Assembly (NCBI RefSeq): GCF_001663815.1
Contig: NZ_CP016027.1
Span: forward strand, 2,057,001-2,121,000
Source: Halothiobacillus diazotrophicus
Lineage (GTDB): Bacteria > Pseudomonadota > Gammaproteobacteria > Halothiobacillales > Halothiobacillaceae
Direction: 5' to 3'
Length of the DNA: 64,000 nt
Positions within the stretch are counted from its first letter, which is position 1. The number at the start of each line of letters is the position of its first letter. The position numbers and the translations under genes are program-made. The notes under the pieces are model-generated. The model saw only the letters and a list, made by a program, of their open reading frames with translations. It was not told the origin of the DNA and did no database searches. Below are positions 1 through 64,000 of the stretch, one piece after another.

Positions 1-462
1 ATCGCGGGCCGACTGGAATGTCGCGTAGTGGTCCGGTGCCACATCGCCCTTGGCGCCGATCAGGCCGGACTGGGCGACATACACGAAGCCCTGACTGTCC
101 GTCAGCAGCTGGACGGGTTTGGCCTTGTCCTGTTCCTCGGGGTACTTGAGCAGATCGGCCTGATCGATCACGCCGCCGACCGTACTGATGTGCAGGTCAA
201 GCACATCGGTTTTTACCGTGATGGTCTGCGTTGCCGCCGTTTTGGTTTCTGCGGCCGGATTGCTCGCAGCGGGCGTGCCCGGAGCGGTGGCCTGAGGCAG
301 ATCTTTCGCGGTCGACTGATCGGGGATACCCGGTACGGCGGTTTGGGGCGCAGCGGTGCCCGTTGGTGCATGCTGCGCAGTTTGATCCTTGGTCCAGGCT
401 TGCCAGAGCAGGAGAAGTACGAAGCCGAGGGAAATTACCAGGATCAGTCGACGATTATCCAT
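1..462 (-). CDS. yidC: Membrane protein insertase YidC (N-terminal part, runs off the window)
   Basis: The 154 visible codons start with an ATG whose complement is at 460-462 and continue past base 1, so the C-terminal insertase core is missing. The protein opens with MDNRRLILVISLGFVLLLLW, a typical N-terminal membrane anchor. A low-complexity Ala/Thr/Pro linker follows, then the start of the periplasmic beta domain (VLDLHISTVGGVIDQADLLK). YidC inserts and folds inner-membrane proteins with or without SecYEG. It lies 18 bases after yidD in the conserved rpmH-rnpA-yidD-yidC order, which supports the call strongly. Confidence 0.95.
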   Translation of the reverse strand, partial: MDNRRLILVISLGFVLLLLWQAWTKDQTAQHAPTGTAAPQTAVPGIPDQSTAKDLPQATAPGTPAASNPAAETKTAATQTITVKTDVLDLHISTVGGVIDQADLLKYPEEQDKAKPVQLLTDSQGFVYVAQSGLIGAKGDVAPDHYATFQSARD

Positions 463-480
463 CTTAGAGACTCAAGTGAT

Positions 481-879
481 TTAAGGTGTTTTGTTGGCCA
501 GTTTGTCCCGATGTTCGGAAGTCGCCGGTTGGGTCACTGCATAATCGACCGACGACGGGGAGACGGGTTCCTCGTTGGGACGATTTTCGCGTGGGTTTGA
601 CGTGTCGTGCCCGGTTTCGCTTTTGCGAACCGACAAGTCTGCCGCCATTTTATGACAGGAGCATGCCGGTTCGGGAACCGGATCATAACCCCCTTCGCAG
701 AAAGGATGACAGCGACCGATCCGTTTCAGGGCCAGCCAACTGCCCCGCAAGCTGCCGTGCTTGCGCAGTGCCTCGAGGGCATAGTGGGAACAGGTGGGTT
801 CGAACCGGCAGCTGGGGGCCAGAAAGGGGCTGATCAGCAGCTGGTAGCCGCGGATGAATTTAATCAGGAGCCAGCGCAT
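481..879 (-). CDS. yidD: Membrane protein insertion efficiency factor YidD, with a long C-terminal tail
   Basis: This small membrane-associated protein assists YidC-dependent insertion. Residues 1-75 hold the family signature: an amphipathic N-terminus ([20 protein letters not shown]), [15 protein letters not shown] and [15 protein letters not shown], with conserved Cys at about 24, 30, 57 and 61. At 132 residues it is about 50 longer than E. coli YidD (85 aa). The extra part is a hydrophilic, probably disordered tail beginning after PACSCHK. The start overlaps the 3' end of rnpA by 16 bases, indicating translational coupling in the rpmH-rnpA-yidD-yidC operon. Confidence 0.95.
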
Positions 880-1247
880 CGGGTGATCACCTTGTCGAAC
901 AGAAGGATCATCATGCTGCGCAGCTCAGCAGCCGATAGCCGATCTGCGCCGGCCTTCGCAAGGATGACCATGTCGATTCCGGGGAGACGACCCTGGTTCT
1001 CCCGGAACAGCTCACGGGCATGGCGCTTGATCCGATTGCGCTCATGCGCTCTGTGGATCTGGCGTTTTGCGATGGCCAGACCAAGCCGGGGACGTGGGGT
1101 TTCGCCGAGATGCGCGACGGCCATCAACAAGCCGCAATGGATGCGTTTGCCGGATTGAAAGACGCGCGTAAAATCGCCGGGCCGGGTCAGTCTTGACTCG
1201 ACCGGAAAACCAAACCCTGCTGGCGAGGCCAATACGGTTTGGTTCAT
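864..1247 (-). CDS. rnpA: Ribonuclease P protein component RnpA
   Basis: This is the protein subunit of RNase P, which matures tRNA 5' ends together with the RnpB RNA. The 127-residue length is normal. The family core is clear: [16 protein letters not shown] near the N-terminus, [11 protein letters not shown], and the basic RNA-binding signature [14 protein letters not shown] at about residues 70-83. The ATG start lies 11 bases after the rpmH stop and the 3' end overlaps yidD. The gene is probably transcribed from the rpmH promoter. Confidence 0.97.
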
Positions 1248-1258
1248 GGTTGCAGCCG

Positions 1259-1393
1259 TTAGACGGCGAGGCGCTTGCGGCCCTTGGCGCGACGTGCGTT
1301 GATTACGGCACGACCACCGCGGGTTTTCATGCGCGCACGGAAACCGTGGGTGCGTTGACGGTGAATGATGCTGGGCTGAAACGTTCTTTTCAT
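1259..1393 (-). CDS. rpmH: 50S ribosomal protein L34
   Basis: This 44-residue, very basic protein begins [20 protein letters not shown] and ends KGRKRLAV, which is diagnostic of bacterial L34. E. coli L34 starts [18 protein letters not shown] and is of similar length. The gene heads the leftward rpmH-rnpA-yidD-yidC operon and is divergent from dnaA, the usual gammaproteobacterial arrangement. A consensus-like sigma70 promoter lies 182 bases upstream, leaving a long leader that contains an inverted repeat. Confidence 0.98.
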
Positions 1394-1466
1394 GACTTAA
1401 TCCTAGGCAGACAGTGTTTTACGGTTTGTCAGGCGCGATGCAACCATCGCGCGGTTACCCGCAGGG

Positions 1467-1509
1467 TTCGTGCAAGTCGTCCGTAAAATCAGTCGGTTAC
1501 TTGCACGAA
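1467..1509. repeat. Perfect 11-bp inverted repeat in the rpmH leader
   Basis: TTCGTGCAAGT (1467-1477) is perfectly complementary to ACTTGCACGAA (1499-1509), with a 21-base spacer. It lies between the rpmH promoter and start codon, so it would be an RNA stem-loop in the rpmH leader, or a dyad operator in DNA. There is no following T tract, so it is not an intrinsic terminator. Confidence 0.8.
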
Positions 1510-1574
1510 TGCTCATCGGGTTACCTGTCCGCGTCCGTGCCACAAGCTTCGGACCGCAAACCAAAAGGCCAAAT

Positions 1575-1603
1575 ATTACACTGCAAAAACAAAGGACTGT
1601 CAA
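1575..1603 (-). promoter_or_regulatory. Sigma70-type promoter for the rpmH operon
   Basis: Read leftward, a perfect -35 TTGACA (complement of 1598-1603) is followed by exactly 17 bases and TGTAAT (complement of 1575-1580). This is a near-consensus sigma70 promoter, directed at rpmH, 182 bases upstream of its start codon. Strong promoters are expected for ribosomal protein genes. Confidence 0.8.
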
Positions 1604-1705
1604 GGACTCTAGCGGGATTCGGCGGGCGTTGGGCTGGCTTGCGTCACACGAAACAGGGGCCTCGATGATACACTGTTCGTTTTGGAAGGTGCTTGATTCA
1701 GTCTT

Positions 1706-3103
1706 ATGTCAACGAACACTCTAGAACTTTGGCAGCGATGTGTTGAGCGCCTGTCTGCGGACCTGACGGCGCAGCAGATCAATACCTGGATCCGGCCGCT
1801 TCAGCCGGAATCCGCCGATGCGAATCATCTGATTCTCTGGGCGCCAAATCGTTTCGTACTGGATTGGGTCGCCCAGAAGTTGCAGGGCCAGATTCTCGGT
1901 TATGCGCGTGAGCTCGACGCGAATCCCGAACTGGTCATCAGTCTTCAGGTCGGAAGTGCACAAGCGAAGGCGGTGGCTCAGCCGTCCCCGCGCGTGTCCT
2001 CCATCGAACCGAGCGTCGACGATTCCGGCGGTGCGGACGAAGCGGGCGGTGCCGAAGCCTCGCTTCCGGACAACAAGACCTTTTCCAGCCACATCAACAG
2101 CAAGTTCAATTTCGACAATTTCGTTGAGGGCAAGTCCAACCAGTTGGCGCGGGCGGCATCCCAGCAGGTCGCTCAGAACCCCGGCGTCGGCTACAACCCG
2201 CTCTTCATTTATGGCGGGGTCGGTCTCGGCAAGACGCACCTGATGCAGGCGGTCGGCAATGCGATCCTCGAACGTTCGCCCAATGCCCGTGTCGTCTATC
2301 TGCACAGTGAGCGATATGTGCAGCAGATGGTCAGTTCCATCAAGAACAACACGATCGAGGAGTTCAAGAATTTCTATCGGTCGGTCAACGCGCTGCTGAT
2401 TGACGACATCCAGTTTTTCGCCGGAAAGAATCGCAGTCAGGAGGAGTTCTTTCATACCTTCAATGCCCTGATCGAGCAGGGGCAGCAGATCATCATGACC
2501 TGCGATCGCTATCCCAAGGAGATCGAGGGGTTGGAGGAGCGTTTGAAATCCCGTTTCGGCTGGGGGCTCACGGTGGCGGTCGAACCCCCCGATCTGGAAA
2601 CACGGGTGGCCATCCTGCAAAGCAAGGCGGAACAGTCCCAGATTCAGCTGTCGACGGATGTCGCCTTCTTCATTGCCAAGCGGATCCGCGCGAACATTCG
2701 AGAGCTGGAAGGCGCGCTCCGGCGGGTCATCGCCACGGCCCAATTCACGGGGCGCCCGATTACGGTGGAGTCCACCAAGGAAGCGCTGAAGGATCTGATT
2801 GCCGCCCAGGCGAAGCTGATCACGCTGGAAAATATCCAGCGTACGGTAGCGAAGTATTACAACCTGAAGGTTTCCGACCTGACTGGTATCCGTCGTTCGC
2901 GGTCCATCGCCCGTCCCCGTCAGATTGCCATGAGTCTCGCCAAGGAACTGACCAACCACAGTCTGCCTGAGATCGGCGAGGCCTTCGGTGGGCGGGATCA
3001 CACTACGGTTATCCACGCCTGCAAGAAAATCGAAGAGTTGCGCGAAACCGAGACCAAGTTGAACGACGACTACAACTTACTGAGACACACGTTGAACGTA
3101 TAA
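1706..3103 (+). CDS. dnaA: Chromosomal replication initiator protein DnaA
   Basis: DnaA binds and melts the replication origin as an ATP-dependent filament. The 465-residue protein has an N-terminal DnaB-interaction domain ([21 protein letters not shown]), a variable Ser/Ala/Asp-rich linker at about 90-120, and an AAA+ core. The core has Walker [10 protein letters not shown] at 170-178 and Walker [10 protein letters not shown] near 230-237. The C-terminal DNA-binding domain carries the DnaA signature [15 protein letters not shown]. The ATG sits at the head of the rightward dnaA-dnaN-recF-gyrB run, 42 bases before dnaN. Confidence 0.99.
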
Positions 3104-3145
3104 ACTGCATATCGCCATCTGCGGCGGGACATCGAGGGAAGAATA

Positions 3146-4258
3146 ATGCGCTTAATAGCGGGTCGTGAAAGCATTCATGCAGCAATCAGTCAGGTATTGG
3201 GTGGTGTCGAGAAGCGCCAGACCATGCAGGTGTTGAGCAATGTGTTGCTCGATGCGCGGGCAGGCCAATTGATGCTGGTCACTACCGATCTGGAAATCCA
3301 GCTTTCTACACGGATCGACGTGCAGATACAGGAGGAAGGCAAGGTCACGGTCAATGCCCGGAAACTGGCGGACATCATCAAGTCTGCTGCGGCTGATGCC
3401 GAAATTTCCTTCTCGATCGAAGACCAGTGGTTCGTCATCGATATCGGGACCGGCAAATTCCGTCTGGCGACCATCGACGCCCAGGATTTCCCGCTGATGA
3501 CCGAGGAGGCCGCGTACCGCAACACCCTGACCTTGGGCGAGAAGGAACTGCATGACCTGATCGACAAGACCCAGTTTTCGATGGCCCAACAGGATGTTCG
3601 CTATTTTCTGAATGGACTCCTGCTGGAAGTTCGTTCCGACGAAATCGTGGCCGTGGCCACGGATGGCCATCGATTGGCCTACGCGCAGATTCGCCAGGAA
3701 AACCCGGTCGATCAGGACCGTCAGGCGATCATTCCGCGCAAGATGATTCTGGAGTTGTTGAAGTCACTGGACCCGGCGCGAAACGCACCCATCGAACTGG
3801 CCCTCGGCGACAGTCAGATTTCCCTGACCATTGGCCAGAACCGTCTGATCAGCAAGCTGATCGATGGCAAGTACCCGGACTACAATCGCGTCATTCCCAA
3901 GAACAACAGCAAGACCCTCATCGCGGCCAAGGCGGATCTCCGTCAGGTGTTGCTCCGCGCTTCCATCCTGTCCAACGAGCGCTTTGCCGGGGCGTATTTC
4001 CATCTGTCGCAGAATGAACTGGTCATTGAGTCCAACAATGCCGAGCACGAGTCATCCCGTGAGGCCATGGCCGTTCAATATACCGCGGATGACCTGAAGA
4101 TATCCTTCAATATCAGCTACATGCTGAATATCATCGCCGTGATCGATTCCGCGGATATTGCCATCTATCTGGAATCGCCGGATGCCAGCGTCTTGATCTG
4201 CCCCACGGTCGACGGCCCGGTCGTGACTCGTTACGTGCTGATGCCGATGAAGCTGTGA
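3146..4258 (+). CDS. dnaN: DNA polymerase III beta sliding clamp
   Basis: DnaN is the ring-shaped processivity clamp of the replicase, also used by mismatch repair and DnaA inactivation. At 370 residues it is close to E. coli DnaN (366). Typical clamp motifs are present: VEKRQTMQVLSNVLLDA near the N-terminus, FPLMTEE, MAQQDVRYFLNGLLLE, ATDGHRLAYA, and the C-terminal VDGPVVTRYVLMPMKL that ends the protein-binding pocket. The ATG is preceded by a purine-rich GAGGGAAGA. It sits between dnaA and recF as expected. Confidence 0.99.
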   Translation: MRLIAGRESIHAAISQVLGGVEKRQTMQVLSNVLLDARAGQLMLVTTDLEIQLSTRIDVQIQEEGKVTVNARKLADIIKSAAADAEISFSIEDQWFVIDIGTGKFRLATIDAQDFPLMTEEAAYRNTLTLGEKELHDLIDKTQFSMAQQDVRYFLNGLLLEVRSDEIVAVATDGHRLAYAQIRQENPVDQDRQAIIPRKMILELLKSLDPARNAPIELALGDSQISLTIGQNRLISKLIDGKYPDYNRVIPKNNSKTLIAAKADLRQVLLRASILSNERFAGAYFHLSQNELVIESNNAEHESSREAMAVQYTADDLKISFNISYMLNIIAVIDSADIAIYLESPDASVLICPTVDGPVVTRYVLMPMKL

Positions 4259-4264
4259 TCGCTG

Positions 4265-5326
4265 TTGGCCTGTCTGACTTCGATCTCCATTCGGGACTTC
4301 AGAAATCTGGATGTGACCGATTGTGCACTCTCGCCCCGGTTCAATCTGCTGACCGGCGATAACGGCGCCGGTAAAACCAGTATTCTCGAGGCCATCTATT
4401 TTTTGGGAAGTGCGCGCTCCTTCCGGACCCCGAATGCCGCAGATCTCATTGCGCACGGGGCATCCTGTGCCACGGTTCGGGCCAGCGTATCCGACGAGTC
4501 GATCAGCCATTCCCTGGGTATCGAACGTTGCAAGAGCCATGTGCGTATGCGCCGGGACCAGACGGATGTCGCGCGCGTCAGTGCATTTGTCGAGCATGTG
4601 CCCGTATTGGCATTGCATCCCCATTCCGACGAATTGATTGTCGGGGCGCCGGATATTCGACGGAAATTTCTCGATCGCGCCGCGTTTTATCTCTACCCGG
4701 ATTTTTTCAGCCTATACGGTCAGTTCGCTCGTGTTCTGAAACAGCGGAATGCCGCCCTGCGTCGTCGGGAGTCCACTGAGCCCTGGGATGCCCTGTTCGT
4801 GCAGTACAGTGCTTTGATGACCGAAAAGCGCGAGGAAACGGTGGCCCACTTGCGTCGTGTTGTCCCCGGGATCCTCGCTCAGCTCAACGATCGACTGATG
4901 GTCGATTTTCATTATGCCCCGGGGGTCAGGGTGGGCGAGGAGCTTCAGGCTGCGCTTGTTCGGCAACGTCAGCGCGAGTACGAACTGGGTGCGACCCTGA
5001 GCGGTCCGCATCGCGCGGACCTCGTCTTTACGCTGGCCGATCAGTCGGCGAAGAGCACCGCCTCCCGGGGGCAGGTGAAGTTGATGGCCACCCTGATGAG
5101 TCTCGCTGTTTCCCGCCTCTGGCAGGAGCTTCGCGGCAAGACGGCGGTGATGGTCTTTGACGATCTGTTCTCCGAATTTGATCGGCGTCATGTCGACACC
5201 CTGCTCGCCTACCTCGCCACCCTCGATCAGCAGTGCCTGTTCTCGGCTACCCCGCTGAATCGCTTGGATTTCGACTTCGATGCGCGATTCACCGTTCAGG
5301 GCGGTCAAATGGCTTCCGTGGTATAA
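4265..5326 (+). CDS. recF: DNA replication and repair protein RecF
   Basis: RecF is an ABC/SMC-like ATPase that helps load RecA at gaps through RecFOR. The 353-residue protein shows SISIRDFRNL at the N-terminus, Walker A GDNGAGKTS at 31-39, the RecF/ABC signature region (TLSGPHRADL, ASRGQVKLMATLMSLA) and a Walker B stretch AVMVFDDLFSEFD. The likely start is TTG, six bases after the dnaN stop in the same frame; no ATG or GTG lies between. The non-ATG start and weak ribosome site suggest low expression coupled to dnaN. Confidence 0.96.
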   Translation: MACLTSISIRDFRNLDVTDCALSPRFNLLTGDNGAGKTSILEAIYFLGSARSFRTPNAADLIAHGASCATVRASVSDESISHSLGIERCKSHVRMRRDQTDVARVSAFVEHVPVLALHPHSDELIVGAPDIRRKFLDRAAFYLYPDFFSLYGQFARVLKQRNAALRRRESTEPWDALFVQYSALMTEKREETVAHLRRVVPGILAQLNDRLMVDFHYAPGVRVGEELQAALVRQRQREYELGATLSGPHRADLVFTLADQSAKSTASRGQVKLMATLMSLAVSRLWQELRGKTAVMVFDDLFSEFDRRHVDTLLAYLATLDQQCLFSATPLNRLDFDFDARFTVQGGQMASVV

Positions 5327-5345
5327 TTCCGAGCCTTAGTGCTGA

Positions 5346-7793
<2,448 letters not shown>

Positions 7794-7841
7794 CGACAAG
7801 AAACGAGACACCACAGACGAGCAAACAGGGAGAGCCAACTC

Positions 7842-8414
7842 ATGGGCGTCACACTTTCCATCATGATCTTTATCTTCGCGCTGCTGATCGTTTGGGCGAT
7901 CATCATGTACAACGGATTGGTCGTGCTCAAGCACAATGTGTCCCAGGCGTGGTCGAACATCGATGTCCTGCTCAAGCAGCGCCATGACGAGTTGCCGAAG
8001 CTCGTCGAAACGGCCAAGCAATACATGCAGTATGAGCAGGAAACGCTCCAGAAAGTGATGGCGGCGCGTTCGGCCGTACGCGATGCGCAGGATCGCGGAG
8101 ACCTGGATGCGCTGGGCGCTGCCGAGAACCTGCTGCAGCGTGGGCTGGGCGGGTTCTATGCCGTGGCGGAGGCGTATCCGGACTTGATGGCCAACCAAAA
8201 CTTCCAGCACCTCCAGCAACGGATTTCCGGTTTGGAGAACATGATTGCGGATCGGCGCGAGTTCTACAATGCGGCGGTCAATCTCAATAACGTGCGGATC
8301 GAGCAGTTTCCTGATGTGCTGATTGCGCAACTGTTCGGTTTCCGTGCCTTCAAGTTGCTCAATTTCAAAAGCAATGAAACCAAGGATGTCGATATTAAAA
8401 GCCTGTTTGGCTGA
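7842..8414 (+). CDS. LemA family protein
   Basis: The 190-residue protein has one N-terminal transmembrane segment (IMIFIFALLIVWAIIMYNGLV). The LemA helical bundle follows, with the signature NVSQAWSNIDVLLKQRHDELPKLVE and, near the end, DRREFYNAAVNLNNVRIEQFPD. LemA proteins are membrane-anchored with the bundle outside the cytoplasm; their molecular role is unsettled. A good ribosome site (AGGGAGAG) precedes the ATG. The next gene, 14 bases downstream, encodes a GIDE-domain membrane protein, and such LemA/GIDE pairs recur in bacteria, suggesting a joint envelope function. Confidence 0.93.
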   Translation: MGVTLSIMIFIFALLIVWAIIMYNGLVVLKHNVSQAWSNIDVLLKQRHDELPKLVETAKQYMQYEQETLQKVMAARSAVRDAQDRGDLDALGAAENLLQRGLGGFYAVAEAYPDLMANQNFQHLQQRISGLENMIADRREFYNAAVNLNNVRIEQFPDVLIAQLFGFRAFKLLNFKSNETKDVDIKSLFG

Positions 8415-8428
8415 GGTGGGTTCACTCC

Positions 8429-9361
8429 ATGCTGGCGTTCTACGCAGACTGGTTGGCGCGGCTATCGGATCATCATTTCCTCGCATACCTGGTCATCCTG
8501 GTCGTTGTCACCCTGGGCCTGATGGGCGCCGGGGTTTTTTTTGTGCGACGGGCGTACTGGATTTCGAATACGGCAACGTCCCGAATTGCCTCAGCGCATC
8601 AGGGTTATGTCGAAATTGAGGGGGCGGCCAAAGGAGAAGCCGGGGTATTTCCGCTGGTCTCTCCCCTGTCTGGAACCCCTTGTGTCTGGTTTGAAGTATC
8701 GGTTGATCAGGATGGTCAGCCCAATGGCTGGATCGGCAATCGAAAGCCGCACAGGATTTTTCATCAAGTCAGTGACCACCTGATCGTGGTCGACGATGGC
8801 AGCGGCGAGTGCGTGGTCGACCCCGATGGGGCGACCATCTTTCCCGAACGTATCCGGGTTTGGCGCGGGGAAACGGAACGCCCAAGTCATGCCAGTGCGA
8901 TACGGACCAACAAATACGTGGGCCCCTATCGCTACACGGAGAAACTGATTCTCGATCAGGATCCCTTGTATGTGCTGGGCTGGTTCAAAACCATTCGTCA
9001 CGATGCGCATCAGCTGGCGGACGACAGCGTTCGGGATCTTCTTAGATCGTGGAAGCAGGATCCTCACCGAATGAAATCCTTCGATACGGACGGAAACGGT
9101 GTGATCGACGAGGCGGAGTGGCGGGCGGCGCGTCAAGCGGCCAAAGACATCGTCCGTCAAAAACAGGTTGCAGAACAGGATGTGGAGAAATCACATATCC
9201 ACACCATGTCGAACCCCGAGTCGCAGCGACGGCCGTTCATTATTTCGGCACTCGACCAGACGTCATTGGCCGGACGTTATCGTCGCTGGGGTTATGCCCT
9301 CTGGCTGTTGAGCGCCGTGAGTTTTTATTTGTGGGTGACCGCCTATTACCTGCGCGGCTAG
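8429..9361 (+). CDS. GIDE-domain membrane protein with an EF-hand motif
   Basis: The 310-residue protein has transmembrane segments at about 17-39 and 289-307 flanking a large soluble region. Residues about 60-190 resemble the GIDE domain (VEIEGAAKGE, SPLSGTPCVWFEVSV, RYTEKLILDQDPLYVLG), named after an animal mitochondrial E3 ligase but without the RING part here. At 219-230 there is a canonical EF-hand loop, DTDGNGVIDEAE, with acidic or Asn ligands at positions 1, 3, 5, 9 and 12. It lies directly after lemA. A role in calcium-sensitive envelope quality control is only a guess. Confidence 0.8.
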   Translation: MLAFYADWLARLSDHHFLAYLVILVVVTLGLMGAGVFFVRRAYWISNTATSRIASAHQGYVEIEGAAKGEAGVFPLVSPLSGTPCVWFEVSVDQDGQPNGWIGNRKPHRIFHQVSDHLIVVDDGSGECVVDPDGATIFPERIRVWRGETERPSHASAIRTNKYVGPYRYTEKLILDQDPLYVLGWFKTIRHDAHQLADDSVRDLLRSWKQDPHRMKSFDTDGNGVIDEAEWRAARQAAKDIVRQKQVAEQDVEKSHIHTMSNPESQRRPFIISALDQTSLAGRYRRWGYALWLLSAVSFYLWVTAYYLRG

Positions 9362-9386
9362 CCTTCACCATTAGAGATTTTAAGCA

Positions 9387-10166
9387 ATGATCATCGCGAC
9401 TTGGAACGTAAACTCGTTGAATGTCCGGATGCCGCAGGTGTTGGCCTGGTTGGCGGAATGGCGTCCAGCGATACTCGGTCTTCAGGAACTGAAACAAACC
9501 ACGGAGGCGGTGGATGTCGAAGCCATTCGGTCATTAGGTTATGAAGCGTTGGTCAATGGGCAGAAAACCTACAATGGTGTTGCATTGATCTACGATGCTG
9601 CGCTCGGTGCGCCCACCGATGTGGTGACAGATATTCCGGATTTCGACGACCCGCAACGACGTGTCATTGCTGCGACCTTTGGGTCGATCCGTGTGATCAA
9701 CGTCTATGTGGTCAATGGCGAAGCCATCAACTCGGACAAGTTTGCCTACAAGCTGCGGTGGTTGGCTGCGCTGCATGCGTGGATCAAACAGGAACGCGCG
9801 GAATATGACCAACTTGTCCTGATGGGCGATTTCAACATTGCGCCGACAGATGCGGATGTCTACGACCCGGAATCATTCCGCGGCCAAGTGTTGTGTACGG
9901 AAACCGAACGGGGCCACTTCAATGAATTGCTGTCCCTTGGGTTGACCGATGCACTGCGCTATATAGAACCCACGGAGCCAAACTATACTTGGTGGGATTA
10001 CCGAGCTGCAGGATTTCGTCGGGACCGCGGACTGCGCATCGATCATGTCCTGATATCAGAAGGTTTGCGGTCGCGTTTGTTGCACGCAGAAGTTGATCGT
10101 GTGGCGCGCGGCTGGGAGCGACCTTCCGATCACGCCCCGGTGCGAATCACCCTGGGCGCAGATTAG
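9387..10166 (+). CDS. Exodeoxyribonuclease III family protein (first copy)
   Basis: This 259-residue member of the endonuclease/exonuclease/phosphatase fold is of the ExoIII class, acting on abasic sites and 3' ends. Visible catalytic elements are WNVNSLN at 6-12, the metal-binding Glu in LGLQELK (about 34), LMGDFNIAPTDADV, NYTWWDYRAAGF, RIDHVLIS and SDHAPVRITL at the end. A second ExoIII gene lies at 28767-29537. It is 25 bases after the GIDE gene and converges with glnE. Which copy is the main AP endonuclease cannot be told from sequence. Confidence 0.92.
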   Translation: MIIATWNVNSLNVRMPQVLAWLAEWRPAILGLQELKQTTEAVDVEAIRSLGYEALVNGQKTYNGVALIYDAALGAPTDVVTDIPDFDDPQRRVIAATFGSIRVINVYVVNGEAINSDKFAYKLRWLAALHAWIKQERAEYDQLVLMGDFNIAPTDADVYDPESFRGQVLCTETERGHFNELLSLGLTDALRYIEPTEPNYTWWDYRAAGFRRDRGLRIDHVLISEGLRSRLLHAEVDRVARGWERPSDHAPVRITLGAD

Positions 10167-10182
10167 GAAAGTCTGCGCAACA

Positions 10183-13014
10183 CTAGTCGGTGAAATAATG
10201 TTGCCAGGTGGCCATGACGGTCGCCCGTTCGGACGCGAAATCGGCGATGGGCACATTCAAGGACTGGTTGGCCAACGTTCGGCGGTGTGTTGCGTTGCGC
10301 AATGACTGATAGGCGGTAATCAGCGCCGATCCGATGGCTTCTGGCAGGACCTTCTCGTTCATGAGCGCGGTCAGCTGACGAATATTGTCCGTGAACCGAA
10401 TAATCTCCGGGTGGGCGTGTGCATGGCGCAGCAGGAGATATTGAACGATGAACTCGATATCCGTAATCCCCCCAACACCGCGTTTGAGATGGAAATGATC
10501 GGGCGGGGGGCTATCCTGCTCGGCCCGCATTTTTTCCCGCATCGCACGAATCTCGGACCGCAGCATGTTCGGGTCACGGGGGGTACAGATCACGGCTTTC
10601 CGAATGGCGGTAAAGGCAGATTCGATGGGCGGATGACCACAGATGAAACGGGCACGACACAAAGCCTGGATTTCCCAAAGCCAGGCATGCTCCTGCTGGT
10701 ATTGCGCGAATCCCTTTAGACTGGAGACAAGCAGCCCGCCGACACCATCCGGTCGAAGCCGGGTATCAATTTCATAGAGTACGCCCGCCGGTGTCCTGAT
10801 GCTCAGGGTATGGATGATTTTCTGGGCAATCCGGGCGAAGAAGAGACTGTTATCGATGACCTGCGGCCCCGTGGTAACCGTCTCCTCACCATCCGAGTCA
10901 TGCAGGAAGACGAGATCCAGATCCGAGCCATACCCCAGTTCGATGCCGCCCAGCTTGCCATAGCCGATGATGGCAAATCCGGGTTCGATGACGCCTTCCG
11001 GGGTGGTAGCCTGCGGGCGGCCATAGCGCTCCTGCAATTTATCCCGGGTACGGTTCAGCACGGCACGAAGTGCAACTTCTGCGATCCAGGTCAGCTGATC
11101 GGATACCCGCATGACAGGAAGCACCCCCATGGCGTCCGCGGCCGCAACGCGCAGTACGGAGAGTTGACGGAAACGGCGCAGTTCATCGAACTGTCGCTCC
11201 TCGTCTTCGGGGAAACGGGATAACAGACCATCGAGTTCGGCGCAAAGATCATCCACGTCGGGCTGGACGTACAAAGCCTCGGGATCGACAAGTTCATCCA
11301 GAAGGATGGGGTGTTGTCGCAGAAGATCGGAAATCCAAGGACTCGCCGAGCAGAGTTGAATGAGTTGACGGAGCGCCTGGGGTTGCTCGATCAGCAGTGC
11401 CAGGTAAACTGATCTTCCCAGCACGGCGCTAATGAGGGTCAGGACAGCCTGAAGTGTCGAAATGGCATTGTCGCCAGTTGCAACTTCGTGAAGAAGATTG
11501 GGTATCAGTACATCGAGGCGCTGGCGGACGATGTCACTGACAAGCGCATAGTGTTCACGTTTCCAGGCGCGTAGGGTTTCTAGGGCAGCCTGTGGGTCGG
11601 AAAAACCCTCGTGCTCGAGATGATTCATGGCCCGTGCATCTGACAGGCTGTCGTCCTGCCACACAGTGAGCAAGGGGTCATCGTCGCGTCGCTCGTCGCG
11701 CTGGGTCTTGAGAATCTCGCCGAAATGTCGATGAATGCGGTGCCGGTGCGCGTCGAGGGCCGGGAGAAAGTGCTGCCAGCTATCAAACCCCATCGCCAGG
11801 GCCAGACGGGTACGATCATCGTCCTTAATCGGCAGGGATTGGGTTTGTTGATCGTGTTGCATCTGAAGCCGGTTTTCGGTGCGCCGAAGGAAGTCATAGC
11901 CAGACTTGAGCTCGGCAATCATCGATGCAGGCAGCTGATGCGTCTCTCCCAGAACATCGAGGGTCTTCAGAATACTCCGGCTCTGCAGACGCGGTTCCCT
12001 TCCTCCGCGGAGCAGCTGGAACAACTGGCCGATGAACTCCACTTCACGAATGCCTCCTGGCCCAAGCTTGATGTTGTCGATCAGGCCCTTTCGGGTCATT
12101 TCCACTTCGATGGCCTTTTTCATGTCCCGAAGTTGGGCAAACGCACCGAAGTCCAGGTACTTTCGATAGACGAACGGTTTGAGTTGGTTGAGCAGAGTTT
12201 CTCCGGCAGCAAAGTCCCCTGCGATGACCCGAGCCTTGATGAAGGCGTAACGCTCCCATTCACGACCTAGCGTGGCGTAGTAGTGCTCCATGGCATCAAA
12301 GGGAAGCGCCAGGGCACCCTCGTCGCCATGGGGTCTCAGGCGCATGTCGACCCGAAAGACGAAACCGTCGCTTGTCACATGATCCAGGGAGCGGATGATG
12401 CGTTGCCCGAGCTTGATGAAGAACTGACTATTGGCAATCGGACGTTCGCCATCCGTTTCACCTTCGTGCTCAAAGGCGAAAATGAGATCGATGTCCGAGG
12501 AGTAATTCAGCTCATACCCACCGAGCTTACCCATACCCAGCACGACCAGACGTTGCATTTGGCCCGAGTGATCCCGGGGGCTGCCATGACGGGCCGTCAG
12601 AGCGGCTTCATGAAAGAGTAGCGCTTGCTGAACACTTTGGTCCGCCAGTTGCGACAGGTCAAAAAGCGTTTCCTGCGTGTCAGCCAGACCACAGACATCC
12701 CGCCAGGCAATACGGATCATTTCGATACGTCGGATCTGACGGAGGGCCCGGTCAAACTCTTCATCAGCACGTGTCGCAAACCAGGCGTCAAATCGAGCCC
12801 GGAGATCGCGCTCGTGATTCGGTTTGGAAATCAGGGGAATGAGCTGAACCCAGAGCCAGGGCAAGGTCTTGAGGCTCTGGGCGATAAAGGGACTGACCGT
12901 GGCGATCACGCGGAGCTGCTGTAGGGTCACTTCGTCCGCGCCGGCCACAATGGCCGCTTCAGAAAGAAACTGGTAATCGGACTCAGGCAATTGAACCATC
13001 GGGCATTCGCTCAT
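10183..13014 (-). CDS. glnE: Bifunctional glutamine synthetase adenylyltransferase/deadenylase
   Basis: GlnE attaches and removes AMP on glutamine synthetase in response to PII and glutamine. The protein is about 943 residues, as in E. coli (946). It has two nucleotidyltransferase domains: an N-terminal one with LGMGKLGGYELNYSSDIDLIF (about 160-180) and a C-terminal one with GYGKLGGIELGYGSDLDLVF (about 680-700). HFHLKRGVGGITDIEFIVQY follows the second. I chose ATG at 13014 over an upstream in-frame TTG at 13032 and a downstream ATG at 12999. It ends 16 bases from convergent 9387-10166. Confidence 0.97.
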   Translation of the reverse strand: MSECPMVQLPESDYQFLSEAAIVAGADEVTLQQLRVIATVSPFIAQSLKTLPWLWVQLIPLISKPNHERDLRARFDAWFATRADEEFDRALRQIRRIEMIRIAWRDVCGLADTQETLFDLSQLADQSVQQALLFHEAALTARHGSPRDHSGQMQRLVVLGMGKLGGYELNYSSDIDLIFAFEHEGETDGERPIANSQFFIKLGQRIIRSLDHVTSDGFVFRVDMRLRPHGDEGALALPFDAMEHYYATLGREWERYAFIKARVIAGDFAAGETLLNQLKPFVYRKYLDFGAFAQLRDMKKAIEVEMTRKGLIDNIKLGPGGIREVEFIGQLFQLLRGGREPRLQSRSILKTLDVLGETHQLPASMIAELKSGYDFLRRTENRLQMQHDQQTQSLPIKDDDRTRLALAMGFDSWQHFLPALDAHRHRIHRHFGEILKTQRDERRDDDPLLTVWQDDSLSDARAMNHLEHEGFSDPQAALETLRAWKREHYALVSDIVRQRLDVLIPNLLHEVATGDNAISTLQAVLTLISAVLGRSVYLALLIEQPQALRQLIQLCSASPWISDLLRQHPILLDELVDPEALYVQPDVDDLCAELDGLLSRFPEDEERQFDELRRFRQLSVLRVAAADAMGVLPVMRVSDQLTWIAEVALRAVLNRTRDKLQERYGRPQATTPEGVIEPGFAIIGYGKLGGIELGYGSDLDLVFLHDSDGEETVTTGPQVIDNSLFFARIAQKIIHTLSIRTPAGVLYEIDTRLRPDGVGGLLVSSLKGFAQYQQEHAWLWEIQALCRARFICGHPPIESAFTAIRKAVICTPRDPNMLRSEIRAMREKMRAEQDSPPPDHFHLKRGVGGITDIEFIVQYLLLRHAHAHPEIIRFTDNIRQLTALMNEKVLPEAIGSALITAYQSLRNATHRRTLANQSLNVPIADFASERATVMATWQHYFTD

Positions 13015-13071
13015 TGGTGGCGCAGCGATCAATCCGTCTGCGGGGCGGCACGGATACGGTCGACAGTATCC

Positions 13072-13443
13072 TCATGCAATCGAGGATCCGTCCTGCTTGT
13101 GAATGTAAATGAGCCGCATGTTCTGAATGTGATCCGTTGCCCGGCTTGCCGCACGGACTGTCTCGATTATTCCGTACAGGGAACGTGGTCCTTCGGGGCA
13201 TTCATCGTCATAGACGACGACAGAGCCGTCCGGCGCATCGAGGGGAACACTGGCGATCGTAATGGACAAGGCGTCTTCATGGGTCAGGACCCCGACGTTG
13301 GGGGGGCCGAAGGCATTGAGCGGCTGAAGATACACCGCCCGTACTTGATGATCATCGCGTCGATCTCGGCCGAACTCATGGATGATGGACGATATATCCT
13401 CGGGCGTGAGGTCGTTGGCAGGCGGCTCTTTGGCAACGGTCAT
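13072..13443 (-). CDS. Hypothetical protein upstream of glnE
   Basis: I do not recognise this 123-residue protein. The preferred ATG at 13443 (MTVAKEPPANDLTPEDIS) is preceded by AGGATTCC at good distance; a TTG at 13461 would add six residues. It is soluble, acidic to neutral, without signal peptide or membrane segment. A likely alternating beta/alpha part contains AVYLQPLNAFGPPNVGV, SITIASVPLDAPDGSVVVYDD and NMRLIYIHKQD. It lies 57 bases before glnE on the same strand and could be co-transcribed with it. Reading frame and base composition look like a real gene. Confidence 0.6.
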   Translation of the reverse strand: MTVAKEPPANDLTPEDISSIIHEFGRDRRDDHQVRAVYLQPLNAFGPPNVGVLTHEDALSITIASVPLDAPDGSVVVYDDECPEGPRSLYGIIETVRAASRATDHIQNMRLIYIHKQDGSSIA

Positions 13444-13496
13444 GGCGGAATCCTGTAGCAAGCGTTATCCGTACCTAAGAATACTGGAGCCACAGG

Positions 13497-13523
13497 AAAA
13501 AAAAAGTCGGCGCGCGGCCGACT
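13497..13523 (-). terminator. Intrinsic terminator after the DsrE-family gene
   Basis: On the minus strand a perfect 7-bp stem AGTCGGC/GCCGACT with a five-base loop (13505-13523) is followed by nine T residues (complement of 13497-13505). It ends transcription of the secreted DsrE gene (13591-14061) and separates it from the hypothetical-glnE unit. Confidence 0.85.
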
Positions 13524-13590
13524 CGATGGGAATGCGTGTGTTCCCGGCAGGCCGCCGCGCTAGGAAACGGCGAACCGGGGAGGTGTATCC

Positions 13591-14061
13591 TCAGGGGCGC
13601 ACGAGAATATAGCCGGCTTCGACCAGTTTCACGATACGGACGATACCGGACGGCGTCTTTTGTGCAACGGGGTTGAGAACGGGTTCGTGGCCCAGTTTCG
13701 CCGCGGCCTTTTTCAACGAATTCTCGCAGGCTGTAAAACGTACGCCTTGTTCAGACAAGGCTTTGATCTTGGCGGCATTGGGGTTGTCGGCAAAAAGCAG
13801 ACCGACGCCTGGTCCAAGCGCGACAACTTCGACATCCACGTCGGTGCCGAATGCCTGCATCAGGTTGGTGGCGACGTTCAGTGGCACGATCTGACGCTTC
13901 GGATCTTCATCCGTAACCTGGATCACGACATGATGCGCGGCAAGGGAGTTGCCGCCCAGGGCGTCGATGGCTTTGGCATCCGCCATGGCGGCCTGGGCTG
14001 ACAGCGTGCCCGCGAGCAGCGTCAGAGCGAGAAGAAAACGCGGGAGGCGAAGTTTCAACAT
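13591..14061 (-). CDS. Secreted DsrE/DsrF-like family protein
   Basis: The 156-residue protein has a clear signal peptide (MLKLRLPRFLLALTLLAGTL, Ala-rich cleavage zone near 24-28) and then a DsrE-like fold. HHVVIQVTDEDPKRQ and a VEVVALGPGVGLL strand lead to GVRFTACENSLKK, whose Cys corresponds to the position often conserved in periplasmic DsrE homologues. The end, GIVRIVKLVEAGYILVRP, is typical of the family. DsrE proteins carry sulfur or act in thiol relays, but this secreted group has no settled role. A GAGG ribosome site precedes the ATG. The gene is monocistronic, with its own terminator. Confidence 0.85.
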   Translation of the reverse strand: MLKLRLPRFLLALTLLAGTLSAQAAMADAKAIDALGGNSLAAHHVVIQVTDEDPKRQIVPLNVATNLMQAFGTDVDVEVVALGPGVGLLFADNPNAAKIKALSEQGVRFTACENSLKKAAAKLGHEPVLNPVAQKTPSGIVRIVKLVEAGYILVRP

Positions 14062-14401
14062 GATTTATCCTCGATGATATTCAGAGTCCGTAGGGTTTTT
14101 GTCTCAATGGTTTTGTTTTATGAAGAGACCGCGCCAGTTTAATCACAATTGGCTACGGGAGGCAAAAACGAATTTATGATCGGGGGATTAGTCACGTTAT
14201 ACGGGATTTATCAGAATAGAGGTTCTTTGCGGCACATTGACTTCTTGACGAAGATCCGGGTTAGGGGTGATACTCAGGCAAACCCTTAACTTGCTAATGA
14301 TATATCGTCCGCCCCCCGCTTCAGAGTGGGTGGGGTTCAGGCCCGTTGTTCGCCATGAGGAACGACCCGCGCTGAATTAACGAAAAGCTCAATCCGTATT
14401 A
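14062..14401. other. Intergenic region (340 bp) between divergent DsrE and phosphatase genes
   Basis: No gene is visible. The segment is clearly more AT-rich than its neighbours and contains the candidate rightward promoter at 14245-14274. There is a C/G-rich stretch (CCGCCCCCCGC) around 14310 that could pair with the following GTGGGTGGGG, but no T tract follows. Both divergent genes presumably start transcription here. Confidence 0.5.
14245..14274 (+). promoter_or_regulatory. Candidate sigma70 promoter for the PrpA-like phosphatase gene
   Basis: TTGACG (14245-14250) is followed after 18 bases by GATACT (14269-14274), or after 17 by TGATAC. It points at the phosphatase start about 130 bases downstream. 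Confidence 0.5.
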
Positions 14402-15247
14402 ATGACATTATTCAAACAGCTATTAATTAATTCCGAAGGACGGGATTTTGTTGTCGGCGACCTGCATGGGAATCTGACCCGGCTGGAGAAAGCGCTGGAA
14501 TACCATCACTTCAAACCGGATCGGGACCGGGTGATTTCCGTTGGCGACCTCATTGATCGGGGCAGTGAATCGTTGAATACATTGCGGTTGCTCTCGGAGC
14601 CCTGGTTCTTTTCTGTTGCAGGGAATCACGAACGATTATTAAGCCTGCATCGAAATGCGTTGACGCGACGTCAATTGGACCCGATGGCGCGCGCGCGACT
14701 CCAGGAGTCCGGAGCGCAGTGGTTGTTGGATGCCTACGACGGGCTCAATGAGGACAAATGGGCCGATTTCATCACGGAGATCATGAATCTGATCAGCCAG
14801 CTTCCACTGATGATACAGATCGGCAATGGACCAGACGCCGTCGGCGTCGTGCACGCAGAACTCCCGGACTGGGATTGGAGTCGAAACGTGGCCCGGCTGG
14901 AGCGGATCAAAAAGGTGCGGTTCTGGGATCAAACCCGGGACGAACCGACCATCGAATCGATTCTCTGGGGGCGCGGTCAATTCCAATCATTATTGCGCGG
15001 CGATCATAACGACCGGATGGTTGAGGGAATCGCGTGGGTTATTTATGGTCACAACACCCTGCATACACCTCGGCGCGCGGGAAATCGACTATGGATAGAT
15101 ACGGGCGTGCATGAAAAGCAGCCGGATCGGGGGCTCTCTCTCGTGGAGGTCGGCCCGGTTCTTTCCGTGACAACCCATTTCAGGGATTTACGCATTCGGA
15201 CCGAACGTTTCAGCGCCCCGGCGCCGGTCCGTTTTCATTCAGTTTAA
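14402..15247 (+). CDS. Metallophosphoesterase, PrpA/PrpB-like serine/threonine phosphatase family
   Basis: The 281-residue protein carries the full phosphoprotein-phosphatase metal site: GDLHGN near 19-24, GDLIDRG, AGNHE, a later VVHAELPDWDW and YGHNTLHTPRR. Family members dephosphorylate Ser/Thr/His phosphoproteins or cleave bis(5'-nucleosyl)-tetraphosphate. The C-terminus (about 245-281) extends past the core. The start ATG lies in an AT-rich zone (attattaattaatt) unlike the surrounding GC-rich genes, and no strong ribosome site is visible. Substrate cannot be assigned from sequence. Confidence 0.85.
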   Translation: MTLFKQLLINSEGRDFVVGDLHGNLTRLEKALEYHHFKPDRDRVISVGDLIDRGSESLNTLRLLSEPWFFSVAGNHERLLSLHRNALTRRQLDPMARARLQESGAQWLLDAYDGLNEDKWADFITEIMNLISQLPLMIQIGNGPDAVGVVHAELPDWDWSRNVARLERIKKVRFWDQTRDEPTIESILWGRGQFQSLLRGDHNDRMVEGIAWVIYGHNTLHTPRRAGNRLWIDTGVHEKQPDRGLSLVEVGPVLSVTTHFRDLRIRTERFSAPAPVRFHSV

Positions 15248-15267
15248 ATCGTAGAGATAACGTTGCC

Positions 15268-15486
15268 TTGAAAACAGAACTGATATCTGAATTAGAGGAT
15301 TTGAGTATTGCTGAGCTCGAGCAGCTCATCGAATCGATTGCTGCAGAAGTGGCGCGGCGCGATGCCGAGTCTGCGGAGCGCGCTACTCCGCCAAAACTCG
15401 ACGAAAGTGAAATCGTCCAGGTTCTGGCTTTCGAACTGAAACGCCACCGCAAGCAGAAAGACGAAGTCTTCAATCCCTTTGCCTGA
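15268..15486 (+). CDS. Small hypothetical protein
   Basis: This is a 72-residue open frame starting with TTG, 20 bases after the phosphatase stop. It is highly charged and helical (LISELEDLSIAELEQLIESI), consistent with a short coiled coil, followed by a linker and a basic stretch (KRHRKQKDEVFNPF). The LSIAELEQLI pattern is reminiscent of the N-terminal oligomerisation helix of H-NS-like proteins, but no DNA-binding motif is present. No family is recognised. The non-ATG start makes it uncertain; its position suggests co-transcription with the phosphatase. Confidence 0.45.
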   Translation: MKTELISELEDLSIAELEQLIESIAAEVARRDAESAERATPPKLDESEIVQVLAFELKRHRKQKDEVFNPFA

Positions 15487-15547
15487 GCGACAGGGGTGGT
15501 CGAGCTGCGGACGGGGGGCGACTGTCCCACCGTGTGCGTGACCATCC

Positions 15548-17107
15548 TTACTTTGAAACGTCGTCACTTCCGTTCTGATGGAATTCGGCCGCCGTCAGTG
15601 AGCGCGTCTCGGTGGTGATGGGGGCCAGATCGGGAATATCCGATCGTTTGGCATGGACGGCACCAAGGTCACGAAATTTCCGGGCGCTGGGCAGGACGCG
15701 CCCCTCCAGTGCACCCACCGACTGGTTATACGCCATTACGGACTGATCCAGGCTCCTGCCCAGACGTTGCCAGTGCTCTGCCAATGTACCGATGCGTTCG
15801 TAGATCTCCCGGCCGAGCTGGGCCATCTCCTGAGCGTTCTGGGCCAGCGCTTCCTGACGCCATCCATAGGAAACTGCTTTGAGCAGGGCGATCAGGGTGG
15901 TCGGACTGGCGGGGATGACCCGCTTTTCTGCACCGAACTCGATGAGTGTCGGATCCTGCATCAGGGCGGCCGAGAAAAACACCTCGCCAGGCACAAAAAG
16001 AACAACGAATTCGGGCGTCGGATCGAACTGTTCGAAATAGTCCTTCTTGCTGAGCTGATTGATGTGGGTACGTACCTGCTGTGCATGATCATTGAGGTAA
16101 CGGACGCGGTCGATCTCGTTCGTGGCCTCGATAGCCTGAAGATAGGCGCTGACCGGGGCTTTGGCATCAACGACGATGCGCCGCCCTCCCGGCAGATGCA
16201 CGATCATGTCCGGGCGGAGCCGCCCCGCTTCCGTCGACTCGGACACCTGCTCCTCGAAATCACAATGGGCCAGCATCCCGGCGAGTTCGACCACCCGTTT
16301 GAGCTGTACTTCGCCCCAGCGTCCCCGGGCACTGGGCTGTCGTAACGCCTTGACGAGATCCGCCGTTTCCCGATGCAGCTGTGGGAGATGAATCTGCAGG
16401 AGATCGTTGATCTGTTGCTGAAGTGCACCATAGGCCGTGGTACGAACCTGTTCGAGTAGGCCCAATTTCTGGTCGAACTGTTCAAGACGTTCACGAATAG
16501 GCTGGGTTATTTGGCCAATGGCGGCCTGGCGCTGCGCGAGATCCTGGGTGGCGGCCGTCTGAAACTGGCTCAGATTTTCCTTGGCCAGCTTGAGGAAGGA
16601 TTCGTTGTTGGCCCGGAGCGCATCCGCCGAGAGCGCCTGGAAGGCCTGTTGGAATTGATTCTTGGCCTGTTCGAGCAGGGCAAGTTTCTCTTCACTGGAA
16701 TGACGCTCCTGGGCCAGACGTTCCTGCAGTTCAGCCAGTTGACGCTCGCCATCGCGCGTCTGCTGTTGGAGTGTCTCGATTCTTCGTTCAGCGGCGTGGC
16801 GCTCCTGCTGCAACTCGTTCAGGCGACGCTCCATACCGGCCAACGTTGCCTGGTGCCCGGCAAGATCGACCGACAGGGCCTGAGCCAGGTGCTGTGCTGA
16901 CTCGCGTTCCTGCCGCAGGTCGACCATGTCCGCGGCCTGTCTCTGCAGTTGCTGCTCCTGCGTCGCCAAGGTTCGGCGCGCATATTTGATGGTAGACCAA
17001 AGAGCGAATGCTGCCGGCAGTGAAACGACGGCGATAACCAGAATCACCCACGCCCACAGTGCCGGGAAAGACGGCAATGAATCCATCCAGGCGTACCAGG
17101 GCGTCAT
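15548..17107 (-). CDS. rmuC: DNA recombination protein RmuC
   Basis: RmuC limits rearrangements at inverted repeats and has a nuclease-like fold. The 519-residue protein has an N-terminal membrane anchor (FPALWAWVILVIAVVSLPAAF) and a long Gln/Glu/Arg-rich coiled coil from about 40 to 220. The conserved RmuC domain includes GRWGEVQLKRVVELAGM, RPDMIVHLPGGRRIVVDAKAP, FVVLFVPGEVFFSAAL and VIPASPTTLIALLKAVSYGW. The DAKAP acidic/Lys motif matches a PD-(D/E)XK-type site. It begins 12 bases after purH and is likely in its operon. Confidence 0.96.
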   Translation of the reverse strand: MTPWYAWMDSLPSFPALWAWVILVIAVVSLPAAFALWSTIKYARRTLATQEQQLQRQAADMVDLRQERESAQHLAQALSVDLAGHQATLAGMERRLNELQQERHAAERRIETLQQQTRDGERQLAELQERLAQERHSSEEKLALLEQAKNQFQQAFQALSADALRANNESFLKLAKENLSQFQTAATQDLAQRQAAIGQITQPIRERLEQFDQKLGLLEQVRTTAYGALQQQINDLLQIHLPQLHRETADLVKALRQPSARGRWGEVQLKRVVELAGMLAHCDFEEQVSESTEAGRLRPDMIVHLPGGRRIVVDAKAPVSAYLQAIEATNEIDRVRYLNDHAQQVRTHINQLSKKDYFEQFDPTPEFVVLFVPGEVFFSAALMQDPTLIEFGAEKRVIPASPTTLIALLKAVSYGWRQEALAQNAQEMAQLGREIYERIGTLAEHWQRLGRSLDQSVMAYNQSVGALEGRVLPSARKFRDLGAVHAKRSDIPDLAPITTETRSLTAAEFHQNGSDDVSK

Positions 17108-17119
17108 GGGGCGTTGGGT

Positions 17120-18682
17120 TTAGTGACGGAAATGGCGGATGCCGGTCAGGACCATCGCGATACCGTGCTCGTTTGCGGCATCGATCACCTCCTGATCCCG
17201 CATGGAGCCTCCGGGGTGGATCACGGCCGTGATGCCCGCCTCGGCTGCCGTGTCGATTCCGTCCCGGAACGGGAAGAAGGCATCCGATGCCATGACGGAA
17301 CCGGCGACCGGCAAGCCGGCATCCTGGGCCTTGATGGCGGCGATGCGCGCCGAATACACCCGGCTCATCTGTCCGGCGCCGACACCGATGGTCTGTTCCC
17401 CGCTGGCGTAGATGATGGCATTGGATTTGACGAATTTGGCGACTTTCCAGGCGAACAGCAGGTCACGGAGTTCTGCCGGCGTCGGTTGCCGCTGCGTCAC
17501 GATCTTCAGATGATCGGTCGTTATGACGGCGCTGTCCTCATCCTGAACCAGTAAGCCACCGTTGACGCGCTTGTAGTCGAAGGCGTGTTCGGCATACGCC
17601 GGCCATTGGCCCACGGCCAGCACGCGGACGTTCGGCTTTGCGGACAACTCGGTACGTGCCTCGTCCGTGATTTCCGGAGCGATGATGACTTCGACGAATT
17701 GGCGGTCGATGATGCTGCGTGCGGTGTGGGCATCGAGCGGCCGGTTGAAGGCAATGATGCCGCCGAAAGCCGAAGTGGGATCCGTGGCATAGGCCCGGTC
17801 GTAGGCGACGGTAAGATTGTCGTCGACGGCGACGCCGCAGGGGTTGGCGTGCTTCACGATCACGCAGGCCGGCTCGACGAACTGCTTCACGCATTCGAGC
17901 GCGGCATCCGAGTCGGCGATGTTGTTGTAGGACAGGGGTTTTCCTTGAATGATGCGGGCGGCAGCAATGCTGCCCACCGGGGGCTGATGTTTCACGTAAA
18001 ACGCCGCCTGCTGATGGGGATTTTCGCCATAGCGTAGATCCTGAGCCTTGACGAGTTGCAGATTGAACGTCGGTGCGAAGCGGTTGCCACTGACCATCTT
18101 GCCGAAATGGGTCGCGATCATGCCATCGTAACGGGCGGTGTGCTCGAAGGCGCGGACAGCCAGTTCGAAGCGCGTGTTGCCCTGGATTCCACCCTGTTCG
18201 ATATCGGCAAGAACGCGTTCATAATCTGCAGGGTCGACGATGATGGCGACATCTTTGTGATTTTTGGCTGCGGCGCGCACCATGGCGGGTCCGCCGATGT
18301 CGATGTTCTCGACCGCATCTTCATAACGGCAATCCGGATCGGCGACCGTCTGCTCGAAGGGATACAGGTTGACCACGACGAGGTCGATGGGCTCGATACC
18401 ATGTTCGGCCATGACCGCGTCATCCACGCCACGCCGGGCCAGAATGCCGCCATGGATCTTCGGGTTCAGGGTCTTCACGCGCCCGGCCATGATTTCCGGG
18501 AAGCCCGTCACATCGGCAACTTCCGTGACCGCCAGTCCGGCGTCCCGAAGAAGCTTGGCCGTACCGCCCGTCGAGATGAGATCGATGTTGTGTCGGGTCA
18601 GGGCGCGGGCGAATTCCAGAACGCCGGTCTTGTCGGAGACGCTCAACAGCGCGCGTCGCGGGATCATGGGTTGGTCAATCAT
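17120..18682 (-). CDS. purH: Bifunctional AICAR formyltransferase/IMP cyclohydrolase
   Basis: PurH performs the last two steps of de novo IMP synthesis: formylation of AICAR, then ring closure. The 520-residue length is typical. The N-terminal MGS-like cyclohydrolase domain shows [32 protein letters not shown] and [15 protein letters not shown]. The C-terminal transformylase has [26 protein letters not shown] (catalytic Lys-His), [23 protein letters not shown] and [11 protein letters not shown]. The sequence ends [10 protein letters not shown] as in other PurH proteins. ATG at 18682 opens [18 protein letters not shown]. Confidence 0.98.
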
Positions 18683-18765
18683 AAGTCAGGTACCTGTCGT
18701 CGTAATCAGTCGGCGGCTGACGTGCAGCACCGACGGGGCGAAACCGGCCATTTTACATGATCATG

Positions 18766-19629
18766 TCATTCTGCCCGAACGATCGTGTCGAACAGGGCGC
18801 TATAGTCATCGTCCGCATGCCCGGCTTGCACGCCCTGCTCCAGTACGAGCGCCAGGGTATCGATGAGTCGCGTATCGACACCCCGCGGATCGGCGGCGGT
18901 CTTGAACAGGCGAATGTCCTTGAGCAGATGCTTCAGAGGAAAGTTCGCCTCGGTGAAGTGCCGCTCGGTCATCCGGTCGAGCTTCTTGTCGAAGGTCGGC
19001 GCATAGAGGGCACTGTCGCGCAGTGTCGCCATGAAGGTTTCGACGGAAACGCTTTCGCGCTGGATCAACCCGAGGCTCATGGAGAACGCTGCCGTCAGGC
19101 TGCCGATCAGCTGGTTCATGGCGAGTTTGGCTGCCGCGCCCTGGCCGATGAAGCCAAAGTGGGCGGGGGTTCCTAGGGCTGAAAGGAAGGGTGTGGCGGC
19201 AGCTATGTCGGCCGGATCGCCGCCAAGCAGGATCTGCAGCGTACCGCTGGCAGCCTGCGGCGTGGACCCCAGAACAGGTGCTTCCAGATAGCGCCCGCCT
19301 GCATTGCGGATGGCGGCGGCCAGGGTGCGCGATTCCTCTGGTGCGATGGTGGCGGCATTGATCACGAGCCGGTCTCGCCATAGGGGCAGTGCCGATTCGG
19401 CACCGAGCACCGCTTCACAGGCGGCGAAATCCGCTAACATGACCCAGACAAACGCCGCATCCCCGACGGCGGTAGTAAGATCCTGGCTGACGTTCAAAGC
19501 GGTCGAATCGATGTCCTCGCGCAGGCTGCGGTTGTAGCCGGACACGTGGAAGCCCTGTGCCCCGAGGCGTTGGGCGATCGCCTGGCCCATCAGGCCCAGG
19601 CCCAAAACGGCAATGGATTCTGTTTGCAT
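18766..19629 (-). CDS. NAD(P)-dependent beta-hydroxyacid dehydrogenase family protein
   Basis: This 287-residue protein belongs to the 3-hydroxyisobutyrate dehydrogenase-like group. It has an N-terminal Rossmann motif (IAVLGLGLMGQAIAQRL), the family substrate-binding signature region with YLEAPVLGSTPQAASGTLQILLGGDP, GQGAAAKLAMNQLIGS containing the catalytic Lys, and the C-terminal helical domain with LPLKHLLKDIRL-type sequence. I start it at the ATG at 19629 (MQTESIAVLG); the frame remains open upstream but the extra residues are not family-like. Substrate is unknown; glyoxylate or succinic semialdehyde reductases are possibilities. It is divergent from dgt. Confidence 0.88.
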   Translation of the reverse strand: MQTESIAVLGLGLMGQAIAQRLGAQGFHVSGYNRSLREDIDSTALNVSQDLTTAVGDAAFVWVMLADFAACEAVLGAESALPLWRDRLVINAATIAPEESRTLAAAIRNAGGRYLEAPVLGSTPQAASGTLQILLGGDPADIAAATPFLSALGTPAHFGFIGQGAAAKLAMNQLIGSLTAAFSMSLGLIQRESVSVETFMATLRDSALYAPTFDKKLDRMTERHFTEANFPLKHLLKDIRLFKTAADPRGVDTRLIDTLALVLEQGVQAGHADDDYSALFDTIVRAE

Positions 19630-19769
19630 GGCGGTATCCTGTCGGGTGGCGGCAATGAGGACATGATAGGCCCATCCCCCCCGAAAATCGCGCATCTTTT
19701 GGGGACGGTCCGGTAACGGTCGATGCGCCATGAGCCTGTGCACATACCTAATGAATCGAGAGAAACACG

Positions 19770-21218
19770 GTGACCAATCCGAAAACCGAAGACCTGCCCT
19801 GGGCTCAATGGTTGAACCCACGCCGACGTCGACCCAGTCAGACGAGTCCGGCCCTGTTCCACACGGAGGCTCGGGCCGAGATCGAGCGGGATTACGATCG
19901 GGTCCTGTTCTCTTCTCCGGTCCGACGGATGGCGGACAAGACCCAGGTGTTCCCGCTGGATCACTCCGACAGCGTACGGACCCGTTTGACGCATTCTCAT
20001 GAGGTGGCGAATCTCGCGCGCTCCGTCGGAATCGATCTGGTATTCAACCATGGCCTGGCCGCGCACGTGCCCGCAGCCTTGCGTGAAGTACCCGCGTTGC
20101 TGGCAACGATCGGACTGGCGCACGATCTGGGGAATCCCCCCTTCGGGCATCAGGGTGAGGAAGCCATCGCGCGTTGGTTTCACCGACATCGATCCACCGT
20201 GCTGGATGATGGCACCACGTTGACCGAAGGGATGAAGCAGGATTTCCTGGCGTTCGAGGGCAATGCCCAGACGCTGCGGCTGCTGACGAAGTTGCAGCTG
20301 ATCAACGACGATTTCGGTCTGAATTTGACCGTGGCCACCCTGGCTGCGCTGATCAAGTATCCCGCACCCAGCGATGCGGTGGATCGGACCCAGGTGACCC
20401 GCAAGAAATACGGGTTCTTTCAATCCGAACGGGCGCTGGTCGAGGAAGTCTGGGCGCAGTGCAACTTGAAGGCCGGTGTGCGGCATCCGCTGACCTGGAT
20501 CCTCGAGGCCTGCGACGACATCGCCTACTCCGTGCTGGATGCCGAGGATGCGGTCAAGAAGGGGTTGCTCTCGTTCTCGGATATCATCGCCTTCCTGCGT
20601 CATGCGGCCGGAGACGATCCGATCGTGGCCCAGGTGTGCGAGGCGGCCCAGCTGGAACATCGTCGGTATCGCCATGAGAATCTGTCGCCCGGCGAGTTGA
20701 ACGACATTTCCATGCAGACCTTTCGGATCCGGGCGATCGGTGCGCTCATGCAGGCCGTGGCGGACACCTTCCTGCGCCAGTTGCCCGCGATCGCCGATGG
20801 CAGCTTCAACCAGGAACTGATCGAGGCCTCACCAGCTCATGCGCTGCTGAATGCCCTGAAGGCGTGCAACTGGGTTCATGTCTACCGGCACCAGTCCGTC
20901 CTTAAGGTCGAGTTGACGGGGTTCGAGGTGATCCACGGGTTGATGGATGCCTTCTGGTATGCCATTACCGATCGGGCCGACCCCGGTGATCCGGCCAGCG
21001 CGCGCAACACGCCGTTGTCGAGTTACCTGTACCGCCTGATCTCGGAAAACTACCGCCGGGTCTTCGAGGCTGTCGATAATCCGATGCCCATCCGGTATCG
21101 CGAGGCCCAACTGCTAACGGACATGATCTCGGGCATGACCGACAGCTTTGCCGTGCGATCCTGGACGCAGATCCAGGCGGCCGGATTTCCGGCCCAGGTC
21201 CATCGAACCCAAAATTAG
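19770..21218 (+). CDS. dgt: Deoxyguanosinetriphosphate triphosphohydrolase family protein
   Basis: The 482-residue HD-superfamily dNTPase releases triphosphate from dNTPs, classically dGTP. Motifs visible: RTRLTHSHEV (first metal His around 75-77), TIGLAHDLGNPPFGHQGE with the HD pair at 118-119, TEGMKQDFLAFEGNAQTLRL, and LEACDDIAYSVLDAEDAVKK. It starts with GTG at 19770 after GAGAGAAAC. The next gene, nine bases downstream, is the dNMP phosphatase yfbR, so the pair would help drain deoxynucleotide pools. Confidence 0.93.
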   Translation: MTNPKTEDLPWAQWLNPRRRRPSQTSPALFHTEARAEIERDYDRVLFSSPVRRMADKTQVFPLDHSDSVRTRLTHSHEVANLARSVGIDLVFNHGLAAHVPAALREVPALLATIGLAHDLGNPPFGHQGEEAIARWFHRHRSTVLDDGTTLTEGMKQDFLAFEGNAQTLRLLTKLQLINDDFGLNLTVATLAALIKYPAPSDAVDRTQVTRKKYGFFQSERALVEEVWAQCNLKAGVRHPLTWILEACDDIAYSVLDAEDAVKKGLLSFSDIIAFLRHAAGDDPIVAQVCEAAQLEHRRYRHENLSPGELNDISMQTFRIRAIGALMQAVADTFLRQLPAIADGSFNQELIEASPAHALLNALKACNWVHVYRHQSVLKVELTGFEVIHGLMDAFWYAITDRADPGDPASARNTPLSSYLYRLISENYRRVFEAVDNPMPIRYREAQLLTDMISGMTDSFAVRSWTQIQAAGFPAQVHRTQN

Positions 21219-21227
21219 GAACCGCAA

Positions 21228-21836
21228 GTGAGCGAAACGCCCAATAACCAGAGCCATTTTTTTGCTTATCTGGCCCGGATGAAATATATCGTGCGCTGGG
21301 GCCTGATGCGCAATACCCGCGCGGAAAACATCCAGGAGCACAGTTTGCAGGTGGCGATGATCGCCCATGCGCTGGCATTGATCGGCAACAGTCAGTTCGG
21401 GGAGAACCACGATGTCGGACGCATCGTAACCGTCGCGCTCTATCACGATGCCTCCGAAATCATCACGGGCGATCTGCCGACGCCGATCAAGTATTTCAGA
21501 CAGGATATCCTGGCGTCCTACAAGGCGCTGGAGGCTCATGCCGAGCGCAAGCTGACGGGCTTGCTGCCATCTGAGCTGCAGTCGGCCTTCGCCGACGTGA
21601 TCGAGTCCGAGCGCATTGAGCCGGCGGTCTCCCGGGTGATCAAGGCGGCAGACTCCCTGTCTGCCTACCTCAAATGCGTTGAGGAACGGCGCGCCGGAAA
21701 TACCGAATTCCAGCGCGCGGAACAGTACCTGCGGGAAAAACTGGATGGGATGACCGATCTACCGGCCGTCCGCTATTTCAGGGACTATTTCGTTTCCGGT
21801 TTCGAACTGACCTTGGATGATCTGAGTCACGACTGA
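21228..21836 (+). CDS. yfbR: 5'-deoxynucleotidase YfbR
   Basis: YfbR removes phosphate from deoxynucleoside 5'-monophosphates. The 202-residue length and sequence match E. coli YfbR: HFFAYLARMKYIVRWGLMRN, ENIQEHSLQVAMIAHALAL with the first His ligand, VALYHDASEIITGDLPTPIKY with the HD pair, and VIKAADSLSAYLKCVEE. The start is GTG, nine bases after dgt, indicating one operon. The stop overlaps the convergent membrane gene 21827-22672 by ten bases. Confidence 0.95.
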   Translation: MSETPNNQSHFFAYLARMKYIVRWGLMRNTRAENIQEHSLQVAMIAHALALIGNSQFGENHDVGRIVTVALYHDASEIITGDLPTPIKYFRQDILASYKALEAHAERKLTGLLPSELQSAFADVIESERIEPAVSRVIKAADSLSAYLKCVEERRAGNTEFQRAEQYLREKLDGMTDLPAVRYFRDYFVSGFELTLDDLSHD

Positions 21837-22672
21837 TCCGCCAGTCGGTCTGTGGCGCGGGTGCGAGCTGTTCGGCGCAGATAGAGATAGTGGAAAGCCC
21901 CGGCGACGATCAGTCCGCCGATAGCGAGCAGGAACATGCTTCCCTGCACATAGCCCAGCATCGCGATGGCCGCGCCCAGTAGCCCAAGGTGTCGCCCGAG
22001 AACGCGTGTGGCTCGGGTGATGACGATGCCCAGCGCCGACAGCGCGCCCAACTCCAGTGCCAGGAGGGCCATGACGATAAGCAGCAACCGGGCGTATCCG
22101 GGAAAGACGACCGCCAGGAGCCCGAGGCCCAGCGCAGCGGACAGGACGGCAAGCCCGACACGTTGTTGCATTCGGGTCGGGCTGGACGCGGGCAGATAAT
22201 CGTTGAGGCGCAACCAGAGCATCAGACCGGCGGCGAAGGTCCAGACGCCGATGAACACACTGACCACTGCGATCAGGCGCAGATCGAACCCGTCCATCCG
22301 GTAGTTGGTCTCGAACCAGCCGGTCAATCCCAGCAATGCGACGGCCAGACCGCTGCCGATCGTGATCAGCGACAATCCGTTGAGAATACTGTCCTGTTCA
22401 GAATGTGACGCTGCGGATTTGGGTCGACGCGCAGAAAAGGGGGCCGCTGCGACGCCCAGCAGGATCATGATCGTGGCCAGCAGGGAATTGCTGCTGTCGG
22501 CTGCCCAGATGACGCTCCCCAGCAGGACGATCAGGGTGACTATCAGCAGGAGCACAGCGCGACGTGGTCCGATGAACGGGAGCGACACCCGTCGGCTGAG
22601 CGCAAAGAGCGCCAGCAGTAACGCGATCAGGGCAAACCAGCCGATGAGATCGATCTGCAAGCCGAAGTTCAT
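21827..22672 (-). CDS. Polytopic membrane protein resembling the PntB membrane domain only
   Basis: The 281-residue protein has about eight or nine hydrophobic segments and a short basic C-terminus. Order and character of its segments parallel the N-terminal membrane domain of transhydrogenase subunit PntB: IGWFALIALLLALFALSRR, then SILNGLSLITIGSGLAVALL, LRLIAVVSVFIGVWTFAAGL, and RMQQRVGLAVLSAALGLGLL. The NADP-binding domain III is absent. The residue matching PntB His91 (ILHSFVG in E. coli) reads Asn98 (ILNGLSL). It overlaps the preceding small membrane gene by ATGA. The homology is my inference by eye; otherwise it is an unknown membrane protein. Confidence 0.55.
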   Translation of the reverse strand: MNFGLQIDLIGWFALIALLLALFALSRRVSLPFIGPRRAVLLLIVTLIVLLGSVIWAADSSNSLLATIMILLGVAAAPFSARRPKSAASHSEQDSILNGLSLITIGSGLAVALLGLTGWFETNYRMDGFDLRLIAVVSVFIGVWTFAAGLMLWLRLNDYLPASSPTRMQQRVGLAVLSAALGLGLLAVVFPGYARLLLIVMALLALELGALSALGIVITRATRVLGRHLGLLGAAIAMLGYVQGSMFLLAIGGLIVAGAFHYLYLRRTARTRATDRLADQS

Positions 22673-22983
22673 GATTCGCGATCCCTCTCAGCGTGTTGGC
22701 GGTGTGCTGGCGGGCGCGTTTCAGCGCGAATTTCGCGCCAGAGCAGCGACAGGGCCGCCGTGGCTGCCTGTGCGGAGAACAGCACGGCCAGGGCCGTCAC
22801 GATCATGCCTGGGATGGTGGTGGCCGTCACCAGTGCGCTGGTCGCGGCCACGACGATAAAGCCGGAAAGCACGCCCGCCAGCAGCAGGCCCCGACCGCGT
22901 CGACGGGTATCGGAACGTGCCAGGCCACTGAGACCCAATGCGGTGGCCAGCAGTATCGTATAGAGCGCAATCACCGGATCCAT
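22669..22983 (-). CDS. Small membrane protein resembling the PntA C-terminal (PntAB) domain
   Basis: The 104-residue protein has three hydrophobic segments and a hydrophilic His/Arg/Glu tail. It begins MDPVIALYTILLATALGLSG and continues GFIVVAATSALV and IVTALAVLFSAQAATAALS. Its pattern and length resemble free-standing PntAB proteins (MDPLVFLLYIFVLA..., SSVIVVGALIA, FLAVLLASVNIFGGF). It overlaps the next membrane gene by four bases (ATGA), so the two are translationally coupled, the same order as PntAB-PntB. A PntAA (NAD-binding) gene is not present. Assignment is tentative. Confidence 0.5.
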   Translation of the reverse strand: MDPVIALYTILLATALGLSGLARSDTRRRGRGLLLAGVLSGFIVVAATSALVTATTIPGMIVTALAVLFSAQAATAALSLLWREIRAETRPPAHRQHAERDRES

Positions 22984-23031
22984 GTCGATTCCCCATCATT
23001 TTGCCCGTCGCGACGATCGACGGTGCCGTCC

Positions 23032-24042
<1,011 letters not shown>

Positions 24043-24133
24043 CTACCTTCAATCATACGTGGCAACGGTGGGGATCGCCATGCGTCATGGTTGCCCGCCC
24101 TACTCTTCAATTCGCGATTTAAAGGATTCATGC

Positions 24134-25246
24134 ATGCAATATCAAGGCGAGGCGGACTATCGTCATGGCAGCGCGGAGCGTCTGGGGGTGCTTCTGCTCA
24201 ATCTGGGGACCCCGGACGAGCCTAGCACACCGGCGCTTCGACGTTATCTGAAGCAGTTTCTTTCGGACCCCCGGGTGATCGAGTTGCCGAAATGGAAGTG
24301 GTGGCCGATTCTCAATCTCATCATACTGAATACCCGTCCGGCCAAGTCGGCAGCCGCCTACCGCGCGGTCTGGGATCATTTCGGGCCGGGCTCGCCCCTG
24401 CTGACCATCTCCCGGGAACAGCAGAAAGGCCTGCAGGATCGACTGTCCGCCCAGATGGCGGGACCGGTTTCCGTGGCGGTCGGCATGCGGTACGGCAATC
24501 CGTCGGTCGCGCAGGCGCTGGCGGAACTGCGGGATGCCGGCGCGCGGCGCGTGCTTGTTCTGCCCCTGTATCCCCAGTACGCGGCTGCCACGACGGCATC
24601 CAGCTTCGATGCGGTCTTCGACGCGCTCAAGACCTGGCGCTGGATGCCGGAACTGCGGTTGGTCAATCACTATCATCGCGATACCGGGTATCTGGATGCC
24701 TTGGCGGCGAGCGTGCGTGAGCACGTGGCCGAGCACGGTCAACCCCAAAAGCTGATCATGAGCTTCCATGGCGTGCCCCAGCGCTATCTGATGTCCGGCG
24801 ACCCCTATCACTGCGAGTGTCATGTGACCGGGCGACTGCTCGCTGAGCGGCTCGGGCTGGCGGATGATCAGTGGATGGTGACGTTCCAGTCCCGGTTCGG
24901 TCGCGAGGAGTGGATCAAGCCGTATACCGACGAGACCCTGAAATCCCTGCCTGAACAGGGCATCAAGCATGTCGCCGTCATCTGCCCCGGATTTTCCGCC
25001 GATTGTCTGGAAACCATCGAGGAAATCGGCCAGGAGAACCGCGGGTACTTCACGGAGGCCGGCGGCGAGACCTATCACTACATCCCGGCACTGAACGCCC
25101 GGGACGATCATCTCGATGCCCTGGCCCGTCTGATTCATCGGCACACACAGGGATGGGTCGAGCACAGCGGCTTCGACGCCCTAGCCGACCAGCACGAACG
25201 GGGGATCAGCCAGGCGCGCGCACTCAAGCTCGGCGCAGCACAATGA
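24134..25246 (+). CDS. hemH: Ferrochelatase
   Basis: HemH inserts ferrous iron into protoporphyrin IX, the last step of heme synthesis. From the chosen ATG (preceded seven bases by AAGGA) the protein is 370 residues. It shows RLGVLLLNLGTPDEPSTPALRRYLKQFLSDPRV, WDHFGPGSPLLTISREQQ, LVLPLYPQYAAATTAS, the catalytic-His region LIMSFHGVPQRY and VAVICPGFSADCLETIEE. An in-frame extension upstream to 23987 is open but crosses into trxB and is not family-like. Its stop overlaps the next gene as ATGA. Confidence 0.97.
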   Translation: MQYQGEADYRHGSAERLGVLLLNLGTPDEPSTPALRRYLKQFLSDPRVIELPKWKWWPILNLIILNTRPAKSAAAYRAVWDHFGPGSPLLTISREQQKGLQDRLSAQMAGPVSVAVGMRYGNPSVAQALAELRDAGARRVLVLPLYPQYAAATTASSFDAVFDALKTWRWMPELRLVNHYHRDTGYLDALAASVREHVAEHGQPQKLIMSFHGVPQRYLMSGDPYHCECHVTGRLLAERLGLADDQWMVTFQSRFGREEWIKPYTDETLKSLPEQGIKHVAVICPGFSADCLETIEEIGQENRGYFTEAGGETYHYIPALNARDDHLDALARLIHRHTQGWVEHSGFDALADQHERGISQARALKLGAAQ

Positions 25247-26028
25247 CCACTGTTGCCTCGGCCAGCGGGGACGTCACCATCGGCGTGCTGATCATCGGGG
25301 ATGAAATCCTGTCGGGGCGACGCAGCGATCAGCATCTGCCTGCGGTGATTGCTCGCCTTGCGCCGCTGGGGAGATTGCCCGGCTGGGTGCAGATGATCGG
25401 CGACGATGCCCCGCGCATCGAGGCCGTGCTGCGCGCAAGTCGCGAGGCCGACGAGATCGTATTCTGCTTTGGCGGTATCGGAGCGACGCCGGACGATCTG
25501 ACCCGCGCGTGCGCGGCGGCAGCCTTCGACCGTCCTCTGGTGACACATCCGGAGGCGCTGCGGCTCATCGAGGCAGAGTTTGGCGAACGCGCCTATCCGC
25601 ATCGTGTGCGGATGGCGGAGTTGCCGGCCGATGCCGATCTGATCCCCAATCCGGTCAATCGCGTGGCGGGATTCTCGCTGGCGGGGCATTTCTTCATGCC
25701 CGGATTTCCGAACATGGCGCACCCGATGCTCGATTGGGTGCTGGCCGGTCCGTTGGCGCACCTGGAGCGTCGGGACTATCTCGAGCAGTCGCTTTGGGCA
25801 GTGGATGTCGCTGAAAGCGCATTGATCGAGGTGATGGACGAACTGTGCCAGAATTATCCCGGGCTCAAGCTGTTCAGTCTGCCCGGCCGCGTCGACGGAC
25901 GACTTCTGATCGAATTGGGGCTCAAGGGTGCCGCCACGCCGGTCGTTCAGGCCATGAGTCAGTTGCGGCGTCGTCTGGATGCGCTCGGCGTTCGTTACCA
26001 GGAGACGCGTCCGATAGCCGGTTCTTAG
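25243..26028 (+). CDS. CinA N-terminal (MoaB/Mog-like) domain protein
   Basis: The 261-residue protein is a stand-alone competence/damage-inducible CinA-type molybdopterin-binding domain. VTIGVLIIGDEILSGRRSDQH and ADEIVFCFGGIGATPDDLTR carry the MoCF-fold signatures (GDEIL and GGIGxTPDD). FMPGFPNMAHPMLDWVL corresponds to the later conserved loop. The deamidase CinA C-terminal domain (PncC) is absent. The ATG overlaps the hemH stop by four bases (ATGA), so translation is coupled. Members of this single-domain group are common next to unrelated genes; precise activity is not known. Confidence 0.88.
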   Translation: MTTVASASGDVTIGVLIIGDEILSGRRSDQHLPAVIARLAPLGRLPGWVQMIGDDAPRIEAVLRASREADEIVFCFGGIGATPDDLTRACAAAAFDRPLVTHPEALRLIEAEFGERAYPHRVRMAELPADADLIPNPVNRVAGFSLAGHFFMPGFPNMAHPMLDWVLAGPLAHLERRDYLEQSLWAVDVAESALIEVMDELCQNYPGLKLFSLPGRVDGRLLIELGLKGAATPVVQAMSQLRRRLDALGVRYQETRPIAGS

Positions 26029-26058
26029 GGGGCTCCGGCGAGTCCCAAGGAGGAAAGC

Positions 26059-26829
26059 ATGTCCGATCAGGCCATTCTCTTCGACATCGGCGGCGTCCTG
26101 ATGGATGGCGATCGTCCGCTGCCCGGCGCGCTGGAAACGCTCGCCCGCCTGCACGAAGTTGGCGTGCCGTTCCTGCTGTTGACCAATACGACCCGCCGCA
26201 GTCATGCGGCGTTGTGGCAAGATCTCGCCCATGCCGGTATCCATGTGCCGGCTACCCACCTGCTGACCCCGGCTTCACTGGCCAGTGCCTGGTTGCGCGA
26301 TCATGCGCGCCATCCCTATTTCCTCATTCATCAGGGGTTGCGGGCAGATTTCATGGACACACCGCCTGCCGAGGCGGATCAGCAGCCGGACGTGGTCGTC
26401 ATCGGCGATGCCGGCGACGACTTCAGTTATCGCCATCTCAATATGGCGTTTCGCGCGGTGATGGCCGGCGCACCGCTCATCTCCCTTTCCGACAGCCGAT
26501 ATTTCAAGGAGCATGACGGTCTCTCCCTTGATGCCGGACCTTTCGTACAGCTGCTGACATTTGCCGCAGGCATTCAGGCCATCTCTCTGGGCAAGCCGGG
26601 CGCCGAATTTTTCCGGGAAGCCCTGGCGCGGCTCGGGATGCCGGCGGAGCGTGTCACGATGATCGGGGATGATGTGGTCAGCGACATTCAGGGCGCGGTG
26701 GCACAAGGGATACAGGGCATTCTTGTCGAGACGGGGAAATATCGTGCCGGAGATACGGCCCGCCTGCCGCCGGGAGCGCGGCAGGCACAGGATGTCCGTG
26801 CCGCGGTCGATATGCTGTTGTCCGCCTGA
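26059..26829 (+). CDS. HAD-superfamily IIA hydrolase (LHPP-like)
   Basis: The 256-residue protein has the C2-cap HAD layout of the TIGR01458/LHPP group: motif I ILFDIGGVLMDGDRPLPGA, motif II LLLTNTTRRS, LGKPGAEFFREAL with the motif III Lys, and motif IV MIGDDVVSDIQGA. As in LHPP, the usual second Asp of DxD in motif I is replaced (DIGG). LHPP in animals acts on phospholysine, phosphohistidine or pyrophosphate; the bacterial substrate is unknown. A strong ribosome site (AAGGAGG) precedes the ATG, 30 bases after the CinA-type gene. Confidence 0.88.
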   Translation: MSDQAILFDIGGVLMDGDRPLPGALETLARLHEVGVPFLLLTNTTRRSHAALWQDLAHAGIHVPATHLLTPASLASAWLRDHARHPYFLIHQGLRADFMDTPPAEADQQPDVVVIGDAGDDFSYRHLNMAFRAVMAGAPLISLSDSRYFKEHDGLSLDAGPFVQLLTFAAGIQAISLGKPGAEFFREALARLGMPAERVTMIGDDVVSDIQGAVAQGIQGILVETGKYRAGDTARLPPGARQAQDVRAAVDMLLSA

Positions 26830-26894
26830 GTTTCCCTACGGCGGGGCGAGGAGCGGCCATGCCGGATAATCCCACCTCGGATTCCTTCATGCAC

Positions 26895-26924
26895 TGAACT
26901 AATTTCCGCGCGCGGCGTCACAAA
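26895..26924 (+). promoter_or_regulatory. Candidate sigmaE-type promoter upstream of degP
   Basis: TGAACTA (26895-26901) is close to the RpoE -35 GGAACTT. After 16 bases it is followed by TCACAAA (26918-26924), resembling the -10 TCAAA/TCTGA. It is about 108 bases upstream of a DegP gene, a classical sigmaE target. It rests on a loose match only. Confidence 0.3.
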
Positions 26925-27031
26925 CATCATGCAACGTGTTGCTGAGCAGGCATTCTGGTGCGGTTTGAGCGCCCACCGTCCGTTGCGCTTGTCAGAATGT
27001 GAATGATCCATGAGAACCAAAGGGGTAGCGT

Positions 27032-28483
27032 ATGCGAACCAAGAACTTGACACAGTCGATCCGAAATACCGTTCAGATTCGTGGCCGTCATCTGGCGGTT
27101 GCCGCCGCGTTGGCTCTGCCGCTGACGCTATTGGCGCCCGTGCCCGGCTTCGCCGATACCGTGATGCCGGACTACGTTCAATTGGTCAAGCAGTCGAGTC
27201 CCTGGGTGGTGAACATCAGCACGATTTCGAAGCCCAAGGCGCAGCCGGCCTTCGATAGCGGTAACGAACCGATTTTCCCGCCCGGCCCTGCCGGGGACAT
27301 GTTCCGCCACTTCTTCCAGCAGATGCCGCAACAGCAGCAACGTGAACCCATTCGCTCCCTGGGTTCCGGCTTCATCATCTCGGCCGATGGCTACATCCTG
27401 ACCAACGCGCACGTGGTGGCGGGCGCGGACAAGATCACCGTCAAGCTCAGCGATCAGCAGGAGTATCCGGCGAAAGTGATCGGCCAGGACAAGCGGACCG
27501 ATATCGCTCTGATCAAGATCGATGCGAAGAATCTGCCGGTGGCACAGATCGGTAACTCGGACAAGATTCAGGTCGGCGAATGGGTGCTGGCCATCGGCGA
27601 GCCGTTCGGGCTCGACCATACGGCGACCCACGGGATCGTTTCCGCCATTGGCCGGGATCTGCCGGACGAAAGTTATGTGCCGTTCATCCAGACCGACGCA
27701 CCGGTGAACCCGGGCAACTCGGGCGGTCCGTTGATCGACGCCAACGGCAAGGTGATCGGCATCAATTCGCAGATCTACACCAAGTCCGGCGGCTACATGG
27801 GGATTTCCTTCGCCATCCCGATCAATGTCGCGATGAACGTGGTCGATCAGCTCAAGGCCACCGGCAAGGTGACCCGGGGTTATCTGGGCGTCTTGATTCA
27901 GCCGGTGACCAATGATCTGGCCAAGTCGTTCGGTCTGAGCGATACGCGCGGTGCGCTGGTGGCGCAAGTCGAACCGAATACGCCGGCCGCGAAGGCGGGG
28001 CTGAAGTCCGGCGACATCATCACGAAGTTCAACGGCAAGGTGATCAAGCATTCGGGCGAATTGCCCATCATGGTGGGTATGGCGCCCATCGGTAAACCGG
28101 CCTCCCTGACCGTCCTGCGGGACGGCAAGGAGCACGAGATGACGGTGGTCATCGAGAAGCTGGACAAGCAGGACATGGAAGCGGCGGCCGGAACGCAGGC
28201 GGCCATCGAGAAAATGGGTCTGAAGGTCTCCTCGCTGACGTCGGACGATTTGCAGCAGCTGAACATCAAATACGGCGTGAAGGTCGACGCGATCAAGAAC
28301 GATTCGCCGTTCGCCTCGGTGCTGGCACCGGGCGACATCCTGCTCGAGGTGAATCGGCAGCCGATGAAATCCACGGGAGATCTGCGCAAGGCGCTGGATG
28401 CAGCACCGAAAAACCGGCCGATTGCGATTCGCTTGCTGCGGGATGGTCAGCCGCTCTTCTTGGCTGTCCAGCTGGGCGATTGA
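27032..28483 (+). CDS. degP: Periplasmic serine protease, DegP/HtrA (Do) family
   Basis: This periplasmic protease/chaperone degrades misfolded envelope proteins. The 483-residue precursor has a long signal peptide (to about residue 41, PVPGFADT). A trypsin-like domain follows, with the triad His127 (TNAHVV), Asp157 (RTDIALIKI) and Ser230 (NPGNSGGP). Two PDZ domains lie at about 283-370 (RGYLGVLIQ, GDIITKFNGKVI) and 390-483 (GDILLEVNRQPM). The Q-loop (MFRHFFQQMPQ) marks the Do/MucD type. A hairpin terminator lies about 170 bases downstream. Confidence 0.95.
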   Translation: MRTKNLTQSIRNTVQIRGRHLAVAAALALPLTLLAPVPGFADTVMPDYVQLVKQSSPWVVNISTISKPKAQPAFDSGNEPIFPPGPAGDMFRHFFQQMPQQQQREPIRSLGSGFIISADGYILTNAHVVAGADKITVKLSDQQEYPAKVIGQDKRTDIALIKIDAKNLPVAQIGNSDKIQVGEWVLAIGEPFGLDHTATHGIVSAIGRDLPDESYVPFIQTDAPVNPGNSGGPLIDANGKVIGINSQIYTKSGGYMGISFAIPINVAMNVVDQLKATGKVTRGYLGVLIQPVTNDLAKSFGLSDTRGALVAQVEPNTPAAKAGLKSGDIITKFNGKVIKHSGELPIMVGMAPIGKPASLTVLRDGKEHEMTVVIEKLDKQDMEAAAGTQAAIEKMGLKVSSLTSDDLQQLNIKYGVKVDAIKNDSPFASVLAPGDILLEVNRQPMKSTGDLRKALDAAPKNRPIAIRLLRDGQPLFLAVQLGD

Positions 28484-28656
28484 TGCCCAAACCGTGCCCC
28501 CGCTTCGGTGGGTGCGACGGTGCCGAATGGCTTTACCGGGCGGTCTTCCAGGGAGGGCTGCCCTTTTTTCAATTTTGGTCAGGAATTTCTCGTGGCTAGG
28601 TGAACTTTTACCAAAGCTACCGATCTCAAACAGTGGCTCCTCAAGGATGAACCATT

Positions 28657-28683
28657 GCCCCGAATGATCCGGGGCTTTTTTTT
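28657..28683 (+). terminator. Intrinsic terminator downstream of degP
   Basis: GCCCCG (28657-28662) pairs with CGGGGC (28670-28675) across a seven-base loop, followed by eight T residues. A weaker candidate, AGGGCTGCCCT followed by TTTTTT near 28555-28569, lies between it and degP. Together they insulate degP from xthA. Confidence 0.8.
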
Positions 28684-28766
28684 GCCTGTCGTCCGGGCGC
28701 CTGTGCGGGACAGGTTGCGCTACACTCCCGATTCTTCAAGCATGAGGCAGGCACGGGGGAGTCGGG

Positions 28767-29537
28767 ATGCGGGTCATTTCATTCAACGCCAACGGGATTC
28801 GATCCGCTGCGCGGAAAGGGTTTTTCGACTGGCTGGCAACACAGGATGCCGATTTCGTCTGCATTCAGGAAACCAAGGCACAATCCGATCAGTTGACCGA
28901 CCCCGAATTCAATCCACCCGGATACGTTTGCCAGTATGTATCCGCCGAACGCAAGGGATACAGCGGGGTGGCGATCTTCGCTCGGCGCCCGCCGACGCGA
29001 ATCATCACCGAACTGGGGCTGCCGGAGTTCGATCAGGAAGGCCGCTATTGCGCCTTCGAGTACCCGGACCTCGTGGTGGCGTCCCTCTACCTGCCTTCCG
29101 GTTCCGCGGGCGACCATCGCCAGGCGTCGAAGGATCGTTTTCTTGAAGCCTATCTGCCGATCATGGCGGCCTATCGGGAATCCCATGAGCAACCCTTCAT
29201 CCTGTGCGGTGATTGGAACATCGCCCATCGGGAACTGGATCTGAAGAACTGGCGCAGCAATCAGAAGAATTCGGGTTTCCTGCCGCACGAACGTGCCTGG
29301 CTCGATCGGGTGTTCGGCGAACTCGGTTACGTCGATGCGCATCGGGTCGTGGCGCCGGACGAGGCGGTGTACACCTGGTGGTCGAATCGGGCGAATGCCT
29401 GGGAAAACAACGTCGGCTGGCGGATCGATTATCAGATCATCACGCCGGACATGAAGGATCGGGTGCAGTCCGCGCGGGTCTACCGGGATCAGAAATTCTC
29501 CGATCACGCCCCGCTGATCATCGATTACCGGGACTGA
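28767..29537 (+). CDS. xthA: Exodeoxyribonuclease III (second copy)
   Basis: The 256-residue ExoIII/AP endonuclease starts MRVISFNANGIRSAARKGFF, with metal-binding Glu in FVCIQETKAQ (about 35). It shows GYSGVAIFARRPP, ILCGDWNIAHRELDLKN, NSGFLPHERAWLDRV, TWWSNRANAWENNVGWRIDYQI and SDHAPLIIDY. These are the full set of ExoIII motifs, including the AHREIDL-like block found in true XthA, so this copy is the better candidate for the housekeeping AP endonuclease. GGGGGAG precedes the ATG. It converges with the TerC gene. Confidence 0.95.
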   Translation: MRVISFNANGIRSAARKGFFDWLATQDADFVCIQETKAQSDQLTDPEFNPPGYVCQYVSAERKGYSGVAIFARRPPTRIITELGLPEFDQEGRYCAFEYPDLVVASLYLPSGSAGDHRQASKDRFLEAYLPIMAAYRESHEQPFILCGDWNIAHRELDLKNWRSNQKNSGFLPHERAWLDRVFGELGYVDAHRVVAPDEAVYTWWSNRANAWENNVGWRIDYQIITPDMKDRVQSARVYRDQKFSDHAPLIIDYRD

Positions 29538-29553
29538 ACGACGGTACCGCTCA

Positions 29554-30300
<747 letters not shown>

Positions 30301-30442
30301 GGGGAACCTGTGGGGTAGTCGGGTGACCGAAGTGATACATGGGGGTGCAATCTAGCACTTTGTCTCATTTTTCAAAACCCTGCCGCCCGAGATCGGCAGG
30401 CGCGCGGGACCTTCCCGATCGATAGTCCACGGTTGGGCGCGC

Positions 30443-30471
30443 ATCGTTTTGGGGGGATGTTCTCGTATACT
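30443..30471 (+). promoter_or_regulatory. Candidate promoter for slyB
   Basis: TATACT (30466-30471) is a near-consensus -10. The hexamer 17 bases upstream (ATCGTT, 30443-30448) is a poor -35. The start codon lies 36 bases downstream, which is a sensible leader length. Assignment rests mainly on the -10. Confidence 0.35.
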
Positions 30472-30506
30472 GCGCATCCTGAGTGAATCCACCGGAGGGT
30501 AGTCTT

Positions 30507-30971
30507 ATGTTGCGCGTGATTTCTGTGATGATCTTGAGTGGCTTGACCGTTCTGCTGGGCGGTTGCGCCAGCAGTATGAGCAGCGATACCTACAGCCGCG
30601 GCTCGTCCATGCAGATGCAGAATGTGCAGTACGGCACGGTGGAAAGCGTGCGCGGCGTGCGCATCGAGGGAACGAAGTCGCCACTTGGCGCCATCGGCGG
30701 GGCCATCGTTGGTGGTCTGCTCGGCAGTACGGTCGGTGGGGGTCGGGGCAAGGATCTGGCCACGGTCGGCGGTGCAATCGCCGGTGGCGTGGCCGGTTCG
30801 GCCATCGAGGAGGGGGCCACGCAACAGAATGGCGTGGAGATCACCGTCCGTCTCGACAATGGCCGAATCGTTTCGATCGTCCAGGCGGTGGACAATCAGC
30901 GCTTTGCGCCGGGACAGCGGGTTCAGGTGATTACCGCGCCGAACGGCGTGAGTCGCGTCACGGGCGGTTAA
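30507..30971 (+). CDS. slyB: Outer membrane lipoprotein SlyB-like, glycine zipper
   Basis: The 154-residue lipoprotein precursor has a signal peptide ending in the lipobox LLGG-Cys (MILSGLTVLLGGCASS). The mature part includes YGTVESVRGVRIEGT and a glycine-zipper double helix (GAIGGAIVGGLLGSTVGGGRG, GGAIAGGVAGSAIEE). It ends with a small beta domain (GVEITVRLDNGRIVSIVQ, GQRVQVITAPNG), as in SlyB/Pcp proteins that stabilise the outer membrane. I start at ATG 30507, preceded by GGAGG; the frame is open slightly upstream. Confidence 0.9.
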   Translation: MLRVISVMILSGLTVLLGGCASSMSSDTYSRGSSMQMQNVQYGTVESVRGVRIEGTKSPLGAIGGAIVGGLLGSTVGGGRGKDLATVGGAIAGGVAGSAIEEGATQQNGVEITVRLDNGRIVSIVQAVDNQRFAPGQRVQVITAPNGVSRVTGG

Positions 30972-31083
30972 GTGCATCCCCGGCTGTTTCCGTGGTCAGG
31001 CCCGGGAAGCCGAGAACCATCTCATCGGGAACACGGGGGTGTGGGGCTGCACGTGTCCGGCCATCGCCTGTTAAGGAGCAATT

Positions 31084-31683
31084 GTGTTTGGATTTGATAT
31101 CGCTCCGTTGTTGACCCAGTACGGATTGATCGTGCTTGCGATCGGTTGTCTGCTCGAGGGCGAAACGGTGCTCGTGCTGGCGGGTCTTGCGGCGCATCAG
31201 GGTTGGCTCGGCTTGCCGGACGTCCTGTTGGTTGCGATGTTTTTCGGCTGGTTGGGCGATCAGATCTTTTTCTGGTTGGGTCGCTGGAAAGGGGATGCCA
31301 TCCTTCTGCGCCTGCCGGCATGGGGCCGGCAGAAACCTCGGGTTGATGCGTGGATCCACAAGTACCATGCGCCGGTCGTCGTCATGATCCGATTCATGTA
31401 TGGGCTGCGCGTGGCTGGGCCGGTCCTGATCGGCCATAGCGGGCTCTGCCCCTGGAAATTCGCCGTCTACAATGCACTGGGGGCCGCTATCTGGGCGAGT
31501 CTGTTCGTCGGCCTGGGCTGGGCGTTCGGTCAGGCGGCCGAACAGGTGCTCAACCGGATCAATCACTGGGGGCACTACGTGTTCTACATCGGGGCTGCAG
31601 TCGTGGTGATCGCGACCGCGGTTTTTTGGTATTGGAATCGTCGTCGTAGCCGACGGGCCATGGCGGCGGAGAAAGGAGAGTAG
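31084..31683 (+). CDS. DedA family membrane protein
   Basis: The 199-residue protein starts with GTG after AAGGAG and has about five membrane segments. Family hallmarks include LLEGETVLVLAGLAAHQGWL with an acidic residue in the first re-entrant helix, FFGWLGDQIFFWLGRWKG, and the Arg-rich FMYGLRVAGPVLIGHSGLCPWKFAVYNALGAAIWA. DedA proteins include undecaprenyl-phosphate and other lipid flippases. Its stop precedes gmk by one base, so the two are probably co-transcribed. Confidence 0.92.
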   Translation: MFGFDIAPLLTQYGLIVLAIGCLLEGETVLVLAGLAAHQGWLGLPDVLLVAMFFGWLGDQIFFWLGRWKGDAILLRLPAWGRQKPRVDAWIHKYHAPVVVMIRFMYGLRVAGPVLIGHSGLCPWKFAVYNALGAAIWASLFVGLGWAFGQAAEQVLNRINHWGHYVFYIGAAVVVIATAVFWYWNRRRSRRAMAAEKGE

Positions 31684-31684
31684 C

Positions 31685-32314
31685 GTGATTCGGGGGCAAT
31701 TGTATGTGGTTTCGGCACCATCCGGAGCCGGTAAGACGAGCCTGATCAAGGCATTGCGCGCGCGCATGCCGGAGATTGGATTGTCGGTGTCGCACACCAC
31801 CCGGCCCATGCGTCCCGGGGAAGAGAACGGCGTGCATTACCATTTCGTGGACGTAGCGACGTTCGAGGCCATGATTGCCGCAGGGGCGTTCGTCGAGCAT
31901 GCCCGGGTGTTCGATAACTACTACGGGACGTCGAAAGCGGCGATTTCGGCCGTACTGGCGAGCGGTCGCGATCTGATCCTGGAAATCGACTGGCAGGGTG
32001 CGGAACAGGTACGGGCGCAGTTTCCAGACGTGATTTCCGTGTTCATCCTGCCACCGAGTCGCGAGGCGCTGCGCGAGCGGCTGTTCGGGCGCGGTCAGGA
32101 TGCGGCGGATGTGATCGCGCGCCGGTTGGCCGAGGCGACGCTGGAAATGCGTCAGCATCCGCACTACGACTATCTGATTATCAACGAGGATTTCTCCGTT
32201 GCTCTGGAACAGCTGGGCTGTATTTTCACGGGCAGCCGTCTGCGCATGGCCAGACAAATCGAGGCCGAGCGGAATCGCCTGGAAAATTTGCTGAATACCC
32301 CCGAAAACCCTTAA
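31685..32314 (+). CDS. gmk: Guanylate kinase
   Basis: Gmk phosphorylates GMP to GDP using ATP. The 209-residue enzyme has the P-loop SAPSGAGKTS at 10-19 and the GMP-binding SVSHTTRPMRPGEENGVHYHF. It also has FVEHARVFDNYYGTSKAA, ILEIDWQGAEQVR and the lid/C-terminal DYLIINEDFSVALEQL. It starts with GTG one base after dedA. It is followed by rpoZ and spoT, a conserved gammaproteobacterial order linking guanine nucleotides and (p)ppGpp. Confidence 0.98.
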   Translation: MIRGQLYVVSAPSGAGKTSLIKALRARMPEIGLSVSHTTRPMRPGEENGVHYHFVDVATFEAMIAAGAFVEHARVFDNYYGTSKAAISAVLASGRDLILEIDWQGAEQVRAQFPDVISVFILPPSREALRERLFGRGQDAADVIARRLAEATLEMRQHPHYDYLIINEDFSVALEQLGCIFTGSRLRMARQIEAERNRLENLLNTPENP

Positions 32315-32353
32315 ACTGTCCGGTCAGTTTCACATTTCTGGGTAGAGATCATC

Positions 32354-32677
32354 ATGGCGCGTGTCACCGTAGAAGATTGTCTGGCGAAAGTTCCCAACCG
32401 CTTTGAGTTGGTTTTGATGGCGGCGCGACGTGCCCGGCAGATTGAGCAGGGCGCAGAGCCGCTGGTCCCGATGGGCAAGGAAAAACCTGTGGTCATCGCC
32501 CTGCGCGAGATCGGCGAAGGCAAGATCGACGAGGCGCAGATCAACGAGATTCAGGCCAACATGGTCGTCCTGCGTTCGCAGATCTCCGAAGCCGAAATTC
32601 GCGCTGAATTGGCTCAGTTCGCCGACGAGAGCGAAGGTGCCGTTCGCCGTACACCGGTTAGCAGCGACGAGGGTTAA
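32354..32677 (+). CDS. rpoZ: RNA polymerase omega subunit
   Basis: Omega binds the C-terminal part of beta-prime and contributes a ppGpp site. The 107-residue protein begins [30 protein letters not shown], followed by [15 protein letters not shown], a textbook RpoZ. The tail is acidic. The stop codon (32675-32677) is immediately followed by the GTG start of spoT, indicating tight translational coupling between omega and the ppGpp enzyme. Confidence 0.97.
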
Positions 32678-34882
32678 GTGTCTGAGGCGAGCGCGAAATC
32701 GCCGATTTCCGGCGCGTCCAATTTCGGCGCGCCGGCCGCTGAAGTAGAAGTGTTTTTTGCGCCGCTTGCCGAACGTCTGGCGCAGTACATCGATCCCGAA
32801 GGCATCCAGCACATCAAGGATGCCTTTGTTTTTGGCGCCAATGCCCATGTGGGCCAGGCCCGCAAGAGCGGTGAGCCCTACATCAGTCATCCCGTGGCCG
32901 TGGCGGAAATCCTGGCCGGTCTGCACATGGACGAGGCGACCCTGGTGGCGGCGATTCTGCACGACGTCATCGAGGATACGGCCGTGGCCCGCGAGGAAAT
33001 CGTGCAGCACTTCGGCGAGGAAGTGGCCCGACTGGTTGACGGCGTTTCCAAGCTGACCCAGATCCGTTTCAAGTCCAAGGCGGAGGCCCAGGCCGCCAAC
33101 TTCCGCAAGATGATGATGGCGATGGTCGAGGATGTGCGCGTCATCCTCATCAAACTCGCCGACCGCCTGCACAACATGCGTACCCTGGGTGTGATGCGTC
33201 CGGACAAGCGCCGGCGGATTGCCCGGGAAACGCTCGACATCTATACGCCGATCGCGAGCCGACTCGGGTTGAATGCTCTGCGGCATGAGCTGGAGGACAT
33301 GGGGTTCGCCGCACTCTATCCGGCGCGTTATCGGGTATTGACCGAAGCCGTGCGCAAGGCGCGCGGGAACCGCAAGGAAGTCGTTGCGGGCATCGAGGAG
33401 CGCTTCATCCAGCGCTTTGCCGACGAGCGCCTGCGCGCCTCCATCGATGCCCGGGAGAAACGACCCTATTCCATCTACCGCAAGATGGCGCAGAAGCATC
33501 TCTCCTTCAAGGACGTATTCGATGTGTTTGCGGTGCGTATCGTCGTGGGTAGCGTGGACGAGTGCTACCGTGCCCTCGGCATCGTGCACAATCTCTACAA
33601 GCCCCTGCCGGGTCGGTTCAAGGACTACATCGCCATTCCCAAGGCGAACGGCTATCAGTCGCTGCACACCATCCTGTTCGGTCCGCATGGGATTCCGCTG
33701 GAAGTCCAGATCCGGACCGCCGAGATGCACCAGTTCGCCGAAAGCGGCATCGCCGCGCACTGGCTCTACAAGGCGAACCACGACCAGGGAACCGTGACCC
33801 AGGCGCGCGCCCGCGAATGGCTGCGCGATCTGCTGGAAATCCAGCAGAAGGCCGGGAATCCGCAGGAGTTCCTGGAGTCGGTCAAGGTCGACCTGTTCCC
33901 GGACGAGGTGTATGTGTTCACGCCGATGGGCGAGATCATCGAACTGCCGCGACGGGCGACCGCCGTGGATTTCGCTTATGCCATTCACACCGACGTGGGC
34001 AATACCTGCGTTTCCTGCAAGATCGATCGACGATTCGCCCCGTTGTCCACACCCGTCGAGAACGGTCAGACCGTGGAAATCATCACGGCCTCGGGGGCGG
34101 AACCCAACCCGAACTGGCTCTCCTTCGTCGTGACGGCGAAGGCCCGGGCGAATATCCGAAGCTATCTCAAGAACCTGCAGGATGCCGAGGCGATCAAGCT
34201 GGGGCATCGATTGCTGACGAAGGCATTGAGCGTGGAGTCCGTCGAGTTCGAGGACGTGCAGACCGATCGCTTGAATCAGCTGCTGGCGGAGTATCACTAC
34301 GAGGGGCTATCGGATCTGTTGCGCGACATCGGTCTGGGCAATCGCATGGCGCCTCTGGTCGCCCGCCTGCTCCTGCTGGACGGTACGACGGAGCCGGTAG
34401 ATACCGAGGGGCCCGCGCGGGCGGCCACCATCAATGCCGCCAACTCCCCCATCATCATCAGTGGAACGGAAGGATTGGTGGTGGATTTCGCCAAATGCTG
34501 CCATCCGATTCCGGGCGATGGCGTGGTCGGGTTCCTCAGTACCGGTCGCGGGATTGTGGTCCATCGCCGGGATTGCTCCAATGCGGCCGATGTCGGCGCG
34601 CACCCCGAGCGCTGGCTGGCCGTGAATTGGGCCAGCGAGCCCACGGGCGAGTATCAGGCGCAGATCGTGATTCACGCCAAGAACGTGCGGGGTGGCCTGG
34701 CCCGCATTGCGGCATCGGTGGCCGAAACGGGGGCCGATATCGATGACGTCCGCTTCGATGATCGGGACGTCAATCTCACCATCATCACCGTGACCTTGCG
34801 CGTGAGCAATCGGGTACACCTAGCGCGCGTGATGCGGCGGGTCAAGCAGGTGACCGACGTCGTGAAGGTCGTTCGCCCCTGA
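32678..34882 (+). CDS. spoT: Bifunctional (p)ppGpp synthetase/hydrolase SpoT
   Basis: The 734-residue protein has an HD hydrolase domain (SGEPYISHPVAVAEIL, HDVIEDTAV with the HD pair at 95-96, IKLADRLHNMRTL). A RelA/SpoT synthetase domain follows, with GRFKDYIAIPKANGYQSLHT and VQIRTAEMHQFAESGIAAHW. Then come TGS (VYVFTPMGEIIELPRRATAVDFAYAIHTDVG), a CxCC-type helical/zinc region (FAKCCHPIPGDGVVGF) and a C-terminal ACT domain. Both catalytic halves look intact, so it should make and degrade (p)ppGpp. GTG start directly abuts rpoZ. Confidence 0.98.
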   Translation: MSEASAKSPISGASNFGAPAAEVEVFFAPLAERLAQYIDPEGIQHIKDAFVFGANAHVGQARKSGEPYISHPVAVAEILAGLHMDEATLVAAILHDVIEDTAVAREEIVQHFGEEVARLVDGVSKLTQIRFKSKAEAQAANFRKMMMAMVEDVRVILIKLADRLHNMRTLGVMRPDKRRRIARETLDIYTPIASRLGLNALRHELEDMGFAALYPARYRVLTEAVRKARGNRKEVVAGIEERFIQRFADERLRASIDAREKRPYSIYRKMAQKHLSFKDVFDVFAVRIVVGSVDECYRALGIVHNLYKPLPGRFKDYIAIPKANGYQSLHTILFGPHGIPLEVQIRTAEMHQFAESGIAAHWLYKANHDQGTVTQARAREWLRDLLEIQQKAGNPQEFLESVKVDLFPDEVYVFTPMGEIIELPRRATAVDFAYAIHTDVGNTCVSCKIDRRFAPLSTPVENGQTVEIITASGAEPNPNWLSFVVTAKARANIRSYLKNLQDAEAIKLGHRLLTKALSVESVEFEDVQTDRLNQLLAEYHYEGLSDLLRDIGLGNRMAPLVARLLLLDGTTEPVDTEGPARAATINAANSPIIISGTEGLVVDFAKCCHPIPGDGVVGFLSTGRGIVVHRRDCSNAADVGAHPERWLAVNWASEPTGEYQAQIVIHAKNVRGGLARIAASVAETGADIDDVRFDDRDVNLTIITVTLRVSNRVHLARVMRRVKQVTDVVKVVRP

Positions 34883-34884
34883 TG

Positions 34885-34898
34885 CCCGGCATGCCGGG
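34885..34898. repeat. 14-bp perfect palindrome after spoT
   Basis: CCCGGCATGCCGGG is fully self-complementary and begins two bases after the spoT stop. No T tract follows. It could be an RNA hairpin protecting the 3' end or a weak terminator, or simply chance in GC-rich DNA. Confidence 0.5.
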
Positions 34899-34970
34899 AT
34901 GGCGTTCCCGGGTTGGTTGATCATTCAGACCGAGGCGGGTTCGCAGTCACACCTCGCCGCAACGCAATGA

Positions 34971-35702
34971 TCATTCGAACTGATAGACCAGATTGACCGA
35001 GGTGAACGTGTCGGTATGTCGGGTGTTCGCAGGCACCTGGGTATTGTGCTGCACGGTGTAGGAGAGCTTCATCGCCAGCTTCTTGGTCATCGAGGCGCTG
35101 AGCGAGGAGACGGACTCGATTTCAGTGTTGTTGCGGCCGGCAAGCACGGTCAGTTCCTGTTCGAATTTGCCCATTTGGGAAAAACGATATTCCAGATCAC
35201 CGTTGACGCGACCGATCAGATCGTTGCTCGTTTCGCCCGTAGTGAGCTTGGCGCGCCGGAAGCCGGGGCCGACTTCAAGCGTGAAGCTGCCCGCGTCGGA
35301 CATCCAGAAACGATGTCCCAGGCCGGTTGCGGCATTGACCTGATAGTCGTAACCGGAAAAGGTGTCGCGGATGGCGCGCGTGGCGCCGAACACGTAGTTC
35401 CGCTTGTCCAGGGAGTAGTTGCTTTCGAAACTGCCCAGAACCCGGTTCGCCGTGGCGTTCCCGTTCTCGCTGGCCCGCAGGGTTTCCAGCCGAAGCTTGT
35501 TGGTCCAGGGTTCGTCGTGGTATTTGATTTTCAGCTTGGCATTCAGATTCGTGCTCTGGCTGTTTCCGGTCGCCACCGCCGCACCCAGTTCGGCGGACGA
35601 GGTCCAGACCGGTGTTGGGGTGTTATCGGCCGCCAGGGCTTGAGTGGAGATCAGGGGTGTGCTCAGGCAGATCGGTGCCAGCATCCAAATACGTAAAGAC
35701 AT
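34971..35702 (-). CDS. DUF481 family outer-membrane beta-barrel protein
   Basis: From ATG 35702 the protein is 243 residues with a signal peptide (MSLRIWMLAPICLSTPLIST, cleavage near QALA-AD). The mature part is a run of amphipathic beta strands: WTSSAELGAAVATGNSQSTNLNAK, KLRLETLRASENG, SNYSLDKRNYVFGATRAI, ending in the aromatic C-terminus VNLVYQFE expected for outer-membrane barrels. It matches DUF481, the YdiY salt-induced outer-membrane group. Function is unknown. An upstream in-frame start would add 29 non-signal residues and is rejected; AGAGGA precedes the chosen ATG. Confidence 0.88.
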   Translation of the reverse strand: MSLRIWMLAPICLSTPLISTQALAADNTPTPVWTSSAELGAAVATGNSQSTNLNAKLKIKYHDEPWTNKLRLETLRASENGNATANRVLGSFESNYSLDKRNYVFGATRAIRDTFSGYDYQVNAATGLGHRFWMSDAGSFTLEVGPGFRRAKLTTGETSNDLIGRVNGDLEYRFSQMGKFEQELTVLAGRNNTEIESVSSLSASMTKKLAMKLSYTVQHNTQVPANTRHTDTFTSVNLVYQFE

Positions 35703-35813
35703 GCAGACAGTTCCTCTCTTGTGTCTGATTGGGGTTCGGGTCGATAGGGGGCGGCCATGGACCATAGTGCAAACGGGCCCGGCATGCAAAGCCAGAGCGC
35801 TGGTGTCGGTGCG

Positions 35814-36911
35814 TCAGTTTTCTTCGTGCGTGCCAACGCAGAGGTCATACCACTCTTCGGTGTAGGGCGGAAGGGCGCGCGTCAGGTGCAGGATCTGCGC
35901 CTGATCGAGGTAGCCGCGCCGGTTCAGGGCGCAGGCCAGGGAAAAGTAGCGGGCTTCCCGCCGGAGTCGATCCAGATCCGGTGAGGGGCTGCAGATCAGG
36001 CGAATGGTGTTTTCAGGCAATCCCCATGCTTGGGCGATGCGGGCGCTGTAGGTCGGGATCAGGGCGCGGAAGCGTTTGAGGAAGGCTGGGCTGAGGAAGG
36101 GGCCGTTGAGGGTGCCCTGATGGAGCAGAGCAAACAGCCCCGTGTGTTCGAGCAGTACGGACAGATAAAGGTCGAATCCCAGGTTTTCATCGATCGCGGG
36201 TAAGGTGCTCTCCTCACCGGGGCGGGGCTTGTGTCGCAGCGCCAGGCGCAATGCATTGGCGGCGCGAAGGCTGACCGGCCAGATGTCGTGAATGAGCAGT
36301 GGGTTGATGCCGCTAACGGGCTTGGATACGGCAATCGGGCTGAACATGGCTGCGGCAACCACTTCCCGCATGCCGGAAAAACCCAGAAGCATCACGGCCT
36401 GCTCGATGGAGGTGACATTGTCGTGCCGGATCCGCATGGCGGGGCTGTTGATCAGCCGGAGTACCTGGGTGGCTATGGTCGGATCGGATTCAATCAATTC
36501 GGTCAGCGTCCGGATCGGCGTGGCTGGATTCTTCAGTGCCGTCATCAGCTTGGGAAGAATGTTGGGTAGCCGCGGCACGTAGTTTGTCAGCCGGGTCGGC
36601 GTTTCCTTCAGATCATCCGTGCGCTGCTTCAGCCAGGCGACTTCCGGCGCGGTCAGAGTCTGGCTCACACCTTTTTGCGATGGCGAGGCGTTCAACAGTT
36701 TTTCATAGAAGAGTGAGGAGACCGCCTCCGGGTCGGGGAAGTGGGACTCCAGGGCGGCTTCGCTGGGTTCGAAGCTTTGAGCGTTGCGCGGGTCGTGAGG
36801 GGGCAGGCGCAGGCCTCTTTGAGCTCGGTGATCTTTCTTGGCATGGATCGGGCGTCCGCCCTCAGCGGGCGGCAGCGAACCGGAGAACACCTGTTTGAGC
36901 CAATGCCACAT
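35814..36911 (-). CDS. HDOD domain signalling protein
   Basis: The 365-residue protein has a charged, probably disordered N-terminus and an HDOD domain from about 110 to 300. Family sequences are visible: VPRLPNILPKLMTALKNP, IRTLTELIESDPTIATQVLRLINSP, and VTSIEQAVMLLGFSGMREVVAAAMFSPI. HDOD domains resemble HD phosphohydrolases without the catalytic residues and act as signalling or output modules. It lies just upstream of bolA and the GGDEF-EAL gene in reading order on the opposite end of the cluster, 15 bases after bolA stop, so the three may be co-transcribed. Confidence 0.87.
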   Translation of the reverse strand: MWHWLKQVFSGSLPPAEGGRPIHAKKDHRAQRGLRLPPHDPRNAQSFEPSEAALESHFPDPEAVSSLFYEKLLNASPSQKGVSQTLTAPEVAWLKQRTDDLKETPTRLTNYVPRLPNILPKLMTALKNPATPIRTLTELIESDPTIATQVLRLINSPAMRIRHDNVTSIEQAVMLLGFSGMREVVAAAMFSPIAVSKPVSGINPLLIHDIWPVSLRAANALRLALRHKPRPGEESTLPAIDENLGFDLYLSVLLEHTGLFALLHQGTLNGPFLSPAFLKRFRALIPTYSARIAQAWGLPENTIRLICSPSPDLDRLRREARYFSLACALNRRGYLDQAQILHLTRALPPYTEEWYDLCVGTHEEN

Positions 36912-36926
36912 ACACGGTCCCTGGCT

Positions 36927-37235
36927 TCAGGCGTTGTGCCCGGCGCAGGCCGGCGACGCCGGGGCCGCTTCACCCTTCACGCGCCATTCTTCCGGGGTAT
37001 AGGTATGCAGGGCTAGGGCATGTAGGCCAGCATCCCGCTCCTGTTGCAATAGATCCTGGACCAGACGATGGCGAGCCAGCAGGCCTGCCCCGGCAAAGCG
37101 TTCGCTGACCACGACAAGGCGAAAGTGGGATTCCGTTCGGTCACCGGCGTGCATGTGGGATTCGTTCTGGAGATCGAGGTGGCTCGGGGCCAGATGGGTT
37201 TCGATGGCGGTACGGATACGAATGGCGCGAGACAT
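36927..37235 (-). CDS. BolA family protein
   Basis: The 102-residue protein has the BolA fold: an N-terminal helix (IRTAIETHLAPSHLDLQNES), HMHAGDRTESHFRLVVVSERFAG with the conserved His residues used for Fe-S ligation with monothiol glutaredoxins, and LLARHRLVQDLLQQERDAGLHAL. The C-terminus ALHTYTPEEW is diagnostic. BolA proteins work in iron-sulfur trafficking and stress morphology. It lies between the GGDEF-EAL protein (38 bases upstream) and the HDOD protein (15 bases downstream). Confidence 0.95.
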   Translation of the reverse strand: MSRAIRIRTAIETHLAPSHLDLQNESHMHAGDRTESHFRLVVVSERFAGAGLLARHRLVQDLLQQERDAGLHALALHTYTPEEWRVKGEAAPASPACAGHNA

Positions 37236-37273
37236 GGCGAGGCGACTCCCTCAAATTCGGATATCTGGAGAGA

Positions 37274-39592
37274 TCATAGCAACCCCACGCCCAGCATGGA
37301 GGATATTTCTTCCGGTTTGCCTGGGCGGCCGACTAGATAGCCTTGGAACGAGTCGCAGCCAAGTCCTTCGAGCAGGTCTCGCTCGTCCACTGTTTCGACC
37401 CCTTCTGCCACGACCTCGAGACCCAGTGCATGGCCCATCGCGATGATGGCCTTGACGATTTCCAAGTCCTTCGGATCGTCGAAGATATCGCGCACGAAGC
37501 CCTGATCGATCTTGAGCCGATCGAAGGAGAAGCGCGTGAGATAACTTAGGGAGGAGTAGCCGGTACCGAAGTCGTCAAGGGCGAGCTGCACGCCCAGGGC
37601 CTTCACTTCGGCGAGGGTGGCCGCCGCCTTGGCGGGTTCGATGACGAGCGAGGACTCGGTCAGTTCGAGCTCAAGCAGGTCGGGGTTGATGTTCGATTCG
37701 CCAAGGGCACTGCGTATCCGGTCCACAAAGCAGGGGGCGTGCAACTGGACGCTGGAAATATTGACGGCCACGCTGATGCGTTCGCCCAGTTGGTCTCGCC
37801 AGGCGGCGGCCTGACGGCATGCCTCATGCAGTACCCAGCCGCCGACTTCGATGATGAGCCCGGATTGTTCGAGCAGCGGCACGAATTGGTCCGGCCGTGC
37901 AGCCAGATCGGGACGGGGCGGGGACCAGCGTAGCAAGGCCTCCACGCCTGTAATCGCGAGGCTGTTGGCGTTTTGTTGAACCTGATAAACAAGACGGAAT
38001 CGATTTTCCGTCAGCCCCGAGCGCAGGGCGGTCAGGAGGTCGGAGCGCCAATTCTGCAATTCGGCGATGTGCGGCGAGAAGACGGCATGGCTGTTGCGCC
38101 CCAGTTCTTTGGCTTCGTACATGGCGGAGTCGGCCTGGTGCAGCATTTCATGAATGGCCTGACCGTGGTCGGGCCAGAGTACGATGCCCGTGCTGGCCGA
38201 GGTAAATATGCTGACGCCGTCGATCACGAAGGGCCGGGCCGTGATTTCCTTGATTCGCGCCCCCAGGGCATCCAGGCTGGTCGGCGCGTTATCCGCCGGC
38301 AGCAGCAGGGCGAACTCATCCCCGCCCATCCGCGCAATCAGGATTTGGTCCGAGGTGCACTCATGCTGAAGGCGATGAGCCATTTCCTGGAGCAGACGGT
38401 CTCCCCGGGCATGACCATAACTGTCGTTCACCGAACGGAAGTAGTCGAGATCGAACATGACGAGTGCCAGCTTCTGGCTGGATTTCTCGCGCTTGAGTTC
38501 GTCGATCCAGCGTTGCGCTTCCAGTTGGAAGCAGCGACGATTCAGGAGTCCGGTCAGTTCGTCCTGGCTGGCCAGGTTCTGGTAGCGTGCCTGAGCTTCC
38601 TGGCGCTCGGTCACGTCCCGACCGATGATGACCAGTACCTTGCGCCGGCCATCAATTTCGAACAACGGCAGCTTCAGGGTATCGAAGACACGGGTGCGCC
38701 CGCCGGGCAGCGGCAGCGTATCCATGGTCCGGACCAGCCGGCCGGTTTCCCAGGCGCGCAGATCGGTTGCGCTGTAGCGGGCGAAGGTGGCCCGGTACAT
38801 GGGGTGTGTCATGGCGGCCAGCTCGTCGTCGGTCTTGCCCCACCAGGCGATGTCCTGCAGATGGCAGAGATCCAGGGCCGATTCGTTGGCCAGCAGCCAG
38901 CGGCTATCGGCATCCTTGATGACGATGAAATCCGGCGTGGCGTCGATCAGGGTCCGCATCAGGCGTTCGTTGTCGCTGAGTGCGTGTTCCAATGCCTTCA
39001 TGGCCGTGATTTCGTGCGCCAGGATGAAGTCATGCAGGGCTGCCGAGGGCGGTGCCTGGATCGTCTGGCGCTGGAAAATGCGGGTTTTCCCCGTGCGATC
39101 CTGCACCGAGAGCTCCATCGGCGCGTCGGCCGTGTCGGAGAAAGCGGGCACTTGTCGGGTCAGTTGCGCGATGAGGGACTCATCCCGGGCGTCATTGGCA
39201 GCCTTGTTGAGAAATACCGTTGCCTGTTGTTCGTCGCGACCAATGACGAAATCGGGCAGGCGATCGAGCCAGCCAATGGCGTCTTCGGACAGGCGGGGGT
39301 AGGCGGAAACGTGCAGCAGTCGTGCCTGAGGCGTATGGGGCGAGGCCCAGCGGCCAAGATGCGTCAACGCAAGCCACCGAACGCGCCAGACCCAGCCTCG
39401 GGTTCCTTCGGTCGGCCCGTGGCGTCCGTGATCGTCGGACCAGGCGTCAAGATGTCCCAATGCGTCCAGAATCAGCGGCAGATCGTGCAGCTTGCCCGTC
39501 TGGGTGATGACCTGATGCGCGCGGATCTGACCTTGTTCCTCAAGGTCAATCCACAGCCAGGCATCGGCATAGTCGGTCATGACAGGCAGCAT
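37274..39592 (-). CDS. PAS-GGDEF-EAL cyclic-di-GMP signalling protein
   Basis: The 772-residue protein has an uncharacterised N-terminal region (1-200), then a PAS domain at about 207-332 (LMRTLIDATPDFIVIKDADS), GGDEF at 337-495 and EAL at 515-767. The cyclase signature GGDEF (423-427) is intact, but the RxxD inhibitory site is missing five residues upstream. The phosphodiesterase motifs EALLRW (551-556), ELTESSL and DDFGTGYSSLSYL (673-685) look complete. It may therefore act mainly as a c-di-GMP phosphodiesterase. No membrane segment is seen. The start could also be the ATG at 39580. Confidence 0.93.
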   Translation of the reverse strand: MLPVMTDYADAWLWIDLEEQGQIRAHQVITQTGKLHDLPLILDALGHLDAWSDDHGRHGPTEGTRGWVWRVRWLALTHLGRWASPHTPQARLLHVSAYPRLSEDAIGWLDRLPDFVIGRDEQQATVFLNKAANDARDESLIAQLTRQVPAFSDTADAPMELSVQDRTGKTRIFQRQTIQAPPSAALHDFILAHEITAMKALEHALSDNERLMRTLIDATPDFIVIKDADSRWLLANESALDLCHLQDIAWWGKTDDELAAMTHPMYRATFARYSATDLRAWETGRLVRTMDTLPLPGGRTRVFDTLKLPLFEIDGRRKVLVIIGRDVTERQEAQARYQNLASQDELTGLLNRRCFQLEAQRWIDELKREKSSQKLALVMFDLDYFRSVNDSYGHARGDRLLQEMAHRLQHECTSDQILIARMGGDEFALLLPADNAPTSLDALGARIKEITARPFVIDGVSIFTSASTGIVLWPDHGQAIHEMLHQADSAMYEAKELGRNSHAVFSPHIAELQNWRSDLLTALRSGLTENRFRLVYQVQQNANSLAITGVEALLRWSPPRPDLAARPDQFVPLLEQSGLIIEVGGWVLHEACRQAAAWRDQLGERISVAVNISSVQLHAPCFVDRIRSALGESNINPDLLELELTESSLVIEPAKAAATLAEVKALGVQLALDDFGTGYSSLSYLTRFSFDRLKIDQGFVRDIFDDPKDLEIVKAIIAMGHALGLEVVAEGVETVDERDLLEGLGCDSFQGYLVGRPGKPEEISSMLGVGLL

Positions 39593-39771
39593 GGGGCGGC
39601 AGCTGCTCAGGCGATTGGGGGTGCGTCAACATGCGGGGGGCATGGCGCGGCGATCGAGTTGAAGTCACATGGCGACAGCATATGAAAGGTCCTTTTTTCG
39701 AGCTGTGATGTCGGAATGCACATACGTTCCTGACAATGTAAGGATAGCTAAGAATGTGTGCAATGAATATT

Positions 39772-41037
39772 TCAACTGGATGACACCGGGCCATTCATGA
39801 TCTGCGGCGCGGTGACGTCACCATCCAGATAGATCCGGTCCTGGGCGATGCGAATGGCCACCGGTTGCAGGGGATGGCCTGCGCAGGGGCCTTTTGTGCA
39901 CAGGCCGCTCTGCGGGTCGAAATGGGCATTGTGCACGTCGCAGCGCAAGACACGGCCGGCGTTCCTTTCGACAAGATAGCCGCGACGTGCGTTGCGGGAC
40001 AGCGGGGAGCCATTGTGCGGACAGACGTTGGCAAAGGCCTGGATGCGGTTGTCGGTCCGTACGATCACGATACTGGGAATGCCCTGGATGGGGCGAACGC
40101 CCAAGGCGTCAGCAGGCCCGAGGTCGTCAAGTCGGCAAAGCGGTGCTTCGGTTTCCGCCTCGGTGCGTGCCAGATCCTCGAAGCCGGATTGCGCGATTTT
40201 CCGTTCCGCCAGTCGTGCACCGAAGGTGACCGCTTCGGGCCAGTTGTGCGCCGACAGCCGGGCATGGATCACGCCGGCGATCAGCGTGTCGCCGGCGCCG
40301 ACGCTATCCACCACCGACGCCACCGGCCGACTGGGAATGTGCTGGCATACCCCATCCGCTGCCGGGTCGCGCAGATAGGCCCCTTCGGCACCCCAGCCGA
40401 GGACCACTACCGCCTGCGGTACCCAGCTCGCCACCTCGGCCAAGAAGGCTTCCGGATCGGAAAATCCCCGCCCTTGGGCGAAGGCCCGGGAAAAGAAGAC
40501 GACATCGGGAAAGGGAAACAGCTGCTCGAGAAAGGGGCGTTCCTTTTCGATTTCCAGCGAGATCGGCTTTCCCGGATGCAGCTTTTTGGCCCAGGCAAGC
40601 ATGGCGGCCGTGTCCATGCAGTTTCGCCCTTCGAAGTGCAGCCAGTCGAAGGGCGCCAGGTCGATTTTGAAGAAGGGGCTGACGGTGTACTCCGGCAGGT
40701 CGCGGTAGTGGACGATGCTGCGGGAGCCCGTGGCCCGATTGAGCGTGATGTAGGACGTGGGTGCATGACCGTAGCCCAGGCGTTCGGCGTGACTGAGATC
40801 GATGCCCTGTCGTTCGAGCTTTTCCTGAATCAATCGACCGTCGGCGTCTTCGGTGAGTACGCCGGCAAAATGGGCCTGATGGTCGAACTGGCTCAGTACG
40901 GTGAGCATATTGACGACGTTGCCGCCGGTGCGTCGGTGTTGCGCCAGCGCCCGTACCTCGCTGTCTTCCGGCGGGTAGTTGTCGACTTCGTTGATGATAT
41001 CCAGGGTGGCGATTCCGACGCCTAAGATTCTGGCCAT
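39772..41037 (-). CDS. PfkB-family sugar kinase fused to a C-terminal Rieske [2Fe-2S] domain
   Basis: From ATG 41037 (GGAG upstream) the 421-residue protein begins as a ketohexokinase-like PfkB kinase: MARILGVGIATLDIINEVDN, TGGNVVNMLTVLSQ and the ATP/anion-hole motif VVDSVGAGDT with GAGD at 247-250. After about residue 300 a Rieske domain follows. Its cluster ligands are Cys339 and His341 in CPHNGSPL, and Cys366 and His369 in CDVHNAHF; GLCTKGPCAGHPL comes after. Both domains look complete in one uninterrupted frame. Such a pairing is unusual. The kinase substrate and the electron partner are unknown. A phosphodiesterase gene lies 43 bases upstream. Confidence 0.9.
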   Translation of the reverse strand: MARILGVGIATLDIINEVDNYPPEDSEVRALAQHRRTGGNVVNMLTVLSQFDHQAHFAGVLTEDADGRLIQEKLERQGIDLSHAERLGYGHAPTSYITLNRATGSRSIVHYRDLPEYTVSPFFKIDLAPFDWLHFEGRNCMDTAAMLAWAKKLHPGKPISLEIEKERPFLEQLFPFPDVVFFSRAFAQGRGFSDPEAFLAEVASWVPQAVVVLGWGAEGAYLRDPAADGVCQHIPSRPVASVVDSVGAGDTLIAGVIHARLSAHNWPEAVTFGARLAERKIAQSGFEDLARTEAETEAPLCRLDDLGPADALGVRPIQGIPSIVIVRTDNRIQAFANVCPHNGSPLSRNARRGYLVERNAGRVLRCDVHNAHFDPQSGLCTKGPCAGHPLQPVAIRIAQDRIYLDGDVTAPQIMNGPVSSS

Positions 41038-41080
41038 GCGCGCAGTGTTCTCCGGTGGTGTTGAACGGAACAGCGGGCAA

Positions 41081-41629
41081 TTATGCCGAATCGGCGTGGG
41101 CGGTCGGAAGCGTCCGAGTTTCGATGCGCCATTCCTGCGGGGTCGCATGCAGCAGCAGGCAGCCCGCGCCGCCGTAGGCGCGGACACGCCCCGCAGCGCC
41201 GGGGTTCAGGACCCAGGTCGGCGCGCTGGTGTCAATGCAGCGTTGGTGCGTATGGCCATAGACGATGGCGCGCGCCTCCGGATGTCGGGCGCGGAGTTTT
41301 TCGTGACGGACGTGGGCAGGTGTGACCCGGTGGCCATGTTCGACGACCAGTAGTCCGCCCGGCAGTTTGAGCTGGGCGATTTCGGGCAGGGTGTTCAGCA
41401 GGTGAGCCGTACCGCTCGGCCATTGTTCCGGCGTGTCGTTGTTGCCGCGGACGGCGATGACGTGACCGGAACGGGGCGTGACGCGACGCAGGATGTCAGG
41501 GTCGAGGATGTCGCCGGCATGGACGATGACATCACACTGCTCCATGACCGCGAGAATGGCGTTTTCTATTACGCCATGCGTATCGGAAATGATTCCGACA
41601 CAAACTGCGTCTTGCGTTTCAAGATCCAC
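41081..41629 (-). CDS. MJ0936/YfcE-type metallophosphodiesterase
   Basis: The protein has the calcineurin-like phosphodiesterase site: VGIISDTHGVIENA, VIVHAGDILDP, VRGNNDT, VVEHGHRVTP and YGHTHQ, followed by VLNPGAAGRVRAYG. I choose the GTG at 41629 because AGGAGG lies four bases before it, giving 182 residues, the usual length. An ATG at 41686 would add 19 residues unlike the family. Members hydrolyse small phosphodiesters in vitro; the native substrate is unknown. It precedes the PfkB-Rieske gene by 43 bases and is probably co-transcribed. Confidence 0.88.
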   Translation of the reverse strand: MDLETQDAVCVGIISDTHGVIENAILAVMEQCDVIVHAGDILDPDILRRVTPRSGHVIAVRGNNDTPEQWPSGTAHLLNTLPEIAQLKLPGGLLVVEHGHRVTPAHVRHEKLRARHPEARAIVYGHTHQRCIDTSAPTWVLNPGAAGRVRAYGGAGCLLLHATPQEWRIETRTLPTAHADSA

Positions 41630-42070
41630 GCCCCCTCCTCTGTGGTCTTCGTTGTCGACTCGATGGCGTTCTGTTCGACGCGGCATCTATCCAGATGTTC
41701 CGCATCGGCTTTCCACAGTATGGGTGGCCGACCTCATTCTGTCACCTGCCAAGCATCAGCCTACCCGCGAAAGCCCGGCATGTCGATAATGCACATGAGA
41801 TCAATTTCCATTTAATACAGCGTGTTCCCGGATTCCCGCCCCGAATGAACCGGTCGGTATGTCGGGCGCGGCCCTGAGATCGGGGCGCCGAGCGCCCGCG
41901 TGGACAGGGTTGCCGTCGCCCCCCCGTGCGGAGCGGCTAATGTGGCCCGGGAGAGGCTCCGGAGCAGGCCGGGGTCGGTTTTCCGGGGTGAGGGACGTAT
42001 CATGCATGCATGAGGCGTCTGCAGACGACGGTTGTGAATCGCCTTTCTTCGTTACCGTGAAAATTTTCCC
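41630..42070. other. Intergenic region (441 bp) between divergent phosphodiesterase and rlmJ
   Basis: I find no convincing gene. A leftward open frame crosses from rlmJ into this gap but is antisense to rlmJ and has no family features. A GC-rich hairpin, GGGCGC/GCGCCC with a three-base loop (41883-41897), and GCTCCGGAGC near 41958 are present without T tracts. Left and right promoters presumably lie here but no clear match was identified. Composition changes from AT-rich (around 41800) to very GC-rich (41870-41980). Confidence 0.4.
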
Positions 42071-42943
42071 ATGAATTACCAACATCATTTTCATGCCGGC
42101 AACCATGCCGACGTGCTCAAGCATCTGGCCCTCCTGCAGCTGATCGCGTTGATGGAGCAGAAGGACGCGGGATTTCTGGTGCTGGACACCCACGCCGGCG
42201 CGGGCCTGTACGACCTGGAAGCGAGCGAGGCGCGGCGTGGTGACGAGGCCGAGGGAGGGATCGGGCGCCTGCGCGCGGCCAGCGAGAACGCCGACGCGGC
42301 CGTGCCGGCGCTGATTCGTCGTTATCTGGGTCTCGTGGATGGCTTCGGTCGCCGGCATTACCCCGGGTCGCCCGCGCTGGCGGTGTCGACCTTGCGCGCC
42401 CAGGATCGGTTCGTCGGTGTCGAGATGGTGCCGAAGGTAGCGCGGGAGCTGGAACGGAATCTCTCCGGTCTGGCCGTTCCCGAAGATGGTCTTGCGCCAC
42501 GGCGGCGGACGACGCGCTGCGACAATGGACTGGCGGCGCTGAAATCCGATCTGCCGCCGATCGAGCGGCGCGGCATCATTCTGATCGACCCGCCGTACGA
42601 ACAGGCCAGCGAGCGCGAGGATATCGTGCTGGCCATCGAGGCGGGGCTGCAGCGATTCGCGACCGGGGTGTTCGCCCTGTGGTATCCCATCAAGCAGCGG
42701 GCCTATCTGGATCGCTGGTTGCGCCGCATTGCGCGACTGACGCCCAAGCCGGTGCTGACAATCGAGAACTCGATCATCCGGGACGAGCCCGGCAACCGCC
42801 TGACGGGTTCGGGATTGCTCGTCATCAATCCGCCTTGGCAGTTCGACATCGCCATGGCGCCGGTGCTCGAATTCATCAATCGAGCCTTGCGGGAGGACGA
42901 TGCGGCGCCGGCGTCGATAGACTGGCTCAATCCTCCGGCCTGA
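42071..42943 (+). CDS. rlmJ: 23S rRNA (adenine2030-N6)-methyltransferase
   Basis: RlmJ methylates A2030 of 23S rRNA using S-adenosylmethionine. The 290-residue protein opens MNYQHHFHAGNHADVLKHLALLQLI, essentially identical in pattern to E. coli RlmJ. It has the SAM-binding LVLDTHAGAGLYDL, and the catalytic DPPY motif in RRGIILIDPPYEQ. The end FINRALREDDAAPASIDWL is slightly longer than E. coli's. It is monocistronic and converges with algR across a short tandem repeat. Confidence 0.96.
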   Translation: MNYQHHFHAGNHADVLKHLALLQLIALMEQKDAGFLVLDTHAGAGLYDLEASEARRGDEAEGGIGRLRAASENADAAVPALIRRYLGLVDGFGRRHYPGSPALAVSTLRAQDRFVGVEMVPKVARELERNLSGLAVPEDGLAPRRRTTRCDNGLAALKSDLPPIERRGIILIDPPYEQASEREDIVLAIEAGLQRFATGVFALWYPIKQRAYLDRWLRRIARLTPKPVLTIENSIIRDEPGNRLTGSGLLVINPPWQFDIAMAPVLEFINRALREDDAAPASIDWLNPPA

Positions 42944-42946
42944 CCC

Positions 42947-42991
42947 GGCGCGCTCATGGACAGCGCGCTCAGGGCCGGCGCGCTCAGGGCC
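42947..42991. repeat. Three tandem copies of a 15-bp unit
   Basis: The unit GGCGCGCTCAGGGCC starts at 42947, 42962 and 42977, with exact 15-base period. The second and third copies differ by one base, and the first diverges at its end (TGGAC). A degenerate fourth follows. It occupies the 76-base gap between the converging rlmJ and algR stops. Confidence 0.75.
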
Positions 42992-43019
42992 GGCGAGCAG
43001 ACAGGCTCAGGGCGTCGCC

Positions 43020-43733
43020 CTATTCCTGAGTCTGTGTGCCCAGGGCCTGGCGCACGAGCGGCAAGGCGCGCCGGCTGATCTCGAGCGCCGTGTCGAGGCC
43101 CCGGATCTCGGCGAAGTGCCGTCCGGTCGCATCGCGGTGGATGCCCGTCAGACGGGCGCGATTGACCAGCGCATGCCGATGGATGCGCAACACGTAGTCC
43201 CCGAGCAGGGCTTCGATTTCCTTGAGACTGGGGTCGATCAAGGCCTCGCCCTCCGTGTGAATCAGCCGGGTGTACTTGTCTTCGCTCAGGATGGCGATGA
43301 CCTGACTGGCGCGAACGACGCGTTGCGTACGCCCGATCTGGATGCTGAGGCCGGGCTCCCGTTCCTGTTGCGCCCGGGTCGGCTGTCGGGCGCGGGTGAT
43401 CGCCTGGGCCAGTCGGTCCGCCTCGATGGGCTTGAGCAGATAGTCGACGGGCCCGGCCGTGAAGGCGTTCAGGGCGTGTTCGGGGTGCGCGGTCGTGAAG
43501 ACGATCGCGGGGGGCAGCGGGCGATTTCGCAGCCGGCTGGCCCAGACAAGGCCCGTTTCCCCCGGCATTTCGATATCGAGAAACACGAGATCGGGATCGA
43601 GGGTTTGAAGGAGCGTCTCGGCTGCTGCCGCGTGACCCGCCTCCCCGACCACGACGATGTCCGGATGGGCGTCCAACAGACGGCGCAGACGCGCGCGCGC
43701 CAGGGGTTCGTCGTCGACGATCAGGACTTTCAT
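43020..43733 (-). CDS. algR: LytTR-type response regulator, AlgR family
   Basis: The 237-residue protein has a receiver domain (MKVLIVDDEPLARARLRRLL, phospho-acceptor Asp53 in FLDIEMP, Lys in YLLKPIE). A C-terminal LytTR DNA-binding domain (about 130-230) contains ILSEDKYTRLIHTEGEALID and YVLRIHRHALVNR. It overlaps the upstream sensor kinase by four bases (ATGA). In Pseudomonas the algZ(fimS)-algR pair lies next to argH and hemC; here argH is next door and divergent, while hemCD are about 9 kb away, partly conserving that context. In Pseudomonas AlgR governs alginate and type IV pili genes. Confidence 0.9.
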   Translation of the reverse strand: MKVLIVDDEPLARARLRRLLDAHPDIVVVGEAGHAAAAETLLQTLDPDLVFLDIEMPGETGLVWASRLRNRPLPPAIVFTTAHPEHALNAFTAGPVDYLLKPIEADRLAQAITRARQPTRAQQEREPGLSIQIGRTQRVVRASQVIAILSEDKYTRLIHTEGEALIDPSLKEIEALLGDYVLRIHRHALVNRARLTGIHRDATGRHFAEIRGLDTALEISRRALPLVRQALGTQTQE

Positions 43734-44803
43734 CCGTGTCTCTCCGGGGTGTCTTGCGGCCGGTCCGGTCGGGGAATCACGAGCTTGACCCGATAGCGGT
43801 CGTCCACGACCCCCGCCCGCAAGCTGGCCGCGTCGCCGAACATCAGGGCCAGGCGATCCTGGATATTGGCCTGGGAGATGCCGTTGCCGTTCGATGCCGT
43901 CTCGCCCGCCACCCGCGGATTGTCGATCACGATGCTGACCGACCGGGGGCTGACCTGACACTCCAGACGGACGGTACAGGGTGCGGTGCTGCGTTCGGCG
44001 CTGTGCCGGACCGCGTTCTCCAGCAGCGGTTGCAGGGTCAGTACCGGTAGCCGGATCTTGGGCAGGTCTTCCGCAGGCAGGTGTTCCTCGAAGGAGAGTC
44101 TTGACCCCAGACGCCATTGCTCCAGCACCAGATAGCGGCGTGCCAGCTCGAGTTCCTCGGCAAGCAGCGCCGTGTCCGCGGCATTGAGGGCGGCGCGGAA
44201 AATCGAGGCGAGGTTCAGCACGGCGGTTTCCGCCGCCTTCGGGTCCGTGTCGATCAGGGCGGCCACGGTGTTGAGACTGTTGAACAGAAAATGCGGACGG
44301 ATGCGGGCATGCAGCGCATCCAGTTCTGCCTTCGTCTGGGCGGAGAGCTGGCGCGCCTTGGCCAGATGGAGCGAGAAGATCCAGATGCCGACGGCGCCGA
44401 CCACGGCGGCAATCGCCAGGTTGTGCAGCAGAAACTCCGCTTGCGATTCGGTGGCCTGCCAGCCCAATTCGGTGAGCGACTGGTAGGCGAACAGGCTGAC
44501 CGCCGCCGTGACCGCGAGCAGGGTGCTCATCACGCCCAGCAGCAGCGGGGTCAGCCGTAATCGGCTCAAGGGGCGACGGAGCGCACACAGCAGGCTGACG
44601 GTGATCAGTGCGACCCAAGTCGTGAACCAGGCGGTGGTGCCCAGGCGCACCCAGCGGTCCTCGCTGGCGCCCGGTGCGATGGCGAGCAGCAGTGCCAGAC
44701 AGAAGCCGAGCAGCAGCGTGATCAACAGGATGTGCGGGGTACAGAACGCGGGCAGCGCGGCGGAGCGGGGTGTGGGTTCCTGCTGGGGGTTGGGCGGTGC
44801 CAT
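43730..44803 (-). CDS. algZ: LytS-type sensor histidine kinase, AlgZ/FimS-like
   Basis: The 357-residue protein has four membrane segments (about 24-43, 54-74, 86-108, 127-146), then a His_kinase domain with RIRPHFLFNSLNTVAAL (His171). The atypical ATPase has LTLQPLLENAVRHSAE (N box) and GNGISQANIQDRL. This is the architecture of AlgZ/FimS partners of AlgR. The ATGA overlap with algR supports a two-component pair. It is divergent from argH with a 150-base shared upstream region. Confidence 0.9.
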   Translation of the reverse strand: MAPPNPQQEPTPRSAALPAFCTPHILLITLLLGFCLALLLAIAPGASEDRWVRLGTTAWFTTWVALITVSLLCALRRPLSRLRLTPLLLGVMSTLLAVTAAVSLFAYQSLTELGWQATESQAEFLLHNLAIAAVVGAVGIWIFSLHLAKARQLSAQTKAELDALHARIRPHFLFNSLNTVAALIDTDPKAAETAVLNLASIFRAALNAADTALLAEELELARRYLVLEQWRLGSRLSFEEHLPAEDLPKIRLPVLTLQPLLENAVRHSAERSTAPCTVRLECQVSPRSVSIVIDNPRVAGETASNGNGISQANIQDRLALMFGDAASLRAGVVDDRYRVKLVIPRPDRPQDTPERHG

Positions 44804-44953
44804 GACGGTCTCCTTGTCCTGGTACGGATCGCCGGTGGACGACGGCCGGTCGTTGCCCGATCCGGCACGCGCATCGGGCAGGTACAGCGGGCCAGCGATG
44901 ACCGGGCTGCGATATACTAGCGCAATCCTGCGAACCACATCGAGAAGCACGCC

Positions 44954-46387
44954 ATGATCCGACCCGACGAGCAAACCGCCGACCAGAACCCCGACCTGCC
45001 CCTGGTCAAATTGTGGGGCGGCCGATTCGACGAGCCGACCGATGCCTTCGTCGAAGCCTTCACCGCCTCCATCGGTTTCGACCAGCGCCTGTACCGGGAA
45101 GACATCGCCGGTTCGATCGCCCATGCGCGGATGCTGGCGAAGGTCGGCGTGCTCAAGACCGAGGAATGCGACAAGATCGTCCAGGGTCTGAACGCGATCC
45201 TGCTCGATATCGAACGCGGCGATTTCGCCTGGGTCGTGGCCTACGAAGACGTGCACATGAACATCGAGGCCCGGCTGATCGACCGGATCGGCGATGTCGG
45301 CAAGAAACTGCACACGGGGCGCTCGCGCAACGATCAGGTGGCCACAGACGTGCGCTTGCATCTGCGTGGGGCGATCGACCGCATCCTGGCGGAACTGACG
45401 CGCCTGCGTTCCGGGCTGGTGGATCTGGCCGAGCGCGAGGCCGATACCGTGATGCCCGGCTTCACCCATCTGCAGGTCGCCCAGCCCGTCAGCTTCGGCC
45501 ACCATCTGCTGGCCTGGTACGAGATGCTGACGCGGGATGCCGATCGTCTGGTCGACGTGCGCCGCCGGGTGAACGTCCTGCCGCTGGGCTCGGCCGCGTT
45601 GGCGGGGACGTCCTATCCGCTGGATCGGGCCTATGTGGCCGAGCAGCTCGGTTTCGACGGCGTGAGCCGCAACTCCCTGGACGCGGTCTCCGATCGCGAT
45701 TTCGTGATCGAATTCCTGTCGGCGGCCTCCCTCGCCATGATGCACCTCTCGCGCATGAGCGAGGAACTGATCCTCTGGACCTCCGCGCAGTTCGGCTTCA
45801 TCGACCTGCCCGACCGGTTCTGTACCGGCAGTTCGATCATGCCGCAGAAGAAGAACCCGGACGTCCCCGAACTCGTGCGCGGCAAGACCGGCCGGGTCTA
45901 CGGCGATCTCTTCGCCCTGCTCACCCTGATGAAGGGGCAGCCGTTGGCGTACAACAAGGACAATCAGGAAGACAAGGAGCCGCTGTTCGATGCCATCGAC
46001 ACGCTGCTCGGCTCCCTGCGCGCCTTCGCCGACATGATCCCGGCCCTGCAGCCCAACCGCGACCGGATGCGTGCCGCCGCCCGTCAGGGGTTCTCGACGG
46101 CGACCGATCTGGCCGATTACCTGGTGCGTCAAGGCGTGCCCTTCCGCGATGCGCACGAGATCGTCGGTCGGGCGGTGCGCCACGCGCAGAACGCCGGCTG
46201 CGATCTGGCCGATCTGCCTCTGGACGTCCTGCAGGGCTTCTCCGCGAAAATCGGCGAGGAGGTGTTCGCGGTGCTGACGCTGGAAGGCAGCATGGCGGCT
46301 CGGGACATCGAGGGCGGCACGGCCCCGGCGCAGGTGCGCCGTCAGGCGGCGGCCGCCCGAGCCGCCCTGGCCGAACAGGGCGCCTGA
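44954..46387 (+). CDS. argH: Argininosuccinate lyase
   Basis: ArgH splits argininosuccinate into arginine and fumarate. The 477-residue protein has the fumarase/aspartase superfamily motifs: [18 protein letters not shown] near the start, [36 protein letters not shown], and the signature loop [32 protein letters not shown] follows. The N-terminal dozen residues before LVKLWGGRF are slightly longer than usual. Start ATG 44954. Confidence 0.98.
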
Positions 46388-46391
46388 TCCC

Positions 46392-46838
46392 ATGGCGGGG
46401 GATGCGGCCAACGATCCGGCCAACGGTGCTGCCAGTCATGCCGCCAGCGACGACGACCGCTTCCGGCGCGGCTGGGCCAAGCTGCAGGAAGTCGATGGGG
46501 CGGCGGCGGAACGCGTCATGACCGCCCTGCAGGACATCGCACCGGATCTGGGCCGGTACATCGTCGAATTCGCCTATGGCGACGTCTATGCCCACCCCGG
46601 ACTCGACAACCGCACCCGCGAGATCGTGACGGTCTCGGCACTGGCCGCCATGGGCAACGCCCAACCGCAACTCAAGATCCACATCCATGCCGCGCTGAAC
46701 GTCGGTTGCACCCGCCCGGAGATCGTCGAGATCATGATGCAGATGGCGGTGTATGCCGGTTTCCCGGCCGCGTTGAACGGCATGTTCGCCGCGAAGGACG
46801 TCTTTGCCGAACGGGATGCCGCCGGCAAGACGAACTGA
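46392..46838 (+). CDS. Carboxymuconolactone decarboxylase family protein
   Basis: The 148-residue protein has an Ala/Asp-rich N-terminus, then the CMD fold: YIVEFAYGDVYAHPGLDNRTREIVTV-type sequence (split here as VYAHPGLDNRTREIVTVSAL), LKIHIHAALNVGCTRPEIVE and MAVYAGFPAALNGMFAAKDVF. It resembles gamma-carboxymuconolactone decarboxylase and lacks the CxxC of AhpD peroxidase-like members, so a redox role is unlikely. It starts four bases after argH and is likely in that operon. The true substrate is unknown. Confidence 0.88.
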   Translation: MAGDAANDPANGAASHAASDDDRFRRGWAKLQEVDGAAAERVMTALQDIAPDLGRYIVEFAYGDVYAHPGLDNRTREIVTVSALAAMGNAQPQLKIHIHAALNVGCTRPEIVEIMMQMAVYAGFPAALNGMFAAKDVFAERDAAGKTN

Positions 46839-46855
46839 GTCCGTCGTCCGGAAGC

Positions 46856-47491
46856 CTAGGCTGTACTTTTCGCCAGTCGCGCCCGCAGCCAGTCGGCCAT
46901 GTCGACCAGCTCCTCGGGCACGATGCTGTGTGCCATGGCATAGCTGCGTTGCGTGACCGCCGTCATGCCGAGATCGCGCAGGTGGGCGGCGGCGCTGTCC
47001 GCGGAGGTGTGGGGGACGACATCGTCCTGCGTGCCGTGACCGATGAAGATCGGCAGTGTCCGGCGGTCCGGCGGTACCGAGAATGCATCCCGCGCCGGGA
47101 GCCAGGTCGACAGCATGAATACGCCCAGCGGCGGCCGTTCCGTCGCCATCGCCGTGCGCAAGGCAACGACGCCGCCCTGGGAAAAGCCGCCGATGACGAA
47201 GGGGGCATCGCCGATCCGCGCCTCGATCAGGCGCACCATGTCCGAGACTGCGCGCGCGATGCCGGCTTCGTCCACGGGGGCGGTGCGGTCGTGGCCGAGA
47301 ATGTCGAACCAGCTGGGCATCACATAGCCACCGTTGATCGTTACCGGGGCAAAGGGGGCATCCGGGGTATGAATCACCACAGCATCGACCGGCAGGCCGG
47401 TTTGCTCGGCCAGCAGTCGCCCCACGGGGGCCAGGTCGTCTCCCTGGGCACCCAGGCCGTGGAGCAGGAAAATATGCAGCGTTTGGTTCAT
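46856..47491 (-). CDS. Alpha/beta hydrolase, carboxylesterase/phospholipase family
   Basis: The 211-residue enzyme matches the short-chain carboxylesterase (EstB/YpfH-like) group. It has IFLLHGLGAQGDDLAPVGRL with the oxyanion HGLGA, SWFDILGHDR, and the nucleophile elbow GGFSQGGVVAL. The acid region is GHGTQDDVVPH and the catalytic His is in YAMAHSIVPEEL. No signal peptide is present, so it is cytoplasmic. Related enzymes hydrolyse short esters or act as acyl-protein thioesterases. It converges with the CMD gene. Confidence 0.9.
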   Translation of the reverse strand: MNQTLHIFLLHGLGAQGDDLAPVGRLLAEQTGLPVDAVVIHTPDAPFAPVTINGGYVMPSWFDILGHDRTAPVDEAGIARAVSDMVRLIEARIGDAPFVIGGFSQGGVVALRTAMATERPPLGVFMLSTWLPARDAFSVPPDRRTLPIFIGHGTQDDVVPHTSADSAAAHLRDLGMTAVTQRSYAMAHSIVPEELVDMADWLRARLAKSTA

Positions 47492-47719
47492 GGGGGATTG
47501 CGCTCACCGAATAAAAGGGAACAATCCGCTGATTGTAGCCCAGCGCGCCTGTTCCGAACGCCGTTTGCCCGCGCCGAGCCACCCCAGGAAGGCCACCGCT
47601 CGGGTGCTGCGGATCGACACAGGATACGCCCGGATCCACGGGGATCGGTTAGGATTCGGTGTCGAGGCGACACTCACCCGCGCCCCGCCCTTGTTCACCC
47701 GCCCAGCGATCGAGGTCCC

Positions 47720-48394
47720 ATGACTGATTCATCCATCGACCAATCCGAATACGACCACCGTGCCGTCCGGCGCGATTTCGTCTTTGGCGAGTTGCACCGT
47801 GCGGAACTGTTGCCCGATCCCGTGGCCCAGTTGCAGGGCTGGTTGACTGCCGCGCAGGCGGCCGGAAATTTCGACCCGACGGCCATGTGCCTGTCGACGG
47901 CCTCGGCGGCGGGTCGTCCGTCCTCGCGTTATGTGCTGCTCAAGCATCTGGATGCCCGCGGCCTGTGCTTCTATACGGACAGCCGGAGCCGCAAGGGCCG
48001 GGAACTGGCCGAGAATCCCCATGCCGCGCTCGCGTTCTACTGGCCGGAGACGGACCGGCAGGTTCGCGTGACCGGACGCATCGAACGACTGCCGGACAGC
48101 GATGCCGAAGCCTATTTCCAGCAACGCCCCATCAAGTCCCGCATGGCCGCTGCCGCCTCGGAGCAGAGCACGCCCATCGCCGATCGCTCGGTGCTGGAGG
48201 CGCGTTTCCGGGAAATCGCCGAGCGCTATCCGGAAGGCGACGTGCCGCGCAATCCGGCCTGGGGCGGCTATCGGCTGGTGCCCGAGGAATGGGAGTTCTG
48301 GCAGGGGCGGCCTTCCCGATTGCATGACCGCTTCGTCTATCTGCCCGATGCGGATCAACCGGGCGCCTGGCGAATCCAGCGGCTGATGCCATGA
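47720..48394 (+). CDS. pdxH: Pyridoxamine/pyridoxine 5'-phosphate oxidase
   Basis: PdxH is an FMN enzyme that oxidises PNP or PMP to pyridoxal phosphate. The 224-residue protein shows AMCLSTASAAGRPSSRYVLLKHLD, GLCFYTDSRSRKGRELAENP, ALAFYWPETDRQVRVTGRIERL, ASEQSTPI and WGGYRLVPEEWEFWQGRPSRLHDR, with the C-terminal WRIQRLMP typical of PdxH. The ATG at 47720 is chosen because upstream in-frame residues run antisense through the esterase. Its stop overlaps the start of ung by four bases. Confidence 0.98.
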   Translation: MTDSSIDQSEYDHRAVRRDFVFGELHRAELLPDPVAQLQGWLTAAQAAGNFDPTAMCLSTASAAGRPSSRYVLLKHLDARGLCFYTDSRSRKGRELAENPHAALAFYWPETDRQVRVTGRIERLPDSDAEAYFQQRPIKSRMAAAASEQSTPIADRSVLEARFREIAERYPEGDVPRNPAWGGYRLVPEEWEFWQGRPSRLHDRFVYLPDADQPGAWRIQRLMP

Positions 48395-57058: not shown

Positions 57059-58450
57059 CTACTTGATCAGCGCCATTTCGGTGCGATTGCGACCATTGGA
57101 TTTGGCCCGATATAAGGCCTCGTCGGCACGCATGATCGCCGTTTCGCTCGTTTCCTGGGGTTGTACTTCGGCCACGCCACAGGAGAGCGTGATCTTCAGG
57201 GGGGTTTCCTTGAAGCGGAAGGCAGTGCCGGCCAGCGTCTCGCGAATTCGTTCAAGAATCACGAATGCCTGTTGCAGGTTTGCCCGGGGCAGAATCATCA
57301 CGAATTCTTCGCCGCCGTATCGGGCCACCATGTCGACGTCACGGATCAGCTTGTGCAGCGTCTTGCCGACCACGTGCAGCGCCTTGTCCCCTGCCTGATG
57401 CCCGAAGGTATCGTTGACGCTCTTGAAATGATCGATATCCCAGATGGCGAAACACAGCGGGGTGCTTTCGCGTTTCATGCGCGCCATTTCCAGTTCGACA
57501 CGCTCGTCGAGGGCGAGCCGGTTCGGTAGACCGGTCAGGGGGTCGCGCAGCATCTTCTGCTCGCTGGCGATCAGTTGCTCGTGCAAGAAGCTGCGCGTGC
57601 TTTCCAGTTTGGTGATCTGCTCACGCATGTGCTGATTCTCGAGTTCCAGTTCATCGAGTCGCTTTTCTTCCGTTTGCCGGAAGGACTGTATGTAGTCGCC
57701 GATGCGCAGGATGCGTTCGCGAACCTCTTTCTTCAATTCGTCGAGATCAGTGGCCGATGCCACGGTCTGTCCGATGTGCGTGACCTGTTCCGTCACCGCC
57801 TCGTCGAGGGCACGCTGCGAGTCCCTTTGCGTCTGGATGTCGGTGAGGTGCGCGAAGGTATGTTGATCGATTTCCGAGAGGGACTCCGTCAACTGCTGGA
57901 GAAACTGCGCCAACTCCGTCTTCTCATGTTCCAGCGCGCGGCGCATATCGTTGATGAGGGATGCGGCACGATCGATCAGAACGGAGTTGAGCGTGCGATC
58001 CTTGGGATCCTGAATGATTCTAAGTAGCTTGGCGCGCCGCCCATCAAGCTGCTCGGTAAACGCGATACGCTCGAGTAGGATCGGCAGAAAGTCTCGGACG
58101 TCGATCTGTGCGGCATTCTCCTCCGGCGTGAGCGTCTCGCTGCGGGGCGGGGTGAGATTGTTGGCCTCGATGGCACGGATTTCCTCGGCCAGGCGCTCGA
58201 TGCTCGGCTGAAGGCGGTCCAGCGCGAGCGGGCCGTCTTCCGACTGGCGGAGCGTTTCGCGAAGTTTCTGGCTATCCGCGGCAAGTTCCGGATAGGCCTT
58301 GTCGACGGCGAACAGAACCCGGCTGATCAGTGTCCGCAGCAGCGACTGGTGTCGCTGCTCGTTGTTTTCCAGCGTGCTGATTTCACCCAGTAGTTGCTCA
58401 TAACGTTCGCGATAGTCGATTTTCGGGGCTTCTTTCGGGGTCTCGCTCAT
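57059..58450 (-). CDS. Diguanylate cyclase with coiled-coil N-terminus
   Basis: The 463-residue cytoplasmic protein has a long charged helical N-terminus with coiled coil at about 240-295 (EEKRLDELELENQHMREQIT) and a GGDEF domain (LRDPLTGLPNRLALDERVEL to the end). The active site is GGEEF at 379-383 and the RxxD product-inhibition site (RDVD, 370-373) is intact. FAIWDIDHFKSVNDTFGHQAGD supplies the metal ligands. It should make c-di-GMP. The N-terminal region resembles that of cytosolic DgcA-type cyclases. It is followed in reading order by nothing, converging with hemY; the EEP gene lies 16 bases upstream. Confidence 0.94.
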   Translation of the reverse strand: MSETPKEAPKIDYRERYEQLLGEISTLENNEQRHQSLLRTLISRVLFAVDKAYPELAADSQKLRETLRQSEDGPLALDRLQPSIERLAEEIRAIEANNLTPPRSETLTPEENAAQIDVRDFLPILLERIAFTEQLDGRRAKLLRIIQDPKDRTLNSVLIDRAASLINDMRRALEHEKTELAQFLQQLTESLSEIDQHTFAHLTDIQTQRDSQRALDEAVTEQVTHIGQTVASATDLDELKKEVRERILRIGDYIQSFRQTEEKRLDELELENQHMREQITKLESTRSFLHEQLIASEQKMLRDPLTGLPNRLALDERVELEMARMKRESTPLCFAIWDIDHFKSVNDTFGHQAGDKALHVVGKTLHKLIRDVDMVARYGGEEFVMILPRANLQQAFVILERIRETLAGTAFRFKETPLKITLSCGVAEVQPQETSETAIMRADEALYRAKSNGRNRTEMALIK

Positions 58451-58466
58451 TCGCCGCTCCTTGGGA

Positions 58467-59309
58467 TCATGATGCGTTCGCTTGGAGATGGGGGCTGTCC
58501 GGAGGGGTCAAGGCAATTTGCATGGCCAACGGCGCGTGATCCGATACACCGAAACGCAACGCCTCGACCGATTCGATCACGATTTCCGGGCTGACGAGAA
58601 TGTGATCGATGGCGCGATTGGGGCGCCAATTCGGATAGGTGTCTGGCGAATCCGCCGGCAGCTTTAGGTTCGCCTGATTGCACAACTTTTGCAAGTCGGC
58701 GTTGTCCGGCGTGCAGTTGAAGTCTGCCATGACGATCTTGGGGCCGGGGTGTTCGGCACACAACTCGATCAACCGAGTCAATTGCTGTCGCCGTGCGCGC
58801 TGGCTCAGGGACAGATGACTCACGATGATGCGCAGGGATTGCCCTTGCCAGGCGAAATCCGCCAGAAGGACGCCGCGCCCCGGGATTCGGCCCGGCAAGG
58901 GGTGTTTTTCGATATTCAGGGGCTGCGTGCGGGCCAGAAGACCGAGGGCATGCTGGCCCCAGTGGCCGAGATCTCGGTTGAGGCGACTGGACCAGTGGGG
59001 CAGGCCAGAGCGAAGGGAAAGATATTCGGTCTGATTGAGAAAATGACTGCGCAGGGAGCCGTCATCGGTTTCCTGGAGCCCCACGATATCGAATTGCCGA
59101 AGGAGTCCTGCAATGTGATCGAGATTGCGGATGCGGTCGGCGCTCGGCAGCACGTGTTTCCAGCCATGGAAGACGTAATCACGATATTGGCTCGTCGCGA
59201 TACCGGCCTGGATGTTGTAGGAGAGCAGTCTCAGGGACGGTGCGTCCTCTGCCAATGGGGCCGGTACGGGGTTGAACACGATGGGATGGGTGCGCTGCGT
59301 GCTGGCCAT
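58467..59309 (-). CDS. Endonuclease/exonuclease/phosphatase family protein
   Basis: The 280-residue protein has the EEP fold: LRLLSYNIQAGIATSQYRDY, FDIVGLQETDDGSLRS with the catalytic Glu, RIIVSHLSLSQRARRQQL, IVMADFNCTPDN, RAIDHILVSPEI and FGVSDHAPLAMQI. It belongs to the group of small bacterial EEP proteins whose substrates are not established (phosphodiesters, lipids or nucleic acids). No signal peptide is visible. It lies 50 bases after dsbA and 16 bases before the diguanylate cyclase, so these three may form a unit. Confidence 0.9.
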   Translation of the reverse strand: MASTQRTHPIVFNPVPAPLAEDAPSLRLLSYNIQAGIATSQYRDYVFHGWKHVLPSADRIRNLDHIAGLLRQFDIVGLQETDDGSLRSHFLNQTEYLSLRSGLPHWSSRLNRDLGHWGQHALGLLARTQPLNIEKHPLPGRIPGRGVLLADFAWQGQSLRIIVSHLSLSQRARRQQLTRLIELCAEHPGPKIVMADFNCTPDNADLQKLCNQANLKLPADSPDTYPNWRPNRAIDHILVSPEIVIESVEALRFGVSDHAPLAMQIALTPPDSPHLQANAS

Positions 59310-59359
59310 GGGATGGTCGTTGTCCGTACCTCGCGGCCGGGGCTGAGCCCGGCCAGGTA

Positions 59360-60046
59360 TTACTTCGATGCGGATGTCCGCTTTTCGGCCGTGATCTTGT
59401 CGATCAGTGCCCGAACCACCGGGAGCATGGCTTCATTGCTGCCCACCATGTCGCCGGTGACCAGGTATTTGCCGTCGACGAGCATGGCGGGGACGCCGGT
59501 GACACCAGCTTCCTGCCCGACGACCTCGGCTTGGCGAACGGCATTATCCACGCCGAAGGAGTCGTACATCTGCAGGAACTTGTCCCGGTTGACGCCGAGA
59601 TCCGCGTACATGTCGGCAATCTGCTCCTTGTTGACCGGCCGCATGCGCTTGACGTGAATGTCGTCGAAGATCGCCCGGTGGGTTTGTGGCAACACGCCCA
59701 TGAACTTCGCGGCGAAGAACGCCTTCGTCAGCGGTATCCAGTTCGGGGAGAGCGGCAGCGCATAGGGTTCGAAATCGACGTTGGCGGGCAGCGTCTTGCG
59801 CCAGGCTTCAATCTTCGGTTCCAGATGGAAGCAGTGCGGGCAGCCGTACCAGAAGAATTCCTGCACGAGGATCTTGCCGTCGGCAGGTGGTTTGACGTCG
59901 GTGATGACGACCCGGTAATTGCCGTTTTCCTTGAGCGTGACCGCCGGTGCATTTTCCGCGGTGGCTACGGGGACACTCAGTATCGACAGGCACAGCAGGC
60001 CAAGACTCACCCAGGCACGGGTCCAGGGGATAACACGTCGCGACAT
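59360..60046 (-). CDS. dsbA: Thiol:disulfide interchange protein DsbA
   Basis: DsbA introduces disulfide bonds in periplasmic proteins. The 228-residue precursor has a signal peptide (LLCLSILSVPVATA, cleavage about residue 30), then the thioredoxin-like fold with active-site CPHC at 69-72 in VQEFFWYGCPHCFHLEP. The inserted helical domain follows, with cis-Pro in VTGVPAMLVDGKYLVTG. It supports cytochrome c maturation, whose genes (ccsA, resB) lie just upstream, although an intrinsic terminator separates them. Confidence 0.95.
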   Translation of the reverse strand: MSRRVIPWTRAWVSLGLLCLSILSVPVATAENAPAVTLKENGNYRVVITDVKPPADGKILVQEFFWYGCPHCFHLEPKIEAWRKTLPANVDFEPYALPLSPNWIPLTKAFFAAKFMGVLPQTHRAIFDDIHVKRMRPVNKEQIADMYADLGVNRDKFLQMYDSFGVDNAVRQAEVVGQEAGVTGVPAMLVDGKYLVTGDMVGSNEAMLPVVRALIDKITAEKRTSASK

Positions 60047-60155
60047 AAAAACTCCTGTTGAAACATTCGGGTGCGGGACCCGTTCCGGTATGGGGGACGA
60101 ATTGAAATTGTACGATATAGACCGGGCATTTGAACGGACGTTCGGCTTCAGGGCG

Positions 60156-60180
60156 AAAAAAACCCCGCAGAGATGCGGGG
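60156..60180 (-). terminator. Intrinsic terminator after ccsA
   Basis: On the minus strand CCCCGCA (complement of 60174-60180) and TGCGGGG (complement of 60163-60169) form a 7-bp stem with a four-base loop, followed by seven T residues (complement of 60156-60162). It closes the resB-ccsA transcript before dsbA. Confidence 0.88.
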
Positions 60181-60221
60181 CTATCGTGACCGGGTGGCGC
60201 CGGTGAAGGCGCCTGCGTCCG

Positions 60222-61439
60222 TTACAGTTTGCCGTAAGAGTGCAGCCCGGACAGGAACATGTTCACGCCCAGGAACGCGAAGGTGGTGACCAGCAGTCCG
60301 CCGACGGCCCACCAGGCCATCGCGGCACCGCGCCAACCCTTGCTCAGGCGCAGGTGCAGCCAGGCAGCATAGTTCAACCAGACGATCAGTGCCCAGGTCT
60401 CCTTGGGATCCCAGCTCCAGTAGCCGCCCCAGGCCTCGGCCGCCCACATGGCGCCCAGAATCGTGGCGATGGTGAAGAAGGCGAAGCCCAGCGCGATGGA
60501 CTTGTACATGATGTCGTCCATCACGCTCAGGGACGGCAGCCGGTCGTTCGGGCCGTCGCCACCCATTTTTTCCTTGATCAGGTAGGCCACGCCCACCATG
60601 GCGGAGATGGCGAAGCTGCCGTAGCCGATGAAGTTGGCCGGGACGTGAATCTTCATCCACCAGCTCTTCAGGGCCGGTACCAGCGGTTCGATGGTGTTGG
60701 CTTCCTGCGATACCTGATACCACATGAGGAAGGCCAGGGCGGCGGTGACGACCGTCATGACGAAGCCGCCGAGCGCACGGGTCTTGTAGCGGCGCTCGTA
60801 GTACAGGTACAGGATCGACGTGAAGACGCTGAATACCACGAAGACTTCGTAGAGGTTGCTGACCGGGATGTGACCGTAGTCGAAGTTGATCAGATAGGAC
60901 TCGCGCCACCGGGCGAAGAAGCCGATGAAGGCCATGGCGACCCCGCTCCAGACCAGGCCGCTCGCCACCTTCTGGGTGAATTCCGACCGACGCCAGAGAC
61001 CGAAATAATAGGCGGGCATGGCGAGCGCGAACAGCACGACCATCCACATGGTGGCGGCCGGGCTGGCGAAGAAGAACCGCAGGAAGAAGTGACCTTCCTG
61101 GATTTCATGCAACTTGACGCGGCCTACGGCTGCGCCGCCCGGTGCATAGAGCCCGTACTGGTAGAGCGTGAACAGGGAGAAGACGGCAACCACGCCCACC
61201 AGCCAGCGGGTCGCCGGCCAGATCCAACCCAGAAAGCTGAGGGCGATGGCCGAGCCGAACAGCATTCCGATCTGGGGGCCCCAGAGATAGGTGCGATAGT
61301 GGTAATACGCGAAGACGGCGGCGGCCAGCATGACCAGGGTGTAGACGATATCGATGGCCCCGATACGACGATTGGGTTCGAACCTCGGCTTCAGGGATGC
61401 ATCGAGCATCGGCATCATGTGTTCTTTAGGCACAGACAT
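60222..61439 (-). CDS. ccsA: Cytochrome c biogenesis protein CcsA/CcsB (System II heme handling)
   Basis: The 405-residue polytopic protein is the CcsA-type component of System II. It has about eight membrane segments and the heme-presenting WWD motif WGGYWSWDPKETWALIVWLNY, flanked by His-containing segments (LRLSKGWRG, HVPANFIGYGSFAISA). It forms the cytochrome c synthase with ResB, encoded just upstream (63665-61548). The gene name is given as ccsA or ccsB in different organisms. A terminator follows directly. Confidence 0.93.
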   Translation of the reverse strand: MSVPKEHMMPMLDASLKPRFEPNRRIGAIDIVYTLVMLAAAVFAYYHYRTYLWGPQIGMLFGSAIALSFLGWIWPATRWLVGVVAVFSLFTLYQYGLYAPGGAAVGRVKLHEIQEGHFFLRFFFASPAATMWMVVLFALAMPAYYFGLWRRSEFTQKVASGLVWSGVAMAFIGFFARWRESYLINFDYGHIPVSNLYEVFVVFSVFTSILYLYYERRYKTRALGGFVMTVVTAALAFLMWYQVSQEANTIEPLVPALKSWWMKIHVPANFIGYGSFAISAMVGVAYLIKEKMGGDGPNDRLPSLSVMDDIMYKSIALGFAFFTIATILGAMWAAEAWGGYWSWDPKETWALIVWLNYAAWLHLRLSKGWRGAAMAWWAVGGLLVTTFAFLGVNMFLSGLHSYGKL

Positions 61440-61547
61440 GGTTGGTTACTCCTAAAATCTGAAACGGTACGGTCGGCGGGGCCGATCACGGGGAGGGGGA
61501 ACGGTGGGCGATCCTGCCCCGGCTTCCCCGCACGAGTGCCTGTTGAA

Positions 61548-63665
61548 TCAGGCTTGGTCTGATTTGTCGTCGGTCTTGGTTTTGGACTCTGTCACAGTCA
61601 TAAGTTCAGTGCAAAATTCCGAGAAATCCTTGTCAAAATCAAGGTTTTTGCGGATGTCCGATCCGGCGGCCAGCAGGCGCGCCCCGGAGCCGTCCGGCTT
61701 GATCAGGATCCACTGACGCCGGTAATGGATGTAGAACAGCATGAAAATGCCGAGCACGAGCATGATGGCACCGAGATAGACGAACAGGGTGCCGGGTGCG
61801 CGCGAGATTTCCAGACCGGTCGACTGGATCTGCTGGAAGCTCGTCGGCTGGATGAAAATCGGTGCGCCATAGGCCGGGAGGGCGGAGATGGCGTCCATGG
61901 CATCGTCGAAGAACTTGGCATCCTTGTCGGTGAATTCCTTTTTGTCGCCCTGCTGCTGCAAGGTGTCGAGATAAGCGCGTTCCAGCACCGAGCGAACGAC
62001 GCTGACCGAGGCCTGTTCCGCCTGTTTCGTCGCTTCGGGCGACAGCTTGCGCTTGGCGAGGGATTCGTCGATCTGCTGTTTCATCGCGCCGAAGCCCTGG
62101 GTCACGAACAGATGAACCAGTTGGGCGATGGAGGCGCTGGCCGATTGCGTCAGCGCGGTATGGGTGGCGTCGTCCTTGCCGGCGGCCTGACTGACCTCGC
62201 CGATGAGCTGGGCGGCAATCCGCTGGACCTGCTCGGGGTCGGACAGGGTGCCGAGGAAGGCCATGAAGGTCTTGATCGAGCCCTTGCTGTCTGCGGGGAT
62301 GTACAGGTACTGCTGCTGGGCGCCGATTTCCCGCTTGACGCCGCTGAGGAAGTACTCGTGGCCCTTGAAGTCGATGGGCAGGAAGTAGTTCTGGTATTCG
62401 ATGGCTTCACCCGCCGCGTTGCGGAGCTTGAAGGTGATCGACGGGCCGAAGTTCTTCTGATGGACGACCCCGTTGGGGCCGATTTCCGGGTTGATGTTGT
62501 ACATCCGGAAGTCGGTGAATTCGAGCTGATACTTCTTGCCGTCGAAGTCGAAAGGTTTCTTCTGGAACACCGCGGAGTCGATCGGCTGTGCCACCCCGGC
62601 CTTGCCGGACAACTGCCAGGCATCCATCTTGAGCTTGGTGCCGCCATCGCCGAAGCTGGACTGGAAAATGTTGTAGCCCATGAAATGAACGGGGTGGTTG
62701 ACCTCGATCGTTTCGGTGATTTCCTTGCCGGTCTTCTTGTCGGTCAGGGTGACGTTCGACTTGTAGGATTTCGGCATCCCGGTGTCGTAATGCTCGATCT
62801 GGAACTTGTTCACGAAGATCTTGAACGGCAGTTGCTGGACGACATAGCCGTCCTTGAGGCCGATGAAGGCGACGTCGCCCCATTTGCCTTCCGGAATGTT
62901 CACGTTGCCGCGGAAGGCCTGCAGTCCGCCGACGGGGATCTGACTGTCGGCGGGAACCTGGCTGACCGGGATGTCCGCCGTCTCGACCTTGACCATCCCC
63001 AGGGCATTCATCAGTTTCAGTTGCATCTTGCTGTCGAGCAGGCCGCCCAGCAGGATCACGACGATGCCCACGTGGGTCAGGATGTAGCCGATGCGATTCA
63101 TGCCGCCCTTGCGGCCGGAAATCAGGATTTCATCCGGCTGTTGGCGGACCCGGCTCTTGAAACCCCAGCGTTGGAGGAGGTTCTGGGCCGGTTCGATCAA
63201 CTGCTCGGGGGGCGTGGCGCTGTGCATTTCCGCGCGGTGGGCAAAGCCCCGCAGGGACTTTTCCTGAGCGTTCAGGCGGAAATTGCGGACGTCCCGAATG
63301 AAGGACGGGGCGTTGCGCGCCACGCAGGAAGAGGTGGACGCGACGAGAAACAGGAGGATCGACACGAACCAGGTGGCCGAGTAGACATCGTACAGGGACA
63401 GATTCTTGAATACGGCGAACCAGAAAGGCCCGAACTGATCCAGATAGTTGGTGAAGGATTCGTTCTGTTTCAGCACCGTGCCGATGACGGACGCGATGGC
63501 CAGGATGACCAGCAGCGTGATCGCCAGGTTCATCGAGGTCAGCCATGCGAGGACGCGCTTGGTGAGGCTCGGTTGCCGTGCGTGGGCCGATGCCGGGCGT
63601 TCGGCCCGATTGACGTCGTCGGTCATCGGCGTTTGTTGACCGGTGGAAATCATGGGATCGGACAT
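61548..63665 (-). CDS. Cytochrome c biogenesis protein ResB/Ccs1
   Basis: The 705-residue protein is the ResB partner of CcsA. It has N-terminal membrane segments (VLAWLTSMNLAITLLVILAIASVIGTVL, YSATWFVSILLFLVASTSSC, RIGYILTHVGIVVILLGGLLD), a large periplasmic domain (about 210-640) and a final membrane helix (LFVYLGAIMLVLGIFMLFYI). The first segments match the ResB core. Together with CcsA it delivers heme to apocytochromes. It has a long hydrophilic N-terminal tail. A cytochrome c gene lies upstream on the same strand. Confidence 0.92.
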   Translation of the reverse strand: MSDPMISTGQQTPMTDDVNRAERPASAHARQPSLTKRVLAWLTSMNLAITLLVILAIASVIGTVLKQNESFTNYLDQFGPFWFAVFKNLSLYDVYSATWFVSILLFLVASTSSCVARNAPSFIRDVRNFRLNAQEKSLRGFAHRAEMHSATPPEQLIEPAQNLLQRWGFKSRVRQQPDEILISGRKGGMNRIGYILTHVGIVVILLGGLLDSKMQLKLMNALGMVKVETADIPVSQVPADSQIPVGGLQAFRGNVNIPEGKWGDVAFIGLKDGYVVQQLPFKIFVNKFQIEHYDTGMPKSYKSNVTLTDKKTGKEITETIEVNHPVHFMGYNIFQSSFGDGGTKLKMDAWQLSGKAGVAQPIDSAVFQKKPFDFDGKKYQLEFTDFRMYNINPEIGPNGVVHQKNFGPSITFKLRNAAGEAIEYQNYFLPIDFKGHEYFLSGVKREIGAQQQYLYIPADSKGSIKTFMAFLGTLSDPEQVQRIAAQLIGEVSQAAGKDDATHTALTQSASASIAQLVHLFVTQGFGAMKQQIDESLAKRKLSPEATKQAEQASVSVVRSVLERAYLDTLQQQGDKKEFTDKDAKFFDDAMDAISALPAYGAPIFIQPTSFQQIQSTGLEISRAPGTLFVYLGAIMLVLGIFMLFYIHYRRQWILIKPDGSGARLLAAGSDIRKNLDFDKDFSEFCTELMTVTESKTKTDDKSDQA

Positions 63666-63821
63666 GCGTGCTGCCTATGGTCGTGATCGGAATGAATGGA
63701 GTCGGGAGGCTGTTGGAGCGGGTTGGGGGGCGCAAGTTCCCCGAGTCGTGATTGTGTCGTTCCGTTGACCCGGGTTGGCGGGTCGCCCTGGCGACGCGGG
63801 CGATCCAATCCGATTCGGCGG

Positions 63822-64000
63822 TCAGTGGAAGGTGGCGATATGCTGCGCGACATCCTTCATGTCGTCGTCGGTCAGTTTGCTCGCGATGCTGACCATGATG
63901 CTGGCATGTTCGGTCTTGCGCTGGTCGTTGCGGTACGCCATCAGCGATTCGATGACGTACTGCGGCGTCAGGCCGCGCAAGGCGGGGAAACCCGCGGGCT
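63822..64000 (-). CDS. Class I c-type cytochrome (C-terminal part, runs off the window)
   Basis: The stop codon is at 63822-63824 and the gene continues beyond base 64000. The visible tail reads PAGFPALRGLTPQYVIESL, then MAYRNDQRKTEHASIMVSIA and SKLTDDDMKDVAQHIATFH. This is the distal half of a cytochrome c domain of the c553/c4 type, with the axial Met in SIMVSIA and the final helix DDDMKDVAQHIATF. The heme-binding CxxCH motif must lie outside. It lies 156 bases upstream of resB. Confidence 0.85.
   Translation of the reverse strand, partial: PAGFPALRGLTPQYVIESLMAYRNDQRKTEHASIMVSIASKLTDDDMKDVAQHIATFH

Follow-up and report, generated by a model that had tools for sequence, protein, structure and literature searches.

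Why should a sugar kinase carry a Rieske iron-sulfur domain? Rieske clusters are electron carriers of respiration and oxygenases, and they are not known to form part of sugar kinases. The question is raised by one gene of the sulfur-oxidizing bacterium Halothiobacillus diazotrophicus, whose 2.9 Mb genome is assembled as one contig, and from which a stretch of 64,000 nucleotides (the window) was analysed. An initial annotation had described an uninterrupted frame encoding a ketohexokinase (KHK)-like kinase and an intact Rieske domain in one protein. This description holds: from the ATG at position 41037 down to its stop codon the frame has no internal stop, and it lies on the minus strand, which the annotation had not given. 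The motif positions (GAGD, CPH and CDVH) also agree with our reading (Table 1). The frame is open as far upstream as a GTG at 41187, but this earlier start was rejected because homologues begin at the ATG (MARILG...). Codon-position GC is similar in the kinase and Rieske parts of the gene, and the closest named relatives are Halothiobacillus.

Table 1. Features of the kinase-Rieske fusion gene, in window coordinates.
Feature	Residues	Position	Strand	Basis
Complete fusion gene, KHK-like kinase plus Rieske domain	421 aa	39772..41037	(-)	
KHK-like PfkB kinase domain	1-288	40174..41037	(-)	Pfam match, fold, pocket residues
GAGD motif, catalytic Asp250	247-250	40288..40299	(-)	motif
Inter-domain linker	289-300	40138..40173	(-)	least confident inter-domain stretch of model
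Rieske-type [2Fe-2S] ferredoxin domain	301-410 (Pfam 299-387)	39808..40137	(-)	Pfam, profile, model
CPH, cluster ligands Cys339 and His341	339-341	40015..40023	(-)	motif
CDVH, cluster ligands Cys366 and His369	366-369	39931..39942	(-)	motif
CTKGPC, extra Cys-x4-Cys of the Rieske subfamily	380-385	39883..39900	(-)	kept in 84 of 85 members

The fusion is conserved throughout the family. A match to the protein is present in 26 of the 27 Halothiobacillaceae genomes and is full length in 25, several of which are single-contig assemblies. One of these 25 (G024) has a stop reported in the matched stretch; its open frame reads fused, at 412 aa. In the 26th genome (G006, 64% complete) the match extends to query residue 315 and has a stop inside it, and the genome without a match (G007) is 85% complete. 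Elsewhere in the phylum, two of 398 sampled genomes carry the fusion, both from the same class. The initial annotation had suggested such a survey of PfkB plus Rieske architectures and their taxonomic spread, naming an isolated error among the outcomes that would overturn it; the family-wide fusion, together with neighbouring separate genes in many other gammaproteobacteria (see below), rules that outcome out. Plasmid-borne spread was rejected, as there was no plasmid match.

The kinase domain is a PfkB carbohydrate kinase: residues 2-285 score 98.3 bits against Pfam PF00294 (gathering score 25.8) and contain the GAGD motif. Within this family ketohexokinases are closest in both sequence and fold. 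They lead a sequence search of the PDB (E about 1e-49 to 1e-46, best 1.3e-49) and account for all of the top 21 Foldseek matches to the predicted model, at ∼ 36% identity and rmsd 1.3-3.1. In human KHK-A, D15, N42, N45, K174 and D258 contact fructose and R141 is a further pocket residue (PMC11332825). The equivalents in the window protein (D13, N40, N43, K165, D250 and R138, respectively) do not vary among 36 homologues, whether or not these carry a Rieske domain. The protein thus resembles animal KHK (PDB 2hqq, 9p6q) in sequence, fold and pocket and catalytic residues, but it is bacterial, carries a C-terminal Rieske domain and has a predicted activity. With PfkB-type fructokinases and Escherichia coli YihV it has the PfkB fold in common; similarity to these is lower (∼ 22% for YihV) and they lack the Rieske domain. 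Sequence and fold confirm the kinship to ketohexokinase. Fructose is probably the substrate, and by KHK chemistry ATP-dependent phosphorylation would take place at C1.

The Rieske domain scores 43.1 bits against Pfam PF00355 (residues 299-387, gathering score 20.3) and has the C-x-H and C-x2-H ligand pairs. To place it, a profile was built solely from the separately encoded Rieske genes that partner related kinases in other genomes (see below). Because the fused domain of the window scores 69.0 bits with this profile, compared with 25.8 for the other Rieske protein of the genome, we assign it to the same subfamily. The four ligands and an additional Cys-x4-Cys (C-x-x-G-P-C) are kept in 84 of 85 subfamily members and in every fused protein examined. 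When residues 291-410 were modelled by themselves (pLDDT 86.9), the structural matches were dioxygenase ferredoxins and NirD. The fused domain shares with CarAc, BphA3 and NirD the four cluster ligands and a Rieske fold of ferredoxin type; unlike them it is fused to a kinase, is only ∼ 20% identical, has the near-invariant Cys-x4-Cys and has no oxygenase or nitrite reductase recognised beside it. It does not classify as a dioxygenase Rieske ferredoxin, being far under the cut-off of the curated HcaC and AndAb models and having no oxygenase among the nearest genes identified, nor as NirD (TIGR02378, 18.0 bits versus a cut-off of 74.65). An AlphaFold model of the whole fusion (36 sequences) has a mean pLDDT of 92.2, with both domains folded, and a pTM of 0.79, which leaves the domain orientation unsettled. 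The linker is short and its length varies among homologues.

How the two domains came together is suggested by other gammaproteobacteria. Among 369 genomes the kinase is present in 102 and the related Rieske protein in 141 (among the matches listed; the overall tally is 143), and 59 have both. In 39 of these 59 the two are fused (9) or adjacent (30); adjacency in 30 of the 50 unfused genomes is far above chance. The adjacent pairs belong to the same kinase family and the same Rieske subfamily as the fusion, and differ from it in being two genes instead of one polypeptide. Gene order is reversed in one adjacent case (L196). Of ∼ 90 distinct kinases, 30 are fused, 16 have a separate Rieske gene immediately behind them, and near 44 there is none. 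The best explanation is that the fusion arose from a conserved gammaproteobacterial pair in which the kinase gene is followed by a small Rieske gene. Three changes to the fused state are needed on each of the two trees, kinase and Rieske, although a single origin retains a small probability. That the conserved pairing exists as a fusion in certain lineages and as neighbouring genes in others implies that selection has favoured joint action of the two proteins. The dependence is not strict on the kinase side: 63 of the 102 kinase genomes have no linked Rieske gene, and 43 of those lack the Rieske subfamily altogether. Each part comes from a known family, and what appears to be new is the combination, its conservation and its split-gene counterpart; no description of the fusion, its family-wide conservation or the split genes was found in the literature searched, which excluded most subscription journals.

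Where would the fructose come from? In the genome of H. diazotrophicus three sucrose genes overlap or abut (L208 4705-9217, G000:C1 about 2340700-2345200); they encode a GH100 invertase, a sucrose-phosphate synthase (SPS) that includes an SPP domain, and an SPP-like protein. The fusion gene lies outside this operon. Across gammaproteobacteria the kinase co-occurs with such genes. With one genome per family (G027-G183, a reading of the genome numbering), the counts for both, kinase only, sucrose family only and neither are 26, 18, 15 and 99 for PF00862 (P = 1.7e-8) and 14, 30, 1 and 113 for GH100 (P = 3.6e-8), in Fisher tests that use no tree, that leave in relatedness above the family level and for which the sucrose families were picked after earlier results had been seen. 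The GH100 invertase is found mostly where the KHK-like kinase is, in 33 of its 41 genomes among the 369 sampled and in 14 of 15 with one per family. Within kinase-bearing families the Rieske protein does not track the sucrose genes (18/10/10/6, P = 1), so the sucrose link concerns the kinase and not the Rieske protein; for the same reason, and because so many kinase genes are unlinked, the kinase can evidently work without a Rieske partner. Since H. diazotrophicus itself has the genes for sucrose synthesis and for invertase with which the kinase co-occurs, the most likely task of the kinase is to phosphorylate fructose derived from sucrose. Judged from sequence, a part in sucrose turnover is about an even call.

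We therefore consider a model in which invertase would release fructose from the cell's own sucrose and the kinase would phosphorylate it, two steps suggested by homology and co-occurrence. The attached one-electron [2Fe-2S] centre might then tune kinase activity to the redox state; alternatively, it might dock to an electron-transfer partner, giving or taking electrons. As a whole, a working KHK-family kinase that acts on sucrose-derived fructose, with a [2Fe-2S] centre coupling its activity to redox state, is a plausible proposal that falls somewhat short of an even chance. Redox control of the kinase, taken by itself, is put forward tentatively, as would be the oxygen sensing that the initial annotation had raised. 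In its strictest form, in which the redox state of the cluster directly sets kinase activity, in trans where the proteins are separate, and so ties the recycling of sucrose-derived fructose in sulfur oxidizers to electron supply, the idea is possible and rather unlikely. There is a precedent in Chloroplast Sensor Kinase, where an Fe-S cluster gates kinase activity (PMC6949291). It differs from the fusion in its cluster type, [3Fe-4S], and, as a histidine protein kinase, has no relationship to it in either sequence or substrate. If redox gating were true, it would be a new way of tying carbon use to energy supply, and a role would be assigned for the first time to a widespread Rieske subfamily that is so far uncharacterised.

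The domain could instead pass electrons to an oxygenase or reductase independently of the kinase, the tether serving to keep the two co-expressed or co-localized and leaving the kinase reaction unaffected. We regard this as a serious minority view. The fold is of the ferredoxin type, the nearest solved relatives being dioxygenase ferredoxins and NirD, and the linker is short and variable, both of which would suit a carrier. In addition, 82 genomes have the Rieske subfamily and no kinase was found in them, so the subfamily must have roles that are independent of the kinase. Its settings are varied: neighbours of the stand-alone Rieske genes differ between lineages and, where the kinase was not found, are unrelated to one another. 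A common operon function for the stand-alone genes was accordingly dropped, guilt by association having given no answer. Two of the genomes in which the kinase was not found illustrate this, one with the gene order RluC, HAD phosphatase, Rieske, SppA-like (L179) and one with a Rieske gene of the same subfamily directly before an SppA-like gene (L180). At two further loci (L167 6405-7168 and L196 5464-7100) a small YjbQ-like gene, identified by eye, directly precedes the Rieske gene; the kinase gene comes next in L196 and not in L167. Against a mere tether, none of the nearest genes identified in the window was recognised as encoding an oxygenase or a ferredoxin reductase, and the three changes to the fused state on each tree, with repeated adjacency to one kinase, suggest a specific relationship.

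The kinase might also act on a sugar other than fructose, with the redox centre belonging to that pathway. No NCBIfam equivalog fits the kinase at cut-off, the best being ribose-1-phosphate kinase (64.9 bits versus 330), and after the ketohexokinases the nearest fold is that of the sulfofructose kinase YihV, at 22% identity. Furthermore, a ROK kinase elsewhere in the genome has fructokinase as its nearest model (392 bits, short of the cut-off of 443), so the fusion kinase need not be the only fructokinase; its candidacy as sole fructokinase is weakened by this gene. The fusion is the sole PfkB protein of the genome, and no PfkB-family 1-phosphofructokinase is present there, although KHK chemistry would give fructose 1-phosphate. 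We nevertheless consider another sugar unlikely, given that none of the six pocket and catalytic residues of KHK varies among the homologues and that the kinase co-occurs with invertase and sucrose glycosyltransferases. The same two lines of evidence point to fructose, an ordinary substrate, and do not bear out the unexpected substrate that the initial annotation had raised.

A further reading, that in the Halothiobacillus lineage the Rieske domain is clusterless and has a purely structural or binding function, would fit the long branches of the Halothiobacillus domains on the tree, their identity of only ∼ 24-32% to stand-alone members, and the lower conservation of the Rieske domain than of the kinase in wider comparisons. 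It is very improbable, since every fused protein examined retains the four ligands and the Cys-x4-Cys and since in close pairs the Ka/Ks of the Rieske domain (0.07-0.12) is about equal to the low value of the kinase (0.08-0.11). Both domains are under purifying selection. This selection and the full-length fusions across the family, single-contig genomes included, lead us to reject a sequencing or assembly artefact, in favour of which nothing was seen, with near certainty.

ARAGORN identified no tRNA or tmRNA gene in the window (1-64000). A 570-aa open frame (37973-39685, plus strand) lies antisense to a PAS-GGDEF-EAL gene and is most likely a high-GC shadow frame, not a gene. The PAS-GGDEF-EAL gene itself (37274-39592, minus strand) is situated ∼ 180 bp downstream of the fusion gene, with an HDOD gene (35814-36911, minus strand) further downstream. 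A calcineurin-like phosphoesterase gene (41081-41686, minus strand) ends 43 bp before the start of the fusion gene, and the two are possibly co-transcribed. Other Halothiobacillus loci likewise have the PAS-GGDEF-EAL and HDOD genes next to the fusion.
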